DNA from: a virus
Length of the DNA stretch: 52,289 nucleotides
Virus record (IMG/VR): IMGVR_UViG_3300028840_003294
Coordinates: 1 to 52,289 of that record
Direction: 5' to 3' (one strand)
Part shown: one piece after another, positions 1 to 52,289 of the stretch
Numbering within the stretch: position 1 is the stretch's first letter
Layout of the letters: each line of letters starts with the position of its first letter
Program-made: the position numbers and the translations under genes
The notes under the pieces: generated by a model
Told to the model about the DNA's origin: nothing
What the model saw: only the letters and a program-made list of their open reading frames with translations
Database searches by the model: none

Positions 1-104
1 GCACCCGTGCTTATTGCCAGGACTGCTATACGCACACAGTCTGCCGAGCTCTGGACATCGAAGCGAACAACATTCCCGGGTTCGTTAGCCCGAAACCAGA
101 GTGA
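1..104 (+). CDS. 3' end of zinc-ribbon protein (duplicate of 51908-52249)
   Basis: This is the carboxyl end of the 113-residue protein fully encoded at 51908-52249, repeated here because the contig ends overlap. The reading frame begins at base 3 and stops with TGA at 102-104. The segment contains the second Cys pair (CQDC) of the zinc ribbon. It is not a separate gene. Confidence 0.9.
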   Translation, partial: TRAYCQDCYTHTVCRALDIEANNIPGFVSPKPE

Positions 105-144
105 AACCGAGAGAGGGTCCGCCCGCGGGGCCCTGTTTCGGTCG
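1..144. repeat. Direct terminal repeat, left copy
   Basis: Bases 1-144 are identical to 52146-52289. This means the sequence closes on itself, giving a circular unit of 52,145 bp. The repeat holds the last 34 codons of a zinc-ribbon gene and most of the first hairpin of a leader element. Nothing in it looks like a packaging site, so it is more likely an assembly overlap of a circular or circularly permuted genome than a biological terminal repeat. Confidence 0.95.
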
Positions 145-170
145 CATTCAGACCGAGAAACGGAGCAGGC
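105..170 (+). promoter_or_regulatory. Double stem-loop leader element, copy C
   Basis: Two hairpins lie between the stop of the upstream gene and the start at 171. Stem 1 pairs 114-120 with 128-134 (AGGGTCC with GGGGCCCT, one G-U, loop of seven). Stem 2 pairs CGGTC at 139-143 with GACCG at 151-155 around a seven-base loop. It is followed by GAGAAACGGAGCAGGC and ATG. The same architecture occurs at 50890-50965 and 51416-51483. No U-run follows, so this is not a simple terminator. I infer an RNA element controlling translation or transcript processing. Confidence 0.7.
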
Positions 171-506
171 ATGGAACAACTAAAAAAGGACTTGCAGGGC
201 GCCCGGGAAATGGCAGACGAGGCATCAGCTTATCTCGACTTTGCCCGGGGATTTTTGGTCGCATATTTGGACAGCGCAGAAGGGCAGAGCGGCACGCCGG
301 CCTTGGAAAGCGTCCTGCGGCACATCATCGCCGCGGGCATCAGCGCCGAGCTCGCCCGGGACCGCGCGGGGCTCGCACAGGAGGAACTCGGGAGCAATCC
401 GCCGCCGGCCGTTCTACGGTTTGCCGCGGACATTGCAACCCGGCCCGAAGAGGAGCCCGAAGAGGAGCCCCGCTGGTACGTCACGGCGCGGGAAGCGTGC
501 TGCTGA
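171..506 (+). CDS. Hypothetical small acidic alpha-helical protein
   Basis: An 111-residue protein, not recognised. It is predicted mostly helical, with acidic and Ala-rich stretches, a repeated Glu-rich segment (EEEPEEEP) near residue 93 and two Cys at the extreme C terminus. The start is set by the GGAG ribosome-binding site 6-9 bases upstream, which directly follows the CGGTC/GACCG hairpin of the leader element. It follows the 51.9 kb zinc-ribbon gene across the circular junction and precedes a series of tightly packed small genes, as is typical of phage early regions. No function can be assigned. Confidence 0.7.
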   Translation: MEQLKKDLQGAREMADEASAYLDFARGFLVAYLDSAEGQSGTPALESVLRHIIAAGISAELARDRAGLAQEELGSNPPPAVLRFAADIATRPEEEPEEEPRWYVTAREACC

Positions 507-518
507 AAGGGGGGAGTA

Positions 519-740
519 ATGGAAATCAATATGTGGATATGTGAAACGTCATGGGCCCGTAACGGGAAATGGAAACCAGAACTCGCAACGCTGCGGCGGA
601 CACGATCGAAGTCAATTCGGGCTTTTCTTTTAGGTTACTCAATTTTGATGGCGGATTGGCGCGTGGAAAGAGATCGGGGTTATGCTCGTTGCTCAAAATG
701 CGTGCTCAAGATCAAGACCGCGGAAAAAGGGGAGGAGTAA
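519..740 (+). CDS. Hypothetical protein with CxxC near C terminus
   Basis: A 73-residue protein beginning MEINMWICETSW, with a W-x-K-W-type opening seen in many small phage proteins of unknown role. It has a CSKC pair near residue 60 but no second pair, so metal binding is uncertain. A strong GGGGGGAG sits upstream of the ATG at 519; an in-frame ATG at 531 is an alternative start. The stop overlaps the next start as TAATG, implying translational coupling. Function unknown. Confidence 0.65.
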   Translation: MEINMWICETSWARNGKWKPELATLRRTRSKSIRAFLLGYSILMADWRVERDRGYARCSKCVLKIKTAEKGEE

Positions 741-1159
741 TGGAACCAGAAGACGCCTTCATTGAATACCAAGACAAGAAAACCCGCCAATGGGACGAGA
801 TTGTCGAAAACGTGGTTGTGGTCGCACACCAGGACCGCGTGAGAGAACACACCTACGACGACTTTGACCTCGGGCCCGGATGGGTCTTCGCCGGCGGAAC
901 GTACATCAAAGACGCCCTAGGTCAACGCCGCTGGTGGATGGTTTTCGTTCTCCCGCGGGCCGAATATCGGGAAGCTGTCGGGCCCTGGCTGTCAGAGGGG
1001 CTCGGTTCATTTGAGTTTATTCAATGGGCCGATGATTCATGGCACGCGATCGCCCGGAGTGAAATCAACATCGGTTCTCGAATGACGACCCTCGAGGGTG
1101 AACCGCCCGCGAAACTCCAACAGTTTTTCAAAAGGTCGGTAAATCATGGCACGGCGTAA
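740..1159 (+). CDS. Hypothetical protein, Trp-rich
   Basis: A 139-residue soluble protein rich in Trp, Phe and acidic residues, with no membrane segment or recognisable motif. The ATG at 740 overlaps the previous stop (TAATG) and has GGGGAGGAG just upstream, so I prefer it to the longer open frame that starts at 569. It overlaps the next gene by 14 bases. I do not recognise the family; position and size fit an early accessory protein. Confidence 0.75.
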   Translation: MEPEDAFIEYQDKKTRQWDEIVENVVVVAHQDRVREHTYDDFDLGPGWVFAGGTYIKDALGQRRWWMVFVLPRAEYREAVGPWLSEGLGSFEFIQWADDSWHAIARSEINIGSRMTTLEGEPPAKLQQFFKRSVNHGTA

Positions 1160-1451
1160 GAAAACCCGCGCCATCGTGATATTCGGCCGAGTTTGGGCGG
1201 GGAGAAACGGTTGCGAGTGTACCGCCACGGTTTATGTGAACGGGGAACACGTCGCCAGCCTCCCGATTGAGCGCGGCGCCAACAGCTATGCCGAACAGCG
1301 CGGGATTGAATGGCTTTACGAACACGGCTACCTACCGGGGATGATCCGCCACAGTTACGGCGGCCTCGAGCCCCTATATCAGTGGTGCGAACGAAACAAC
1401 TGCACGAAGATCATTGAAACCGCCAACGTGGAGAGGATGAAAGACCTATGA
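1146..1451 (+). CDS. Hypothetical small protein
   Basis: A 101-residue protein with a basic N terminus (MARRKKTR) and a mixed alpha/beta composition. It has four Cys, two of which (CECT near residue 24) are spaced like half of a metal site. The start lies inside the last codons of the preceding gene and the stop overlaps the next start as ATGA, so it belongs to a coupled chain of small early genes. No family recognised. Confidence 0.7.
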   Translation: MARRKKTRAIVIFGRVWAGRNGCECTATVYVNGEHVASLPIERGANSYAEQRGIEWLYEHGYLPGMIRHSYGGLEPLYQWCERNNCTKIIETANVERMKDL

Positions 1452-1744
1452 GGAAATACACCGCCATTCCGATAGGCAGGATTTTAGACTGCCTCCCGAA
1501 AACCGGAACGTGGCACGGGCCCGCCTATCAGGGCATCGGCGGCCTGTTCGCCATCCGTGGGTGGGGCGCCGGAGACCGCCCGCCCATGTTCCAAGTGATG
1601 AGAGTCTACGGCCGGCGGCACGGCGACCCCGCCCATGACCGCCCGCCCGAAGAAATTTCCGGTCCTTGGCTGACAATGGAAGGCGCGGAACAATTCGCCC
1701 GCCGCATGGCCGAGGGTGGGAGCCCACGAGAAAGGTTTGCATGA
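1448..1744 (+). CDS. Hypothetical small protein
   Basis: A 98-residue protein, rich in Gly, Arg and Pro, that starts with an ATGA overlap on the previous stop. It contains the phrase GPWLTMEGAEQFARRMAEG near its C terminus, which resembles the helical tail of several short phage proteins of unknown function. It has no Cys pairs, membrane helix or catalytic motif. It ends with an ATGA overlap on the next gene. Confidence 0.7.
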   Translation: MRKYTAIPIGRILDCLPKTGTWHGPAYQGIGGLFAIRGWGAGDRPPMFQVMRVYGRRHGDPAHDRPPEEISGPWLTMEGAEQFARRMAEGGSPRERFA

Positions 1745-1980
1745 TGTGGTACAGAGTGCAAAACGCTGAAACCGGAGAAGAGCTCCGAACGCGCTTCGAA
1801 ACGCTTTTAGGCGCCCTTTCCTATGCCGAAGACGTCGAGTTTTGCGACGTTGAAATATGCGACGACAATGACGGGCTCGTCTTGGCTGTTTTATCGGGAG
1901 GGGAGCTCGTCGGAGGGACGCCGGAAACCATCGCCCTTTGTGAAGAATGGGGCTACGCTATCGCAGACGAGAGGGGGTGA
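1741..1980 (+). CDS. Hypothetical small acidic protein
   Basis: A 79-residue acidic protein, MMWYRVQNAETGEE at its start, last of the first run of coupled small genes. The ATG at 1741 overlaps the previous TGA; a longer open frame from 1666 lies inside the upstream gene and is not preferred. The N-terminal pattern (YRVxNAxTGE) is common in short phage proteins that may form a small beta-sheet domain, but no activity is known. Tandem terminators follow it. Confidence 0.7.
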   Translation: MMWYRVQNAETGEELRTRFETLLGALSYAEDVEFCDVEICDDNDGLVLAVLSGGELVGGTPETIALCEEWGYAIADERG

Positions 1981-2022
1981 TGGCATGAAGTAGCGCAAAG
2001 CTGACGGTCTCACGTCCAAGAG

Positions 2023-2049
2023 CCCCCCGCTACGGCGGGGGGTTTCTTT
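2023..2049 (+). terminator. Intrinsic terminator with UACG tetraloop
   Basis: A perfect eight-pair stem, CCCCCCGC (2023-2030) with GCGGGGGG (2035-2042), closes a TACG tetraloop of the very stable UNCG class with a C-G closing pair. TTTCTTT follows immediately. This should end the transcript carrying the small genes upstream. Confidence 0.9.
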
Positions 2050-2107
2050 GTGGTACGATTGCGCCCGAATCGGAGCTCGCCCGCCCCCCCGGCCAGCTCC
2101 ACCGCAG

Positions 2108-2142
2108 CCCCCCGCCGGCCACCACCACTGGCGGGGGGTTTT
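2108..2142 (+). terminator. Second tandem intrinsic terminator
   Basis: CCCCCCGCC (2108-2116) pairs with GGCGGGGGG (2130-2138) around a 13-base loop and is followed by TTTT. It lies about 60 bases after the first terminator and shares its CCCCCCGC/GCGGGGGG core, suggesting duplication. Together they form a strong stop before the promoter at 2199. Confidence 0.85.
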
Positions 2143-2177
2143 GATTTGGCACGCCGGCCAGATTTGGCACGCCGGCC
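2143..2177. repeat. Two tandem copies of an 18-bp unit
   Basis: GATTTGGCACGCCGGCC occurs at 2143-2159 and again at 2161-2177, separated by one A. The unit contains the palindrome GCCGGC. It lies between the tandem terminators and the promoter-like site at 2199, so it could be a two-site operator, although two copies may also be simple slippage. Confidence 0.75.
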
Positions 2178-2198
2178 TCGAGTATCGGGCACAGGGGC

Positions 2199-2226
2199 TT
2201 GACAAATTTCCACATAGGTTTACCAT
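2199..2226 (+). promoter_or_regulatory. Sigma70-type promoter candidate
   Basis: A consensus -35 box TTGACA (2199-2204) is followed after 16 bases by TACCAT (2221-2226), which matches four of six -10 positions. Alternative -10 boxes in the ATTATT run just downstream are possible with longer spacing. It follows two terminators and precedes the DNA-binding protein at 2279, the expected place for a promoter driving the recombination module. Confidence 0.5.
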
Positions 2227-2278
2227 TATTAGCGCAGACGAACGCCAATCCGGGCGAAATTGACAATTGGAGGAAGAA

Positions 2279-2515
2279 ATGCCAACGTGCCCTACATGCG
2301 GGACAAGATTCAAGTTGGACGGCCGCAAGAAGATGACGATACGGGAGGCTGCCGACGAGCTTGGGGTCGCTCGAGCCACCATCCGAAAGCTCATGGACGA
2401 TGGGGAGCTCTACTATATCTTTCGTGGGGGAAGGCGATGGTTAACCCGCGAAACGTGGGAAAACTTCATACGAGAAAGGACAACCACGGGGCCGCTCGTG
2501 GACGACGATGATTAA
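2279..2515 (+). CDS. Excisionase/MerR-like HTH protein with CxxC
   Basis: A 78-residue predicted DNA-binding protein. A CPTC pair opens the protein (residues 4-7). Residues 19-66 read like the short winged helix of the HTH_17 / excisionase family: a helix-turn-helix around IREAADELGVARATIRKLM, then a wing (YYIFRGGRRW) and a terminal helix. Such proteins act as excisionases or small transcription regulators. There is no integrase in this genome, so regulation is more likely. GGAGGAAGAA directly precedes the ATG at 2279, which I prefer over an in-frame TTG at 2267. It is the first gene after the promoter candidate at 2199 and may control this unit. Confidence 0.75.
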   Translation: MPTCPTCGTRFKLDGRKKMTIREAADELGVARATIRKLMDDGELYYIFRGGRRWLTRETWENFIRERTTTGPLVDDDD

Positions 2516-2627
2516 AGCGGTCGTGCTCGTGCTTTTGGGGGCCGTCATCATCGCGGTTCCGGTGGCGTGGATGATTGAAGAATTTTTGTGGAATTACGAA
2601 CCAAAGGAGAGAGACGATGGCAGATGA
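2508..2627 (+). CDS. 39-residue single-pass membrane protein
   Basis: A short open frame, MIKAVVLVLLGAVIIA onward, that overlaps the end of the HTH gene by eight bases and the start of the annealase gene by eleven. It encodes one hydrophobic helix (about residues 3-22) followed by a short charged tail (YEPKERDDGR). The coupling on both sides and the clean hydrophobic profile argue that it is translated, but no clear ribosome-binding site precedes it. Its role is unknown; small phage membrane proteins may act in lysis control or exclusion. Confidence 0.5.
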   Translation: MIKAVVLVLLGAVIIAVPVAWMIEEFLWNYEPKERDDGR

Positions 2628-3861
2628 ACTGATGAAAGTTGACCAGCAGACGGGGGAGATTGTTGCTTCGGCAGGGATCTCGATTGAAGAGACTCGAGCG
2701 CAGGCGGAAAGCCAAGCGGGTTTCGTCGTGGCGAAGCGATTCCCAAGGAATCAAGAGCTCGCCGTCTCGAACATCATGCGAGCGTGCGAGAGCGTGCGGC
2801 TGGCGGAAGAAGCAGAGTACAGCTACCCCAAGGGGAACACGACCGTTCAAGGGCCGACAATCAGACTTCTCGAGGTCATCGCACAGAATTGGGGAAACAT
2901 CATTTCCGGCGTCCGCGAGGTCGAGGTGCGCGAAGATGACACGCTGATGATGGCGTATGCCTACGATCTCGAGACCAACCGCAGGGCCGAGCGGGCGTTC
3001 ACTGTGCCGAACTTCATCATGCTCAAGGGCGGGGGCCGAAAGTATCTCGATGACCCCCGCGAGCTGTACGAGCTCCGGGCAAACATGGGCTCACGGCGCG
3101 AGCGTGCCTGTCTCGAGCGCGTCATTCCCCGCCACATCATCGACGAGGCCGTTGACGCTTGCCGCCTCACCGTGGCGACCAAGGGGACGCCGGCCACGCC
3201 CGAGAATATCCAGAAGATGATCGACGCCTTCGGCGCGATCGGCGTGGACGAGACCATGCTCGAGATGCGACAGGGGAAGAAGCTAAAGGCGCTCACCGGG
3301 CCCGAGCTCGCCGCCCTTCGCCGCATCTACAAGGGCATCGACGAGGGAATCACCACCGTTGATAAGGTCTTTGGCGACAAAACCCTGAAGCAGCCACAGG
3401 AAAAACAGGCCGAAAAAGAGGAAAAAGAGGAAAAGCCGAAGAAGAAAGCCACCAAGAAGAAGAAAAAGCCCGCTCCCAAGGCCGAGACGCCGGCCGAGGA
3501 GCCGGCGAAGGCCGAATCCCGGCCCGAGGACGGGGAGCAGGCCGACGCAGGCACAGGCGATTCTGAGGGCTCTAACGGCGATTTGCCGCTGCAAGGCGAG
3601 CTCGAGACGCAGGGCGACGATTTGCCCACCATTACCGACCGAATCGCAAAGGTTGAATTTTCCAAGGAGGGTCAAACCAAAACAGGCAGCCCGTACAGTT
3701 TGTATTACATTCACACCGATGGCGGCGAGAAAATGGCTTGCTTCAACAAAGAGCTTATCGAGCAGGCGGAAGAGGCAGCAGCAGAACGCTACTTGTGCGA
3801 GCTCGAGATCCACAAGAGCAAGTTCGGCATCAAGCTGATGAGCTTGGAGGTTCTTGGGTGA
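2617..3861 (+). CDS. Probable single-strand annealing recombinase (RecT/Rad52-superfamily-like)
   Basis: A 414-residue protein in three parts. Residues 1-252 resemble a widespread phage family often found next to exonucleases: YSYPKGNTTVQGPTIRL (69-83), then an AYAYDLETN segment and ANMGSRRERACLERVIP (155-171). I take this as a RecT/Redbeta-type annealase by family resemblance, not from a diagnostic motif. Residues 255-335 are a Lys/Glu/Pro-rich linker. Residues 336-414 look like a small beta domain, possibly an OB fold for single-strand DNA. The ATG at 2617 has GGAGAGAG upstream. The stop overlaps the GTG start of the nuclease at 3858, forming an annealase-exonuclease pair that would resect and anneal DNA ends during replication. 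Confidence 0.65.
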   Translation: MADELMKVDQQTGEIVASAGISIEETRAQAESQAGFVVAKRFPRNQELAVSNIMRACESVRLAEEAEYSYPKGNTTVQGPTIRLLEVIAQNWGNIISGVREVEVREDDTLMMAYAYDLETNRRAERAFTVPNFIMLKGGGRKYLDDPRELYELRANMGSRRERACLERVIPRHIIDEAVDACRLTVATKGTPATPENIQKMIDAFGAIGVDETMLEMRQGKKLKALTGPELAALRRIYKGIDEGITTVDKVFGDKTLKQPQEKQAEKEEKEEKPKKKATKKKKKPAPKAETPAEEPAKAESRPEDGEQADAGTGDSEGSNGDLPLQGELETQGDDLPTITDRIAKVEFSKEGQTKTGSPYSLYYIHTDGGEKMACFNKELIEQAEEAAAERYLCELEIHKSKFGIKLMSLEVLG

Positions 3862-4424
3862 ACTCGCCGGTCATCGAATTCCATGAACCCACACACACCT
3901 ATTCGGTGAATGGGCGCCCGGTTCCAAGCGTAACCCAGGTTCTTAAAGAGGCGGGACTCATTGACACGACTTGGTACAACGAATGGGGGAAGCACCGCGG
4001 GAGCACGGTTCACAGGTGCATGCAGCTTCTTGCGGAGGATCGGCTCGACTTGGCAAGCGTGGACCCCAGGATTCAGGGCTATGTTGACGCCGGCGCCCGC
4101 TTCATGGATGAGATCAACTTCGAGGTCGAACGCACCGAAATGCACGTCTGCAACGAAAAGCTCAGATTCGCGGGGACGCTCGACCTCTTCGGCCGGCGGA
4201 AAAATAACCCGGCAATCATTGACTACAAGACGGGGCCGCTACAGCGCCCGACACAGATTCAGCTCACGGGATACTCTAATACCGACCAAATGCCGGGAGG
4301 GCCCATTGAGCTGTGGGGTGTTCAGTTGCGAATCGACGGCACGTACAAAATGGAAAGGTTTATCCCCAACTTCCCCGTGTGGCATGCCGCTCTTAGAGTG
4401 GTAGGATGGAAGCGGGAAAAATGA
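3858..4424 (+). CDS. PD-(D/E)XK exonuclease (Cas4/RecB-like)
   Basis: A 188-residue nuclease starting at GTG 3858, which overlaps the preceding stop (GTGA) and has GGAGG eight bases upstream. The fold is signalled by an early His (GSTVH, residue 52), a conserved Glu (residue 100), GTLDLFG with Asp109, the IIDYKTG motif with Asp122 and Lys124, and a following QIQLTGY with Gln136. This is the order expected for the Cas4/RecB-like PD-(D/E)XK family. With the annealase just upstream it likely forms a Red-type end-resection system. It should degrade one strand of linear DNA in the host cytoplasm. Confidence 0.85.
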   Translation: MNSPVIEFHEPTHTYSVNGRPVPSVTQVLKEAGLIDTTWYNEWGKHRGSTVHRCMQLLAEDRLDLASVDPRIQGYVDAGARFMDEINFEVERTEMHVCNEKLRFAGTLDLFGRRKNNPAIIDYKTGPLQRPTQIQLTGYSNTDQMPGGPIELWGVQLRIDGTYKMERFIPNFPVWHAALRVVGWKREK

Positions 4425-4525
4425 TTTGGCCCAATTGCCCCGGCCACGCTTCGGCGTTGGCAATTCCGAGGCCGAACCCCCACCCACCAGGGCGTCAGCC
4501 CGACTTCTCTGACAAGGCACGCGAT

Positions 4526-4551
4526 ACCCCCGGGGCCGGCGGGGGGTCTTT
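4526..4551 (+). terminator. Probable intrinsic terminator
   Basis: ACCCCC (4526-4531) pairs with GGGGGT (4542-4547) and is followed by CTTTC. The stem is short and the U-tract imperfect, so termination may be partial. It lies in the 147-base gap between the exonuclease and the secreted protein, the only sizeable gap between those genes. Confidence 0.5.
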
Positions 4552-4571
4552 CAGCAAAAAAGGAGCAGATT

Positions 4572-5864
4572 ATGAAAAAGTTGTTGATCGTTGTTTACCT
4601 CATGCTCGTTGCGCTGCCCGTAGCGGCGAACGTCCCACCACCAACCGAATACACCAGCGGCGCCGACTGCGTCCGTCGCCTGATTGCCGGCCAGAACATC
4701 GACGTTGGGCGCGTCGAGCTCGAGTGGCTCGAGAATGACCTACTCGTTTCCTACATCATCGAAGACCCCGACTGGCGAATCAAAGAGGTGCATTTTGGAT
4801 GGTGGCACGAGCAGGGGAATCTTCCCGCTCACGCCGTTCCCGGGGATCTTCAATATGGTCGGGAGGATCTCGACACTACATTGCACTCATTCACCATTTC
4901 AAAGGACAACCTTTGCACGTTCTCGAAGGACGCGCCGGCGAAGTGCGAGGACCGCTGCCCTTGTTGGTTTGCGGCTCACGCTGTTGTAGAGCGGCCGTGC
5001 CCTGAAGAAAAGACGATCTATAAGCCCGGGCGATATGCCACGTCCGCAAAGATCAAGGTCACGCGAGAGGGTCGAAGCTCATTCTTTAACGTTCAAATCC
5101 AAGGGAGCGGGATCAATGCAGCAGTCAACAACGGATGGTGCCTCGACAAAAGACTCACACTCCCCGAGGGAATCTGGCTCGACGCCGAAGTCATCTACGA
5201 CTGGCAGGAGCTCGATGGAATTGTTGATTTTCCACAAAATATGGCCCTCATCGAATGGATTGCAAGGCAAAATTACGTTGGTCGAAAGGTCTTCTGTGGG
5301 CAAATCGTCCAGCGCATACACGTACAAAATGCAATCTGGAATCTGGCTCACGGTAAGCAAATTGGCTGTGTGGCTTCTGCGATTGTCAGCGAGGCACGGC
5401 GCCACGCAAATTCAAAAAACATTCAGCGATCCTGTTGGGAAATGGCGGCAGACTTTGTCCTAACCCCAAGGCTTTGCTCGATGGTTTCTCCCCCGGATGG
5501 TTTCGCTTGTGCGATGTATCAACCGATCTACTCCTACAAATATGTGAGGGAAACATGCCCAACAGATACACCTACCCCGTCAGAAACCCCAACCAGGACG
5601 GCGACTCCCACGCGCACCATTACGCCTACGTTTTCGGCTACCTCCACGGCAACGAGTACGCCCACCGGCACCCCGCCGCCCACTTTGACGCCCTCTTTTA
5701 CACCTACTGCAACGCCTACCGAAACGGCGCCGCCGACTTCTACGCCGACCGCGACTTCAACGCCAAGCCCCTGCCCGCCGCAGCGCGAAACCGCATGGGC
5801 TTTTGGCTCAGTCGAATTCGGTATCGGTTGGGGTTGGTTTTTCGAGTGCTGCGAGGGTGAGTGA
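4572..5864 (+). CDS. Secreted Cys-rich protein with TP-rich linker, possible thioester-type domain
   Basis: A 430-residue protein with a clear signal peptide (MKKLLIVVYLMLVALPVAA, cleavage near residue 19). Residues 20-325 form a Cys-rich domain. It contains NNGWCLD (Cys190) and later VQNAIWNL (Gln252 region), a pair reminiscent of Cys-Gln thioester (TQXA-like) adhesin domains; this is a resemblance only. Residues 330-400 are a Thr/Pro/Ser-rich linker (TPT-type repeats), followed by a short tail ending FECCEGE. The ATG at 4572 has AAGGAG upstream. It opens the segment containing sulfotransferase-like, methyltransferase and glycosyltransferase genes. Likely exported by the infected cell. It could alter the host surface, block superinfection, or be a glycosylated product of the downstream enzymes. 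Confidence 0.7.
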   Translation: MKKLLIVVYLMLVALPVAANVPPPTEYTSGADCVRRLIAGQNIDVGRVELEWLENDLLVSYIIEDPDWRIKEVHFGWWHEQGNLPAHAVPGDLQYGREDLDTTLHSFTISKDNLCTFSKDAPAKCEDRCPCWFAAHAVVERPCPEEKTIYKPGRYATSAKIKVTREGRSSFFNVQIQGSGINAAVNNGWCLDKRLTLPEGIWLDAEVIYDWQELDGIVDFPQNMALIEWIARQNYVGRKVFCGQIVQRIHVQNAIWNLAHGKQIGCVASAIVSEARRHANSKNIQRSCWEMAADFVLTPRLCSMVSPPDGFACAMYQPIYSYKYVRETCPTDTPTPSETPTRTATPTRTITPTFSATSTATSTPTGTPPPTLTPSFTPTATPTETAPPTSTPTATSTPSPCPPQRETAWAFGSVEFGIGWGWFFECCEGE

Positions 5865-6130
5865 TGTACGTCAGCCAAGCCAAGCGGAAGACGTGCCCGC
5901 TTCTCGGAGTCAGAGCAGCGGAAGCGACCGAGCAACATGGCCGGGGCCACCAATGGGTTGCGACATTCTCCCCGTCATATTGCACCGCCGATTCCTGCAT
6001 GTGGTGGGTCGCCACAAGAGCACAGAAGGGGGACTCTGATAGCGACGGCGAAGGGTACTGCGTCATGCGTCTTCTCGAAGATGTCGTGGAGGCGTTAGCC
6101 GCGCTACCCAGGAAGGAATATGATGTTTGA
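5864..6130 (+). CDS. Small Cys/Trp-containing hypothetical protein
   Basis: An 88-residue protein that starts at ATG 5864 overlapping the previous stop (TGATG); a GTG at 5861 is possible. A Cys at residue 12, then CTADSCMWW and later GYC, resemble a family of short phage proteins with the pattern C-x(n)-CxxxxCMxW-x(n)-GxC, function unknown and possibly metal binding. It overlaps the next gene by 11 bases, consistent with coupled expression. Confidence 0.65.
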   Translation: MYVSQAKRKTCPLLGVRAAEATEQHGRGHQWVATFSPSYCTADSCMWWVATRAQKGDSDSDGEGYCVMRLLEDVVEALAALPRKEYDV

Positions 6131-6632
6131 GCATCTCAAAAGATGGCCCCGGGTTCTTGTCACCGGGCCCCAACGATCCGGCACGCGCATCGGCACAACG
6201 ATGATCGCTCACGACCTGAACTATTGGCCCGTGTATGAGGAACAGGTCGGCACGGATTCACTCAATCGCCTGTGGAAGCACCTTCAGACGACGAGGAACA
6301 CAGTCACTCAATGCCCCGCGCTCTCGAGCCACGTTCATCTGCTCGCCCTTGACGATCCAGAGCTCGCCGTCGTTCTCATGCGGAGATCAATCAAAGAGAT
6401 CCGTGCGTCTGAACAGCGGATACGTTGGGCGTGGGAAAAGCCCGAGCTCATCCGAGAGGGCATCCTCGTCAACAGCTCATCGGCTGAAGCGAAATACAAG
6501 CGATGGGACGAGCTCCAAGCCGACGTAATTGGGGAGCGGGGTTTCGTGGTCGAATACTCGAGCCTCCACACTCATCCCCTGTGGAAGCCGGCGCCGGCAA
6601 GAGTAAACTTCGAACCGAGGCAAACACGATGA
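6120..6632 (+). CDS. Sulfotransferase-like P-loop protein
   Basis: A 170-residue protein with VTGPQRSGTR at residues 14-23, the 5'-phosphosulfate-binding type of P-loop found in PAPS-dependent sulfotransferases, and VVLMRRSIKEIRAS (84-97), where an Arg and Ser would contact the 3'-phosphate. The C-terminal part (YSSLHTHPLW then RVNFEPRQT) resembles a group of short sulfotransferase-like proteins near phage glycan genes. AGGAAGGAAT precedes two consecutive ATG codons at 6120 and 6123; either could be used. It is coupled to the methyltransferase (ATGA). The substrate is unknown; a carbohydrate or the secreted protein upstream are candidates. It could instead be a P-loop kinase of similar fold. 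Confidence 0.65.
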   Translation: MMFEHLKRWPRVLVTGPQRSGTRIGTTMIAHDLNYWPVYEEQVGTDSLNRLWKHLQTTRNTVTQCPALSSHVHLLALDDPELAVVLMRRSIKEIRASEQRIRWAWEKPELIREGILVNSSSAEAKYKRWDELQADVIGERGFVVEYSSLHTHPLWKPAPARVNFEPRQTR

Positions 6633-7231
6633 GCGGGCGACTACCAGACGAGGGCACAACGCGGCGAATTATCTCCGACTTTTTCATCAAGCACCGCTCC
6701 CTCATCATGCCGCACGTTCTCGAGGTCGGATCGGCGCGGCCGGCCGACGCTTGGTGGGCGGATCTTCGGTCGCAACTCGGCGGCATCTCGAAAAAGGAAT
6801 GGACCGGCGTTGACATGAAGGCGTCCGACGGTACGGATGTCGTCCGCAACTTGGCTCGGCTCGACTTCACACTACACCCATTGCCGCAAGACAGCTTTGG
6901 GTCGTGCGTTTGCGCCGAAACCCTCGAGCATGTGGACTACCCGGCGATCTTCTTGATGAACGTCTTCAACCTGCTTCGCCCCGGTGCATGGATCGTCATT
7001 ACGACCCCATTTGCCTTTCCCGTTCACGAATCGACGGGGAAGGACTACTGGCGATTCACGCCGAGCGGCCTGCACCTCCTTCTTACTGATGCGGGATTCG
7101 AACAAGCACACACTTACGAGCTCGAGCCATCGACGTTCTACTGGCACGACCACGAGCATAAACTTTCTGATTACCACGGCCCCCGTGACCTACCATTTTG
7201 GATCGGGGCGATTGCGAGGAAGCCTGAATGA
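6629..7231 (+). CDS. Class I SAM-dependent methyltransferase
   Basis: A 200-residue Rossmann-fold methyltransferase. Motif I is VLEVGS (30-35), with the usual second Gly replaced by Ser. The acidic end of strand 2 is VDM (61-63), and the post-motif segment AETLEHV (96-102) then LRPGAWIVITTPF (116-128) are typical of the Methyltransf_11 type. The start at 6629 overlaps the previous TGA; a longer frame from 6503 lies within the sulfotransferase gene. Such enzymes in glycan clusters methylate sugars. It sits directly between the sulfotransferase-like gene and the glycosyltransferase, which suggests action on the same molecule. Substrate unknown. Confidence 0.85.
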   Translation: MSGRLPDEGTTRRIISDFFIKHRSLIMPHVLEVGSARPADAWWADLRSQLGGISKKEWTGVDMKASDGTDVVRNLARLDFTLHPLPQDSFGSCVCAETLEHVDYPAIFLMNVFNLLRPGAWIVITTPFAFPVHESTGKDYWRFTPSGLHLLLTDAGFEQAHTYELEPSTFYWHDHEHKLSDYHGPRDLPFWIGAIARKPE

Positions 7232-7326
7232 GTAAACGCAGCGAGGAAAATTGGGCGTCGTTCGGGAAGTTTTGCGCGGTTATGATTTACATGATTCTTC
7301 TTAATCATTTTTGCGGGGGCCGATAA
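7228..7326 (+). CDS. 32-residue putative membrane peptide
   Basis: A short frame coupled on both sides: its ATG overlaps the methyltransferase stop (ATGA) and its TAA overlaps the glycosyltransferase start (TAATG). It encodes a polar N terminus (MSKRSEENWASFGK) then a short hydrophobic stretch (AVMIYMILLNHF), enough for a marginal membrane helix. The double coupling supports translation. It may be only a translational bridge, or it may tether the downstream enzyme to the membrane. Confidence 0.45.
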   Translation: MSKRSEENWASFGKFCAVMIYMILLNHFCGGR

Positions 7327-8990
7327 TGAAAACCTACGTCATCACTTGCACCGGCGACCGTCCCGAAGCACTCAAGCTCTGCAACCACTACATGCAGCGG
7401 CAGGGCCATCAAGACTTCACATGGATCGTGGCAGACGACAGCGCCAACTCGATCCCCGAGAAGCCAAAGCGGTGCGACACATTCCTGCTCCGGAAATTCG
7501 AGAAACCAGGGGGGCACTCGTTACTTGGGAATCTTCGATTTGCGCTGATGCACATTCTTCAGGCCCCGGGCCCGGACCCTGACGACCTTGTCCTCATCGT
7601 AGAAGACGATGACTGGTATCACGCGGGTTACATTGGAATGATGCAGCACTACGCTCGCGTCCTCCCGCCCGAGATTGTCCTCTTTGGCGAATCCCACACG
7701 CGCTATTACAACGTCCGGTGGCGCACTTACCGCCACAACGACAACGCAGAGTGGGCAAGTCTTTGCGCCACCTGTTTCAAGGCTTCATTCATTCCTGACA
7801 TGCTCAAAATTGCCCAAAACGCCGACCCTGACCGGCCGTTCATTGACGTAATCGCCTTCACCGAGAATGCCGAACGGGCGCACCTGTTCCTTACGGACTT
7901 CGTTTGTGGCATCAAGGGCATGCCGGGAAGGACCGGCATCGGCCACGGCCACACAGAGGCTTGCAAGCGCCTGAAGCGAGACCCGTGGCTCGAGACTCTC
8001 CGCGACTGGACGGGCCCGGACTGCGAACGCTACCGAGATTTTTACCATTCCGAGGAGCTCAAGGACATTCCGATTCCCCAAGACCAGCGCCATGAGCCTT
8101 GGGCAATTCAGGAAATGAAGCAGCGGGCCGAAGGCGAGTCCGGAATTTGTTGCATCTTCCGTCAACCCGGCGTTCTTCCTGATCTCACGGCTTTCGCGGC
8201 CGGCGCGTTCGCGCATGGATACCTCAACGAGTTCCGAGACATCGCGGACGCGAGACTCTCGCATTTCCCGCCGGCAAACCTCGCGGTCATCTCGGGGGGC
8301 TTTCTCAGGCATGGCGGCTTGAACGGCAAAGTGTTTGAACACTACCGAGCGATCGGCGTTCCTGTCGTCATTTGTGATCCCGGGCGCGTCGTCAAGAACG
8401 CTCAACGAATCTACGTGAACCGAGAACATTGGCTACCGCCTACCCTTCCACCGCGGAACCGCATTGAGCACCTTGGGCTCATGCCGAATTTTCAGGAGCG
8501 GGGGACAAAAATTCTGATCGCCGGCCAACGTCCGGATCTCGACAACCAGCTTCGGCCGGCGCTCGAGGCGATCAAAGCCTACAGTGATCGACAAATCGTT
8601 TTCCGGCCGCACCCGAACACCTACCACGGCCACGAAAGGCCGCTCTACGACCTTCCCTATGACCGCGTGAGCGTTGGGGGCGATGGGATCAATGAAGAGA
8701 GCAGGCAAACGCTCAACGAGGCCCTGTGCGATGCTTGGTGCGTCGTGACGCATTCCTCAATTGTCGGGGCCGAGGCGCTATTGAAGGGCATCCCTGTCAT
8801 CTGCTCCGACGACGCCGTCTTTTCCGACGCGGGCGTCCCCCTTGAGGCGGCGTGCGACGTTGAAAAATTGGGCCGGCCAAATTGGGAGGAGCTCTACAAT
8901 TTCCTCCGTCGATGGAGCTACACAATTTGGTATGAGAGCGAACTGAGGTCCGGACAGGCATTCTCGTATCTGAAGGAGTTTATAAAATAA
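7326..8990 (+). CDS. Two-domain glycosyltransferase (GT-A plus GT-B-like)
   Basis: A 554-residue protein. The N-terminal part (1 to about 250) looks like a GT-A glycosyltransferase: TCTGDRPEAL at the start of the nucleotide-binding fold, VADDS (35-39), and VEDDDWY (92-98) as the DxD metal/nucleotide site. The C-terminal half (about 280-554) carries FRPHPN (426-431) and VTHSSIVGAEALLKGIPV (474-491), which recall CDP-glycerol or Kdo-type transferases with GT-B folds. The ATG at 7326 overlaps the previous stop; GCGGGGG precedes it. It would add two sugar-like units to an acceptor, acting in the cytoplasm on host envelope precursors, on virion protein, or on phage DNA. The neighbouring methyl- and sulfo-transferases suggest a decorated glycan. 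Confidence 0.75.
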   Translation: MKTYVITCTGDRPEALKLCNHYMQRQGHQDFTWIVADDSANSIPEKPKRCDTFLLRKFEKPGGHSLLGNLRFALMHILQAPGPDPDDLVLIVEDDDWYHAGYIGMMQHYARVLPPEIVLFGESHTRYYNVRWRTYRHNDNAEWASLCATCFKASFIPDMLKIAQNADPDRPFIDVIAFTENAERAHLFLTDFVCGIKGMPGRTGIGHGHTEACKRLKRDPWLETLRDWTGPDCERYRDFYHSEELKDIPIPQDQRHEPWAIQEMKQRAEGESGICCIFRQPGVLPDLTAFAAGAFAHGYLNEFRDIADARLSHFPPANLAVISGGFLRHGGLNGKVFEHYRAIGVPVVICDPGRVVKNAQRIYVNREHWLPPTLPPRNRIEHLGLMPNFQERGTKILIAGQRPDLDNQLRPALEAIKAYSDRQIVFRPHPNTYHGHERPLYDLPYDRVSVGGDGINEESRQTLNEALCDAWCVVTHSSIVGAEALLKGIPVICSDDAVFSDAGVPLEAACDVEKLGRPNWEELYNFLRRWSYTIWYESELRSGQAFSYLKEFIK

Positions 8991-9286
8991 TGCGATGTTC
9001 AAAATGCGGAGAAGAGACGCCCGCGAATCTTTTCACCCACAGCGGAACAATTTGCGACGACTGTTGGGCCGTGCATGACATGGACAGATTCAGGGAGGTT
9101 CGACCCAAGACGGACTCGGTGCCAGTGGCGAAGTGTGCGAAATTGACGACCGGCATCGGAGTCCTCTGCCCCCATTGTGACCACAAGGTAATGCGAAAAA
9201 ACGGATACTTCCACAAGCAAACGCAGATTGAGCGTTGCCCGAAGTGCATGAACCATTACAAAGTAAAAAAGGGGGAGGCGATATGA
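8990..9286 (+). CDS. Zinc-ribbon protein with four CxxC pairs
   Basis: A 98-residue protein with CSKC (3-6), CDDC near residue 22, CPHC near residue 60 and CPKC near residue 82, so it can form two four-Cys zinc ribbons. The start overlaps the glycosyltransferase stop (TAATG) and the stop overlaps the next start (ATGA). Such proteins in phages are usually DNA/RNA-binding or adaptor proteins of unknown target. Position before the coiled-coil and RusA genes puts it at the border of the glycan and DNA-processing segments. Confidence 0.7.
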   Translation: MRCSKCGEETPANLFTHSGTICDDCWAVHDMDRFREVRPKTDSVPVAKCAKLTTGIGVLCPHCDHKVMRKNGYFHKQTQIERCPKCMNHYKVKKGEAI

Positions 9287-9957
9287 CAGAGCGCAAGGAG
9301 CAGGCAATCGCGCTGAGAAAAAACTTGTCCGAAGTGTCAAACCTCGTAGCTGATCTCGAAATTCAAAACGAGCACGACTTGAAAGAGGCGGCAAACATCG
9401 GCAAGGCAATCAAGGCGTATCAAAAGTCCGTCTCCGAATTTTGGGGGCCCTTGGTAGAAAATGCACACAGCACATGGAAGTCCTTGACGGCCAAGCGAAA
9501 CGAGTTTCTCAACCCCGCAAAAGACCTTGAGGCCAGTGTCAAGAAAAAGATTGCGGAGTTCGATCGGAAGATGAGGCTTCAGGCCGAGGAGGAGCGCCGC
9601 AAGGCTCTCGAACAGGAAACGAAAGCGGCCGAGGCCCGCCGGCTTGCGGATCTCGCAGAGCTCGAGGAATCCGGCCTTGTCGATGAGGCTGCGAGTCTTG
9701 CGGAACAGCCCCTCGATGTCGCGCCGATTCAAAAAATCGAAGCGCCGAAGGCCGAGGGCGTTCACACGAGAGAGAATTGGACCGCCGAGGTCATCGACTT
9801 TCAAAAGCTCATCGAATTTTGTGCCGAGAATCCGAGGTGGAATTACCTTCTTGCTCCCAAGGGCCCGGAGCTCAACAAGCTCGCCAAAGCACAGAAGAAG
9901 GCTTTCGATATTCCCGGCGTAGAAGCAAAGTGCGAGCTGACTACGGTAATCCGATGA
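9283..9957 (+). CDS. Coiled-coil protein of the recombination segment
   Basis: A 224-residue, highly charged protein with a long predicted coiled coil over roughly residues 5-140 (heptads of Leu/Ala/Lys/Glu) and a small globular C-terminal part (TAEVIDFQKLIEFCAENP onward). It resembles phage proteins commonly found with annealases and RusA, whose role is not known, possibly a scaffold for replication or recombination. The ATG at 9283 overlaps the preceding stop. Its stop overlaps the RusA start (ATGA). Confidence 0.65.
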   Translation: MTERKEQAIALRKNLSEVSNLVADLEIQNEHDLKEAANIGKAIKAYQKSVSEFWGPLVENAHSTWKSLTAKRNEFLNPAKDLEASVKKKIAEFDRKMRLQAEEERRKALEQETKAAEARRLADLAELEESGLVDEAASLAEQPLDVAPIQKIEAPKAEGVHTRENWTAEVIDFQKLIEFCAENPRWNYLLAPKGPELNKLAKAQKKAFDIPGVEAKCELTTVIR

Positions 9958-10445
9958 GGGAAAAGATTACTTTTTTCGTCCCCGGCCGGCCAAGGCCACA
10001 GGGCAGCATGAAGTTTATAAACAAAGGGAAGCGCTCAATCCCCATTCAAAACCAGAAGCTCGAACACTGGCGTTCTGCGATAACAATGTACGCTCAAGAG
10101 GCAATGGGGGGCCTAGCTATCGTGGGCGGCGTTGGCCTTTCTCTCTCGTTTGTTTTCAAGCGCCCGAAAAGCCACTACCGCACCGGGAAGTACGCTCACC
10201 TTTTGAAAGACAGCTCGCCTGATCGAATGCTCAAGGCCCCCGACGTTGACAAGCTCATCCGGGCCGTGCTGGACTCATTGACAGGCATCGTGTTCACCGA
10301 CGACTGCGAAGTGGATCGAGTCGGAGTCGTCAAAAAATGGGGGCCCCGAGAGGGGGTCGAAATAACAGTGAGAGGAGTCTGCTATGCCGTGCAAGGGCGG
10401 GAAGAAGAAGAAGGGCAAGAAGAAAAAGGGCGGGAAGAAGGGTAG
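9954..10445 (+). CDS. rusA: RusA-family Holliday junction resolvase
   Basis: A 163-residue endonuclease. The N terminus FFVPGRPRPQGSMKF (7-21) and the core PDVDKLIRAVLDSLTG (96-111) followed by FTDD (114-117) match RusA: Asp97, Asp99 and Asp116 or Asp117 should bind Mg2+ at the dimer active site. RusA cuts four-way junctions symmetrically, resolving recombination intermediates before packaging. It ends with an unusually acidic tail (residues 149-163, mostly Glu and Gly). The tail DNA also encodes a basic peptide in another frame (10384-10449). Start by ATGA overlap with the coiled-coil gene. Confidence 0.9.
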   Translation: MREKITFFVPGRPRPQGSMKFINKGKRSIPIQNQKLEHWRSAITMYAQEAMGGLAIVGGVGLSLSFVFKRPKSHYRTGKYAHLLKDSSPDRMLKAPDVDKLIRAVLDSLTGIVFTDDCEVDRVGVVKKWGPREGVEITVRGVCYAVQGREEEEGQEEKGREEG

Positions 10446-10449
10446 GTGA
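10384..10449 (+). CDS. 21-residue Lys/Gly-rich peptide overlapping rusA
   Basis: Within the 3' end of rusA, in another frame, an ATG at 10384 is preceded by AGAGGAG at good spacing (six bases from GGAG). It opens a 21-codon frame beginning MPCKGGKKKKG and ending KKGR, stopping at TGA 10447-10449, four bases before the spanin-like gene. Nearly every residue is Lys or Gly. Very short basic MPxxGK-type frames are seen in other phage genomes. It could bind nucleic acid, or serve only to couple translation into the gene at 10453. Confidence 0.5.
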   Translation: MPCKGGKKKKGKKKKGGKKGR

Positions 10450-10452
10450 CGC

Positions 10453-11046
10453 ATGTTCGGGCTCGAAACAACAACCCTCAAGCTGATTGGCGCCGGCCTT
10501 CTGATTCTGGCGTTGATCGGGGCAATCATGGGCCTTATCAACTACGGGCAGAAGCTCGGGAAGCTCGAGGCCGAAAACAAGGTGCTCGAGGAGCAAGTCG
10601 TCAAGGCTAACCAGTGGAGAGACGGCGTCATCGAAAAGCTCGAGCGGTTCACGGAATCAATGGACGCGAACACATCGGCCGTCAACGAGGCATGGGCGAG
10701 CTATGACGAGCTCGTGATGCGCCCACCTCAGATTGTCACGAGCTGGAGAGAGGTCGCAGCGGAGGCCCCCGAGACAATTGTGCTTGGGGACTGTGACAGC
10801 GCCGCTACAAATGCTTGGGACGTCCTCAAGGGCGCCGGCCTGATCGGAGAGAAGACATGGGAAGATACGTCGTATGGATCGCCATTGCCGCCGCATTTCT
10901 CACAGGAGCTTGCAAAAGTTCGACGCCTGAATTCACAGGACCAAACGTTGAATTTATACCTTTCGCCATACCCGAACCGCCCCCTCTACGACAGTGTCGG
11001 GACGTACCAGTTATCTCCGAATCCTCTGTACCACGCGAGAAGGTAG
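10453..11046 (+). CDS. Inner-membrane spanin-like protein (Rz-type)
   Basis: A 197-residue protein with one N-terminal membrane helix (about 9-30) and a coiled coil after it (GKLEAENKVLEEQVVKAN, 36-53), the layout of an i-spanin that spans the periplasm. The last 60 or so codons overlap the start of a lipobox protein read in another frame, as Rz1 overlaps Rz. It is longer than most Rz proteins. If real, it would bring together inner and outer membranes in the final lysis step. An alternative is an unrelated membrane coiled-coil protein. The endolysin and holin lie elsewhere, at 34-35 kb on the other strand. Confidence 0.5.
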   Translation: MFGLETTTLKLIGAGLLILALIGAIMGLINYGQKLGKLEAENKVLEEQVVKANQWRDGVIEKLERFTESMDANTSAVNEAWASYDELVMRPPQIVTSWREVAAEAPETIVLGDCDSAATNAWDVLKGAGLIGEKTWEDTSYGSPLPPHFSQELAKVRRLNSQDQTLNLYLSPYPNRPLYDSVGTYQLSPNPLYHARR

Positions 11047-11225
11047 AGCAGGACGGCTCTGTTCTCATTCAGGCGCTTGCGGCTCACATCGCGCTCTTGT
11101 CAGCGATGCTCGAGGAAGACAACCACGAGTGCAAGGCATCGAATGAGGCCCGCGCCAAGATCGTAGCCGCGAAAGAGAAGGCCCTCGCGGAGCTCGAACG
11201 ATTGAAGGCAATCAACGACGAGTAA
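10857..11225 (+). CDS. Lipoprotein, outer-membrane spanin-like (Rz1-type)
   Basis: A 122-residue lipoprotein starting at ATG 10857 (GGAGAGAAG upstream), inside the 3' third of the preceding gene and in a different frame. Residues 1-19 form a lipoprotein signal, MGRYVVWIAIAAAFLTGAC, with Cys19 the likely lipidated residue (box LTGAC, slightly non-canonical). The mature part is Pro-rich near PEPPPLRQ and has a helical C terminus. The nested arrangement with an i-spanin-like gene is the main argument for an o-spanin. The protein is longer than typical Rz1, so the call is tentative. Confidence 0.5.
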   Translation: MGRYVVWIAIAAAFLTGACKSSTPEFTGPNVEFIPFAIPEPPPLRQCRDVPVISESSVPREKVEQDGSVLIQALAAHIALLSAMLEEDNHECKASNEARAKIVAAKEKALAELERLKAINDE

Positions 11226-11269
11226 AAACCAACCCGGGGCCTTGATGGTTGGGCGGAACCGGCCCCGGG
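11222..11269 (-). terminator. Terminator at the convergent end of both operons
   Basis: CCCGGGGCC (11233-11241) pairs with GGCCCCGGG (11261-11269), with an inner GGTT/AACC helper stem. On the minus strand the hairpin runs into a U-rich stretch (complement of GTAAAAACCAA), so it should end the long structural transcript after 11289. The plus-strand transcript also ends here, but no U-run immediately follows on that side. Confidence 0.75.
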
Positions 11270-11288
11270 CGGCTGACGCAGATTTAGT

Positions 11289-14200
11289 TTACTCTTTTTT
11301 TAGCCGCCGCTTCAAGGTTTGCAGCTCGATCGTCCGGTAACGACGGTTGAATTTCTTGAATTCATTCTGCATCCTCGAGTCCTTGACAGTCACCCCGGCT
11401 TTCCGAAGCTCGCGGACCCTCTTCTCTGTTGCCTTCACAATTTCCTCAATCGCCAAAACATTTTTGTGCCGCTTGTAGAAGTCAGCCGCGGCCTTCGGAT
11501 CGGTTTTCGTGAGCTCGTCGTAGGTCTCTTTCTTGATCCAGTAATCGCCCATGTTGGCGCGGTACATATTGGGAGCGAAAAACTGCGACTCTTCGGCAAA
11601 GAAAGATTTAAGGACAGGAACATCCCGGGCCGAAAGCGTTTCCCCCGCAGCGCCCTTTGAAAGCAGACTCAGCCCGCGAATCACAGTATCGCCAAGACCT
11701 CCAAGCGCGGCGCCGATCGCATAGTCGATGTCTTCCGGGGAAATGTCGATCCCAAGGTGTTTATACATGAACCGCGTCATCTCTTTCGAAGGCTTTGAGA
11801 CGCTTGAAAAATAACGGTTGTAGTTTGGAGTCGGCACGCCGTACTGTTCAGATCGTGCGAACTTTGAAGGCTCTGGTCGAATCGGTCCTCCCCAAAAATT
11901 GCGGTTCGCGGAGATGTCATAGACGGGGTCAAGCCACGCCGGCATTCCCATTTGGACGAGGCCAACGAGCGTCGTCGGGTCATTGTCGCCAATCGGGTTG
12001 AAGGCTGAGAGGCCGGCTGAGAGGATATGCGCTGTGCCCTCCCAGGCTGCGTCTTTTGTTTCGCTTGGCCGATCCAGTGCGCGATTGACGGCGTCGGCGG
12101 CAAACACTCCAGCTGCGGGGAACAGATTAAATCCCCAAGGCAGCGGAATCTTAAACCGTTTCCCCTCTCCCCCGGGGACCATGAAAATGAGGTTCCGCTT
12201 TTTCTCCCATGCGGGGATTTTGTCCCAATAGGGGATTTTGTCTTTCTCGTCCTCGCCGCCAACCCAACGCATCATCGAAGCGTGCATGAATCCGTAGCCC
12301 ATCGCTCCGAGCATCATCTTTTGAACCTGTCGGTTCTTGGCTACCGAGTCAATGACCATTTTTGAGCCCTGCAAGGAGGCATTGGCGAACACATACCACG
12401 GGCTTAGATATTGCGCGACTGTGCCCTGTTGCGTGAAATCGACAGTGATGTCTCGCGCCAGCTTGCCGGCCCTGTCTTTAGAAAGGCCAATTTCGAGCCC
12501 GCGCTCAAAAACGGAGAAGCGCAACATTCCTTCGACTGCGGCGTTGTAATCTTCAATCCAATTGATTACAGATTTGACGGTGCTGAAAACCTTATTCTGC
12601 TCACCCTTGGTTTGCTCGATTTGAGCCTGAATCTTCCGCATCTGATCCGCTAAATCGGGAATCATCCAGAACGCGGTTTCCCCGCCGGCGAGCTTGAACT
12701 GCTCGATTCTCTGGCGCTTCGTGGCGTCCATTTGGTCGAGCGTCCCTTTCGACTGGCGACGAGCGTATTCTCCGAGAAGCGCCGCTGCCTCTGGAACGCG
12801 CTTCATTGTCTTCAAGCCAAAGCCCTCAAACTTCTTTTCGCCGCCGAGCTTGATCCCGGCGGTGAGAGCATCGCGGACAGCGTTCGGAATCACAAATGCG
12901 GGGTTTCTCGAGGTTGCCATCTTCGAGATGTAGCGGTTGATATTTACGCCAGCCTTCAAGATCGGGTTCAAGTCTTTTGACGAGCCAACGTTATTCAACG
13001 CAGAGACGAATTCAGCCATCCCGGGGCTGACGTGGCGAATGTAGTGCAGCTCGCCGTCGATCCAAACGTTGTAAACGTTGTCCTTGACCACCGAGAGCCC
13101 GTCGATTTTGGTTTTTACGGTCTGCGTCTTTTCATCCCACACGAGCCGCGAATCCGGGCGGTCAATCTCAAAGAGCTTCTCGCCGTTTACGTCCTTGACG
13201 TTCTTCATCTTCTGGACGAAATTCCAGACCGTCTTTGCAACGCGATTCTTTTCGGCCCGCACGGCCGTCTCCATCGCGTCCGTCATCAGCTCTACAGTGG
13301 CCGAGTGTGTTGGGAAAGACCGCCGGCCGAGGGCACGATGAGCGGCAGGGCGCCGACCCGGGTTATACCCGCGGCCGGTGTTCGGGAGATGGATCTTGTC
13401 GGCTATGCCAAGGCCACGAGCAGCTCGAGCCAGGGCCCGGTGCCACATCTTACCGCCGTACATCTCAATCTCGGGGATCGGGGGGCGCCTGCCGTTGGCG
13501 ATGATGTCCAAGATGTCCGGGTCTTTGCCCCGCATCGGAGCGTAATGCTTGTAGTCCCGCCATTTTTTGAGCTCGTCTTTCGAGAGCAAGCCGGCACGGA
13601 ATAGCGTTTCTTCTTTCCAGCGGACGATGTCCGAAAACCGGCGCGAAAGCCGACCGAGCTTGCCTCTATAGACCGTATCTGGTCCGAGCTCCCCATCCCA
13701 TTCCACAAGCCCAAGCTCGCGCATCTCCTCGAGAGCGGCCTTTGCGTGCTCGTCTGTGATTCCAGAGTGAGGCGCCTCTCCAGCCTCGTCCATTCGCCTG
13801 ATTTCAGCGATTTTCTCTTTTTCGCGAGCCACGGATTCGCGCTCGAGGGTTCTCATTTCGACGCGCTTCGGCTTGGCTGAGAACCCGCGCTCGTTGAAGA
13901 ACCGAACCTCTGCAATTCCCGACTCGCGGTTGACCGCTACCACCTCGCCCTTGGCGTTGTTCTCGAGCGACCGGACCTTAGTGCCAATGGACAGGTGCTT
14001 CGTTTCCAGCTTCGCAATTTTGGCCTCTGCCTGTTTAATTGGAAGCGTCACATTCGCCATGCGAATTTTCGGGTTTCGCTCAAGCGCATGAGCGGCCATG
14101 CGGAACAAATCGAAGTCCTCGAGATGAATCCCCGACTTTGCTATGTCGGTAATCAACGGTTTGAAGAGCTTCTCTTCGACCCAATCAACAAGGGCGCCCG

Positions 14201-17200
14201 CACGCGCCTGGAAATTCTGCGCCTTGAGGTAGGCGTCGAAAATTTCGTCGAGCTCTTGACCAACCTCCGTGAGTTTTTCCTGAATTGTGCGAATCGGAGC
14301 TATGCGATCGAAGAGTGTTTTCTCCGCACGGTTTCGGTAATACTCCGTGAGCGTGTGGTCTTCAATCTGCACCCCGGGGTGCTGATCCCCTGAAAGCTCG
14401 TGAGCTCCAGACAACGAGTAAACAGTCTGCGCGTCACCGCGGTCGATGAGCTTTTCTGTGCCGGCGCCCTCGATCGCATTCCGCCACGCTTCGGGGAACT
14501 CTTCAGGAGCGAGCTTCCGATAATCGAACGCTTCTTCTGCGGCCCGCCTCGCACTAAGAATATCGTTCCGAATCGTCCTTAAAATCTTTTGCCCCGTTGG
14601 GTCGGTGATAATCGCCGCCTCTCCCTTTTGAGTCTCAAAAATCTCGCCGCTTGCGATTTGCTCCATGATGCCGGCGGCGCCTTCGATGTCGGCAATTTTT
14701 AGACCCGCAACGTTTTCGAGAAGAGACTGCGCGAACCGCTGGAGGAATTTGAAAATTTGGGTCGCTCTCGGCTCGGCCTCTGCTCGCGTCTCGGCCCACG
14801 CCTGATACGCTTGGGCCGCGCCCTCTTCGGTCTCGTACACCTTCAGCAAGGTCATGCGTTGATCGTTCGTGAGAACGTTATGAAACGCGAAGTGAAAGGA
14901 TTCGTGAAACACCTCTTGGGAAATGCGCTTTGGATTGTAGAGAGAAATCAAATGAGCCCCGCTCATGTCTCCCTGCTGCCCAATTCGATACCGCCCCTGC
15001 ACCTTGACGGTGCCGGCGTCCAGTGCGGCCACCAAATCTTCGGGTTTTATGTTTCGATTCTCCGCTGCCGTTTTGATGAACTCGTCGTCGATCGTCGGGC
15101 CGGGACCGCCAACGGCAACATGCAGAACTGGTTGGCCCTCCCTCGTCAAGCGGAACAGGCCCCCCTGTGTGTGCCGCACATTCCAGCCGCGGAACGCCTT
15201 TTGAATTTTTGGAACGAGCTTCGCCGCTCGAGCTCGAACGCCCTTGTCTTCTTTGTCCTGCTCTGCTTTTCTTTTTCGTGCCTCGCCCTCTTTTTTCGTG
15301 GCGATTTGAATGCGCCGAAGCCTGAGAATCTCTTCGCTGATTTTTTTCTTTTCTGCCGGGTTGGCGTTGTTGAGCTGCGCCGTTAGGTCTTTGATCCGGC
15401 TTTGAATCGTAACCCCGCTCTCGACGTCCTCGGCCCGTGCCGGGGCCTCTGTCGTAGCGGCCGGCTCGAATTCGGTTCGCCTTGCAATCTCGTCCTCGAG
15501 AACGATTGCGAGATCGTGGATCTCGGGATCGAGGCTTTGCACGAGCTCCTCGTCTTTTCTTGTGAGTATTTCGATCGCTGATTCGCCGGCCTCGATGCGC
15601 TTGATGAATTCCGCGACCGCTTTCGGGCTGTTGTCCTGCTCGCGGGCAACGCGGTACATCTGGTCAACGACGTCGTCCGCAGTTCGACGCCTGCCGAACA
15701 TTCTGCGCTCAACGTCTTCGATGGTTTCCTCTGGCGCTTCTTCCCTTGTAAAGCGTTCGAGGATGTTACGCTCCGAGACCGCAGCCTCGAGCTCGAGCGC
15801 CAGGTCTCGCGCCTCGCCGCCGAGCTGTTCTTCAATTTGAACGTCCGACTCGTAAATCTGGTTGACCGTTTGGCCTTCCTCGAGGCCCCTCACGAGTTTC
15901 TGCACGATAGCGGGTTCAATGTTGTTCTTGCGCTGGAACTCGAAAATGTCGTTTTTGACTTTGTCGATTTCGCGCCGGCGCCCTGGCTCTTCCCGCCGCT
16001 CATCTGGCATCTCGATAAATTGGTCCGCGGCTTCTTGTTGCGCGAGGTATTCTTCCGGCGAGATGTCCGGTTTTTGCAAGGCGGCAATCAGGTCGCCCAC
16101 CGTAGCACTCGGCGGCAAATATCCTTCTTCCTTAACAACCTCAAGCATTTGATCCGGCTTCATTCCGTCTTTTCTGCGATAACGAACCGGAACGCCTTCG
16201 CGGCCTTTGTCTCCGTAAATTTCCTCTGAGAGATAGCCTCCTGTGTGTTTGCCGATGCCACCATTTTCGAGAACAATTTGATGAATGGTTCGACCGAGCC
16301 GACGCTGCCCCTTCAGCCTGCGAAGGTGTGGATGTAAGGCTATGACTTCCTCATCAAGCACGACGCCCTTGCGGATCGCTTTTTTGAGCACCGCCTCGTG
16401 GTCTTCTTCGGCCCCGGTTTGCTCGTATTCTTGCGTTGTCATCTCCCACGGATTCTTCGGCTTCTCGATCGGCGGGAGCGGCGTAACTGGTTCCGGGGTA
16501 GCACCCTCTTCGACTTGCTTCCCCTCGTCCAGCCTCATAGCACCGCTCTCAACGCCGTGAGGCTGCGTCGGAGCGGCGGGGCCACCCACTACGGGCCCAC
16601 CTACCGCCGGAGCCGCAGGGCCACGGCCAACGCCCTCAGAGAGATTGCGCTGTCCTCTTTGGCTTGGCGGCGGCGGGAGCTCTGCAAAGGTTTCGGTTTC
16701 TGCTTGCATGCGCTGGCCCGCGACAAGCTCATCGGCTTTGTTGATCGTCGTGGCGAGCTGGCGCATCGCCTCCTGTGGGGAGAGGCCCTGCTCGCCGGCA
16801 AGATCAACAATCGCGGCTTGAGTGTCTTGGTCAAGGTCGCCAGTAACGAACGCCTGGAACAGCTCCGGTCTCACCTTCAGCCAGTCTGGAGCATAGCCGG
16901 CGCGAGCGGCCTCAACACCTTCTGGCGGCGCTAATCTGGCGGACCCGCCCGGGCCATAAAGCGGCGCCACGTCAACGCCGCTCGGAGCAGGCGACCCGGG
17001 CGGGACCACAAACTCTTCCGGCCTTACGTCCGGTTGTGTTTCGGGGATCGGCTCTGTTTGAACAAACTCAGGGACCGCGGGCCCCATGTCAGCCCGAACC
17101 GCATCGGTTCGCGCTGCAACCTCTTCTCCGGTTGGACCCGGCCCTACCTCGGTCTGCGCTTGAATGTTCCCGGCGCCCCCTCCAAAGGGGCCCATCATCG

Positions 17201-18440
17201 TTCCCATTAACCCCGCTTCTTCGATCGACCGTATTACATTGCCCCACGTTTCGGATCGACCTTCCGGCGTCGTGAATGCTTCTATGTTTTCGAGCTCGCC
17301 ACGGTTCATGCGAACAAAATCGGCCGCGGCAGACTCAACGAGCGTTTGTGGAACCTCCGTCAAAACCTCTTCGGCGCCCTGCCGAAGCGCCTCGAGACCC
17401 TTCCGCGCAAGCCATGTTTTGAAAGATTTCGCAGTAATCGGATTTCTCGCAAGCAGCCGGCCGACTGGAGCGAACTCAAGAGCCCCGGTCAAAACACCAA
17501 GCGTTGAGGCGGCGAGCTGTGCGTCTTCTCCTGTGACGCCCTCGGCCTCGAGGTCGGTGAGAATTGAGCCGGTCTGCATCGCCGCGGCGTCCGCAGCCGC
17601 AAGCGCGGGGTTTACCATCGCAGTAGCAACCATCGGCCCCATAACCGGCGCCTGTTCACCGAAAAGGCCGGCGGCATATTTGGCGGGCCCCAATAGTGGT
17701 TCCTCTTCCGACGCTTCTGCGAGCGTTTCAAACCGGCGCTTCGGCGCGATCATTTCATTGCCAACGGCGGCATCGACCGCCACCTCTCTCGCCATTTCGG
17801 CCACCGGGCCAGTCGCTTCGTGCATTTTCTTCGCAACGTCGGTTTGATAAAGCGGGTTGGTGTAGAGTTGCGAGGTCGTGCCAAGGGGGATAACCGGCGC
17901 CTGCTCAAGCGCCATCGTAAACGAGTCGGCAAGGTTTGCAGCCCCGGAAAGTCTACTCGTCAATGCTGTGCTACCGCGCTGGACGCCGCGGACAAGATCC
18001 CCTGCTATTTCCGCGAGCTGCTTTGTGATCGGGTTGTAGCCCTTGGTCGAGTAGATATATTTTTCAACGACATCGCCGTAATCGCTTTCAATGTCTTCGG
18101 TTCCGCTGATCGGCGCTCGCGCCACGCTATACGTTTCTTCCTCGTTGGCCCCGTCTGTGTCAACCACGATTCCGCGAAGGGCCCGACGCTCATCCGGAGT
18201 GAGCATCTGCCAATAGGGGCCCGCCTGAGCGAGCTTATTGAAAGCGGCGTGTCGTTCAATGCGCGGGAGGGAGAGAAAGTCTTGACTTGAGGGCAATTCG
18301 TAGAGCTGCCGACGCTGCCAAACGGCGCCAAGGTTATAACCTAGCTCCTCCCACTCATCACGCAGCCTGAAGATTTCTTCTTCTGGCGTGTCGTCGGGGA
18401 AATGCGCGTATTCTTCTCCAAACCTTACGCGGACGACCAC
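11289..18440 (-). CDS. Giant internal/ejection protein, polyvalent type, with HExxH motif
   Basis: A 2383-residue protein, last gene of the structural operon, starting at GTG 18440 with AGAGGTGATAA upstream. The N terminus (VRFGEEYAHFPDDTPEEEIFR) resembles that of other giant phage virion proteins. Hydrophobic, Ala/Gly-rich segments follow at about 190-400, a Pro-rich stretch at about 440-660, and charged coiled regions at about 750-1100. VFHESFHFAFH contains a zincin-like HExxH (His1179, Glu1180, His1183). NPAFVIPNAVRDAL (1846-1859) matches the style of the LPD38 domain of large polyvalent proteins. Such proteins are injected with phage DNA and can carry counter-defence or lytic activities. 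Metalloprotease activity is inferred from the motif only. The 150-290-residue proteins just upstream are probably co-ejected partners. Confidence 0.75.
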   Translation of the reverse strand: MVVRVRFGEEYAHFPDDTPEEEIFRLRDEWEELGYNLGAVWQRRQLYELPSSQDFLSLPRIERHAAFNKLAQAGPYWQMLTPDERRALRGIVVDTDGANEEETYSVARAPISGTEDIESDYGDVVEKYIYSTKGYNPITKQLAEIAGDLVRGVQRGSTALTSRLSGAANLADSFTMALEQAPVIPLGTTSQLYTNPLYQTDVAKKMHEATGPVAEMAREVAVDAAVGNEMIAPKRRFETLAEASEEEPLLGPAKYAAGLFGEQAPVMGPMVATAMVNPALAAADAAAMQTGSILTDLEAEGVTGEDAQLAASTLGVLTGALEFAPVGRLLARNPITAKSFKTWLARKGLEALRQGAEEVLTEVPQTLVESAAADFVRMNRGELENIEAFTTPEGRSETWGNVIRSIEEAGLMGTMMGPFGGGAGNIQAQTEVGPGPTGEEVAARTDAVRADMGPAVPEFVQTEPIPETQPDVRPEEFVVPPGSPAPSGVDVAPLYGPGGSARLAPPEGVEAARAGYAPDWLKVRPELFQAFVTGDLDQDTQAAIVDLAGEQGLSPQEAMRQLATTINKADELVAGQRMQAETETFAELPPPPSQRGQRNLSEGVGRGPAAPAVGGPVVGGPAAPTQPHGVESGAMRLDEGKQVEEGATPEPVTPLPPIEKPKNPWEMTTQEYEQTGAEEDHEAVLKKAIRKGVVLDEEVIALHPHLRRLKGQRRLGRTIHQIVLENGGIGKHTGGYLSEEIYGDKGREGVPVRYRRKDGMKPDQMLEVVKEEGYLPPSATVGDLIAALQKPDISPEEYLAQQEAADQFIEMPDERREEPGRRREIDKVKNDIFEFQRKNNIEPAIVQKLVRGLEEGQTVNQIYESDVQIEEQLGGEARDLALELEAAVSERNILERFTREEAPEETIEDVERRMFGRRRTADDVVDQMYRVAREQDNSPKAVAEFIKRIEAGESAIEILTRKDEELVQSLDPEIHDLAIVLEDEIARRTEFEPAATTEAPARAEDVESGVTIQSRIKDLTAQLNNANPAEKKKISEEILRLRRIQIATKKEGEARKRKAEQDKEDKGVRARAAKLVPKIQKAFRGWNVRHTQGGLFRLTREGQPVLHVAVGGPGPTIDDEFIKTAAENRNIKPEDLVAALDAGTVKVQGRYRIGQQGDMSGAHLISLYNPKRISQEVFHESFHFAFHNVLTNDQRMTLLKVYETEEGAAQAYQAWAETRAEAEPRATQIFKFLQRFAQSLLENVAGLKIADIEGAAGIMEQIASGEIFETQKGEAAIITDPTGQKILRTIRNDILSARRAAEEAFDYRKLAPEEFPEAWRNAIEGAGTEKLIDRGDAQTVYSLSGAHELSGDQHPGVQIEDHTLTEYYRNRAEKTLFDRIAPIRTIQEKLTEVGQELDEIFDAYLKAQNFQARAGALVDWVEEKLFKPLITDIAKSGIHLEDFDLFRMAAHALERNPKIRMANVTLPIKQAEAKIAKLETKHLSIGTKVRSLENNAKGEVVAVNRESGIAEVRFFNERGFSAKPKRVEMRTLERESVAREKEKIAEIRRMDEAGEAPHSGITDEHAKAALEEMRELGLVEWDGELGPDTVYRGKLGRLSRRFSDIVRWKEETLFRAGLLSKDELKKWRDYKHYAPMRGKDPDILDIIANGRRPPIPEIEMYGGKMWHRALARAARGLGIADKIHLPNTGRGYNPGRRPAAHRALGRRSFPTHSATVELMTDAMETAVRAEKNRVAKTVWNFVQKMKNVKDVNGEKLFEIDRPDSRLVWDEKTQTVKTKIDGLSVVKDNVYNVWIDGELHYIRHVSPGMAEFVSALNNVGSSKDLNPILKAGVNINRYISKMATSRNPAFVIPNAVRDALTAGIKLGGEKKFEGFGLKTMKRVPEAAALLGEYARRQSKGTLDQMDATKRQRIEQFKLAGGETAFWMIPDLADQMRKIQAQIEQTKGEQNKVFSTVKSVINWIEDYNAAVEGMLRFSVFERGLEIGLSKDRAGKLARDITVDFTQQGTVAQYLSPWYVFANASLQGSKMVIDSVAKNRQVQKMMLGAMGYGFMHASMMRWVGGEDEKDKIPYWDKIPAWEKKRNLIFMVPGGEGKRFKIPLPWGFNLFPAAGVFAADAVNRALDRPSETKDAAWEGTAHILSAGLSAFNPIGDNDPTTLVGLVQMGMPAWLDPVYDISANRNFWGGPIRPEPSKFARSEQYGVPTPNYNRYFSSVSKPSKEMTRFMYKHLGIDISPEDIDYAIGAALGGLGDTVIRGLSLLSKGAAGETLSARDVPVLKSFFAEESQFFAPNMYRANMGDYWIKKETYDELTKTDPKAAADFYKRHKNVLAIEEIVKATEKRVRELRKAGVTVKDSRMQNEFKKFNRRYRTIELQTLKRRLKKE

Positions 18441-18443
18441 TTA

Positions 18444-19316
18444 TCACCTCTTATCGAAGCCGTAATCTTCTGTGATGTCCTGAACCTGCCCATAAGAGCC
18501 GTAACGCTCCGCGTTGTTTTGTGCGGCCATATAGTTTTCGACCGCCTGAAGCAGAAGGTCAGGAACAGACGCCGGATTTTCCTTGTACATCTCGATTACT
18601 TTTTTCAAGCCGCCGGCGGGCTCAATCTCGTTTTGACGCATCGCAAATTTGAGGGCCGCTGCCGCCTCGTCGAGCTCCTTCTGTGCCTGAAGCTGTTGGT
18701 TTGCCGTTGGCGGCGTAGGTGCCTTGGGTCCGGTCATGCCAGATCGCGGATAGCCCTTGCCTTGGCTTTCGGCCTGAGTGATCGGGTCTGGAGAATACCC
18801 ACCGCCGTAGAGAATCATGCGCTCCTCTTCGGTCAATGGTTTTCTTTCGCCGCCACCGCCGCCGCCGACCGGAAGGGATGCCGAAGGGACAGCCCATCTC
18901 GTACCGCCCGGGCCGGCAAAGCCGCCGCTCTCCATTGGCGATCCTGAAAAGCTGATCGTCCCACCACCGCCGCTGCGTTCCCGCCGGCGATCGGACATCA
19001 GTTGATCCGCCGCTCTACGGCGCTCCTCTTGAGCCTTTCGCTCGCCCTCCGCGAAGTCCATCTGCCGCCCTGCCTCAATTTGATTGAGCACGACTTCTGC
19101 CATCGCCGCATCTTCCGGACTGATGCTGGCGTAACGCGAAGGACCGTAATGCGTAATCGCTCCGTGCTGGGACATTTCGCGCTGGTGTCGAGGCGTAGTG
19201 AGGTAGTCGTAGAAGTCCTCGAGAGATCCCCCGCTGAATTCGGTTGAGGGGTCTGGAGAGAAGTTCCCGCTGATGCGGTAAGCATCTGCGAACGAGAGAT
19301 CATAGGGATACGGCAT
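18444..19316 (-). CDS. Putative internal virion protein, Gly-rich
   Basis: A 290-residue protein, not recognised. The middle is Gly/Ser/Pro-rich and low complexity (for example PVGGGGGGERK), flanked by helical, charged segments (about 70-115 and 200-270). It lies between other unknown proteins and the giant ejection protein. This position corresponds to the small core proteins of podoviruses such as T7 gp14/gp15, so a role in the internal core is likely by context only. Stop and next start are three bases apart, showing coupling. Confidence 0.65.
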   Translation of the reverse strand: MPYPYDLSFADAYRISGNFSPDPSTEFSGGSLEDFYDYLTTPRHQREMSQHGAITHYGPSRYASISPEDAAMAEVVLNQIEAGRQMDFAEGERKAQEERRRAADQLMSDRRRERSGGGGTISFSGSPMESGGFAGPGGTRWAVPSASLPVGGGGGGERKPLTEEERMILYGGGYSPDPITQAESQGKGYPRSGMTGPKAPTPPTANQQLQAQKELDEAAAALKFAMRQNEIEPAGGLKKVIEMYKENPASVPDLLLQAVENYMAAQNNAERYGSYGQVQDITEDYGFDKR

Positions 19317-19325
19317 CTTCGCCTC

Positions 19326-20129
19326 CTACATTCCGTACAACATGAGAAGCTGTTGATACTTCTTTTGTGAATCTTCCTGCTCCTTCAGCGCGTTCTCGTA
19401 CTCGGCGCCGTACTTTGTCCAGTCGTAATCTTGTTTCGACCCCCACGCGCCGTATCGCTGTTGCTCTTGCCGCTGGAAGTCCTCGAATTCCCGCATAAGA
19501 TCGGCCTGCCTCGCCTGCTCGCGCATGTTGGCCTCGAACATTTGGGCATCGACGTCGTAGCGGTTCGTCACTTCGGCAAGGTCGCGCCCGAAGCCGCGGG
19601 CTGACTCCCCAAGCGTGCCAGAGTAGCCAGCCCCAAGGCCACCGCCAGAGGCAAGAATCCCGAGCTTCCCGAAGTGCTTGCCGGCGCCGGCAAATTCGCC
19701 CTCCATCTTTTCACGGAGCAGCGCCTCGTTTGCCGCAATCGCGCCGCGGACATCGACGTCAACATCTTGGTAGGTCGATGAGGGGCTGTACGATTGGCCC
19801 TCCCATTCGCTCCACCCGGGAATGTCCGGGCCGTTGAACTCGGCCTGTTCGGTTTTCCTCCGCAATGCCTGAAGCCACCCTGGAGCAGATTGCCGCTGCG
19901 GGCCCTGCGTATAGCTCCGATGTCTTGGCGTCGGATCGTGTTTCCCGCGCCAATTCGGGTCGGCACGCCATTCCGGCAATCCGGAACCGTAGGAAACGTT
20001 CGACGGATCGGTCCCGCCATACGTGTTTGTGTTGACGCTGCCGTAGTTCGGGTTCGACAGGCCCTCGCCAAAGCGACCGCCGGTGCCCCCGACCCTTCTC
20101 GTTGAAGCAGGCTTTCTCAGATATGCCAT
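19326..20129 (-). CDS. Putative internal virion protein
   Basis: A 267-residue protein. The first 110 residues are polar, Gly/Arg/Ser-rich and probably disordered. Residues 125-265 are mainly helical, with an Ala/Gly-rich hydrophobic patch (FGKLGILASGGGLGAGYSG) that could enter membranes, then a long charged helix rich in Gln and Glu. This resembles small podovirus ejection proteins with a membrane-active patch, such as T7 gp14, in layout only. It is part of a run of four coupled genes before the giant protein. Confidence 0.65.
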   Translation of the reverse strand: MAYLRKPASTRRVGGTGGRFGEGLSNPNYGSVNTNTYGGTDPSNVSYGSGLPEWRADPNWRGKHDPTPRHRSYTQGPQRQSAPGWLQALRRKTEQAEFNGPDIPGWSEWEGQSYSPSSTYQDVDVDVRGAIAANEALLREKMEGEFAGAGKHFGKLGILASGGGLGAGYSGTLGESARGFGRDLAEVTNRYDVDAQMFEANMREQARQADLMREFEDFQRQEQQRYGAWGSKQDYDWTKYGAEYENALKEQEDSQKKYQQLLMLYGM

Positions 20130-20130
20130 G

Positions 20131-20736
20131 TCAGCCTCTCAAAAATCTGCGGAACGCGGCTCTTTTCTCACGCGCCCCCATTCCTCGCGTCCCACGGTTA
20201 AACCCGCGGGCTTCTCTTGCCCCTATGCGACGATCCATGCCGGCAAGTTCACGCTGTTTGCGGCCCCATTCTTGACGCTCTGCGGCCCTTTCTGGCCTGA
20301 AGTCGGGCATCATACCAGCAGGCATTTGCCCTGACTCTGCTACGGAAATTGCAAACTCGAGGCCGGGATAACGAGCAAGCGCGAATGTTCCTTCAACGTC
20401 GTCGGCTTCGGTGCGCTTTCGACTGTAACCGAGCAGCTCGCGCAGCATGGCATCGTTTGCCATAGAATTCGCCATGTGTTGACCGCGTTCGAAATTCCCC
20501 GGCATGTCGTACTCGCCACGCCACGGGGCCCGCGTCGGTTCCGGGTTGCCAATGAAGCCGGTGAAGCCCTGGTTCGCGCTTGACCCGTAATCTCCACCCC
20601 GCTCGTATTTCCCCTCCAAGGCGCTCATTTGGGATTCGGTCGTGCCGGCCGGAACCTTCCCCCTTGCCTCGAGCTCTCGGAGATTCTCGAGCATCTCGTA
20701 GACCTGTTGAACCTCGTATGGGGAAACAACCGGCAT
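20131..20736 (-). CDS. Putative virion-associated protein, basic C terminus
   Basis: A 201-residue protein of unknown family. It is mostly helical and charged, with a very basic, Gly/Arg-rich C terminus (GFNRGTRGMGAREKRAAFRR) that could bind DNA or other virion components. It starts a few bases after the preceding stop and lies in the putative ejection-protein module, so it is likely a minor virion protein. Confidence 0.65.
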   Translation of the reverse strand: MPVVSPYEVQQVYEMLENLRELEARGKVPAGTTESQMSALEGKYERGGDYGSSANQGFTGFIGNPEPTRAPWRGEYDMPGNFERGQHMANSMANDAMLRELLGYSRKRTEADDVEGTFALARYPGLEFAISVAESGQMPAGMMPDFRPERAAERQEWGRKQRELAGMDRRIGAREARGFNRGTRGMGAREKRAAFRRFLRG

Positions 20737-20737
20737 G

Positions 20738-21190
20738 TTAGCCTCCAGCGGTCAGGAACTCGAGCATCGCCGGGTCATAACCCCCGAAGCCGCCGCTCGA
20801 TCCCGAGCGCACCCGCCCCGCGGGGCGCCGGCGTCCCTGGAAACCGCCGGTGAGATTTGGCGCCCCCTCGTCGAACCCTCTGGCCTTCTCCTGTTGGAGC
20901 CGCCAGTAGTTTTGCACTTCCGCCATCCACGGATCGTAGACGTTTTTCCGCCACATCGGATCTTCGAACTGTCGCTGCGGAACCCACGATCCCTTAACCA
21001 TGTATTCCCAATCCGACGAGCCCGGGCGCTGTCTCGACTGAGGCGTTGTTGCACGACGGAACGCTTCGGACCAGTCTGCGTCAGTCCAGTCTGCGCGACT
21101 CCCCGCTCGTCGCTGACGATAATCGTCCATCGCCTCATTTTGTGCCGCCACGTTTGCCCGCAATTGATCTTGCCATCCCGGTACTGGCAT
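20738..21190 (-). CDS. Putative virion-associated protein
   Basis: A 150-residue protein, rich in Trp, Arg and Gly, beginning MPVPGWQDQLRANVAAQNEAM. It has no recognisable motif. The C terminus is Arg/Gly-rich and flexible. It is tightly packed between the 893-residue beta-propeller-like protein and the next small protein, and is probably a minor virion or ejection-module component. Confidence 0.65.
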   Translation of the reverse strand: MPVPGWQDQLRANVAAQNEAMDDYRQRRAGSRADWTDADWSEAFRRATTPQSRQRPGSSDWEYMVKGSWVPQRQFEDPMWRKNVYDPWMAEVQNYWRLQQEKARGFDEGAPNLTGGFQGRRRPAGRVRSGSSGGFGGYDPAMLEFLTAGG

Positions 21191-21191
21191 C

Positions 21192-23873
21192 TTATCCTCC
21201 CGCGTCCGTTTTCAACTCTTTCCCTGTTGGCGTATAGCCAAGCTCGATTTTTGTGATTTTTGCTCCGGTTGCATCGCAGTCATCATGTGGCAAGATTACC
21301 ACCCTAAGCTGCATTTGATCGAATCCACGCCCAAGGCCGACGATCACTTTGCCATCTCCCTCGTCGCCGCCCTCGGGGATTTCTTGTGCAGGAACGTAGG
21401 TTCCAGAACACTCTGCCGGCGGATACCAGTCGAGCTCAACCTCGTAAGCTGTGTTGACGGCAGAGATCCTGTGCCAACCATACTCAGTAAGAATATAGTC
21501 CCCGACGCGCCCGAGCACAAACGGGCGTTTCGCGCCCGGGTTGACATAGAGACTTTCGAAAGTCCCGAGCTCCGAAGAGAGAACGATCTCGTAATCGCTC
21601 GCCTTCGTGTAGGTGGCAAGTGTGCGCGTGCCGTCAATTGCCTCACGGTAAATTCGGCATTGATCCACCAGCCACGGGAGCTTGTAATAGCCGCCTCTCG
21701 TCACTTGAACATCGACCGCCTCAAGTTGAATTTCCGGAATCGTGAGGCCGATCGGCTTGTCGTGGGTGATCCCCACCGCAATCGGCTCGAGCTCGATCTC
21801 TGGAACAGAAACCTTCATCGCCTCTTGGTAGCGTTGAACGATCACGTCTTGGGCCTCGAGCTCGATCTCTGGCACGGTGACGTTAATCTTGTGGTGAACG
21901 GTAACGTCGATCGCTTCGAGCTCGATCTCTGGAGTGGTAACGTTGAGGACTCGAGAAGACTCCCCGACATCGAGGTACCGGCTGAATGCTGTCCCCACAC
22001 CCTCGACGCGGTCTGTGAACACCGTAATGTCGCCGTGGGGCTGATCGTTCGTCATCCAGTCATCCGTTGTTTCTTCCCGAATCAGAACGGCAATGTCGGG
22101 GCGCGTCGTGGAATCCGGATCGGCCCATGTCCGAATGAGAACTTCGTCGGCATCGCCGCGGATTCCTATGCTTGTCACCCTGAATGAGCCTGTCTTGAGA
22201 TCCCCGACAAACCGTTCAACGCTGCTTCCCGCAATGTTGTCCTCTCCGGTTATCGGGCCATCAAGATCGAGCTTCACGTTGACAATTTCGTCTGTGCTTC
22301 CGGACGTTGGAACGTAGGACGCATATATGCCGCCGTGCAGCCCATTGACGATGAAAGCCGAACGCGGCTCGTATTCGACGTTGCTGATCGTAATTTCAGG
22401 CAGCTCAATTTCTGAAACGCCGCCGGTCTGATCGTTGACCAGCCAAACCGTCCACGGTGATTTCTGCCGAAAAACGAAAAGCACTTGATAAACCGGGTCG
22501 AAGCCGAGCCACGCAGATTCCGAACCGGGCTCCCAATCCTCAAAGCGGGTGAGATCGAAAAAGCCCTCAAGCCGAGCCACACCGTTTGTTGTCGCCGTAT
22601 AGATCAACCCATCGTCTGCGATCATGTACGCGACACCGTTGAACGATGTCAGGTTAGAAATTGGCCTCAACCCCTCGCCGTAATTTTTCGTGTGAGCCCA
22701 CGGGTAGGTTATCGACCCGCCATCGGTCAACAAAGAAAGCTGCCGTGTATGTGCAAGGACAACGCCACCTCGAATCGGCGCCATGTCGATAAGCGGGCCC
22801 GTCCCGGGAAGGTCCGCGAAGAACCACCCAACCGATGTGAAATCATCTACCGTTGCCGGCGCAGCATTCATAATGCGCTCGGGGTAGTAATTCCACTTGC
22901 CCTCTTCAAATGCGAGAATTCCGCCATAGAGCATATAGCCGAACTGTTCGCAGAAACATTGTGCTCGATAGATGTCAGAGATGGGCGTGAAGTTGTCAAA
23001 CGCGGGCCGGCCGGCGCCGGTCACTGAGTAAGCGACAAGAGCATCCTTTCCAACGGTGACAAAGCGATTATCTCCGTAATCTATGCCGTAAAAGTCCGCT
23101 TCGGGGATTCCTGAATTTTGCGCCTGCCACGCATCGCCATCAGTTGACGTGGCCGTTGCCCCATCCTCCCCAACCGCAACCAGAAGCCCCTCTGTCCCTG
23201 CCGCCGTGATTCCCCAAAACGTAGTGACAACCGGCGAGGTTTGCACCTCCTCCGTTCCGTCGCCGCTGAATTTTATAATCGTGCTGTTTTCGCCAACGAT
23301 ATAAAAATCTGAGCCCCAATAAACGACATCGTAAAGCAACGCCGACGTTGAAGGAATGTAAACGGTCCAAGTAAGCCCAAGGTCTGACGAAATCAAAATT
23401 TCGTTTTCCCCAACGGCCGTGACGTAATCCCCGCCGATCGTGACACCGCGAAGCTGTGATCCAGCAAGACTCGAAATCGAAGTCCACGTTAAGCCCTTGT
23501 CGGTTGAGCGAAGAATTGTTGCTTGATCTCCAACAGCAACGAAAATTGAGCCCGTAACGTGGGTCACTCCGTACAGATTTTGCTCAACGCCGCTTGTGCG
23601 AAGCGTCCATCCTTGCGCGTCTTCTGAAGTGATGATCGTACCGCCGGCGCCCACGGCAATGAACGTGTCGGACCCAAAACAGACATCATTCAATCGGCTC
23701 AAGGTGACCGCTGTAGCCTTTTCCAGCGTGTAAACTTGGAAGCCATCGCTGTACTCTCTGCCAGTGGAATAAAGAACGAGCCCAAACTCCCCCACAACAG
23801 CAGCAACCGGCGTCGAATCGTCATTCCATGCAGTCGCCAGGAGGTCGGGCGTGCCGAAGCCAATGAAGCTCAT
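21192..23873 (-). CDS. BNR/Ycf48-like beta-propeller virion protein with PEIELE repeats
   Basis: An 893-residue protein. Residues 1 to about 300 contain repeated Asp-box-like motifs (STDKGLTWTSI, SSDLGLTWTVY, TSTDGDAWQ) with FVAVG strands, the pattern of BNR or Ycf48-type propellers. The middle region has further beta-rich sequence. About residues 638-720 hold four copies of a 20-23-residue unit with the core PEIELEA. The C-terminal domain is beta-rich. In phages such propellers sit on virions and bind or cleave surface glycans. No catalytic sialidase residues can be assigned. It overlaps the upstream propeller gene by four bases (ATGA), and the two share motif style, suggesting duplication. 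Confidence 0.7.
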   Translation of the reverse strand: MSFIGFGTPDLLATAWNDDSTPVAAVVGEFGLVLYSTGREYSDGFQVYTLEKATAVTLSRLNDVCFGSDTFIAVGAGGTIITSEDAQGWTLRTSGVEQNLYGVTHVTGSIFVAVGDQATILRSTDKGLTWTSISSLAGSQLRGVTIGGDYVTAVGENEILISSDLGLTWTVYIPSTSALLYDVVYWGSDFYIVGENSTIIKFSGDGTEEVQTSPVVTTFWGITAAGTEGLLVAVGEDGATATSTDGDAWQAQNSGIPEADFYGIDYGDNRFVTVGKDALVAYSVTGAGRPAFDNFTPISDIYRAQCFCEQFGYMLYGGILAFEEGKWNYYPERIMNAAPATVDDFTSVGWFFADLPGTGPLIDMAPIRGGVVLAHTRQLSLLTDGGSITYPWAHTKNYGEGLRPISNLTSFNGVAYMIADDGLIYTATTNGVARLEGFFDLTRFEDWEPGSESAWLGFDPVYQVLFVFRQKSPWTVWLVNDQTGGVSEIELPEITISNVEYEPRSAFIVNGLHGGIYASYVPTSGSTDEIVNVKLDLDGPITGEDNIAGSSVERFVGDLKTGSFRVTSIGIRGDADEVLIRTWADPDSTTRPDIAVLIREETTDDWMTNDQPHGDITVFTDRVEGVGTAFSRYLDVGESSRVLNVTTPEIELEAIDVTVHHKINVTVPEIELEAQDVIVQRYQEAMKVSVPEIELEPIAVGITHDKPIGLTIPEIQLEAVDVQVTRGGYYKLPWLVDQCRIYREAIDGTRTLATYTKASDYEIVLSSELGTFESLYVNPGAKRPFVLGRVGDYILTEYGWHRISAVNTAYEVELDWYPPAECSGTYVPAQEIPEGGDEGDGKVIVGLGRGFDQMQLRVVILPHDDCDATGAKITKIELGYTPTGKELKTDAGG
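21700..21970 (-). repeat. Four tandem in-frame repeats encoding PEIELE units
   Basis: Inside the 893-residue protein gene, four imperfect copies of a 60-69-base unit encode segments with the core (S/T)(V/T/I)PEI(E/Q)LE. Three copies share the near-identical DNA string TCGAGCTCGATCTCTGG on the plus strand. The regular alternation of hydrophobic and charged residues suggests a beta-solenoid or extended stalk. Confidence 0.8.
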
Positions 23874-26788
23874 TCTATTTCCTCCACCACAGTGTCAAGC
23901 TCAAGAGACCCCATGACCACAGAACGCGGAGGGAGTGCTATCACGTTGCTCGATTGAACGATGAAAACGTCAGTTCCGTCTGTGCAAATCGGAGCGAATT
24001 CTTTATCGTTGATGCGAAGTGATCTATAAAAGGTATAGGAGAGGGTTTGCGGTAGCGCGTAAATCGTCACATCGTTGAGCTCGTAATTTGTCGTCATGTC
24101 CGTAGACCACGTAATCCCATCGGTCGAGGTGAGAATCCCGTCTTTTTGATTGACGATAATCCCCCCCTGACCGTCACCGATTTGCGGGGAATAAAGCCGA
24201 GAAACGACAGTTGGGCCCCATGCGCTCGGGTTGGCAACACAGAGAGAATTTAAGGTTGGCCGCGGATATTGCAGGAAATAGGTGCTTACAACGGAGTTGT
24301 AATATTCCTGTAGCCCGAGGAGCTGTGAATAGCCTGCTTGATCTTGAAAATCGTCCAACGAGTGAAGAATGGAAAGTTTGGCATAATTTTGGTAGATCAC
24401 TCTTGAGGGGCTTTGATGAATCAGGCCAACGAGCGACGTTATCGAGGAGGGGTCATCGGTGGCTAGCCTGCGGTTGCCGAAATTTGTGTCATCAGGCGCC
24501 GGCGGCGAAGTGCGGTCGAAATAGACTTTCGAAAGTGAAACCTCTTCCCACCCGTCATAACCTCCTGTTATCGGCCGGCGGTTTACAAAAATTCTCGAAC
24601 GTGTAGCAGCGTACAGATTTTTCTGCGTGGACGTTGGGTTTGTCCGATCGGTGGCAAGGGCATAGAAATTGTCCGTGGTCCCGACCGTCATCGTGGCCCA
24701 TCCGGTCCCCGCGGTAGAGCGTATGATCGTTCCGCCGTTCCCCGCCGCAATAAAATCAATGCCCGTCGTGTCGATGCTGTGATAGATGACTTGGTTGAGG
24801 TCTTCGGTAACTCCCGTTGAAACCGATGTCCACGTCACCGCGTCATCCGTGCTTCGGTAGCAAAGTCCATCATTCCCAACCGCAACCCAAATGCTTCCGC
24901 CAATCGTGTCTTTTGCGACGGAGAAGAAAAATTCTGTAACGTTTGGAGTACATCGCAGCGTCCACGTAATTGCGTCGGGCGATGTCCAAATCTTAGAGCC
25001 GACGGCCACAAATTGCGAGCCGTCATGCTGTACATCTGTGACGTAATCGCTGGCATCGCCAAACGTGCCGAGCAGAGTTTCCGGGGCGCTGAATCTTATT
25101 CGCCGGCGAACCCGGTAAACGTCCCCACCGCCAGAAACAACGTAGAAGGCGCCGTCCACATCGTTGAACGTCACGTCAACAAGGTCGTCTGTCCCGAGGC
25201 CGGTTACTTGAGTCCAGGTGATTCCGTCCATCGAAACAAAACATTGAGCAGCCCCGTACTCAGCACGCCCCACGGCACAGAAACACCTCCCCTGAGCGTC
25301 CGCGGCAACAGCCGTGAGGTCTTCTGTCGTCCCAACGCTTCTCGACGTCCACGTAGCGCCCTGATCGTCTGAGGTTTGACATTCTCCATTCGTCCCGACC
25401 GCACACACCCGGTCAAGATACGGGCTATAGCAAACCGATGTGAAAGACTCTGAAGTTGAGGTCGTAGCCCGACTGATGCTTGCAGGATTTGTAAAGTAAA
25501 GAATGACGCCGTCGGTTGAATCGGCATCGCCAACGACTACGAAATACTCCGTGGTTCCGAAACCGATGAAAAACGAAATGCCGCTTTTGAGGTCTGTGGT
25601 TACTCCCGTCGTGTATGTCGTTCCATCGACTAGCCCAACAAGGCCCTTGCCCCCAACGTAGTAATCTTGACCGCACTTCCCGAAAAGTTTTCTTGCACCA
25701 AACGGCTGCAACTTTTCGACGGCGTCATCTCCAGTGAATCCGTATTGCGTAAATCCGCCCCCAAGGATCTCCGATGCTGGAGTGAGCGAAACGATCTCCC
25801 CATCAAGCGTCAGAATTTCACGGTCTTTACAATATGAAATCGTGCCGGCAACGCCAGAGCTAACCGATCGCGTTGCAAGCGAGCTCGCAATTACGAATGG
25901 GTAGTTTGGAGCGATTCTAAGATCGTCTCCAATCCAGTTCCGACTGAACAGAGCACCAAGACTGCCCGCAACGATTACCGGATCGAATTCACCCATCCTG
26001 TTTTTAAGATTTGTGCCGCCGGCGAGCGGCTCATCAAAGCCAACAGAAATTGACGTGATCTCGAGGAGCTCGTCGTCGAATTCCGGCTCTGTCCCAAACC
26101 AAACGCCAAGACTCGGGCGCCCAATGTTCGAGTAGAAGGGGCCGGAAATATATTCTTCGCTGATTGGCTGTGAAATATCGACGGTCCCGTAGACAAGGTA
26201 GCCGCCAAGAGAGGCCAGTCGAATCGGCCAGTCTGCGCGGATTGCGGGATGCACTCGGAGAATCTCGTAAGATGCCCCCGCGGCCGAAGGCATGACTTCT
26301 TCCGTTACGAGCCTTGTGTTAGTCGTGACGTCGATGATTTTGTAAAGGTTGTTGCTTTCGCCCTTGCGGCGAATCATGCACCCGGGCCAAATCTGCTGAA
26401 GCCAAGACGTCCCCTGCCCAATCACTTCGGCCTTTACGCCGTCGGTTGTGATCGTGCCATCCTCGTAGATCGTGTAGAGCGGCCCGAACGTTTCTTCCCA
26501 TGTGAACGGGAGGTGTCGAGAAATCCAAATCGTGTGGCCGGCGCGATCCACGTAATACGCCGTGTTGAGGTAGTCCTCTGCATCGCTGCCTTGAATCAAG
26601 CTGGAATATGAAAACATCCCGGCTTGGGCGGGCTCGAAATCGGAACGCAAGCTGATAGCGTTATCGCTTCTCGAAATGAAAAGATCCTTCAGCTCGAGGA
26701 GGCCGGGAGGGTCAATCTGCGTCGAATGTGCCCGAAGAATTTTCGAGGCCCCCGTTAGGGGGATGGCCCTATGCTTTTTTTTCGCCAT
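23870..26788 (-). CDS. Large BNR-repeat beta-propeller virion protein
   Basis: A 972-residue protein. Residues 1 to about 400 are beta-rich without a clear motif. Residues about 430-730 hold a series of Asp-box motifs (TSDDQGATWTSR, SMDGITWTQV, SPDAITWTLR, STDDAVTWTSV) separated by VAVG strands, giving one or two BNR-type propellers. Another STDGITWS box lies near residue 915. A short basic N terminus (MAKKKHR) follows an ATG placed 20 bases inside the upstream gene. BNR folds occur in neuraminidases and in non-enzymatic glycan-binding proteins. No Arg triad for sialidase activity is evident. It is probably a tail spike or decoration protein involved in host-surface recognition. Confidence 0.7.
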   Translation of the reverse strand: MAKKKHRAIPLTGASKILRAHSTQIDPPGLLELKDLFISRSDNAISLRSDFEPAQAGMFSYSSLIQGSDAEDYLNTAYYVDRAGHTIWISRHLPFTWEETFGPLYTIYEDGTITTDGVKAEVIGQGTSWLQQIWPGCMIRRKGESNNLYKIIDVTTNTRLVTEEVMPSAAGASYEILRVHPAIRADWPIRLASLGGYLVYGTVDISQPISEEYISGPFYSNIGRPSLGVWFGTEPEFDDELLEITSISVGFDEPLAGGTNLKNRMGEFDPVIVAGSLGALFSRNWIGDDLRIAPNYPFVIASSLATRSVSSGVAGTISYCKDREILTLDGEIVSLTPASEILGGGFTQYGFTGDDAVEKLQPFGARKLFGKCGQDYYVGGKGLVGLVDGTTYTTGVTTDLKSGISFFIGFGTTEYFVVVGDADSTDGVILYFTNPASISRATTSTSESFTSVCYSPYLDRVCAVGTNGECQTSDDQGATWTSRSVGTTEDLTAVAADAQGRCFCAVGRAEYGAAQCFVSMDGITWTQVTGLGTDDLVDVTFNDVDGAFYVVSGGGDVYRVRRRIRFSAPETLLGTFGDASDYVTDVQHDGSQFVAVGSKIWTSPDAITWTLRCTPNVTEFFFSVAKDTIGGSIWVAVGNDGLCYRSTDDAVTWTSVSTGVTEDLNQVIYHSIDTTGIDFIAAGNGGTIIRSTAGTGWATMTVGTTDNFYALATDRTNPTSTQKNLYAATRSRIFVNRRPITGGYDGWEEVSLSKVYFDRTSPPAPDDTNFGNRRLATDDPSSITSLVGLIHQSPSRVIYQNYAKLSILHSLDDFQDQAGYSQLLGLQEYYNSVVSTYFLQYPRPTLNSLCVANPSAWGPTVVSRLYSPQIGDGQGGIIVNQKDGILTSTDGITWSTDMTTNYELNDVTIYALPQTLSYTFYRSLRINDKEFAPICTDGTDVFIVQSSNVIALPPRSVVMGSLELDTVVEEIE

Positions 26789-26996
26789 CGTCCCTTTCCT
26801 CTATCAACGTTTGGAGGAGAATCACTTGGCCCTCAAGCCCGTTGAGTCTTGCTTGCGCCCTTTTCACTTCGAGCTCGGCCTGTTTCGCCGCCTGCCGCGT
26901 CACCGCAAGACGCTGGTCGAGGGTCATCTTTTCCTTGGGCGGCTTCTTTGCCGGCGGCTTCTTCGGTGCTGGCTTGCGGACCTTTTTCGTTGACAT
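26769..26996 (-). CDS. Small basic coiled-coil protein
   Basis: A 75-residue protein with a Lys/Pro/Ala-rich start (KKVRKPAPKKPPAKKPPKEK) and a helical coiled coil over about residues 27-70. CTAGGAGGAGCAGG precedes the ATG. It overlaps the propeller gene by 20 bases. The domain order (basic flexible tail then coil) suggests a small bridging protein in the virion, but there is no family match that I recognise. Confidence 0.65.
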   Translation of the reverse strand: MSTKKVRKPAPKKPPAKKPPKEKMTLDQRLAVTRQAAKQAELEVKRAQARLNGLEGQVILLQTLIEERDDGEKKA

Positions 26997-27006
26997 CCTG
27001 CTCCTC

Positions 27007-27459
27007 CTATTTTTGATTCCCGTTTCGACTTCTCAGCAACAGCTCATCGAGCATCCTTTGAAAGTGCCCATTCTGAGTCAACAGCGTTTCGATGTTGGTG
27101 GCGTTTTGGGTTTGAATCGTCGTCATCTTGTCGAGGCGCGCATCCAGCGGAATCTCTGTTTCTCGCGTATGCACGGTGATCGCCCTTGTGACGTATTCAG
27201 CCATCGCTCGGTCGCGTTCCGGTAGCACGCTCAGATAGAAGGCCCTTGCAGAAGCGTCAAACGTCTCCTGCGCCGTGTGCGCGATCGAGACCTTCGCCCA
27301 GGTCACGGCGCCAACAAAGCCGCCGACAATTACGCTGGCGCTTGCGAGAATTGAAAACACGAGCTGAAGTTTCGTCAGGTTGATTGAGAAGCAGGGGATA
27401 ATTGTTCCATTGTCCTGCATCTCGGTTTTTTGAAATGTCGCTCGACGCTCTTTACACAT
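27007..27459 (-). CDS. Single-pass membrane protein with C-terminal coiled coil
   Basis: A 150-residue protein with one hydrophobic helix at about 31-54 (LQLVFSILASASVIVGGF) and a helical C-terminal part rich in Gln, Asn and Leu (110-145). TAGGAGAGCCC precedes the ATG at 27459. Lying between tail-fibre-associated genes, it could be an inner-membrane protein synthesised late, for example in lysis or superinfection exclusion, or a virion membrane-insertion protein. Its function is not known. Confidence 0.65.
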   Translation of the reverse strand: MCKERRATFQKTEMQDNGTIIPCFSINLTKLQLVFSILASASVIVGGFVGAVTWAKVSIAHTAQETFDASARAFYLSVLPERDRAMAEYVTRAITVHTRETEIPLDARLDKMTTIQTQNATNIETLLTQNGHFQRMLDELLLRSRNGNQK

Positions 27460-27467
27460 GGGCTCTC

Positions 27468-27749
27468 CTACGGATTGAAGTTATCGAGGGAGTCCTGATC
27501 GGCGGCATCCCGCGCCGCTTCGACTTCAGCGTCTCGATGCGCTTGGTTCTCAAGCTGCCAGAGGTGAACCTGACATACAAGCTCTGCCTTCTGCTTGTCG
27601 GTGAGGGATGAAACGTCCGAAACCCCGTACCAGGGCAAGAGCTTCTGTTGAACAACCGGGTTCATCTCCACGTTGATCGCCCGCTGAACGACCGCCGGCT
27701 GCAACCTCGCTATGAAGCTGTCTGGAATGTGGACTGTGAAATCTGCCAT
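27468..27749 (-). CDS. Hypothetical small helical protein
   Basis: A 93-residue protein beginning MADFTVHIPDSFIARLQPAV and ending in an acidic tail (DAADQDSLDNFNP). The start at 27749 is preferred; a 104-residue version would begin inside the upstream gene. The predicted all-helical middle (QKAELVCQVHLWQLENQ) is typical of small structural accessory proteins encoded beside fibres. No family recognised. Confidence 0.65.
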   Translation of the reverse strand: MADFTVHIPDSFIARLQPAVVQRAINVEMNPVVQQKLLPWYGVSDVSSLTDKQKAELVCQVHLWQLENQAHRDAEVEAARDAADQDSLDNFNP

Positions 27750-27750
27750 T

Positions 27751-28497
27751 TTAGGCCCCCATGATGTTTCCGATATTCGCACTTAACACGGTTGCTACTT
27801 TACCAACATTCGCCGGCGTTACGCTCAGTGGCTTTTCTGAATACCCGGCCGCGGTAGCTGCGATCAACGCCTGAACGATCGACGCTCCAGTCAAAGACGC
27901 CGTCAACGTGTAGCTGTCAGACCCCGGCTTGCCGGCGGTCGGCTGGACGTAGCTGTAGTTCTTGAAGTGGATCGCGTAGCTGCCCTGAGCTACGGACTGG
28001 TCATCGAATTCTGAGTAGTTCAAAGCGTCGTCGTTTGCCGTGATCGCGCCCGTTCCGAATTTGGACGACATGAAAACGTTAACGCAAAGATGATTCGGCC
28101 CGCTCGTGTTTGCTCCAAGATCGGGAATCGTCACCGTTGATCCAGAGGAGCCTGTTGCCGCGTAGCCTTCGACAATAGACCCGCTGACATCGACGCCAGA
28201 ATAGCGGTAGATGCAGGCCCCCAAATAGGCGCTCCCGCCGCTGTTGGTTACTGCGGAGAAAGAACCACCACCTTCAGTCCCGGCTGCGGCCTTAATGTAC
28301 GTTCTTCGAAAGTTGCTCCCACCGATGAGCGTCCACCCGCTCGGCGTTGTCCAGGTGTGTGAAGTGCTGGAGCAATACAGTCCGAGAATCAGCGCGTCAT
28401 CGGCATTGACGGTCGCGCCGTAGTTGACGGTGATGCCCGTCGTCCCGGCGTTGTATGCCGTATCAACCGTTGTGGCATCTTCTTCAACTATCGCCAT
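27751..28497 (-). CDS. Beta-rich tail/fibre-associated protein
   Basis: A 248-residue, Ser/Thr/Gly/Ala-rich protein predicted to be mostly beta strands, with no helix-rich segment. Motifs such as PSGWTLIGG and YRYSGVDVSGS resemble phage tail-fibre-associated adhesin-like proteins. Its ATG overlaps the stop of the long fibre gene (ATGG context at 28497). It may be a receptor-binding tip or a fibre chaperone; I favour a virion protein because of its composition. Confidence 0.65.
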   Translation of the reverse strand: MAIVEEDATTVDTAYNAGTTGITVNYGATVNADDALILGLYCSSTSHTWTTPSGWTLIGGSNFRRTYIKAAAGTEGGGSFSAVTNSGGSAYLGACIYRYSGVDVSGSIVEGYAATGSSGSTVTIPDLGANTSGPNHLCVNVFMSSKFGTGAITANDDALNYSEFDDQSVAQGSYAIHFKNYSYVQPTAGKPGSDSYTLTASLTGASIVQALIAATAAGYSEKPLSVTPANVGKVATVLSANIGNIMGA

Positions 28498-31400
28498 CAG
28501 GTGATCTCCACCCAGGTAGCGCCGGGGTCAAAAAGAATTGACGTAGTGAGCCGCGAATAGCCTACGACGCGGACAATGTCGCCGCTTCCGCTTGGCGCGG
28601 TTTCGGTTGTGTCGCCGGCAGTCGTGCTCAGGAATTGAACGGTGTTTGCCGTGAAGCCCGACAGCCCCGTCACGAGGCCCCACTTTGTTGCGTATCCATC
28701 GGCCCCGTTCGAGATCGTGCTGTCAGTAATCATTACAAGCTCGCCGGTTGCCGTTGCTGCGGCGTCCGCGTCAGCAAGCGTAACCTCTGGCGTCCCGCTG
28801 TCATCCCCCGAGATATAACAAACGTCTCCCTTGTTCAGTGTTGATCCAGTATTGTTGGCAACCTCAATCCTGCCGGGGGTTACGTAGGCGGTTGAATAAA
28901 CTCCAACGACCCCGTAATAGACTGTGGTGTGGCCTTCGTCTCCAGATACGGCATTGTAAAGCCCGACAAGATCGCTAACCTGACACCGCTTCTTTGCCCA
29001 AGAGGCCGAGAAGTCCTCGATCATTATTTCGTCGCCGCTGTCGAGGGTTGCCTTGTCGGTCAGCGCATGAATTTCACCAGCCGTATCGTCATGGATCGCG
29101 CTCGTGTCGATGCCGTCCTGTGAGTGAGTGTGAAGGTCGGTGTCGCTCCCGTCGCTCAATTCTTCGAGCTGCGCCGCCGTCACATCGGTTGCAGCGTCGT
29201 TGCCCGACACGTAGGAGTAATCAATCGTCGGCCAGTTGGTCAGGCCGGTTACGTCGTGGTCGTGCAGCGTCGTCGTTGATCCGTCCGACAGTTCCTCGAG
29301 TTCGGCAGCAGAAACATCCGTGCCCGCGTCGTTGCCGCTGATCGTCGCATACACGATCGCGTTGATCGCGTTCGTAAGGTCCGTGTCCCCGACAACGTCC
29401 CCGGTTGAGCCGTGAGCCGTCGTTAGGGCCGCGTGGGTCGCCAAGTCAGCCGACGTGCCGCTCAGTCCGCTTAGGTCGATCTCGTCGCTGCCCCCATTCT
29501 CGTGCGAGGCCGCGTGAGCTCCAGGCGTCAAGCCAGAGTGAGTGTGAAGTGACGTGCTACTTCCATCGCTCAATTCTTCCAGCTCTGCCGCGGAGATGTC
29601 GGTTCCCGCGTCGTTGCCACTGACATAGGCGTAGTCAATGGTGGGCCAATTCGTCAGGCCAGTGACGTCATGGTCGTGCTTGGTGGTTGTGCTTCCGTCC
29701 GTAAGCTCCTCAAGCTCTGCGGCGGTCACGTCGGTAGCGGCATCGTTCCCCGAGACATAGCTGTAGTCTATCGTCGGCCAATTCGTAAGCCCGGTAACAT
29801 CGTGGCCGTGAAGGGTCGTGTCGCCGGTGTCGGTGAGGTCGGTCCAATTCGTCGCAAACGTCGCCCGGTCAGTCGCGTCTGAGGCGAGCAAGTACAACGG
29901 GTGATCGTCGTCGGCCAACCCGCTCAAGGCTCCATGATCGTTAACGCTCGTCGAAGAACCCGAGATTGTGGTGAAGCGCCAATCAACCGCATCGTCGCCG
30001 CCTTCGGTTGATTGAATCGCCGCCTCAACCCCGTTTGTCATCGCGGCTCCGTGGTGATAGATCACGGTCCAGAGCGGAATGATTTCTTCTGTAGGCCATT
30101 CACCAAAGTCGATTCCCTGAATCTCGGTGGAGGCCGCGTCTTGAGCTTCCGCTTTGGTATTGTACTCAGCGGTCCCGGGCGTGACGACGGGGTAGTAATC
30201 GCCGCCGGCATCGTCCTTAATATTCGTAGCGAAGACGTGGTAGAGGCAATACTTGTTCGACGTGACAGCAGTCAACGTCCCGGCGTTGTTGTAGGCGATG
30301 ACCCCGCCGATGGCGTATACCGGGAAGGTTGCTTCGCAGTCCACCCACCGGACGTATCCGCTCCCGTCAACGTAGTAGCACTCCCAGGTATCCGTCGATG
30401 CGTGAGCAAGAGTCTCGTGTTCCAAATCCTCGTCGTAAAACTCGCCAGAGGTGATCGAAAACTGAGCATGAGAATCGCTGTTTCCGTTTTGATCCGTTGT
30501 AATATCACCAATCGTCATGCCGTCGAGATACTGCGACCCGAAAAGCTCGTGGAGGTAATGATGCGTTCCGCGCCCCATGATGGAGCCGTGGCGCTCATCC
30601 ATGAGCCGGCCGTCGTTGTTGGCTGCGTCCCAATAGACGTAAGCGACAATACATTGATTGAGGATCGCGTCCTCAACCTGTTCATAGCTCGGGTTATGAA
30701 TGGTGCTCAGGGACGCCGCGCCACCGCTGCCGATGTAGAAAACCCACAGGCCCTCGGTGTCGGTGATTGTCGCGGAAAGGTTCCCGGTTTCCGTGTATTT
30801 GTAGCCCGCATAGTGGTAATCGAAGCTCGTGACCGCCGGCGAAAGGGTGAGCGTAAGGCTCCCATCGTCCCATGCGAGCGCGGTGTCTGAGGCGTCATCA
30901 AATCCGTTTTCGAGCCACTCATCGCGGAGCAGGTAGTCGCCAGTATTGTCAAGCTGAAAACGGCTGTTGCCGGTATCCCAGGAATAGAACTCGCCATCAG
31001 ATGACGGGGTGCCGAATGTGTCGGCCAGGAGAGTCATCGGCGGCACGGTCACAATCTGGCAGAGGATCTCGCCCTCAGTGGCATGGGATCTCACAACTAC
31101 GCCAACGTGAGTCACAACCTCTGGCGAAGTCGGATAAACGTTCGTCAATTCTCCCGGCGTGGCATTATCGAGATAGAGGGCATCGCCCTCGCTCCATGCG
31201 CTCGTGTCAATTCCGCGAACGAGGCCGTTCGTGGTTACATAGCCGTTCGAGTTGTTGCCAACGTCCTCAGTGGCGAGGCCCACAGCAGAATAACCAGACC
31301 AGGGATTCGCTGCATCGGCAAGCTCAATTTTCGGTTTGTTGCCAGTGGCCCCCGTGATCTTCACGAGCTTGCCGTCGTCAATCTGTGAGCCGGTTATATT

Positions 31401-32180
31401 CCGGCACTGAATCAGAAGCTCCAGTCCAGTCTGAAGTTCTACATTCCCGCCCTTCATGCCGATATTGATGCAGCCGTCGTCATCGTCCCAGTGCATCCGG
31501 CCCTCTTGATGAGCCCCGGCATAACTATCGTAGAAGTCAAGGAATGGGATTTCGGTAATCCCATAGGTGTTGCCAAGGCCCCAATCTCCCGTCAATTCCC
31601 TGGTGCCGTCCGCCAGGAGGTAAATGTCGTGATCGTCGTCGGACAGCCCCGAAATGGAGCCGTGGTCAATGCTCCCCTCAGTGAAGTGAATCGTTGAATC
31701 GGCAATGTGCGTGTCAATTTGAGCATGGGTGTTTGTGCCGATGTTTTGAATTGCGGTGTGGTCGATCGACGCTTCGGTGAAATGAATGGTCGCATCTGCA
31801 ATGTGGGTGTCAATCTGCGCGTGAGTGTTGGTGCCAACGTTCGTCAGGTCGGTAGTGTGATCGTGAGTGTGTGCCGGAACCGAGCCGGAACTGCTACCGC
31901 CCAAAATGTAGAACTCGTCCTGCCAATGGAGCACGACGTAAACAGCATCGGCGGCCTCGTCGATATAAAGGCCGTAGCCCTCCTGCGGGAATGAGGTGAC
32001 GGTTGGAGCGCCAGAGCCGTAACGAACTTCGAAGTGTTCTAGCCCACGCAAGATGGGCTCTGCGGAGAAAACAACAGAGTCTAAAAGCTGATGAACTCGA
32101 GTTTGATTTTGAACGGGCACGGCTTGATTGACGAGCCCACGAAAGGCGCTACGCGCTTCAGTAATTCCAACTCTACCCAC
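28497..32180 (-). CDS. Large modular tail fibre
   Basis: A 1227-residue fibre. The first 95 residues are likely the virion-attachment domain. HTHDHTTDL then two copies of a 33-residue unit built on THAQIDTHIAD and SDDDHDIYLLADGTRELTGDW are classic fibre-shaft signatures. A beta-rich middle (about 230-720) follows, then His/Asp/Thr-rich repeats with TNWPTIDY and SGNDAATDVTAAELEEL units (about 790-1030), and a C-terminal domain. It starts eight bases inside the adaptor gene. Such fibres trimerise and bind cell-surface receptors. The repeat region is a likely hotspot for recombination and host-range change. Confidence 0.85.
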   Translation of the reverse strand: MGRVGITEARSAFRGLVNQAVPVQNQTRVHQLLDSVVFSAEPILRGLEHFEVRYGSGAPTVTSFPQEGYGLYIDEAADAVYVVLHWQDEFYILGGSSSGSVPAHTHDHTTDLTNVGTNTHAQIDTHIADATIHFTEASIDHTAIQNIGTNTHAQIDTHIADSTIHFTEGSIDHGSISGLSDDDHDIYLLADGTRELTGDWGLGNTYGITEIPFLDFYDSYAGAHQEGRMHWDDDDGCINIGMKGGNVELQTGLELLIQCRNITGSQIDDGKLVKITGATGNKPKIELADAANPWSGYSAVGLATEDVGNNSNGYVTTNGLVRGIDTSAWSEGDALYLDNATPGELTNVYPTSPEVVTHVGVVVRSHATEGEILCQIVTVPPMTLLADTFGTPSSDGEFYSWDTGNSRFQLDNTGDYLLRDEWLENGFDDASDTALAWDDGSLTLTLSPAVTSFDYHYAGYKYTETGNLSATITDTEGLWVFYIGSGGAASLSTIHNPSYEQVEDAILNQCIVAYVYWDAANNDGRLMDERHGSIMGRGTHHYLHELFGSQYLDGMTIGDITTDQNGNSDSHAQFSITSGEFYDEDLEHETLAHASTDTWECYYVDGSGYVRWVDCEATFPVYAIGGVIAYNNAGTLTAVTSNKYCLYHVFATNIKDDAGGDYYPVVTPGTAEYNTKAEAQDAASTEIQGIDFGEWPTEEIIPLWTVIYHHGAAMTNGVEAAIQSTEGGDDAVDWRFTTISGSSTSVNDHGALSGLADDDHPLYLLASDATDRATFATNWTDLTDTGDTTLHGHDVTGLTNWPTIDYSYVSGNDAATDVTAAELEELTDGSTTTKHDHDVTGLTNWPTIDYAYVSGNDAGTDISAAELEELSDGSSTSLHTHSGLTPGAHAASHENGGSDEIDLSGLSGTSADLATHAALTTAHGSTGDVVGDTDLTNAINAIVYATISGNDAGTDVSAAELEELSDGSTTTLHDHDVTGLTNWPTIDYSYVSGNDAATDVTAAQLEELSDGSDTDLHTHSQDGIDTSAIHDDTAGEIHALTDKATLDSGDEIMIEDFSASWAKKRCQVSDLVGLYNAVSGDEGHTTVYYGVVGVYSTAYVTPGRIEVANNTGSTLNKGDVCYISGDDSGTPEVTLADADAAATATGELVMITDSTISNGADGYATKWGLVTGLSGFTANTVQFLSTTAGDTTETAPSGSGDIVRVVGYSRLTTSILFDPGATWVEIT
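29125..29800 (-). repeat. Tandem fibre-shaft repeats
   Basis: Within the fibre gene, a unit of roughly 130-140 bases recurs, encoding HDHDVTGLTNWPTIDY then SGNDAxTD(V/I)xAA(E/Q)LEEL. Three copies of the TNWPTIDY part and four of the SGNDA part are present. They are coding repeats with variable spacing and no leader or constant spacer lengths, so they are not a CRISPR array. Confidence 0.8.
31680..31840 (-). repeat. Two tandem copies of a fibre repeat near the N terminus
   Basis: Two in-frame copies encode NVGTNTHAQIDTHIAD or NIGTNTHAQIDTHIAD followed by an IHFTE segment ending in SIDH. The DNA copies differ at several synonymous positions, so selection has kept the protein repeat. His-rich repeats of this kind occur in metal-binding fibre stalks. 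Confidence 0.75.
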
Positions 32181-32862
32181 GTCGCCGCCGGCCGAGATTC
32201 ATGCGCTTTTGGAAGGTAACAAGGCGGTTTTTATAGAACGCCGCCGGCGGCAGAGCATGACGCGCTGACCATGTAGTTTTCGCGCTGAGATTTTGCTGCT
32301 TGGCAGCTTCGTCCCGCTCGTTCTCGAGCTGGAGGCCAATTTCGGCCGCACGAGTGAGAAGCTGTGCGCTGTGCGAGGCAGGAATCTCGAGCCGTGTCGC
32401 CTCGTCAGTGTCGGGCATCGTTGGGATTTTTACGAAAGGAACCCTGACCGTGTAAACGCCATTCGGAACCGGCCGGATGCGAATTTGTTTCCGGTCATTC
32501 GCGCCAACCTCGTGCTCGAACCAATAGTACGGCGTGCTTTGCCCTGTAATGAGAGAGCCGATCCTCAAATCCCAATAGTAGTCCATCATTTTCATTGGGA
32601 AATTCGACGTGACGTTCACGGCGGGGTAGAGAAATTTGAGCACGTCGGAGGACGCTCCCATTTCGTAGTCAACCGTCCCCGCTACCGTGCTGATGTCCTC
32701 GTAGCCCCGGAGCTCTGCAAAGTCATACATCTCCGCAAGGTCACATTCGGCCATCCAGATATATTGTGCGAGCGATGAGTTTGAAATGTCGCCCGTCGCC
32801 GGGTTGCCCATCGCCTTGCGAAGCTGCGGGATGAGGTCGAGCGAGGAAAGAAATTCGGCCAT
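32173..32862 (-). CDS. Head-tail adaptor protein
   Basis: A 229-residue protein whose composition and order match podovirus adaptor proteins (T7 gp11 / P22 gp4 type and DUF6682-like): an N-terminal helical part, then beta segments such as YEDISTVAGTVDYEMG (54-69), RIRPVPNGVYTVRVPFVK and a helical C terminus ending in basic RMNLGRRRRG. It would bind the portal ring and attach the tail. It lies next to the fibre gene and overlaps its start by eight bases, a common order in these phages. The call rests on pattern and position, without a unique motif. Confidence 0.65.
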   Translation of the reverse strand: MAEFLSSLDLIPQLRKAMGNPATGDISNSSLAQYIWMAECDLAEMYDFAELRGYEDISTVAGTVDYEMGASSDVLKFLYPAVNVTSNFPMKMMDYYWDLRIGSLITGQSTPYYWFEHEVGANDRKQIRIRPVPNGVYTVRVPFVKIPTMPDTDEATRLEIPASHSAQLLTRAAEIGLQLENERDEAAKQQNLSAKTTWSARHALPPAAFYKNRLVTFQKRMNLGRRRRG

Positions 32863-32863
32863 G

Positions 32864-33964
32864 TTAGAACTCCTGATCTTCCGTATCGACTACCTCGATC
32901 GCGTCCGCTTCCGGCACGTATTCGTCTACCTGTTTCGGTAGGTGGTCGCGGTGCTTTTCGCAGACGACCATAGCGCCAAAAGTTTTCATCTCAAACGAGT
33001 CATCGACTGGCGCTCCCCTTGAAACGGCGGTTGTCAAATCGGGGCCGGTCACATCTTTCTGAAGTCGCATGTCTTCGACCCACCAGATTTGTTGATCGTC
33101 GTAGGTCGTCACAGCGAAGTACGGTGAAAGCGCGGAAAGGTGGGCGCCGGCGATGGCGGAAAGATCATCCAAGAAAAGCACGGTTGTCCCATCCATGCCT
33201 GTTTTTATTCCAAATGAATATTTTGTTTCGCCGGCGCCCCCGTAATCGTAATAAACTCCAGCGTCGATTGTCAGCCCCGGCTTTTTGGTCATCTGGTGTG
33301 TGCCGAACCGACCGCGGAGAACTGCATTCGTAAACGATGAAAGGTCTACGGTGTTTTGAGCTACGAGCTCCCCGTCGCCCCAAAATGAATGAGCACCATC
33401 GGCCGCGTTCGCGTTTTTGTACGGGTGAACATCCCACCGAAAGCGCGATCGGCCCATCGACACCTCTCCGAGCGCGTTGGCGCCCGTCAGGGTCCAGTAG
33501 TCAGAATCATAGCGGCTTGAGTAGAGGAAATTTTGACGAGGATTCCGCCGTCGAATTTGAAGCTGGCGCACCAGTTGACTCACAGGAAACCAGCCCCCAC
33601 AAACGTCGCATTGTTCTCTATTTTCCCCGCCAAGCCCAAACAGGGATGCTGTGCCAACGGGAATGGTTTTCGGGCCCCAAGCCTGCCCCGCCGGATTCGC
33701 GGGGTTGACGATCGTGATTGTCGCCGCTTCGTTATTGTCCGTGAACCCGGCCGTAGGAACGAGCGCGATAACTTCTCCGGGCTTTGTCTCACTTGTGTTC
33801 CAGCGGACAGGGCCATCGTTGTAGGCCGTGGAGTAAACCGTTGTGGAGCCGACTGTGACCGTAACGCTCGTGACGTCCGACAAGTCCGGGGCGTCGATAA
33901 GGTTTTCCTTCAGCGCAAACCTATCCAGCCCTCCAATGCGAACATGAACAAACGAGCGTGACAT
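32864..33964 (-). CDS. Structural protein with possible zinc site
   Basis: A 366-residue protein, mostly beta-rich. The first 105 residues form a small domain; then ENREQCDVCGGWFPVSQL contains Cys119 and Cys122, and CEKHRDH lies near residue 338. Together they could form a split zinc site (CxxC plus CxxH), which would tie the ends of the middle domain together. The region between (about 145-320) looks like a concanavalin-type beta sandwich, often carbohydrate-binding. It sits between adaptor and lysis genes, so a minor virion or tail protein is likely. I do not recognise the family. Confidence 0.65.
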   Translation of the reverse strand: MSRSFVHVRIGGLDRFALKENLIDAPDLSDVTSVTVTVGSTTVYSTAYNDGPVRWNTSETKPGEVIALVPTAGFTDNNEAATITIVNPANPAGQAWGPKTIPVGTASLFGLGGENREQCDVCGGWFPVSQLVRQLQIRRRNPRQNFLYSSRYDSDYWTLTGANALGEVSMGRSRFRWDVHPYKNANAADGAHSFWGDGELVAQNTVDLSSFTNAVLRGRFGTHQMTKKPGLTIDAGVYYDYGGAGETKYSFGIKTGMDGTTVLFLDDLSAIAGAHLSALSPYFAVTTYDDQQIWWVEDMRLQKDVTGPDLTTAVSRGAPVDDSFEMKTFGAMVVCEKHRDHLPKQVDEYVPEADAIEVVDTEDQEF

Positions 33965-33973
33965 GCCACCTCC

Positions 33974-34231
33974 CTAATTCGGCGTGCCCTTTTCCTCGAG
34001 CCCGCCCCATTGCCAAAGCTCGTTGTAGACCTGTTCCAGCGTTTCGGGGTGCTTCTCCGCGCCCCACGCCAGCTGATGAACCGACCGGACTGCGTCGAGC
34101 CCCCGCTGAATGGTTTTCCGGGCGGCTTTCGTTGCCTTCTCGAGCTCTTTCATGCGTTCGCCGCGGTAATACCAAGCGACACCGGCGCCGGCGGCGAAGA
34201 AGATCACGGCCGTTAGGAAATACCACATCAT
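33974..34231 (-). CDS. Small single-TM protein of the lysis region
   Basis: An 85-residue protein with an N-terminal membrane helix (about 3-22, MMWYFLTAVIFFAAGAGVAW), a basic patch, then a helical, charged C terminus (YRGERMKELEKATKAARK). It overlaps the holin-like gene (ATGA) and so belongs to the holin-endolysin cluster. Its layout resembles a short Rz-like inner-membrane protein or a membrane accessory of holin. No nested lipoprotein gene was found beside it. Confidence 0.65.
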   Translation of the reverse strand: MMWYFLTAVIFFAAGAGVAWYYRGERMKELEKATKAARKTIQRGLDAVRSVHQLAWGAEKHPETLEQVYNELWQWGGLEEKGTPN

Positions 34232-34437
34232 TCCCCTCCATCATCCTTCACGTTGTAGTGACTGTAAAGCCCGAGAACAAGAGCCGCGGCCGTGCCCCAC
34301 GGGCTCATAACGATGGCGACGTCGCCGGCAGTCTCACAAAGCACGAGGCCCCAAGCCATCGCAACCGTAGCAATAGCGAGCGTAGCCACAGCAAGGCGGA
34401 ACTTACGCGAGCGGTAACGATCGTCGCCATTGCCCAT
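34228..34437 (-). CDS. Holin-like two-TM protein
   Basis: A 69-residue protein with two predicted membrane helices: about 14-34 (RLAVATLAIATVAMAWGLVL) and about 38-58 (GDVAIVMSPWGTAAALVLGL). The N terminus is charged (GNGDDRYRSRKF) and the C terminus acidic (VKDDGGE), as in class II holins. It starts at an ATG overlapping the previous TAA (TAATG), near the amidase. Holins form pores that let endolysin reach the peptidoglycan. The start at 34437 is preferred to a longer frame reaching 34569. Confidence 0.7.
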   Translation of the reverse strand: MGNGDDRYRSRKFRLAVATLAIATVAMAWGLVLCETAGDVAIVMSPWGTAAALVLGLYSHYNVKDDGGE

Positions 34438-34913
34438 TAGGCATTCTCGGGAATCGACATCTTGAAAATTCTCCGCGTGCCAGAACCAAAGCTCAAGACG
34501 ATAGCCGCGTCTTGCAGGCTCAGCGGGGTCGTTCCGGCATCCAGAGTGAGCTCGATGAAAGCAACGCAAGGATACGGATTGTCGTCAACGTAGAGGATCG
34601 CTTGATAGCAGTCCGTTGGCCCCGAAGCCGCATCTTTGTCGAACGTCACGGCGTCCGCGACTGCGTAGTAGTAATCATCGTTGTCGTCGATGTCTTGGTT
34701 GGCGATCGCCTGCGCCGCGTAGGTGCCCCCCGAGCACTCGGTATAGTCCCCGAGCTCCGGGTCAACATCGTCCTTGGTTGCACGCACGGCATTCGTGATA
34801 AGCGCAACCTTGTAGTCCTCGCCGCCGCTTTCAAAGCCGTGGTCAACAACGGCGTCACTCAAAAGCTGCTTCTGAAAGTCATCGAAAAGCGTCATCGTTC
34901 CTTGAGCTGCCAT
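34437..34913 (-). CDS. Beta-rich structural protein, unknown
   Basis: A 158-residue, acidic, Asp/Ala/Thr-rich protein beginning MAAQGTMTLFDDFQKQLL. It resembles a family of short phage proteins of unknown role found near capsid genes (a small-subunit or neck-like beta fold), but I have no clear motif. It lies between the amidase and holin genes. It may be a virion protein inserted into the lysis cluster. It ends with TAATG overlapping the holin-like start. Confidence 0.6.
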   Translation of the reverse strand: MAAQGTMTLFDDFQKQLLSDAVVDHGFESGGEDYKVALITNAVRATKDDVDPELGDYTECSGGTYAAQAIANQDIDDNDDYYYAVADAVTFDKDAASGPTDCYQAILYVDDNPYPCVAFIELTLDAGTTPLSLQDAAIVLSFGSGTRRIFKMSIPENA

Positions 34914-34914
34914 T

Positions 34915-35460
34915 TTACCTCCGAAGCCCGGAGACTATCGCCCCGGCCATTCTCATTTTCCATCCAACATCGTTGAGCCAACGTTCTTCGATGACGTTCG
35001 AAATGAACGCCGTCTCGATCAAAACCGCCGGCATGATCGTGCCGACGAGAACCGCGAATCCGGATTCTTTGTCGTGGTCCCCGTCGCTCATGTCCACCCG
35101 TGGCGTGAGCTTCGGGAAAGCAGCCGTCACGGTCTCGTACAGGCGCTCTGCGACCGCGTCGGCATCGGTTGTGCCCCGAGATGTCCAGAACTCGACTCCG
35201 TGCGCCGCGGGGTCAGAGAAAGCGTTACAGTGAATCGAGATGAACAGGTCTGCGCCTTCGTTGTTCGCCATCTCACATCGCTTTTCGAGGGACACAAAAT
35301 TGTCCCCGTCGCGGGTTGTATAGATCGTCTCGCCCTGGTCGATCAACCCGCGTCGGACGTACTTCGTGATTTGGAGCGCGGCGTTTGATTCTTTGAGGCC
35401 GCTTGGCCCTACCGCCCCGGAGTCTTCGCCACCGTGGCCGGGATCAAGGTAGATTCTCAT
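34915..35460 (-). CDS. N-acetylmuramoyl-L-alanine amidase (Amidase_3 endolysin)
   Basis: A 181-residue zinc amidase. LDPGHGGEDSGA (5-16) carries the first zinc His (His9), Glu24 follows in GLKES, SIHCNA (75-80) gives His77, and VLIETAFISN (146-155) holds the catalytic Glu149. This is the complete Amidase_3 signature. It cuts the bond between N-acetylmuramic acid and L-alanine in peptidoglycan. There is no signal peptide or separate cell-wall-binding domain, so it needs the holin. The start at 35460 overlaps the small gene upstream by 17 bases; a longer frame reaching 35610 lies inside other genes. Confidence 0.92.
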   Translation of the reverse strand: MRIYLDPGHGGEDSGAVGPSGLKESNAALQITKYVRRGLIDQGETIYTTRDGDNFVSLEKRCEMANNEGADLFISIHCNAFSDPAAHGVEFWTSRGTTDADAVAERLYETVTAAFPKLTPRVDMSDGDHDKESGFAVLVGTIMPAVLIETAFISNVIEERWLNDVGWKMRMAGAIVSGLRR

Positions 35461-35632
35461 ACCGTCTCCGATCGTGCCGGCGAAACTCGATCGCTTCGAT
35501 GATTCCAGCGGCCATTCGCTCTCGCCAAGTACGATGATTTGCCTTCCCCTCGTGAGGCTTTGGCTTCTCCTCCATGATGGCGAGGTGACATCGGGCAATG
35601 ATCTCTCCAATGGTGGGCGCCCGCTCTATCAT
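35444..35632 (-). CDS. Small helical protein upstream of the endolysin
   Basis: A 62-residue protein, MIERAPTIGEIIARCHLAIM at its start and basic in its C-terminal half (RERMAAGIIEAIEFRRHDRRR). Its ATG overlaps the TGA of the tandem-Ig-like gene (ATGA), and its end overlaps the endolysin start by 17 bases, coupling both. Short enough to be a regulator or structural adapter; function unknown. Confidence 0.65.
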   Translation of the reverse strand: MIERAPTIGEIIARCHLAIMEEKPKPHEGKANHRTWRERMAAGIIEAIEFRRHDRRRYENLP

Positions 35633-37407
35633 GGCTCGAAATTCCTCGTGCCCGCGTACCCGAGTGGCAGGGCGTTGTCGTCGTTGCTGCACCACAATTG
35701 GGCGCAGCCAACCGCGTCCCCGCCGTTATAAAACTGTTTTTGAATCGAAACGGTGAGCTTGTTTAGCTCAGTGTCCGCGTCGAACGTCGGTGACGAAAGG
35801 GTTCCAGAGGCGGTGTTGTTTTCAGTGTACCCGGCCTCGCACCCGACTCCGCGAATGATGTAGGCGTTTGTGCTGAAATTGTATTCAAACCCGAACGCTG
35901 CCCATTGGCCGTATCCAAAAGGTTGCGACGACCAAAAGCCGATTTCCTCGACCTTTTGCGTCCAAGAGCCGCCAGTCGCGGTGTAGATTAGCGCCTTTTT
36001 ATTGGCGATGGTGCTTTCGAGGTAAATGCCATCCTGACCATCGGCGCTCTGAAGATAAAGCCGGACCCTGGACGCCGTGCCTTCCATCGAAACTAGGCAT
36101 TCGCACCTGACGGTCTCGCCGTCACTCGGGGTAAACCCGTTTCCGGTTGGAAAATACATAGCCCACCCGCCAGATTCCCAGGCGGTAGGCGAGGAATACC
36201 ACACGCGAGAATACGATCTACCGTTTCCGATTGCATCGAGATCGGCATGGTCATCGACCTTGACGGCCCGCGTTCCGCTAGTCGGGGAATATGCGCTTGT
36301 GTAGGAGGAAAGGTCGGTTGTGTCAAGCGCGATGCCTTCCATGTTGACGACTTGCGGCCAAGAGAAAGCAGACCCAACCATGTTGTCAACCGCGACGTCT
36401 GCGCCGCTGACAGAAGGTGATCTCGACGTTGGCGTAAACGTGTAGGTGTCTTTGGTAGGCGTGACGGTATAGCTTCCATCGGAAAGGCCCGGGAAGTTGT
36501 AATCGCCGTTCGAGTCCGTCGTGTCGGTGTCTGAAGCGTCACCGCTCAGAGTCACAAGAACGCCCTCGATCCCGGCGGTGTCACCGTCCACAATCGAGCC
36601 GGAAATTTCCCAAACTTGAGCCATCGTGTCGGCCGCAGCATCGGACCCCGAGATCGCAACCGCGTCACTCGTTGGGCTGAAGGTGCTTCCGGACTTCGTT
36701 GGAGTCACCGTGTACGAGCCATCAGAGAGCCCCGAGAACGAATAGGTGCCGTCGCCGGCGGTTGTGGTGCTGTCCGACGCATCGCCGGTGAGAGTCACCG
36801 TAACGCCGCTCAGGCCGGCCCCTGCGCTATCGTTGATCGTCCCCGTGATCTCCCAAACCTGAGCCATTGTCGTAGCGACTTTGTCGGCCCCGTTGACCGT
36901 CACGTTGTCGCTTGCCGGCGAGAAGGTGCTGCCGGCCTTGGTGGGTGTCACCGTGTAGCTTCCGTTCGCCAGATTCCCGAACGAATAGGCCCCTGAGCCG
37001 TCCGTGGTGTCGGTTGCGGACGCATCCCCGGAGAGCGTCACAGTCACGCCTGAGAGGCCCGCGCCGGCGCTGTCATTGATCGTTCCGGTGATAGCCCAAA
37101 CAGACGCCATCGTGGTTGCAGTTTTGTCGGCCGTGGTGATGGTCACGGCGGCACTGGTCGGGTTGAAGGTCAGACCAGCCTTTGTGGGTGTCACGGTGTA
37201 GGAGCCGGCGGAAAGCCCCGTGAACTCGTAAGCGCCCCCGCCCGACGTTGTCGTCGAATCAGAGGCGTCCCCCGTAAGCGTGACGGTAACGCCGTCGAGG
37301 CCGTTCCCATCAGCGTCGTTGATCGTGCCGGTAATCGAGTAGGTCGGGGGGCCCGAGTCCTCCCCGCCCCACTTGGCCCAACTCGGCCAACCGCTCCAGC
37401 GGCCCAT
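35629..37407 (-). CDS. Virion surface protein with four CnaB/carboxypeptidase-regulatory-like repeats
   Basis: A 592-residue protein. After a short N terminus, four tandem units of about 81 residues begin near residues 23, 104, 185 and 266. Each reads like an SdrD B-like / carboxypeptidase-regulatory-like beta sandwich: (S/E)ITGTIND, G(L/I)xGVTVTL, GDASxxxTT, Y(E/S/N)F, GSYTVTPTK, TFxPTS. Residues about 345-592 form a concanavalin-like beta sandwich (GYGQWAAFGFEYNF and neighbouring strands), possibly glycan-binding. Such repeats make extended surface rods, and in phages decorate capsids or fibres. It follows directly after the gene at 37409, downstream of the capsid gene, so a head-decoration or fibre role is likely. 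Confidence 0.7.
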   Translation of the reverse strand: MGRWSGWPSWAKWGGEDSGPPTYSITGTINDADGNGLDGVTVTLTGDASDSTTTSGGGAYEFTGLSAGSYTVTPTKAGLTFNPTSAAVTITTADKTATTMASVWAITGTINDSAGAGLSGVTVTLSGDASATDTTDGSGAYSFGNLANGSYTVTPTKAGSTFSPASDNVTVNGADKVATTMAQVWEITGTINDSAGAGLSGVTVTLTGDASDSTTTAGDGTYSFSGLSDGSYTVTPTKSGSTFSPTSDAVAISGSDAAADTMAQVWEISGSIVDGDTAGIEGVLVTLSGDASDTDTTDSNGDYNFPGLSDGSYTVTPTKDTYTFTPTSRSPSVSGADVAVDNMVGSAFSWPQVVNMEGIALDTTDLSSYTSAYSPTSGTRAVKVDDHADLDAIGNGRSYSRVWYSSPTAWESGGWAMYFPTGNGFTPSDGETVRCECLVSMEGTASRVRLYLQSADGQDGIYLESTIANKKALIYTATGGSWTQKVEEIGFWSSQPFGYGQWAAFGFEYNFSTNAYIIRGVGCEAGYTENNTASGTLSSPTFDADTELNKLTVSIQKQFYNGGDAVGCAQLWCSNDDNALPLGYAGTRNFEP

Positions 37408-37408
37408 T

Positions 37409-37807
37409 TTAGCCCCCGCCTAGAACATTGCGGACCACGCAGAAGTAAACAGCCGTGATACTTCCGGCCGACACGAGCCGGTAACGGTAGCTCTTGAACG
37501 GAAAATCTTGCGGCCCGCCGGCGGTTGGAGCGCAGAATCCCGCTGCGCTGTTATCCGCGGTCGTGAGAACCGTCAACGTCTCCATTGCGGTCGCTGGCGC
37601 AACCCCGCCGTATGCCCCGCCGTCAACGCCGCGGGCGTCGGCGGGGCTCAGGTCGAGGTAAAGGGTCGTGTTGACGGCGCCGGTGTATTTCAGAAACGAC
37701 TGGAAACCATTCAACGCCTCTGCGTTGTACCAGTCCGTCGTGATCGTTTCCGCTCCGACCGCTTCGTTCTTCTTGAACCAAAGCGTATTTCCTTGTAGCA
37801 GGCTCAT
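37409..37807 (-). CDS. Small beta-rich virion protein
   Basis: A 132-residue protein with alternating polar and hydrophobic residues, no helical segment, and a glycine-rich end (VVRNVLGGG). It comes right after the MCP terminator, with GAGGAGGGGCC before the ATG. It may be a head-decoration or trimer-capping protein. The strong terminator upstream suggests that less transcript reaches it than reaches the capsid gene. I recognise no specific family. Confidence 0.65.
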   Translation of the reverse strand: MSLLQGNTLWFKKNEAVGAETITTDWYNAEALNGFQSFLKYTGAVNTTLYLDLSPADARGVDGGAYGGVAPATAMETLTVLTTADNSAAGFCAPTAGGPQDFPFKSYRYRLVSAGSITAVYFCVVRNVLGGG

Positions 37808-37818
37808 GGCCCCTCCTC

Positions 37819-37861
37819 AAAAAGCGGCGGGGTCGGGGGAAGGAGGAGCCCGACCCCGCCG
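37819..37861 (-). terminator. Strong intrinsic terminator after the major capsid gene
   Basis: A perfect 13-bp stem (37825-37837 with 37849-37861, CGGCGGGGTCGGG with its complement) encloses an 11-base loop. On the minus strand it is followed by CTTTTTG. It lies between the capsid gene stop and the next ribosome-binding site. It probably lowers transcript level for downstream genes relative to capsid protein. Confidence 0.92.
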
Positions 37862-37874
37862 GGTTGATAAGAGG

Positions 37875-38849
37875 TTAGCTTCCCGGCCGGCCTACGAAAT
37901 CGTCGTAGTCGGTCACACCAACCATGAGCCGCATGTGAGCGAAGTTCGAGCGAGTCCGGTTGCGACGTCCGTACTCCCAATGGGTCTCGAGGTTCTTCCG
38001 CATCCGGAATCGGAAATTCCGCATGGCCCTCTCGCCCATCATGAAATTCGCATCTTGGTCCGCGAGCTCCATGCACGGAACGCGCATGATGCCCTTGTCC
38101 TTCAGGTTGTTGACGTTCTTCGAGCTGACATAGTCCGTGGTGCCGCCGGTGGCGATCGTCCCATCGAACTCGTACTGTTGCGTGAAGATCCGCGACACGT
38201 CGCGCTCGTTGACGTCGTGGTAGATGAACGCCTTCGGGGTTGAAGGCTTGCGGAGCCCCTCGTGGGTGTACTGCGACAGCTTGTGCCAGTCGATCATGTC
38301 CCAAATCAGGGAGAACGACGGCGAGCCGGCCGACAGTTTGTTGTCAACTGTGGTGATGCTCGCGTCGAGGCTGTGATAGATGGGGTGATCGTCGGCACAG
38401 AGCGCCTTCGAGTCGTACATCGTCTGGATCGTGGTCGAGAATGCACGGTTGAAGGGCGCGGCCGCGTAGAGGCATTTCGCCTGCGAGAACGAAATGCCGA
38501 TTCCAGAAGCCGCGGTGTTGAGGAACTCTTTCTCGGTGATGTGCCGCATATCTTCCAGCAGCTTGTCATCGACTTCGAAGCCGAGTGCGAGCTCGACGTC
38601 TGTGAGGCTCCACTCACCGATCTCGTGCATCGACTCGGTTTGGATGTCCTCGCCGTAGTCGCGCTCGTATGGGAAGCCGAACGCGCTCCAGATGTACCCC
38701 CTGATCTCTTGATCGCCGGGGCCGTTCTTCGTCATGTCGCCGTAGACTTTTTCGTAGTTCCAAGTCTTCTTGGCGGCTTTTTCGTGGACGACTACCTCGT
38801 ACTCGACAAGGCCAGTCGTGCGAGACCACTGTGCAGGTGTCATTGGCAT
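37875..38849 (-). CDS. Major capsid protein (HK97-type fold, probable)
   Basis: A 324-residue protein. Its gene order (portal, scaffold, decoration, capsid), size and strong terminator afterwards fit a major capsid protein. DSKALCADDHPIYHSL resembles the ALxxxxHP stretch of Mu gpT-like and related HK97-fold capsid proteins. The N terminus has no long propeptide, which fits a separate scaffold protein. It would form the icosahedral shell. The call rests on position and pattern. GGGAGGTTTGTC precedes the ATG. Confidence 0.8.
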   Translation of the reverse strand: MPMTPAQWSRTTGLVEYEVVVHEKAAKKTWNYEKVYGDMTKNGPGDQEIRGYIWSAFGFPYERDYGEDIQTESMHEIGEWSLTDVELALGFEVDDKLLEDMRHITEKEFLNTAASGIGISFSQAKCLYAAAPFNRAFSTTIQTMYDSKALCADDHPIYHSLDASITTVDNKLSAGSPSFSLIWDMIDWHKLSQYTHEGLRKPSTPKAFIYHDVNERDVSRIFTQQYEFDGTIATGGTTDYVSSKNVNNLKDKGIMRVPCMELADQDANFMMGERAMRNFRFRMRKNLETHWEYGRRNRTRSNFAHMRLMVGVTDYDDFVGRPGS

Positions 38850-38861
38850 GACAAACCTCCC

Positions 38862-39365
38862 TTACTGGCCGACGTGCTGCAAGAGCACGGAGTCAAGGAG
38901 CCGGAACAAGGCGCGATAGCGCGTGCTTCCGTCCAGTTTGTCGCGGAGCGAACCTTGCACCTCACCCTCGCAGATGAGGCAGGCTGTTCCGGACCCGTGG
39001 GTGCCGTCGAAGTTGGCGTACCAGCGGAGCGAATCCCCGCTGCCAACGCTGATGAGCTCGTAGAGTTTGCCGGGAATGAACGCCGAGGCGTCCTTCGCGG
39101 TTGACAGAATCGTCCCGTAGGTGTCGAGGGCGATCTTGTCGCTTGGATGGATGACCGTTACGGGGGCGTCCGATGAGGTTACGCCGGTGGCGTCCTTTTG
39201 GGCGAGCCCGAGGATTTTCGTGTCTGAGTCGTAAACGAAAAGACGAGTCTCTCCGCTCGTGGCATCGAGGGTGACAAAGTCACCGTCGTTCCAGGTCTGC
39301 GCTGCATCCTCGAGCCCATGATAGGTTTCCCGTGTCGGTTGCGAGACAAGCACGGGGATGGGCAT
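38862..39365 (-). CDS. Head decoration-like protein
   Basis: A 167-residue beta-rich protein with a conserved-looking start (MPIPVLVSQPTRETYHGLED) and a pattern of short strands (GDFVTLDATSGETRLFVYD, TKILGLAQKDATG). It sits directly before the major capsid gene, where lambda gpD- or Soc-like stabilisers are found. It is likely exposed on the capsid lattice. No unique motif supports the call, so it is provisional. Confidence 0.55.
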   Translation of the reverse strand: MPIPVLVSQPTRETYHGLEDAAQTWNDGDFVTLDATSGETRLFVYDSDTKILGLAQKDATGVTSSDAPVTVIHPSDKIALDTYGTILSTAKDASAFIPGKLYELISVGSGDSLRWYANFDGTHGSGTACLICEGEVQGSLRDKLDGSTRYRALFRLLDSVLLQHVGQ

Positions 39366-39374
39366 GGAAGTCTC

Positions 39375-40049
39375 CTAGTCTGTTACTGCGTCACCTGTTT
39401 CTTTTTGTCCGCCCGCGGGATACAACGGCAGCTTCTTGGTTTCTTCTTTGACTTCCAAACGGCCTACATTCCTGCCAGCAACCTCTACGGGCTGCTTGAG
39501 ACTCCGCGCTGCGCTTTCTTCAATCGCTTTCAATTGCCGTTCCTGAAGCTGCTTCGTTTTTACGCATATGATGTGCTTTTCAACTGTCCCTCTTCCATTC
39601 CAACATAGCGCCCCATTTTCCAGTGTCAAGCCCATTCGTTTTTGGAGGCTCGACGACCACTCCTCACCGATCATCCGGGGGGTGAGTGCTTGGTGTCCCT
39701 TCGATCCGTCAGAACGCGGGTCAGTTGGGAGGAAGAATGCAACCTCCCACTGGAACTTCCCGCCACGCGAATAGTTTTTGTTGAGATGCTCTTTGATGAC
39801 CGTGGCGATTCGCTGTGTCTCGGTTTTGTGGGCCCGGACTTCTGTTTGGAACTTTTCAAACTCCTCCGGGTCGAGCACGCCCTTTTCCGGCGTGGCAAAA
39901 TCGCCGGTGTCAATTTCCCCGGCCTTGAGCTTTTCCGTTACCGATGTGAGCTTTCGGTCTTCGGCGCTCGCAAGCGCATCCTTTTGAACCGTTGTGAGGC
40001 CGGCCGGCTTCCTCTTCTTCTTGGCTGGAGCCTTCTTTTGTTCTGCCAT
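39375..40049 (-). CDS. Unknown head-module protein with basic N terminus
   Basis: A 224-residue protein that begins with a Lys/Pro/Ala-rich flexible region (AEQKKAPAKKKRKPAG), followed by coiled helical sequence and a mixed alpha/beta domain (FQWEVAFFLPTDPRSDG, CWNGRGTVEKHIICVKT). It lies between scaffold and decoration genes. It could be a head-assembly or DNA-associated internal protein. I do not recognise the family. Confidence 0.6.
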   Translation of the reverse strand: MAEQKKAPAKKKRKPAGLTTVQKDALASAEDRKLTSVTEKLKAGEIDTGDFATPEKGVLDPEEFEKFQTEVRAHKTETQRIATVIKEHLNKNYSRGGKFQWEVAFFLPTDPRSDGSKGHQALTPRMIGEEWSSSLQKRMGLTLENGALCWNGRGTVEKHIICVKTKQLQERQLKAIEESAARSLKQPVEVAGRNVGRLEVKEETKKLPLYPAGGQKETGDAVTD

Positions 40050-40060
40050 GATCCTGCTCC

Positions 40061-41029
40061 TTATACAACCGGCTCGGAAAGCTTTTTCCGGGCCTCTGCA
40101 ATTTGTTTTTCGGAGTAACCGCGACCGTCCTTTTTTGCCGCTGCCAGCGCCGCCGCGTCTTCTGCGCTCACGCGCCGTTTTTGAGGCGCCGCGGGCGGCT
40201 GTGGGCCGGCCGGCGTGGCCTGTGGGATGAGGCCCCGAGACGGCAGGCTTGCCTCGCCCTTGGCCGCGTGCAAAACGCGGTGGGCGAAAACCTCGTCACA
40301 GATGTTGTCAAGGCGCTCTGTCCTTCCGGTGCGGTCTGCCTCGTCCATCGCCCGTCGCACGGCAATCGAAACGAGATTTTTCACATGCTTTTGGACTTCC
40401 GGATTGTTTCTGAATTCGGCGTCCTGATTGAAAAACCCTTTCTCGCCCCACAGGTTCGCCACCACCTCTTCGGTTCTGTTGACGGAACGCTCAACTTTGT
40501 CGCGTGTGGCCTCGAACGTGCCACGCTCTAGGCCGGTAAGGTTTTGGGTGATTTCTTCCAGCTTTTGCGTCAAAGGCTGTGTGCTCCGCTGGATTGCCCA
40601 ATCCATGTACCTGTCGAGCTTGGCCTGCGCCTCTTCGGGATCGTTGAGCCAGTCGTTCCCGGTTGGTTTTGGCGGGGCTTGTGGAGCCGGCTCCTCTTGG
40701 CGGCGCGGCTCCTCTCTGCGATACGGCACGCCCCCGACCGTTTCCGGCGATGGGGGCTCTGGCCCCGCCCGGAAAATCCCTGAGATGTCGTCGGGAATTC
40801 CAATCGGCTCCGGCTCTGGCGTTGGTTTTGGTTCTGGTTCTGGTTCTGGTTCCGGCTCGGGTGCCGGGTCATCGGGCATGTCCCGCGTCAGCATTCCGCT
40901 GTCGTCGGACGTGATAGGCTCTGTTGACCCGGTCTCGCCGTCGCCCGCCGGCTCGGGCGGATCTTCGGCCCCGCCACCGGAAGGCTCTTTGTCGAACTGT
41001 TGCGCCTGCTCCAACCACTTCCATTTCAT
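40061..41029 (-). CDS. Scaffold-like protein
   Basis: A 322-residue acidic and helical protein. The N-terminal third is disordered and Pro/Glu/Asp-rich, with repeats of PEPEPEPEPKPTPEPEP type. The middle (about 125-260) is predicted coiled-coil and helical. The C terminus is basic and helical (SEKQIAEARKKLSEP). This composition and the position between portal and capsid genes suggest the scaffolding protein that directs procapsid assembly and is then lost. No protease domain is evident. ATGA overlap with the preceding small gene. Confidence 0.75.
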   Translation of the reverse strand: MKWKWLEQAQQFDKEPSGGGAEDPPEPAGDGETGSTEPITSDDSGMLTRDMPDDPAPEPEPEPEPEPKPTPEPEPIGIPDDISGIFRAGPEPPSPETVGGVPYRREEPRRQEEPAPQAPPKPTGNDWLNDPEEAQAKLDRYMDWAIQRSTQPLTQKLEEITQNLTGLERGTFEATRDKVERSVNRTEEVVANLWGEKGFFNQDAEFRNNPEVQKHVKNLVSIAVRRAMDEADRTGRTERLDNICDEVFAHRVLHAAKGEASLPSRGLIPQATPAGPQPPAAPQKRRVSAEDAAALAAAKKDGRGYSEKQIAEARKKLSEPVV

Positions 41030-41187
41030 TTCTCGTTCTCCTCGTCCTTGGGTGCCTCAAGCGCCCATGTCAAATAATAGTCGATCGCGGAGCCCTGAAT
41101 TGCAAGGCCCTTCAAACGATCGCCGTCAATTTCTCCAGCAAGCATTTTTTCCTGAATGCGCGTTCGATCACGAAAAAACATCTGCAC
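41026..41187 (-). CDS. Small hypothetical protein after portal, start uncertain
   Basis: A reading frame of about 53 residues that follows the portal stop (41201) by 13 bases if GTG 41187 is the start, with GGGG seven bases upstream; ATG 41181 is an alternative, and CTG codons at 41217 or 41226 are less likely. It encodes helical, charged sequence (MFFRDRTRIQEKMLAGEI, then AIDYYLTWALEAPKDEEN). The frame extends upstream inside the portal gene, but that part has no protein-like composition. A small head-module protein is likely. Confidence 0.55.
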   Translation of the reverse strand: MQMFFRDRTRIQEKMLAGEIDGDRLKGLAIQGSAIDYYLTWALEAPKDEENEK

Positions 41188-41200
41188 AACTTCGCCCCAT

Positions 41201-43174
41201 TCAGGCTGTCGCTTCAGGTGATCCAGCTGGTTCCTGTCCGGGGCCCGCGGGATTTGATTCGCCTGTCTCTCCTCCAAGGTCCACGACCTTCGCCTCGAGG
41301 TCGATTGCCCTCTGGTTGAGCTGTTGGATGATGGTTTCGTAGCGGCTGACGGCTTCCGCAATAGCTTGTCCAGCCACGACGGAGCCTTGAACGTCCAAGA
41401 CATCGCGCACCTCCGGAAGCTCGAATTCTGTGAGCCATTCTTGCAGAAGAAGAACGAGAACATCAAGTGCATTGCCCGCAATTGGCGAAATCGGTGTTCC
41501 GCTTGAAGCGGCTTCGCCAAGAGAAAGAATTGACTCTGAAATCTGCGGCCATTTGTCAACCAGGGCCAAAGCCTCTTGCTTCTTGACCGCCTTCGACATG
41601 GTTTGAGAGTTGACCTTCGTTTCGAGGATCACTTGATCGCGCCAGTATCCAGGCGGGAATTCTACGAGCATCGCTTGAAGCATTTGAGATTCCTGCGGCG
41701 ATTGTGCGTCAACAAAAATTCGCAAGGACTCCGGATAGAACTGTCGATATTGGCTGTACTGAATTTCGATGATCCGAATAAGGAACCTTCGGAATCGTGT
41801 CATCAGCGCGTAAAGCGGCTGCATCGCTTTTTCCATGACCGAGGTTGTCCCGGTTGCAGTCGGCCTTTCCGCGAGCTCGTGCCCGGAAAACGCGAGCGGG
41901 ATATTCGAGGCATCGTGCATGTGACGCTCGATCCTTTCGAGCATCGTGAGCAGGAACGTCACCTCGCCGCTTGTGAGTTGTATTTCGTGGATCGCATCTC
42001 CGAGTTTGTCGATGACGAGCTTATCGACCTCAAGCAGCCCGGGGCCTATTCGCCCATCTTGGAGCATTTGCGAGAGGCCAAGGTCTTTCAGCGCGACCAT
42101 GAGCGGCTCAATCGACCGGACCCCCGCATCGAGCAGAATGTTCACGATGGCTACATAAGCGCGATGCAATTGATCGAGAACGAACACCATTGAAACGCCA
42201 TCGAGCGAGCCCGCGACCTGATGCCAGCAAAATGTTGCGTAGGACCGGGGGAATTCTTGATAGAAGGGATCGTGTGCCGCGAGCCACGTTTTCCGCTCGA
42301 GATCAACAATGATTACGCACTCGTTCCCCTCGTAGGTTGTATAGACCTCGAGTGGATGAAGCACGGTGCTTTCGGAACGGTCCTTTTGTTGATTGTCGAT
42401 CTTGTGGGCGATGTAGAGCTCGATCTTGTCCTCGTCTTCTTCGGGCCGCATTGCGGAATCGCCAACAGCAAGCGGGTTAAGGTCTGCTCGGTAATATCCC
42501 TCTTCGACCTTTTTGCGAATGTCCGCAACTCTCATGTCGAGCTTTTCGGCCCACCAAGGAGCCTCGTCGATGTCGGCACAGGGGATCGGATGATAAAGCC
42601 TTCTCGGATCGAGAACGTACGGCTTGTTCCCCTCGAACACCACTTCTTCCCGGCTGTTTTCGAACCGCTTGCCATCCGGCCCCACATCCCAAAACCTTAT
42701 TTTTCGCACCTTGCGAACATAGGGGATCTTTGCGGTGCATTTTGGGTAAATCTGTGCGTGACGGATTGCGTCGTCGATGAAGGCGTCATAGTCCGAGCGG
42801 TCTGCGATCCAGTCAAGAAGGATGTCGTGGGTTGCGGCAATTGACGGGAAGCCGGGGCGGGCCTTGGCGACGAACACCGTATCTTGCGCGGCTATGGGGT
42901 TCGAGAGGTTTGCGCTCGCCTGCTTGCATTTCTCGAAGGTGATTGTGAAGTCGAGCTGCGATTCCGTCCGAGATGTTGCGTCCGGTTCGCCCGTCGCCCA
43001 ATAGTTCGCTTCGCAGTCTTCCCAAATGGGCTCGATTTCTTCTTTGCGGAATTCAACGACTTTGTCGATCTCGTCACAGAGCTTTCGGACGAATTTGTCG
43101 AAGTCTTCATTTTCGCCAAGCCTCGTGGCAATTGGCTGGATTGGATAGACGGACTCGGGCCCCTCGTTCATCAT
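41201..43174 (-). CDS. Portal protein
   Basis: A 657-residue protein directly after the large terminase subunit, overlapping it (ATGA). Length, position and style fit podovirus-type portals (T7 gp8 / P22 gp1-like): a helical clip and stem region, QVAGSLDGVSMVFVLDQLHR near the wing, long helices, and a disordered C-terminal tail (SNPAGPGQEPAGSPEATA). It forms the dodecameric ring through which DNA enters and leaves the capsid. There is no motif that would separate it definitively from other portal families. Confidence 0.85.
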   Translation of the reverse strand: MMNEGPESVYPIQPIATRLGENEDFDKFVRKLCDEIDKVVEFRKEEIEPIWEDCEANYWATGEPDATSRTESQLDFTITFEKCKQASANLSNPIAAQDTVFVAKARPGFPSIAATHDILLDWIADRSDYDAFIDDAIRHAQIYPKCTAKIPYVRKVRKIRFWDVGPDGKRFENSREEVVFEGNKPYVLDPRRLYHPIPCADIDEAPWWAEKLDMRVADIRKKVEEGYYRADLNPLAVGDSAMRPEEDEDKIELYIAHKIDNQQKDRSESTVLHPLEVYTTYEGNECVIIVDLERKTWLAAHDPFYQEFPRSYATFCWHQVAGSLDGVSMVFVLDQLHRAYVAIVNILLDAGVRSIEPLMVALKDLGLSQMLQDGRIGPGLLEVDKLVIDKLGDAIHEIQLTSGEVTFLLTMLERIERHMHDASNIPLAFSGHELAERPTATGTTSVMEKAMQPLYALMTRFRRFLIRIIEIQYSQYRQFYPESLRIFVDAQSPQESQMLQAMLVEFPPGYWRDQVILETKVNSQTMSKAVKKQEALALVDKWPQISESILSLGEAASSGTPISPIAGNALDVLVLLLQEWLTEFELPEVRDVLDVQGSVVAGQAIAEAVSRYETIIQQLNQRAIDLEAKVVDLGGETGESNPAGPGQEPAGSPEATA

Positions 43175-44844
43175 CGTACAAGCCTCAATTTTCTGGACGG
43201 CGCCAGTCCATAACGCGGCCGGGAGATTGGCCGAACGTCCACCCTGTCAGAATCTCCGGTTTGATCCCATACAGCGTGTGGGTTGAGTGTCCTGTCTTCG
43301 TCGGTTGCGTACCAGTATTCGACGTGCATTGGGAAGGTGTCGGCCAGCGCCGGCGATTCTCCAATGACCTTCCCATCGGGTCCGATATTGAGGTTACATA
43401 GGTGGGAAACCACCGGCTCATGCTCCGGTTGTAGCACATAAAACTGATGGGCTGCAACATACGGCTGGAAACGATCGAGGATTCTGAATCCTTTTCGCTG
43501 CCCCCGGGACTGGAAAGGTTTCACATGAAACATTTCTCCGCGGCGCCGCATTTCTTGGATGAGCCACTGTTCGACCCACACTTGCATCGCGTCTTTCTCG
43601 ACAATCAGAAAATCGACGTTCCACTTTGCGCCCATTTCGAGAAACAGTTCGATTTGTCTGTGTGGCTCCGCAACCCCGTGCCACCAGTCGCAAAGGCACC
43701 CGAGCTTCATTGGCGGGAGCCACCAACAGACCGTCATGCCGGCCTTGTCGGTGTCTTTGCTCATGCCGCCGGTTGGGTCCAGCGCGGCCGTCACAACGCC
43801 GCGGGACCAGGGATAGGAGACGCCGTCAATGATGACGCGAGCCGGCTTTGCAGAGCGCCCATATTCGAGGCTGTATTCGCCAAAGTCTTCGCGGCGAAAC
43901 TTCCGCGTCCCTTCGGGGATGAGAATGTTGAGCATTTGGTGAGAGTAGACGTACTCGCCCATCGTCTCTTTGTCTCGGGCAAGGCCCTCGACTGTGCGGC
44001 GCTCAGGAAAGATCGGCTGGCCGTCCTCCCACCGGAGCTCTCGATTTGGCTCGAGCACGCGCTCGTCAATGTACTCCTGCGGTAAAAGTCCAGGGTCCAA
44101 GCCGACGAGCTCAAGGAAGGCGTTGAATCGCTCATCGACATCGCAGCCGAGCACGAGCCTGTGAAAACGCTCGTTTCTCAGAAGGGTTTCATACCAGCCG
44201 TTCTCGCCACCGGGCCAAAGCGTACCAAGGATAATGAGCAGCGAATTTTCGTCCTCGAAAAGCGGGTTGATCGTTTGCAGGAAATTCACCGCGGTCGCCA
44301 TGACGACTTCTGATTGTGCCGCCTTGAACTCGATGGCGTCGTCCACGATGATGATGTCGAAGTGGCCCCCGGTCACGCCGGTTGCGATGCCCGCCAGCTT
44401 GACGGACGGCTCTGCATAAATGCCCGAGCGGTTGACTGTGAATTCTGTCATCGTCCCGAGCTCGCCCGCCGGGATCAAGTCCCCGAAATACGTTCGCATC
44501 GGTTCCGACTTGAGCACCTCTCGGAGCTTTCGCCCCTTCTCTCGGGCCATGTCCGAGTTGTGCATGATGACGAGGATTCTGACATTGGGGTTGTTAATCA
44601 GCGCGTGGACAATGAGGGCGATGTGGAGAAAAGAGGTTTTGAAGTGGCCGCGGGGGACGAGACAAAGAAACCATTTGTGGCCGGCCCGAAGGCCCTTGTT
44701 GAACCAAATCTCGAGACCGAGGTGAAGAATTTGTGAGAGCTCTGTGAATCCGCAGAGATACCAAGCGCACCAGTAGAGCGATCGCCTGCACCGCGCTCTG
44801 ACTTTTTCAATCTTTTCCGCGTCGGGTAATTTGCGCGATTTCAT
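43171..44844 (-). CDS. terL: Terminase large subunit
   Basis: A 557-residue DNA-packaging motor. The ATPase domain has a variant Walker A, PRGHFKTS (64-71), with Lys69 and Thr70, and a Walker B, IIIVDDAIE (164-172), with Asp-Asp in place of the usual Asp-Glu. The nuclease domain has ALDPTGG (Asp356), IVEKDAM (Glu416) and ALADTFPMH (Asp502), the three acidic metal ligands of the RNase H-like fold. It cuts concatemers and pumps DNA into the procapsid. The start overlaps the small-subunit stop (ATGA). Confidence 0.93.
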   Translation of the reverse strand: MKSRKLPDAEKIEKVRARCRRSLYWCAWYLCGFTELSQILHLGLEIWFNKGLRAGHKWFLCLVPRGHFKTSFLHIALIVHALINNPNVRILVIMHNSDMAREKGRKLREVLKSEPMRTYFGDLIPAGELGTMTEFTVNRSGIYAEPSVKLAGIATGVTGGHFDIIIVDDAIEFKAAQSEVVMATAVNFLQTINPLFEDENSLLIILGTLWPGGENGWYETLLRNERFHRLVLGCDVDERFNAFLELVGLDPGLLPQEYIDERVLEPNRELRWEDGQPIFPERRTVEGLARDKETMGEYVYSHQMLNILIPEGTRKFRREDFGEYSLEYGRSAKPARVIIDGVSYPWSRGVVTAALDPTGGMSKDTDKAGMTVCWWLPPMKLGCLCDWWHGVAEPHRQIELFLEMGAKWNVDFLIVEKDAMQVWVEQWLIQEMRRRGEMFHVKPFQSRGQRKGFRILDRFQPYVAAHQFYVLQPEHEPVVSHLCNLNIGPDGKVIGESPALADTFPMHVEYWYATDEDRTLNPHAVWDQTGDSDRVDVRPISRPRYGLAPSRKLRLVR

Positions 44845-45344
44845 GCCGCATCTTCGCCGGTGTACTCGGGGCCGAGCGTGCTGCCGATCATGGCCTCGAG
44901 ATATGAGCTTTCTTTTTCGGCCTCGTCGAACGCATCGCGGAGGTGGGGAGGAATCATCTCACGTATTTTGCCACTATCACGCGAAGAGAGGAAAACCTTC
45001 GTCCACTCAAGCAGAGCCTTCGCCGCCTTTTCTTTGTCCCCCTGGCCGGCGTCGGGGTCGTTCAGCATGTCAACCCACATCTGGATAGCCTTCGGCGTGC
45101 CTTGGGAAACGAGCTCGAGGACCGTCATTTGATTGCGGAGATACGAGGCGAAGGCGTCGGCCGCGAATTTCTTCGTCCAGCTTTCCCACTCCTCTTGATT
45201 CCGCTCGTAGGTTTTTCTTGACTCTCCCGGCTCGAGGCCAAGAATCTTATCAATCAAGCTGAAGGGTTTTTTTCTGAAGGTATGGAGAACACAAACCACT
45301 TCAATTCTCAGGGCGGCGCGGTCGATTTGCTCTGATGTGCCCAT
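44841..45344 (-). CDS. terS: Terminase small subunit
   Basis: A 167-residue helical protein just before the large subunit, overlapping it. A DNA-binding N-terminal region (MGTSEQIDRAALRIEV) precedes an oligomerisation helix segment (FAADAFASYLRNQMTVLEL, about 68-85) and a C-terminal tail with acidic end (YTGEDAA) that should bind the large subunit. ATG 45344 is preferred to a GTG at 45404, which lies within the structured terminator region upstream. No strong ribosome-binding site precedes it. Confidence 0.8.
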   Translation of the reverse strand: MGTSEQIDRAALRIEVVCVLHTFRKKPFSLIDKILGLEPGESRKTYERNQEEWESWTKKFAADAFASYLRNQMTVLELVSQGTPKAIQMWVDMLNDPDAGQGDKEKAAKALLEWTKVFLSSRDSGKIREMIPPHLRDAFDEAEKESSYLEAMIGSTLGPEYTGEDAA

Positions 45345-45367
45345 GTCCGAAGAATAACATAGGGCAC

Positions 45368-45445
45368 AAAAATCCCCGGCGCAATCAGATGGGTGTCGAG
45401 CCACAAGCCGTTGCCCCTGAGTGAAATTTAGGGGCTGCGCCGGGG
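45368..45445 (-). terminator. Long-stem structured terminator before the packaging genes
   Basis: On the minus strand a 10-bp stem (CCCCGGCGCA at 45374-45383 with TGCGCCGGGG at 45436-45445) encloses a second hairpin (45413-45418 with 45430-45435, GCCCCT/AGGGGC) and 29 unpaired bases. It is followed by ATTTTTG, so it should terminate the early minus transcript after the Tat-signal gene. The extra internal hairpin and loop make it larger than a simple terminator, and it could be a regulated structure. A poor promoter (TTGCGC-N17-TATGTT) overlaps it. Confidence 0.7.
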
Positions 45446-45455
45446 AAAGTTATTT

Positions 45456-45707
45456 TTACGTTCCTGGTTTTCCGAAAATCCCATCAAACGCGACGAGGGT
45501 CTTGCTCAACTTCAAAGACTCCCCGGCCTCTTCCGCGCTCGCAAGAATGTCCTTGATCTTTTCGGCGTGGTCGGGGTGATAGACGAGCATGGACCCGACT
45601 TGCTTGTGTTCGTAGATCGGTTCTGACTTTGGTTTCGGCAGGAACGGCGCCACCGCCGCGCCTGCCAGCGTTGCGAGAAATCCTCGTCGGTTCAGTTTAC
45701 TTGCCAT
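45456..45707 (-). CDS. Small protein with Tat-type signal
   Basis: An 83-residue protein whose first 23 residues (MASKLNRRGFLATLAGAAVA) carry a twin-arginine motif, NRRGFLAT, a hydrophobic stretch and an Ala-rich cleavage region, typical of Tat signal sequences. The rest is short and has no redox or metal-binding motif. It is the last gene of the early minus-strand series, before the terminator. Function unknown. The signal could deliver it across the membrane, or it could remain attached as a membrane peptide. Confidence 0.7.
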   Translation of the reverse strand: MASKLNRRGFLATLAGAAVAPFLPKPKSEPIYEHKQVGSMLVYHPDHAEKIKDILASAEEAGESLKLSKTLVAFDGIFGKPGT

Positions 45708-45907
45708 TGGATGTTCTCCTGTCCAACGAGCTCCTCCGCGGCAGACTCAAAATCCCACCGCTCTAGCATGGCGTCGAGCTCTGCGATTAGCGCCGTCGCG
45801 GCCTGAAGAACTTCGAGCCAGTCTTCCGCCGACCCGGGGCGCCGGCCGTGTTCGGCCCGAAAATCCTTCGCGCATCTTCGCAACAGCTTATTTGTCGGCT
45901 TGCTCAT
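45692..45907 (-). CDS. Small helical hypothetical protein
   Basis: A 71-residue protein with start at 45907 (MSKPTNKLLRRC), rather than the longer frame to 46000, which lies in the preceding gene. It has a basic N-terminal helix and an acidic C-terminal helix (ALIAELDAMLERWDFES). Overlaps both neighbours, so it is translationally coupled. No known family. Confidence 0.65.
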   Translation of the reverse strand: MSKPTNKLLRRCAKDFRAEHGRRPGSAEDWLEVLQAATALIAELDAMLERWDFESAAEELVGQENIQWQVN

Positions 45908-46178
45908 CGCTGAAAAGCCCACGGTTGCCGAGCCGATAATCGTCGATGTCATCGAGGATCGTCTTGCGTTGTTTGCGGAGCGCCTTGAGCCGGTCTGCAA
46001 AATCTCTTGCTGTGTCTTTTTTGTCAGCCTCGACCGCGATGAGCTGCCGGTCGATCCGCTCGAGCTCTTGGAAGAACTCCCGCAAGCCAGCGTCCTCGCC
46101 TTCGCCCTCTTCTTCTGCGAGCGCGGCCTCTTCGGCCTCGAGCTCGGCAGCTTCTTCCGGGGTCAACTCTACAATCAT
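45888..46178 (-). CDS. Acidic coiled-coil protein
   Basis: A 96-residue protein with a Glu-rich N terminus (about half Glu up to residue 28) and a helical, mixed-charge part afterwards (QELERIDRQLIAVEADKKD, 37-55) that may form a coiled coil. AAAGGAGCAGGCAA precedes the ATG. Highly acidic small phage proteins sometimes mimic DNA and inhibit host nucleases or restriction enzymes, but there is no specific evidence here. Confidence 0.65.
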   Translation of the reverse strand: MIVELTPEEAAELEAEEAALAEEEGEGEDAGLREFFQELERIDRQLIAVEADKKDTARDFADRLKALRKQRKTILDDIDDYRLGNRGLFSDEQADK

Positions 46179-46191
46179 TTGCCTGCTCCTT

Positions 46192-46371
46192 TTAGATTTT
46201 CCGGAAGACGTCCGAAACCTTCCGGTTTTTGATTGACGGCTTCGGTGCCGGGTTGAACTTCATGTCACTCCCGCACTTCGGGCACGCGAGAGGGTGACTT
46301 CTCATCGCCACCGATCGCGCCCGGGTTACGGCGTTGTCACACTTTTCGCAGCGGTACTCATATAGCGGCAA
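46192..46371 (-). CDS. FmdB-type zinc ribbon, TTG start
   Basis: A 59-residue protein opening MPLYEYRCEKCDN if the TTG at 46371-46369 is the start. This N terminus is the signature of the FmdB / regulatory zinc-ribbon family, with CEKC near residue 8 and CPKC near residue 30, completing a four-Cys zinc site. GGAGG lies seven bases upstream of the TTG, and no ATG in this frame gives the MPxYEY start. It overlaps the end of the previous gene by 14 bases. FmdB-type phage proteins are of unknown role, possibly transcriptional regulators. Confidence 0.75.
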   Translation of the reverse strand: MPLYEYRCEKCDNAVTRARSVAMRSHPLACPKCGSDMKFNPAPKPSIKNRKVSDVFRKI

Positions 46372-46657
46372 TTTTCACCTCCTCTGCCGTGATTTTAGCG
46401 GCTTTCAAATAGGCATCGCAAGCCTCGGGGCAGATGTCGAAAATCTTGTGGAGGATTTTTCGCAGTTCCTCGTAAGCGGCGTTCGCAACCTTGCCGTCCG
46501 CTGCAATTCGAATCAGCTCTCGATAGTGTTCGGAATCGACGATCGAGAATTTTGCCTCGGCCGCATTGACTCGACGAAACATGAGCATGTTCTTGTCGTC
46601 CGGGTCAACGAGGTCGTGGCCTATTTCTTCGACGTGGGTGATCGCGTCCAATTTCAT
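46358..46657 (-). CDS. Small helical hypothetical protein
   Basis: A 99-residue protein starting at ATG 46657, overlapping the previous stop (ATGA) and preceded by GGGGAGGAA. It is helical and acidic, with a middle segment AAYEELRKILHKIFDICPEACDAYLK. No catalytic or binding motif is seen. It is part of the coupled early chain between 45.5 and 48.2 kb. Confidence 0.65.
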   Translation of the reverse strand: MKLDAITHVEEIGHDLVDPDDKNMLMFRRVNAAEAKFSIVDSEHYRELIRIAADGKVANAAYEELRKILHKIFDICPEACDAYLKAAKITAEEVKIAAI

Positions 46658-46914
46658 TTCCTCCCCTTCCTGTGTGCCGCTGCATTCGGACACGTTGCAA
46701 AGTGAGATCGAAAAACCTCAATCAATGGAACTGCCCCCTGTTCGTTCGGGGGCGGTGACTTCATTACGAACCCGGGCCGGCCGTGAATCTTGACCACAAC
46801 GTTCTCCCCGGGCATTGGCGTCCAATACGCCCCCGGGACATCGACCGGGTTGAGCTTGCCGGATTCCATTTTGATGAATTCAATCGGGGCGCCGCAAGAT
46901 TTACAATTTGTCAT
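46654..46914 (-). CDS. Small protein with CxxC
   Basis: An 86-residue protein opening MTNCKSCGAPIEFIK, where CKSC resembles a zinc-knuckle half-site of the kind seen in phage proteins that begin with a Cys-pair and end with another Cys-rich segment (TCPNAAAH near the C terminus could add Cys and His). The start at 46914 overlaps the previous stop. The junction sequence is shared with the junction at 47354. Confidence 0.65.
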   Translation of the reverse strand: MTNCKSCGAPIEFIKMESGKLNPVDVPGAYWTPMPGENVVVKIHGRPGFVMKSPPPNEQGAVPLIEVFRSHFATCPNAAAHRKGRK

Positions 46915-47357
46915 CGTCGCCTCCACCCGTGCCCGTTGCAGGAGGGGCATTCGCTGACACCAGCCTGTGGAGTGTGCGTGCCAGCGATGTACATCCCGCC
47001 CTCACATTCATCGCGCTCACACCGCACGATGCCGAGTGCTTTCTTTAGAACCTCCAGCATAACCCGCTTGAGATAGTCCGGGGCACTGTTAACCATCGAC
47101 CAAAGCAAGTCGATCTGTTCGGTGGTGATGGTGATAGACTCGTTCCAGATTTTCAGCCGCTCGTCGTTCTGCTTCTCCAGCTCCTCGATGCGGTTCCTTT
47201 GTTCTTCGTCAATCATCCTTGCCGCCATCAGGTCCGTCCGCAACCGCTTAATCTCGTCATGCTGCTCGGCTATGATCTCTCCAAGTTTGGCGTTGTCGTC
47301 GTTCAGCCGCTTTTCTTCCCGGCTCGGATAGTCCGCTTGAAACACGCCGTCACTCAT
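46911..47357 (-). CDS. Coiled-coil protein with C-terminal Cys cluster
   Basis: A 148-residue protein. Residues about 10-75 form a coiled coil (KRLNDDNAKLGEIIAEQHDE and neighbouring helices), followed by a helical middle and a C-terminal Cys cluster (CERDECEGG then CPSCNGHGW) of DnaJ-type zinc-finger style, ending WRRR. The ATG at 47357 overlaps the previous stop and has GGAGG upstream. It may be a nucleic-acid-binding or adaptor protein. Its C-terminal WRRR and junction sequence match those of its upstream neighbour. Confidence 0.65.
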   Translation of the reverse strand: MSDGVFQADYPSREEKRLNDDNAKLGEIIAEQHDEIKRLRTDLMAARMIDEEQRNRIEELEKQNDERLKIWNESITITTEQIDLLWSMVNSAPDYLKRVMLEVLKKALGIVRCERDECEGGMYIAGTHTPQAGVSECPSCNGHGWRRR

Positions 47358-47614
47358 CGTCGCCTCCACCTTCCAAGAATTTCTGCCACCATTTCAGACG
47401 GACTCGGCTCAGTTGAAACGGGCTGTCCAGCGGCGTTGGGTGTCTGTTCGCTTGGACTGTAGGGCATGACCTCGTTAACAACGGATTCCAGTTCTTCCCG
47501 CAGCCGCTCGATCTCGTCGGCTGCCCTCCACTGGTGCGTTTCCTCGTGTGGCATCTCCTCAATTCTGGATCTCTCACGAGCCACGCGGCGCAAGATTTTA
47601 ACAATGTCACTCAT
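47354..47614 (-). CDS. Small helical hypothetical protein
   Basis: An 86-residue protein with mixed charge, helical throughout (EEMPHEETHQWRAADEIERL is one segment), and a basic C terminus ending WRRR. It overlaps both neighbours by ATGA. Its sequence suggests a small coiled-coil protein. It has no recognised family, and it is one of about ten small early genes. Confidence 0.65.
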   Translation of the reverse strand: MSDIVKILRRVARERSRIEEMPHEETHQWRAADEIERLREELESVVNEVMPYSPSEQTPNAAGQPVSTEPSPSEMVAEILGRWRRR

Positions 47615-47859
47615 CGGCCCCCCACAGGGGGGGCTAAGGGTGTGGATCTCAGGTTGGAGTATCGCTTGGATTCAATCGCAGTTCGGCATGACTGAAGCTC
47701 GTCCAATAGCTGTAGAGTCGCTTCCCAATCGAGCCTGATAGCCGCAACCTTTTTTTCATCTTCTGCCACACAGGCTTGTAGACCGTCTTCCAAAAACCTG
47801 AAAGTCAGAAGCGCCCTGTTTTTCTCGTCAACCGCGATAACCGACAAATCAATCATCAT
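47611..47859 (-). CDS. Small hypothetical protein
   Basis: An 82-residue protein with start at 47859 or at the next Met at 47856. Both lie directly after GAGGAGGG; the second has better spacing. It contains a beta-rich first half (MIDLSVIAVDEKNRALLTF) and a helical second half with two Cys. It overlaps its neighbours by ATGA. Function unknown. Confidence 0.6.
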   Translation of the reverse strand: MMIDLSVIAVDEKNRALLTFRFLEDGLQACVAEDEKKVAAIRLDWEATLQLLDELQSCRTAIESKRYSNLRSTPLAPPVGGR

Positions 47860-48236
47860 CCCTCCTCGGCGCTCGATAAAAATTTGTAGTGGCTCTGGCT
47901 TTCTTTGACGTCGAGATGCGGGCACACCCTCCAAGTGACGACTTCATACGTGTCGTAGGTGACGGGAAAAGTCTCAAGCACCCAAGCCGGGAAAAACGTT
48001 TTTTTGAAGTGCTGCCACCACGTTCGCGGGCAACGAATTTTCGTTACGCGCTCTTTTCTTCCCGCAACATCCACCATCATCGACACAAGGATCTCGTCTC
48101 GCATGAAATCGCGGCTCTCGTGAACTTTGACTTTTCGAAGCATCGTTGGGTCGATCGTGACGTCCACCTGTCGTCTGACCTTCTCGAACGCCTCTTGAAG
48201 AATCGTCCCGGTCGCGTATGGGCTCATCGCCATCAT
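47856..48236 (-). CDS. Hypothetical protein of the early minus operon
   Basis: A 126-residue protein starting at ATG 48236, overlapping the replication protein stop (ATGA). It contains basic and aromatic segments (RCPRTWWQHFKKTFFPAW) and is predicted to be a mixed alpha/beta fold. No family is recognised. Its place directly after the replication protein suggests a role in DNA replication or its regulation. Confidence 0.65.
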   Translation of the reverse strand: MMAMSPYATGTILQEAFEKVRRQVDVTIDPTMLRKVKVHESRDFMRDEILVSMMVDVAGRKERVTKIRCPRTWWQHFKKTFFPAWVLETFPVTYDTYEVVTWRVCPHLDVKESQSHYKFLSSAEEG

Positions 48237-49084
48237 CCCGCCCCCTTCAACCACTCCTCGAACGGGGGAGCCTTCCGCGGCGGAAAATCACCCGCAGCGT
48301 CGGAATACTCCTCCCATCGACTGTGATTCCCGAATTTGTTCCGATCGCTCTCTCGCACCGTGTCGTACAACCAGCCCCCTTCGGCCGTGGGCCGGGAAAC
48401 CCCCACCCGCTGCTTCGCCCCGTCTTCGTTCCGTCGCGTGATCCACGTCCCCACCGCCGCCTTCCACGACTTCATCTTGTTCTTCCCCACCATCCAACCC
48501 TTCGACTCGTAAAAGTCCACGAACGCCTGCGGGTCGATCCGCGTCTCCCCCCTCTCCTCCAAATACCCCCGAACCTCATCCACCGACGGCGGCTTGAATA
48601 CACTCCGTTTCTTCTTCTTCTTAGGAGTATTGTCATCTACATCTACATATACACTTACAGGTACAGGGTCCACTTCCTGTCCGACTTTGTCCACCCCATG
48701 TCCACCACTGTCCACCAATGTCCCCCTCTGTCTCCTCTTGTCCTCTGCCCACTTCATTCTCTGCGACTCTCGAGCCTGCTTCTTCCGGTAATACTCGTAA
48801 TTCACCACCCGCCACCTGTTCGGACCCTCCGGAACCAAACGCCTCCCCCCGTGATCCGGACTCGTGCTGTGCTCATCAGGGCCCGTCAAGACCTCCAACG
48901 CCGAACGGGTCTCCTCGAGCTCCATATTCGCTAACCGCGCCATGCTCTCGACCGTCCCCCGAAAACACCCCTCGCTGTCACACCGCAACAGACACACCGT
49001 AAACAGCTTCCATACTGCCGGCGGGTGCTCGTTGATCGTTGAAAAAAGCATGTCATCCCACAGCATTACGAAATGTGGAGTCAC
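48233..49084 (-). CDS. Replication initiation protein, O/DnaD-like
   Basis: A 283-residue protein starting at GTG 49084, overlapping the regulator stop, with GGAGGAG upstream. Residues 1-100 form a winged-helix domain in the style of phage replication protein O: VWKLFTVCLLRCDSEGCFR, then MELEETRSALEVLTGPDEHS and WRVVNYEYYR. A basic linker (PKKKKKR) separates it from a C-terminal domain containing FYESKGWMVGKNKMKSW, a typical DnaD/O-like helix pair. Such proteins bind the phage origin and load the host helicase. A frame extending upstream to 49324 runs through the regulator gene and is not used. Confidence 0.82.
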   Translation of the reverse strand: MTPHFVMLWDDMLFSTINEHPPAVWKLFTVCLLRCDSEGCFRGTVESMARLANMELEETRSALEVLTGPDEHSTSPDHGGRRLVPEGPNRWRVVNYEYYRKKQARESQRMKWAEDKRRQRGTLVDSGGHGVDKVGQEVDPVPVSVYVDVDDNTPKKKKKRSVFKPPSVDEVRGYLEERGETRIDPQAFVDFYESKGWMVGKNKMKSWKAAVGTWITRRNEDGAKQRVGVSRPTAEGGWLYDTVRESDRNKFGNHSRWEEYSDAAGDFPPRKAPPFEEWLKGAG

Positions 49085-49305
49085 GACGGCTCCTCCATTT
49101 CTGATTCCTGCTCGAGAACCATGAACCGCTCCGCTGTGGCTGAATACGGGCGCGTCGATCGACTCTCCCACAACGCAATCGTCACAGGCGTAGTCTCCAA
49201 CATCTCCGCCAATTGCACTTGCGTCACCAACAATTTCAAACGTAGCGCCTTGACCCGCTGGCCCCACGTCATCTCGTCCATCAAAAACCCCTGAGATTCT
49301 GGCAT
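49081..49305 (-). CDS. XRE-family transcription regulator
   Basis: A 74-residue protein, start ATG 49305 with TTGGAGG upstream. Residues 27-47 (VTQVQLAEMLETTPVTIALWE) form the helix-turn-helix of a Cro/C1-type regulator. It is the first gene of the minus operon, close to its promoter, so it probably controls expression in the divergent region. No integrase exists, so it may set early/late timing in a virulent phage rather than lysogeny. It couples to the replication gene by GTGA. Confidence 0.85.
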   Translation of the reverse strand: MPESQGFLMDEMTWGQRVKALRLKLLVTQVQLAEMLETTPVTIALWESRSTRPYSATAERFMVLEQESEMEEPS

Positions 49306-49345
49306 TGAGAATAGCCTCCAACAACTTAAAAAGTCGGGCAAACTC

Positions 49346-49374
49346 TTTATAACCTCGTAAGCCCTAAAAGTCAA
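49346..49374 (-). promoter_or_regulatory. Strong sigma70 promoter for the minus operon
   Basis: On the minus strand TTGACT (complement of 49369-49374) and TATAAA (complement of 49346-49351) are separated by exactly 17 bases, five and five matches to consensus. Transcription would start about 49339, leaving a 5' leader of about 34 bases before the regulator ATG at 49305. This is the best promoter in the window. Confidence 0.88.
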
Positions 49375-49445
49375 TGGTTCCGGAAAATTATTTCCCACAA
49401 CTAAACTGCCACCCGATCGCCCAAATTTTTGCGTAAATTTCTGGA

Positions 49446-49462
49446 GGGGGAATAGTTCCCCC
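49446..49462. promoter_or_regulatory. G-rich hairpin upstream of the minus promoter
   Basis: GGGGGAA (49446-49452) pairs with TTCCCCC (49456-49462) around a TAG loop. It lies about 70 bases upstream of the minus -35 box, so it is not in the minus transcript. A structural or binding-site role is possible; in either transcription direction it lacks a U-run after the stem. Confidence 0.5.
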
Positions 49463-49491
49463 CCCGTGGGGCGCTCGTGGGGGTGGACGGG

Positions 49492-49526
49492 GCCCGGGTG
49501 TTGGTGCTTCGTCGTGGTGCCCGGGC
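49492..49526. repeat. Inverted repeat with GCCCGGG arms
   Basis: GCCCGGG (49492-49498) and CCCGGGC (49520-49526) form 7-bp arms separated by 21 bases. The right arm continues to GCCCGGGCTCCC, which recurs at about 49618-49629. CCCGGG occurs in at least four places in 49490-49800, an unusual density for non-coding DNA and a candidate for binding-site repeats of an origin or regulator. Confidence 0.55.
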
Positions 49527-49842
49527 TCCCGGTCGCGTCGATATCGAGGTTGACATAATAGCAGTTATCGGACGCTAGCCCGCTAACCCGTGAAGACTCA
49601 ACGGCTTAACCCCTTGGGCCCGGGCTCCCAGTCTCAACTAAGGCAGGGTGGCGCCGAAACCGACCGCACCCGGGGCTCGACTCCCGCCCGGATGGTTGCT
49701 CCCGGGGGACTGGGGACCGCTGATCCTGAGATCCGGACCAGCCGAGCTCGCCGCGCTTGCGGTTCGGGAATCCTCTCCCCCTCACAAAGCCCGGGTTCGA
49801 GCGATGGCAGGGCGGGGAACGGATGAGAGATCCAATGACGTA

Positions 49843-49876
49843 GGGCGTCAGCATTTCACGTCACTCAATGACGCCC
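49843..49876. promoter_or_regulatory. Operator-like inverted repeat before the ArdC gene
   Basis: GGGCGTCA (49843-49850) is the reverse complement of TGACGCCC (49869-49876), with an 18-base spacer. Four TGACG or CGTCA boxes lie between 49836 and 49876, giving nested inverted repeats. Such arrangement is common for repressor dimers, such as the XRE protein encoded at the other side of this region. No clear promoter overlaps it. Confidence 0.5.
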
Positions 49877-49992
49877 ACCGTCACATTATTTGTAAACCTA
49901 CACCGTAAACAAAGGACTTAGCTGTTGGCATGGATTCTGCATATTCAATCAATGCGTTGTCAGAGACGCAAAAAACCAAAGGGGGTTCAATC

Positions 49993-50889
49993 ATGGGTTC
50001 GAAATTCTACAGTGAGAAAGCGGAACAGGCAGCGAACAAGATACTGGAGGCATTTGAGGAGCCCGGGAGGCTTCCCGCGGCATTGAAGGACATCGCCTTG
50101 CCAGCCACGGAGCGCCACGCGGGGAGTTACAGCATCAGGAATCAAATGTTGGTTTGGATAAACGGATACACGGACGCCGCGGGGTTCAAGCAATGGAAGA
50201 AGTACGGACGCGCCGTCCGCAAAGGCGAGCGCGGGTTCCCCATTCTCGCACCCGTGACCGCGACGTTTACCGCGAAGGATACCGACCCAGAGACGGGCAG
50301 AGAGATCGAGCACCCCGTGACCTACATCCGCGGATGGCGCCACGTTACCGTCTTCGGGATCGAGCAGACCGACATCGTGAATGAGGAGCTCTGGCAGAAA
50401 TACAGCGAAGCAGCGGCGAAGAATGCCGAGTTTCTCGAGAATCTCCCATGGGTCGAGGTGGCGCGGTCATGGAATCTCGCCTGCGGCGCCGACGGTCGCT
50501 TGCTCGAATACGGCGCCCGGGGTTGCTACACACACGGAAAAGCGATCGAAATCGGAGTAGAGAATCTCTCGACGTGGGCACACGAGCTCGTTCACGCGGC
50601 AGACGACCGCCTTGGAACGTTGACAAAGAAGTCCGGACAGCAGCCCGACAATGAGTTAGTTGCGGAGCTCGGAGGGGCTGTGCTGTGCCTCTGTGCCGGA
50701 CACGAGACCGAGGCGGACATCGGCGGAGCATGGGAGTACATCAAAGGCTATTCGAAAGACCCCGTCAAGGACGCCGGAAACCTCTTGTCTCGCATCGTAA
50801 CGGCCGTTGCTCTCATCATGGAACAAGCGAAGAACCCCGACGAGACCATTCCGGCCGTTAACCCCGAGCTCAAGACCAAAGCAGCGTAG
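49993..50889 (+). CDS. ArdC-like antirestriction protein with metallopeptidase motif
   Basis: A 298-residue protein. Residues 1-150 are the ArdC N-terminal, single-strand-DNA-binding type: SIRNQMLVWINGYTDAAGF (47-65), QWKKYGRAVRKGERGFPIL (67-85). The second half has HELVH (197-201) and NELVAELGG (220-228), giving zinc ligands His197, His201 and probably Glu225, as in ArdC metallopeptidase-like domains. ArdC proteins protect incoming DNA from restriction. The ATG at 49993 has GGGGG eight bases upstream and is preferred over one at 49930. It opens the plus-strand operon, so it is probably expressed first on entry. The start context lacks the double-hairpin leader found before later genes. Confidence 0.85.
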   Translation: MGSKFYSEKAEQAANKILEAFEEPGRLPAALKDIALPATERHAGSYSIRNQMLVWINGYTDAAGFKQWKKYGRAVRKGERGFPILAPVTATFTAKDTDPETGREIEHPVTYIRGWRHVTVFGIEQTDIVNEELWQKYSEAAAKNAEFLENLPWVEVARSWNLACGADGRLLEYGARGCYTHGKAIEIGVENLSTWAHELVHAADDRLGTLTKKSGQQPDNELVAELGGAVLCLCAGHETEADIGGAWEYIKGYSKDPVKDAGNLLSRIVTAVALIMEQAKNPDETIPAVNPELKTKAA

Positions 50890-50965
50890 CGGGCCCGTAG
50901 CAGCGCCCGCGGGGGCGTTGCCGCGGTCTCACTAACACCAGGGACCGAGAAGAGGAGCAGAGAAA
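50890..50965 (+). promoter_or_regulatory. Double stem-loop leader element, copy A
   Basis: Stem 1 pairs 50901-50908 (CAGCGCCC) with 50913-50920 (GGGCGTTG). Stem 2 pairs CGGTC at 50924-50928 with GACCG at 50943-50947 around a 14-base loop (longer than in the other copies). AGAAGAGGAGCAGAGAAA and ATG follow. It lies between the ArdC stop and the start at 50966. The layout matches copies at 51416-51483 and 105-170. Confidence 0.75.
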
Positions 50966-51415
50966 ATGAAGCGAACAGGCACACCAGCCCGAACCGGAGC
51001 GCTTGACGGACTGAGACACCTACACAGGGACTTGACGAGATACGCGGGCGCCTGCAAACGGGTTGCCGACGAATACGAACAAATGGCGAGGAACAGCGAT
51101 GGATGGGACGACGCAGCAATGCGGCGCGCTCTTTTAGACGCGGGGCTTCAAAGAATCGAACAGCGGCGCGTGCTGTCATGGGCGACCGACCTACAAACGC
51201 TCATCGACGAGCAGACCCACGCGCCACGAGGCCAGGACGAGCTCGAAGCAGGGCATCTCGGGCGCCTAACCTCCGTGTTGACCGAGCTCCAGACAATTCA
51301 ATTTGAGACATCAGACGACGAGCTCGCCGCGGCGTTGAGCGCGCCGATTCGCGCCACCAGGGAGGCATGCGACCACATCAAACGAGCCCGGGAGCGCTCG
51401 ACGTGTGACCGATAG
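50966..51415 (+). CDS. Helical hypothetical protein
   Basis: A 149-residue protein, helical and charged throughout, rich in Arg and Leu, no membrane segment. It has one Cys near residue 29 and CDHIKRARERSTCDR at the end. AGAGGAGCAGAG precedes the ATG and the double-hairpin leader precedes that. The sequence resembles small phage proteins of unknown role that form helical bundles. It belongs to the same regulatory class as the genes at 51484 and 171. Confidence 0.7.
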   Translation: MKRTGTPARTGALDGLRHLHRDLTRYAGACKRVADEYEQMARNSDGWDDAAMRRALLDAGLQRIEQRRVLSWATDLQTLIDEQTHAPRGQDELEAGHLGRLTSVLTELQTIQFETSDDELAAALSAPIRATREACDHIKRARERSTCDR

Positions 51416-51483
51416 CGTGACGGTAACGCGGGGACGAGCGCCCCGCGTCGCGGTCACACTACGACCGAGAACAGGAGTGAAGA
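51416..51483 (+). promoter_or_regulatory. Double stem-loop leader element, copy B
   Basis: Stem 1 pairs 51427-51433 (CGCGGGG) with 51441-51447 (CCCCGCG), a perfect seven-pair helix with a seven-base loop. Stem 2 pairs CGGTC at 51451-51455 with GACCG at 51463-51467, seven-base loop. GAGAACAGGAGTGAAGA and ATG follow. This is the cleanest copy and has the same spacing as copy C. Confidence 0.8.
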
Positions 51484-51687
51484 ATGCGAGGAATAGAGAA
51501 ATACGGCGAGCAGGGATTGTACGACGTCAGCAATCAAGCGACCGACGAGTGTGACAGCTGTCACCGCATGGCGCCCGGGCGTTGGACAACGGACGACGAG
51601 GAAGGCGGTTCCGAATGGTTCCTTTGCGACCGCTGCGCCCGCACCATCCGACAGCTGCGGCACGACGTACCGGAGCCCACCCAATGA
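51484..51687 (+). CDS. Small zinc-ribbon protein
   Basis: A 67-residue protein with CDSCH near residue 23 and LCDRC near residue 48, spaced for one four-Cys zinc ribbon. The remainder is short and charged. It starts after the double-hairpin leader with AGGAG upstream, and its stop overlaps the next start (ATGA). It is one of several Cys-pair proteins in this early region, whose roles are not known, possibly nucleic-acid binding. Confidence 0.75.
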   Translation: MRGIEKYGEQGLYDVSNQATDECDSCHRMAPGRWTTDDEEGGSEWFLCDRCARTIRQLRHDVPEPTQ

Positions 51688-51911
51688 AACCCGGGGACAT
51701 TCGCGCCATTTACGTACTGTCAAGCATTCGGCCGAATCAAGCACCGAACCGATACGCAGTTAACGAGAGCCCGAACGAGCGCCGCGGGCACGTTATCAAA
51801 ATTGATTTTGAAAGGGGCTCGGACCTTGACGCATACCGCGTCCATTTCGACGACGGATTAAGTGTACAGGTCCGATCGGAGCGCGTGCCGCGGGTGGAGT
51901 ATTTCGAATGA
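51684..51911 (+). CDS. Small hypothetical protein
   Basis: A 75-residue protein starting at ATG 51684, overlapping the previous stop. It contains RRGHVIKIDFERGSDLDAYRVHFDDGLSVQV in the middle, a pattern of short beta strands. I recognise no family. The longer frame from 51582 covers the zinc ribbon gene and is not preferred. It couples to the next gene by ATGA. Confidence 0.65.
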   Translation: MKPGDIRAIYVLSSIRPNQAPNRYAVNESPNERRGHVIKIDFERGSDLDAYRVHFDDGLSVQVRSERVPRVEYFE

Positions 51912-52249
51912 ACGACGAATTCAAACTCACGAGCGAACACGCTAACCCCGGGCAAGGCTCAATGTTCGACGACCAAGAGCCCGCGCCCGAGGGAAAACAC
52001 AGGGCCGAGCTCCTCGTTTATCTTGCCACGCGAGGCGGGTTCGCGATGGTTTCGGACTTCCTCGAAAGCCTGAATTTTGAGGTTATCACAACGGGCGCCT
52101 GTATCAAATGCTGGGCACCGCGGCGAATGGTTGACCACGGGCCCGGCACCCGTGCTTATTGCCAGGACTGCTATACGCACACAGTCTGCCGAGCTCTGGA
52201 CATCGAAGCGAACAACATTCCCGGGTTCGTTAGCCCGAAACCAGAGTGA
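51908..52249 (+). CDS. Zinc-ribbon protein with helical N-terminal domain
   Basis: A 113-residue protein. Its first 30 residues are polar; the middle may be a small winged-helix (RAELLVYLATRGGFAMVSDF), and the C-terminal part has CIKC near residue 65 and CQDC near residue 86, the two pairs of a zinc ribbon. It ends 36 bases before the contig end and is repeated in part at 1-104. A double-hairpin element follows it, then the gene at 171. It could be a DNA-binding regulator. Confidence 0.7.
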   Translation: MNDEFKLTSEHANPGQGSMFDDQEPAPEGKHRAELLVYLATRGGFAMVSDFLESLNFEVITTGACIKCWAPRRMVDHGPGTRAYCQDCYTHTVCRALDIEANNIPGFVSPKPE

Positions 52250-52289
52250 AACCGAGAGAGGGTCCGCCCGCGGGGCCCTGTTTCGGTCG
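52146..52289. repeat. Direct terminal repeat, right copy
   Basis: Identical to bases 1-144. It holds the end of the zinc-ribbon gene and the first part of leader element C (52250-52289), which continues at 145 after closure of the circle. Confidence 0.95.

Follow-up and report, generated by a model that had tools for sequence, protein, structure and literature searches.

Introduction

Thioester domains (TEDs) have been described as surface adhesins of Gram-positive bacteria. Three motifs define them: [YFL]C-Phi-zeta around the thioester Cys, TQxxPhiW in a helix, and the weak motif PhiQ-zeta-Phi-Phi in a strand, which holds the thioester Gln (PMC4450167, PMC6194298, PMC8092201). The open-access literature that we searched held no report of a phage TED. 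Phages have been described, for their part, as carriers of genes for virion glycosylation, among them mycobacteriophages Che8, Rita and Maravista: mycobacteriophage capsids are reported to bear glycans (Freeman 2023, as cited by PMC11256854; PMC12619734), and a glycosyltransferase (GT) and methyltransferase pair in Rhodococcus phages has been read as virion glycosylation (PMC13313380). Here we compare with these systems a locus in the window, by which we mean the whole stretch of viral DNA analyzed (52,289 nucleotides; IMG/VR record IMGVR_UViG_3300028840_003294). We favor, at a probability of roughly 55%, an explanation in which the locus consists of two separable modules within one early operon, namely a covalently acting, secreted TED-like protein (gene A) and a virion-glycan cassette (genes C, D and F, perhaps with E).

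Results

Six coupled genes lie within a recombination operon

A direct terminal repeat of 144 bp marks the window as a complete phage assembly. No match to it was found among phages at the DNA level; its terminase weakly matches those of SP6/phiEco32-type podoviruses, which fits the earlier assignment to a podovirus. An LPD38 domain is present in its large 2383-aa protein. The features of the locus are as follows.

4561 to 4565, + strand: strong Shine-Dalgarno sequence (AGGAG) of gene A, read from the sequence
4572 to 5864, + strand: gene A, 430 aa, predicted secreted protein with signal peptide, N-terminal beta domain, TED-like domain, Thr/Pro linker and ETAW tail
5103 to 5558, + strand: TED-like core of gene A, with C190 (5139-5141), Q252 (5325-5327) and Q317 (5520-5522)
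5559 to 5786, + strand: Thr/Pro-rich linker of gene A, 76 aa, 64% Thr plus Pro
5787 to 5861, + strand: C-terminal tail of gene A with the ETAW motif, common to bacterial relatives
5861 to 6130, + strand: gene B, small Cys protein of no family (start ATG 5864 or GTG 5861)
6120 to 6632, + strand: gene C, sulfotransferase-like P-loop protein, 170 aa, VTGPQRSGT at residues 14-22
6629 to 7231, + strand: gene D, SAM methyltransferase, 200 aa (Pfam Methyltransf_23, 5e-7)
7228 to 7326, + strand: gene E, open reading frame for a 32-residue hydrophobic peptide
7326 to 8990, + strand: gene F, 554 aa, N-terminal GT-A half (EDDDWY at 93-98) and C-terminal GT-B half (RPHP at 427, HSS at 476)
8990 to 9286, + strand: small zinc-ribbon-like protein, coupled; here the cassette ends and the recombination genes begin

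All six open reading frames and their translational coupling were found as the original prediction had them, with only the starts of genes D (6629, not 6503) and F (ATG 7326, not TTG 7311) corrected. Read from the sequence, the overlaps are 1 or 4 nt at A/B (GTGATG), 11 nt at B/C, ATGA at both C/D and D/E, and 1 nt at E/F. Coupling continues past gene F, which overlaps the zinc-ribbon-like gene at 8990, and that gene overlaps the next one as well. Upstream, a gap of 147 bp separates gene A from an exonuclease gene. The operon that holds the cassette also encodes an exonuclease (phrog_298, 9e-22), a RecE-like or exonuclease-associated protein, and RusA. Because coupling runs past F into recombination genes and an exonuclease gene precedes A, the cassette is taken to be an insertion in an early operon.

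Gene A probably carries a divergent thioester-like domain

The protein encoded by gene A begins with a signal-peptide-like stretch and contains a segment of 71 residues with 29 Thr and 18 Pro. Searches against Pfam, PHROGs and NCBIfam gave no match apart from a PHROG match to the Thr/Pro linker. Homologues were found in five viral contigs, the window included. One, G001 (IMG/VR contig 3300033429_000007), encodes a relative of ∼50% identity, and three further contigs (L232, L236 and L237) were found with a wider gene A profile. A profile of two of the phage domains also retrieved full-length bacterial relatives (3.8e-9 and 1.6e-7), from genomes of one class, sampled from the phylum to which a Planctomycetia MAG belongs, and these keep the N-terminal domain, the C..Q..W domain and the ETAW tail of gene A. 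The window's endolysin, taken as a host marker, pointed to no single host group: its closest cellular matches were one from Selenomonas (39%) and a partial one from a Planctomycetia MAG (42%).

Alignment of eight homologues, five of them from the phage contigs and three from genomes sampled as Planctomycetota, revealed only 14 invariant core residues, including C190, Q252, W256 and Q317, which stand in the order of the key residues of TEDs. C190 lies in the context [WF]C[VL]D in all eight, with W (F in one bacterial relative) at the first position where the published motif has Y, F or L. The central-helix motif TQxxPhiW is present as [VI]QxxPhiW, with V or I in place of T and with Q252 and W256 invariant in all eight. 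For the weak strand motif the candidate is Q317, likewise invariant in 8 of 8, within PhiQP-Phi-Phi in all five phages. Q252 was also considered as the thioester Gln and was rejected: published TEDs place this Gln in the helix motif, leaving Q317 as the candidate.

Profile matches to the known family come from relatives of gene A. With the domain alone as query, Pfam TED (PF08341) was the best family for L215 (6.7e-4) and L216 (2.8e-3). It also matched two Rhodobacterales plasmid relatives, L233 (5.4e-4) and L235 (7.2e-3); these four bacterial relatives scored 15.1-20.8 bits, below the curated cut-off of 22 bits. L233 has SdrD_B and Ig stalk-type domains followed by the TED, an arrangement that recalls the architecture of TIE adhesins. 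Gene A itself gave no Pfam TED match, profile-profile alignment (hhalign) of gene A with a small set of six TEDs was negative, and the TED regions retrieved no TED when searched against PDB profiles. An AF2 fold model built from two sequences had a pLDDT of 39.

We conclude that gene A probably encodes a secreted protein with a divergent TED-like domain. A TED-like fold is likely; that C190 and Q317 form a thioester is somewhat less so, and C190 could instead sit in a disulfide, since the protein is Cys-rich. The original prediction had missed this signature and with it the most novel part. Gene A resembles the TED/TIE (thioester-isopeptide-ester) proteins (SfbI, BaTIE, TIE-pLS20) in its predicted secretion, in having a Cys in a context close to the TED motif, QxxPhiW and a downstream candidate Gln in that order together with a spacer, and in having bacterial relatives that match Pfam TED, one of them fused to SdrD_B domains. 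It differs from them in being phage-encoded, in escaping detection by Pfam TED, in having neither an LPXTG anchor nor CnaB repeats within the protein, in ending with the ETAW domain, and in having relatives in Gram-negative bacteria.

Gene F belongs to a glycosyltransferase family found beside virion genes

Searches of viral contigs with F and C as single proteins gave no match, and relatives of F were reached by a scan for the EDDDWY motif. Relatives of the N-terminal half at 1e-15 or better were found at at least 45 EDDDWY loci (at least 39 after removal of near-copies), and most of the drawn loci encode such relatives. Their neighbors include genes for head closure, head-tail adaptor, major head, scaffold and terminase proteins, as well as GTs and methyltransferases; the tallies stem from one motif-based draw with greedy gene picks, in which several loci are near-copies and the tallied families overlap. 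Thus, as in phages with virion-glycosylation genes, the GT family of F is linked to virion genes in its relatives.

Sequence searches of the PDB with F, D and C were uninformative. The modeled fold of the C-terminal half of F (pLDDT 70) matched KpsC (Foldseek 9e-6; Z 11.8, rmsd 4.2, 227 residues aligned) and resembled the WbbB Kdo transferase as well, which points to a KpsC/WbbB-like GT-B fold for this half of the protein. The likeness to these retaining Kdo transferases is one of fold, at 12-17% sequence identity. The earlier description of F as a two-domain glycosyltransferase is thereby borne out, both by this model and by the relatives. At three loci (L014, L069 and L084) the major capsid gene is followed immediately by a gene for a fusion of the two halves in the opposite order. 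L232 carries GT-B and GT-A as separate genes, which shows the halves of F to be separate enzymes. The two activities recur together, fused in either order or encoded by separate neighboring genes, and this identifies them as functional partners.

The resemblance of the GT-B half to enzymes of capsule and O-antigen synthesis raised the possibility that the cassette alters host surface polysaccharide, in a serotype-like conversion that blocks superinfection, and early expression would fit such a role. However, the cassette holds no recognizable flippase, polyprenyl GT or other membrane protein for glycan export, and the relatives are located in late virion modules; we regard this explanation as unlikely, and second among the three alternatives weighed here.

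Genes C and D are candidate glycan-modifying enzymes

Gene D is a methyltransferase, as predicted, with a Pfam Methyltransf_23 match (5e-7). It is 37% identical to a methyltransferase whose gene, in a phage head module (L045), immediately precedes that of an EDDDWY GT, and the D-GT gene pair is kept in L045, L048 and L021. For gene C, the canonical P-loop VTGPQRSGT that had suggested a sulfotransferase is present and conforms to the 5'-PSB P-loop pattern GxxRSGT, but profile searches returned only a weak Pfam match (Sulfotransfer_3, 0.092; 13.4 bits against a cut-off of 27). Another sulfotransferase (Pfam 3e-9), flanked by two EDDDWY GTs, is encoded at L047, and the P-loop is the only part of it that aligns with gene C. 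Gene C is short for a sulfotransferase.

Searches assigned none of the enzymes to nucleotide metabolism. The expectation that this set is an unusual cargo did not hold, given that EDDDWY GTs and methyltransferases occur in capsid and terminase modules of many phage contigs and that podoviruses ct7QV12 (MW202713) and ctKR88 (MW202524) also carry such sets. Like the window, these two podoviruses encode GTs and methyltransferases along with KpsC-like or D-like proteins, there near virion genes; unlike it, they have no recognized TED protein or sulfotransferase, and identity to F and D is 25-26%.

Genes A and F are found together and apart in other phages

L232 is related to the window (49% identity in TerL, 50% in the portal protein) and has, in order, a TED protein, a methyltransferase, a GT-B, a GT-A, a second Thr/Pro-rich secreted protein, terminase and portal, so that a conserved neighborhood exists in a terminase-related phage. 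Its TED protein is 41% identical to gene A, its GT-B 35-38% to the C-terminal half of F, and its GT-A 32% to the N-terminal half; its methyltransferase is of a family other than that of D (Methyltransf_24), and its cassette further holds, between the TED protein and the methyltransferase, a Cys-rich protein and a 184-aa protein. Across the five viral contigs gene A is found with different terminases, which are unrelated in at least two of the five contigs. The window's terminase matches nothing in G001, and apart from gene A the two contigs have in common only the amidase, a CnaB-like repeat protein, a single recombination-associated protein, and 47 residues within the ORF at 48233-49324.

One explanation for the joint occurrence is that the Thr/Pro linker is the substrate of the enzymes and acquires O-linked sugar, methyl and sulfate groups, yielding a mucin-like secreted protein that masks the host surface. 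Gene A heads the coupled series; three of the five TED phages (the window, L232 and G001) have at least two GT genes downstream on the same strand; the second Thr/Pro-rich secreted protein of L232 directly follows its GTs; and the five phage versions all have the linker (69-125 aa), which the three relatives from the Planctomycetota phylum all lack. However, L236 and L237 encode the linker protein with no F-profile match, and no GT recognizable by eye, within about 7.5 kb, so that gene A is independent of GTs being near and the linker is no longer an obvious acceptor. Relatives of F are, moreover, widespread without an accompanying gene A relative (none was found by blast or phmmer among the ORFs of 81 loci), and F has no signal peptide and would therefore act in the cytoplasm before Sec export. 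Decoration of the linker is thus possible though not favored, and it ranks first among the alternatives.

The GTs downstream of the TED gene in G001 are two TET-associated glycosyltransferases (TAGT, PF20691) and one RGP-like GT, and they bear on another explanation, that the cassette makes glycosylated hypermodified bases in phage DNA. Phage GTs can modify DNA, according to work cited in PMC12619734, and the cassette lies among recombination and replication genes. Against this idea, the window has no TAGT, no thymidylate-synthase-type base modifier was found in the window or G001 in searches whose controls worked, relatives of F cluster with head genes, and its C-terminal half resembles Kdo transferases of capsule and O-antigen synthesis. 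DNA modification is not favored and is the least probable of the three.

Discussion

The explanation that we prefer keeps the two modules apart. Gene A would be exported by Sec, and C190 and Q317 would form an internal thioester outside the cytoplasm that could then react with an amine (lysine) of a partner to give a covalent bond; the Thr/Pro spacer would set the TED-like domain off from the short C-terminal domain. Made early, the protein would most likely coat or cross-link a component of the infected-cell surface, for instance the receptor, and so exclude other phages.

For genes C to F, synthesis of a virion glycan is the likeliest role. The second module (C, D and F, perhaps with E) would assemble a decorated glycan, the two active sites of F (GT-A and the KpsC/WbbB-like GT-B) adding two sugars in turn, D methylating them and C perhaps sulfating them, with a virion protein as the likeliest acceptor. 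A co-transcribed set of glycan-modifying genes had been foreseen, and of the roles then suggested, modification of a virion protein is the best supported. The likeness to the virion-glycosylation phages lies in phage-borne GTs and a methyltransferase, and in a GT family that adjoins capsid genes in relatives; the differences lie in the early operon, the sulfotransferase-like protein and the fusion of GT-A to a KpsC-like GT-B. The GT cassette of the window stands in an early recombination operon and not beside virion genes, an observation that speaks against a virion role.

We suggest, tentatively, that phages of one presumed host group share an early secreted thioester "covalent glue" that derives from bacterial TED-type proteins, with a Thr/Pro spacer added. 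It may bond covalently to a surface component of the infected cell, such as a phage receptor, and thereby exclude other phages or clump cells, and one podovirus lineage may have linked to it a glycan-sulfating and glycan-methylating cassette. If this is true, the TED-like protein of the five viral contigs would show covalent protein chemistry put to a new use between phage and host. The enzyme set adds candidates for sulfation and methylation, together with a dual GT that joins an EDDDWY GT-A to a KpsC-like GT-B, to phage glycan synthesis.

Further proteins of the window and those common to a second phage

35629-37407 (-), CnaB/SdrD_B-like repeat protein, 592 aa, four repeats
49930-50889 (+), anti-restriction protein resembling ArdC, with a Pfam ArdcN match at 1.8e-10

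The 592-aa repeat protein, which lacks a signal peptide, also occurs at 43-60% identity in G001 (contig 3300033429_000007), otherwise a different phage. An amidase (60% identity) and, as a third protein, gene A, encoding the TED-like secreted protein, are likewise common to both. The repeat protein is perhaps a host-specific surface or fibre protein.

Gene neighbourhoods in other phages and plasmids

G001 13343-16650, two TET-associated glycosyltransferases (GTs) and an RGP-like GT
Podovirus MW202713 2048-6581, GTs, methyltransferase, KpsC-like GT, DegT-type aminotransferase
L232 (related phage contig) 5703-6326, second secreted TP-rich, Cys-rich protein
L014 2481-4607 and L084 1133-3232, KpsC-like GT-B, MptE-like and EDDDWY GT-A in one polypeptide
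Rhodobacterales plasmids L234 3745-5355 and L235 4090-5679, TED-like protein

The G001 trio, preceded by two ParB-like genes, lies just upstream of the terminase genes; in MW202713 the terminase directly follows the set, which is a nearly complete amino-sugar glycan set. The L232 TP-rich gene lies directly 3' of the GT genes, its start overlapping the GT-A stop, and the major capsid gene directly precedes both three-domain polypeptides. On both plasmids the second gene downstream of the TED-like gene encodes exosortase E (xrtE), a neighbourhood that suggests a surface-anchoring system.

Follow-up and report, generated by a model that had tools for sequence, protein, structure and literature searches.

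The analysed window is the whole of the virus record IMGVR_UViG_3300028840_003294 (52,289 bases), for which we called genes ourselves from open reading frames and ribosome-binding sites. Plus-strand genes extend from position 49,930 through the circle join as far as 1,980 in what looks like a single operon, the 3′ limit of which is marked by strong terminator-like hairpins at approximately 2,020–2,150; judging from its gene content, the operon is probably early. Its genes include an ArdC-like anti-restriction gene (49930–50889, + strand), a gene for a 149-aa protein with no detected relatives (50966–51415, + strand), a 67-aa gene with two CxxC pairs that is zinc-ribbon-like (51484–51687, + strand), and a gene for a 111-aa acidic protein, also with no detected relatives (171–506, + strand). 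Among the ten junctions within the operon, seven measure between −14 and +12 nt and three are wide, at 76, 68, and 66 nt. Each of the three wide gaps holds one copy of the RNA element described here, and none of the seven tight junctions carries one, with the result that the elements split the operon into four tightly packed gene modules. At the far side of these genes, the region 2015–2230 looks like an operon boundary, where two strong terminator-like hairpins (2020–2045 and about 2105–2140) and then a good sigma-70-like promoter (with TTGACA at 2199, 10/12) precede a small helix-turn-helix, excisionase-like reading frame.

Elsewhere, the record encodes a terminase of the T7/Vectrevirus kind (approximately 23% identity), a RusA-like resolvase, and a polyvalent protein of 2,383 aa (11289–18440, − strand), the C-terminal part of which contains an LPD38 domain and shares approximately 27% identity with proteins from Stx-converting and Vibrio phages. 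Several further features were recorded along the way. A 430-aa protein encoded at 4572–5864 (+ strand) starts with a signal-peptide-like stretch and carries, near its C terminus, long repeats rich in Thr, Pro, and Ser, and a tiny reading frame at 10384–10446 (+ strand) consists almost entirely of Lys and Gly (MPCKGGKKKKGKKKKGGKKG). A likely intrinsic terminator, consisting of a very stable hairpin (z −6) and a U-run, occupies a 67-nt gap amid late genes at 37808–37874 (− strand).

The three elements, designated A, B, and C, lie at 50890–50965, 51416–51483, and 105–170, ahead of ribosome-binding sites, and share a common order comprising a GC-rich hairpin, CGGTC...GACCG, GAGAA, two variable bases, GGAG, and ATG. 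An earlier note had described three copies with this order, and its description was borne out on the sequence; its further statement that the second stem (hereafter stem 2) is identical in all three held for the arms, which are indeed identical, but not for the loops, which measure 14 nt in A and 7 nt in B and C. In element A, a long hairpin of 48 nt (50887–50934, + strand; 22 rungs, 19 of them paired) begins at the TAG stop codon that closes the ArdC-like gene and runs to CACTA, while the alternative stem 2, composed of CGGTC, the 14-nt loop, and GACCG, spans 50924–50947 (+ strand) and can be extended to 7 pairs. The conserved GACCGAGAANNGGAG, which includes the ribosome-binding site GGAG, follows at 50943–50957 (+ strand). 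Element B is arranged similarly downstream of the 149-aa gene, with a 49-nt hairpin of 21 rungs from that gene's TAG stop to CACTA (51413–51461, + strand), the alternative stem 2 with its 7-nt loop between CGGTC and GACCG at 51451–51467 (+ strand), and GACCGAGAANNGGAG with the ribosome-binding site at 51463–51477 (+ strand). In element C, the hairpin comprises 51 nt (99–149, + strand; 22 rungs, 19 paired) and contains within its lower stem the TGA stop (102–104) of a 113-aa gene; the alternative stem 2, again CGGTC, a 7-nt loop, and GACCG, is located at 139–155 and GACCGAGAANNGGAG with its ribosome-binding site at 151–165 (both + strand). Elements A, B, and C precede the 149-aa, the 67-aa, and the 111-aa gene, respectively. 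The left end of the record contains copy C in full, and the first 46 bases of this copy recur at 52244–52289 as part of a 144-base repeat carried by both record ends (1–144 = 52146–52289). This repeat, which may be a true terminal repeat or an assembly overlap, stops inside the stem 2 of copy C.

A pattern scan for CGGTC-N(4–20)-GACCGAGAA returned three occurrences in the 52-kb record, all of them at the three elements, while a reversed control of the same pattern returned none in the whole record. These three exact matches have strand, position, and an adjoining hairpin in common. The components taken singly were not significant: the CGGTC/GACCG palindrome by itself gave 4 matches against 2.7 expected, and the frequency of GACCGAGAANNGGAG with three mismatches allowed was likewise not significant by itself. 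The 3′ half is the best conserved portion of the elements. No promoter-like or terminator-like sequence was found at any of the three copies, and internal promoters and intrinsic terminators were accordingly rejected as explanations; the earlier proposal that termination is unlikely for want of a U-run agrees with this result, as a U-run is indeed missing from each copy. Duplication of a gene together with its leader was also considered and rejected, as no relationship was detectable between the proteins encoded after A and those encoded after C.

Unconstrained folding of each copy predicted one irregular hairpin of 48–51 nt with approximately 22 rungs, interrupted by single mismatches or a symmetric 2 × 2 loop, and beginning at, or a few bases from, the upstream stop codon in every copy. 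In A and B, the UAG stop is paired with the CUA located after CGGUCnCA, and in C the UGA stop is located within the lower stem. In all three copies, the CGGTC arm belongs to the 3′ arm of the long hairpin and is paired upstream, and stem 2 therefore cannot coexist with the lower half of this hairpin. Thus, the two separate stem-loops that had been drawn as the main fold give way, in the predicted ground state, to a single long hairpin; when stem 2 was forced, the fold was less stable than the long hairpin by 1.6 (A), 8.4 (B), and 8.3 (C) kcal/mol. Conversely, when the 5′ arm was blocked and the leader was folded alone, stem 2 formed with a probability of approximately 0.9 or more. According to these folding predictions, the long hairpin and stem 2 are competing, mutually exclusive folds. 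The z scores of the long hairpin were −1.9 (A), −2.75 (B), and −3.78 (C), and in a motif-blind scan of both strands for 22-rung hairpins, A and C (19/22 each) were the only plus-strand hits with at least 19 pairs, with B listed at 18 pairs.

Comparison of the copies with one another revealed that pairing in the long hairpin has been maintained despite sequence divergence. The upper-stem arms, paired with their own partners, gave predicted duplex energies of −16.9 (A), −15.7 (B), and −11.4 (C) kcal/mol, compared with about −5 to −7 kcal/mol for swapped partners; own arms pair at 18 of 21 positions and swapped arms at 12–15 of 21. Since MAFFT places a gap wrongly in the upper stem, the rungs were counted by script, on the three copies within this phage. 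For A versus B, 17 canonical rungs are common to both, of which ten are the same, seven carry two-sided changes, and none carries a one-sided change. B and C have 15 rungs in common (six two-sided changes and one one-sided), and A and C have 16 (four two-sided and three one-sided). Shuffling only the lower 5′ arm yielded p values of 0.05 (A), 0.02 (B), and 0.0006 (C), or 7e-5 when combined. The observation of the earlier note that the stem 1 sequences differ between copies and still pair is thus upheld by both the energies and the two-sided rung changes. These three sequences strongly support selection for pairing in the long hairpin and are silent on stem 2, whose arms are invariant in this phage, leaving it without covariation support there, and which could be conserved as linear sequence. 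Taken together, the elements constitute a real, apparently selected RNA structure in an operon of a poorly sampled phage.

Protein searches for phages with homologues of the three downstream genes found none, and no relatives were recovered when the terminase, the polyvalent protein, and the 149-aa protein were used as queries in viral contigs, or when four products of the operon were compared with phage records. ArdC relatives were found at two loci, but without CGGTC...GACCG. Pattern scans, four on viral contigs and one on genome contigs, produced mostly chance-like matches; such scans require the exact consensus letters and may not cover the records closest to this one, and absence from them is weak evidence. 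The sole match with the full layout before a start codon came from IMGVR 3300010234_000020, a 44.6-kb contig of 70% GC whose proteins in common with the present record amount to a weak RusA match. It carries two leaders, each with a 7-bp stem (CGGUCGC/GUGACCG and GGCCGGU/AUCGGCC) followed directly by GAGAAACGGAG and ATG, and these hold the only two copies of GAGAANNGGAG in the contig; one of the two leaders was found by searching for it, and independent evidence comes solely from the other copy with its altered stem. A third, looser leader precedes the gene between those two. On the minus strand of this contig, at about 8540–8590, 9630–9680, and 10390–10450, the leaders of three consecutive genes thus have short stems that abut GAGAAACGGAGACAC (or GCGACAAGGAGACAC) and ATG, with sequences that differ and yet pair. 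The predicted fold of these leaders is a two-hairpin fold, unlike that of the elements described here. The leaders are partly similar to our elements and the phage is unrelated, and we regard a relationship between them as a lead only.

The explanation that we favor, tentatively and at somewhat less than even confidence, is that the elements are intercistronic sites of RNase III-type processing and stabilization, whose cut product would refold into stem 2. Starting from the predicted fold, the compensatory changes, the mutual exclusion of the two stems, and the positions of the elements, we infer the following course. In the polycistronic RNA, each wide gap would fold into one irregular duplex of 48–51 nt, or approximately two helical turns, spanning from the region of the upstream stop codon to just before GACCGAGAANNGGAG. 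Host RNase III may then cut the 3′ arm near the mismatch between the upper and lower stems, before GCGGUC (UUUCGGUC in C), which would leave the strong upper hairpin on the upstream message as a protected 3′ end and place the 5′ end of the downstream message near GCGGUCNCA (about GCGGUC). With its former partner gone, the CGGUC arm would be free to pair with GACCG, forming stem 2 at the new 5′ end, and the ribosome-binding site would remain open 3′ of this 5′-terminal stem. By this route, the four gene modules would become separate messages. A bolder formulation, which we consider doubtful, treats each copy as a two-state element, in which one conserved arm serves both the long processing hairpin and a 5′-terminal stabilizing stem; either cutting or a terminating ribosome would then toggle each module between a joined and an independent message, and leaders in which a short stem abuts GAGAANNGGAG, present too in the 70% GC contig, would form a wider class of phage translation leaders.

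The main rival to processing is a switch driven by the ribosome, in which a ribosome terminating at the stop codon of the preceding gene sits over the lower 5′ arm, frees CGGUC for pairing with GACCG, and alters access to the ribosome-binding site; such an erm-like relay would couple modules over gaps that are too long for simple re-initiation. Its attraction lies in the geometry, as the stop codon is within the lower stem in all three copies and the mismatch between the lower and upper stems is located 9–10 nt past the stop, close to the reach of a terminating ribosome. Moreover, blocking the arm in a leader folded alone raised the probability of stem 2 above 0.9. In a separate folding test, the accessibility of the ribosome-binding site increased from 0.52 to 0.93 in A and from 0.51 to about 0.81 in C; rpmI-rplT also provides a known case of coupling through RNA unfolding, over 52 nt (PMC12548453). 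However, when B was folded together with its downstream coding sequence, the probability of stem 2 was only about 0.12, and the accessibility of the ribosome-binding site fell from 0.67 to 0.24. The gain in C varied with the number of blocked bases, and the masking helix comprises just 2–3 pairs (−0.7 to −2.2 kcal/mol), and we consider this switch unlikely overall. Stable hairpins located directly after a stop codon would also suit a passive role without a specific cut, either in protecting 3′ ends after Rho-dependent termination and trimming, as at galE-galT, or in insulating the modules from one another, and an intercistronic hairpin found at the 3′ end of the E. coli galE mRNA provides a precedent (PMC9239205). 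Yet a passive hairpin accounts neither for the conservation of CGGTC...GACCGAGAANNGGAG toward the 3′ end nor for the constant length of two turns, which makes this role quite improbable in our judgment.

That the 3′ half is so well conserved might instead reflect an RNA site bound by a protein of phage or host origin, such as a translational repressor or an antitermination factor, that reads CGGUCnCAyU or stem 2 with GAGAA. We give this little credence, as stem 2 is hidden in the ground-state folds, antitermination does not need multiple copies per operon, and the proposal comes without a candidate protein. Conservation as DNA rather than RNA, in the form of a module-boundary or recombination sequence or a DNA operator, would suit elements that separate four tightly packed modules, and a role as DNA-binding sites has been proposed for short gene-start repeats such as ESAS (PMC3203893). 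The compensatory changes in the stems argue against this possibility, as do the spacing within stem 2, which is 7 bp longer in A than in B and C, and the absence of the palindrome from the likely promoter region at 49305–49930; a DNA operator in particular was rejected on account of this missing palindrome and the variable spacer, and we hold conservation as DNA to be improbable. Lastly, the record is GC-rich, hairpins are common in it, and copy A alone is weak (z −1.9), but the pattern scan and its control, the arm shuffles, the 22-rung scan, and the two-sided changes all speak against chance, which we regard as extremely improbable. We return to intercistronic processing as our preferred, if provisional, reading when setting the elements beside known systems.

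A search of the record against Rfam 15 gave no match at the gathering score, with only sub-threshold chance matches in 50850–51500. The put sites of HK022, to which the elements had previously been likened, occur where early transcripts begin, and RNA polymerase is their target. A constrained fold of our elements does give two stem-loops, as in the put RNAs, but the single long hairpin is preferred, and the elements recur in the same operon; their location between genes inside an operon, rather than at the 5′ end of a transcript, does not support that likeness. With erm leaders, rpmI-rplT, and f1 VII-IX, the elements share mutually exclusive pairings that could be switched by a ribosome at the upstream stop. 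Unlike in translational attenuators, however, the ribosome-binding site is hardly masked, and the predicted effect is inconsistent across the three copies: in the folding analysis, A and C were consistent with an erm-type masking and freeing of the ribosome-binding site, B behaved in the opposite manner, and the helices were weak. The ESAS of cluster K mycobacteriophages are likewise inverted repeats in several copies near translation starts, lying just upstream of a conserved translation-start sequence at a subset of non-structural genes (PMC3203893). Their authors found little support for mRNA hairpins, since arm changes there fail to preserve pairing (PMC3203893), and the 17-bp ESAS repeats are conserved as sequence, whereas the upper arms of our elements diverge with compensatory changes. 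The 13-bp SAS GGGATAGGAGCCC had 14 near-matches in the record against 14.35 expected, none of them at the elements.

The closest anatomical parallel is with the early RNase III sites of T7. We folded six early gaps of the T7 reference (NC_001604), and those before genes 0.3, 0.5, 1, 1.1, and 1.3 each contain a strong capped hairpin, while the 0.6–0.7 gap yielded no hairpin. The hairpin of the 0.4–0.5 gap begins exactly at the UGA stop, in a gap similar in length to those that hold our elements, and close junctions are found at 0.3/0.4, 0.5/0.6, and 1.1/1.2. The T7 site R1.1 is a 49-nt stem cut at nucleotide 5887, and such cleavage matures and protects T7 mRNA (PMC8708148). The minimum target of RNase III is a duplex of approximately 22 nt, and 8 of 19 putative E. 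coli RNase III sites remained uncut in vitro (PMC5371410). In both phages, several irregular hairpins occupy the wide gaps of one operon in which other junctions are close, the hairpin ends shortly 5′ of the next ribosome-binding site, the upper stems differ among copies while the 3′ flanks are similar, and an anti-restriction gene is the first in the operon. All three elements have the T7-type position, from a stop codon to the next ribosome-binding site inside an operon, and T7-type dimensions (48, 49, and 51 nt; 21–22 rungs; 18–19 paired). The resemblance does not extend to sequence, as comparison by eye revealed no GGCCUUUAUGAUU-like stretch in common. Nor does it extend to the internal loops, as T7 sites have a larger asymmetric one at the cut and our elements have single mismatches and one symmetric 2 × 2 loop; an asymmetric internal loop with a 3′-side cut site is, nevertheless, a feature of T7 sites and not of all RNase III substrates. 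Only in our elements can the 3′ arm re-pair with a downstream GACCG, an alternative fold that the T7 sites do not have.

The earlier claim that no element of this architecture has been described was therefore too strong, since the T7 early RNase III sites have most of it, and RNase III processing, one of the options raised at that time, appears to fit the anatomy best by comparison with T7. On present anatomical evidence, the elements probably work like T7 sites, and their membership in this class is putative. If so, a phage only distantly related to T7 would have reached the same way of splitting an early message into modules, and the self-refolding 5′ end would be an addition beyond the T7 solution. 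The elements would then offer a compact example of an RNA element that turns one transcript into several stable messages, and hairpins located only at the loose junctions of a tightly packed operon, as in T7, would be a pattern to seek in uncultured phages.
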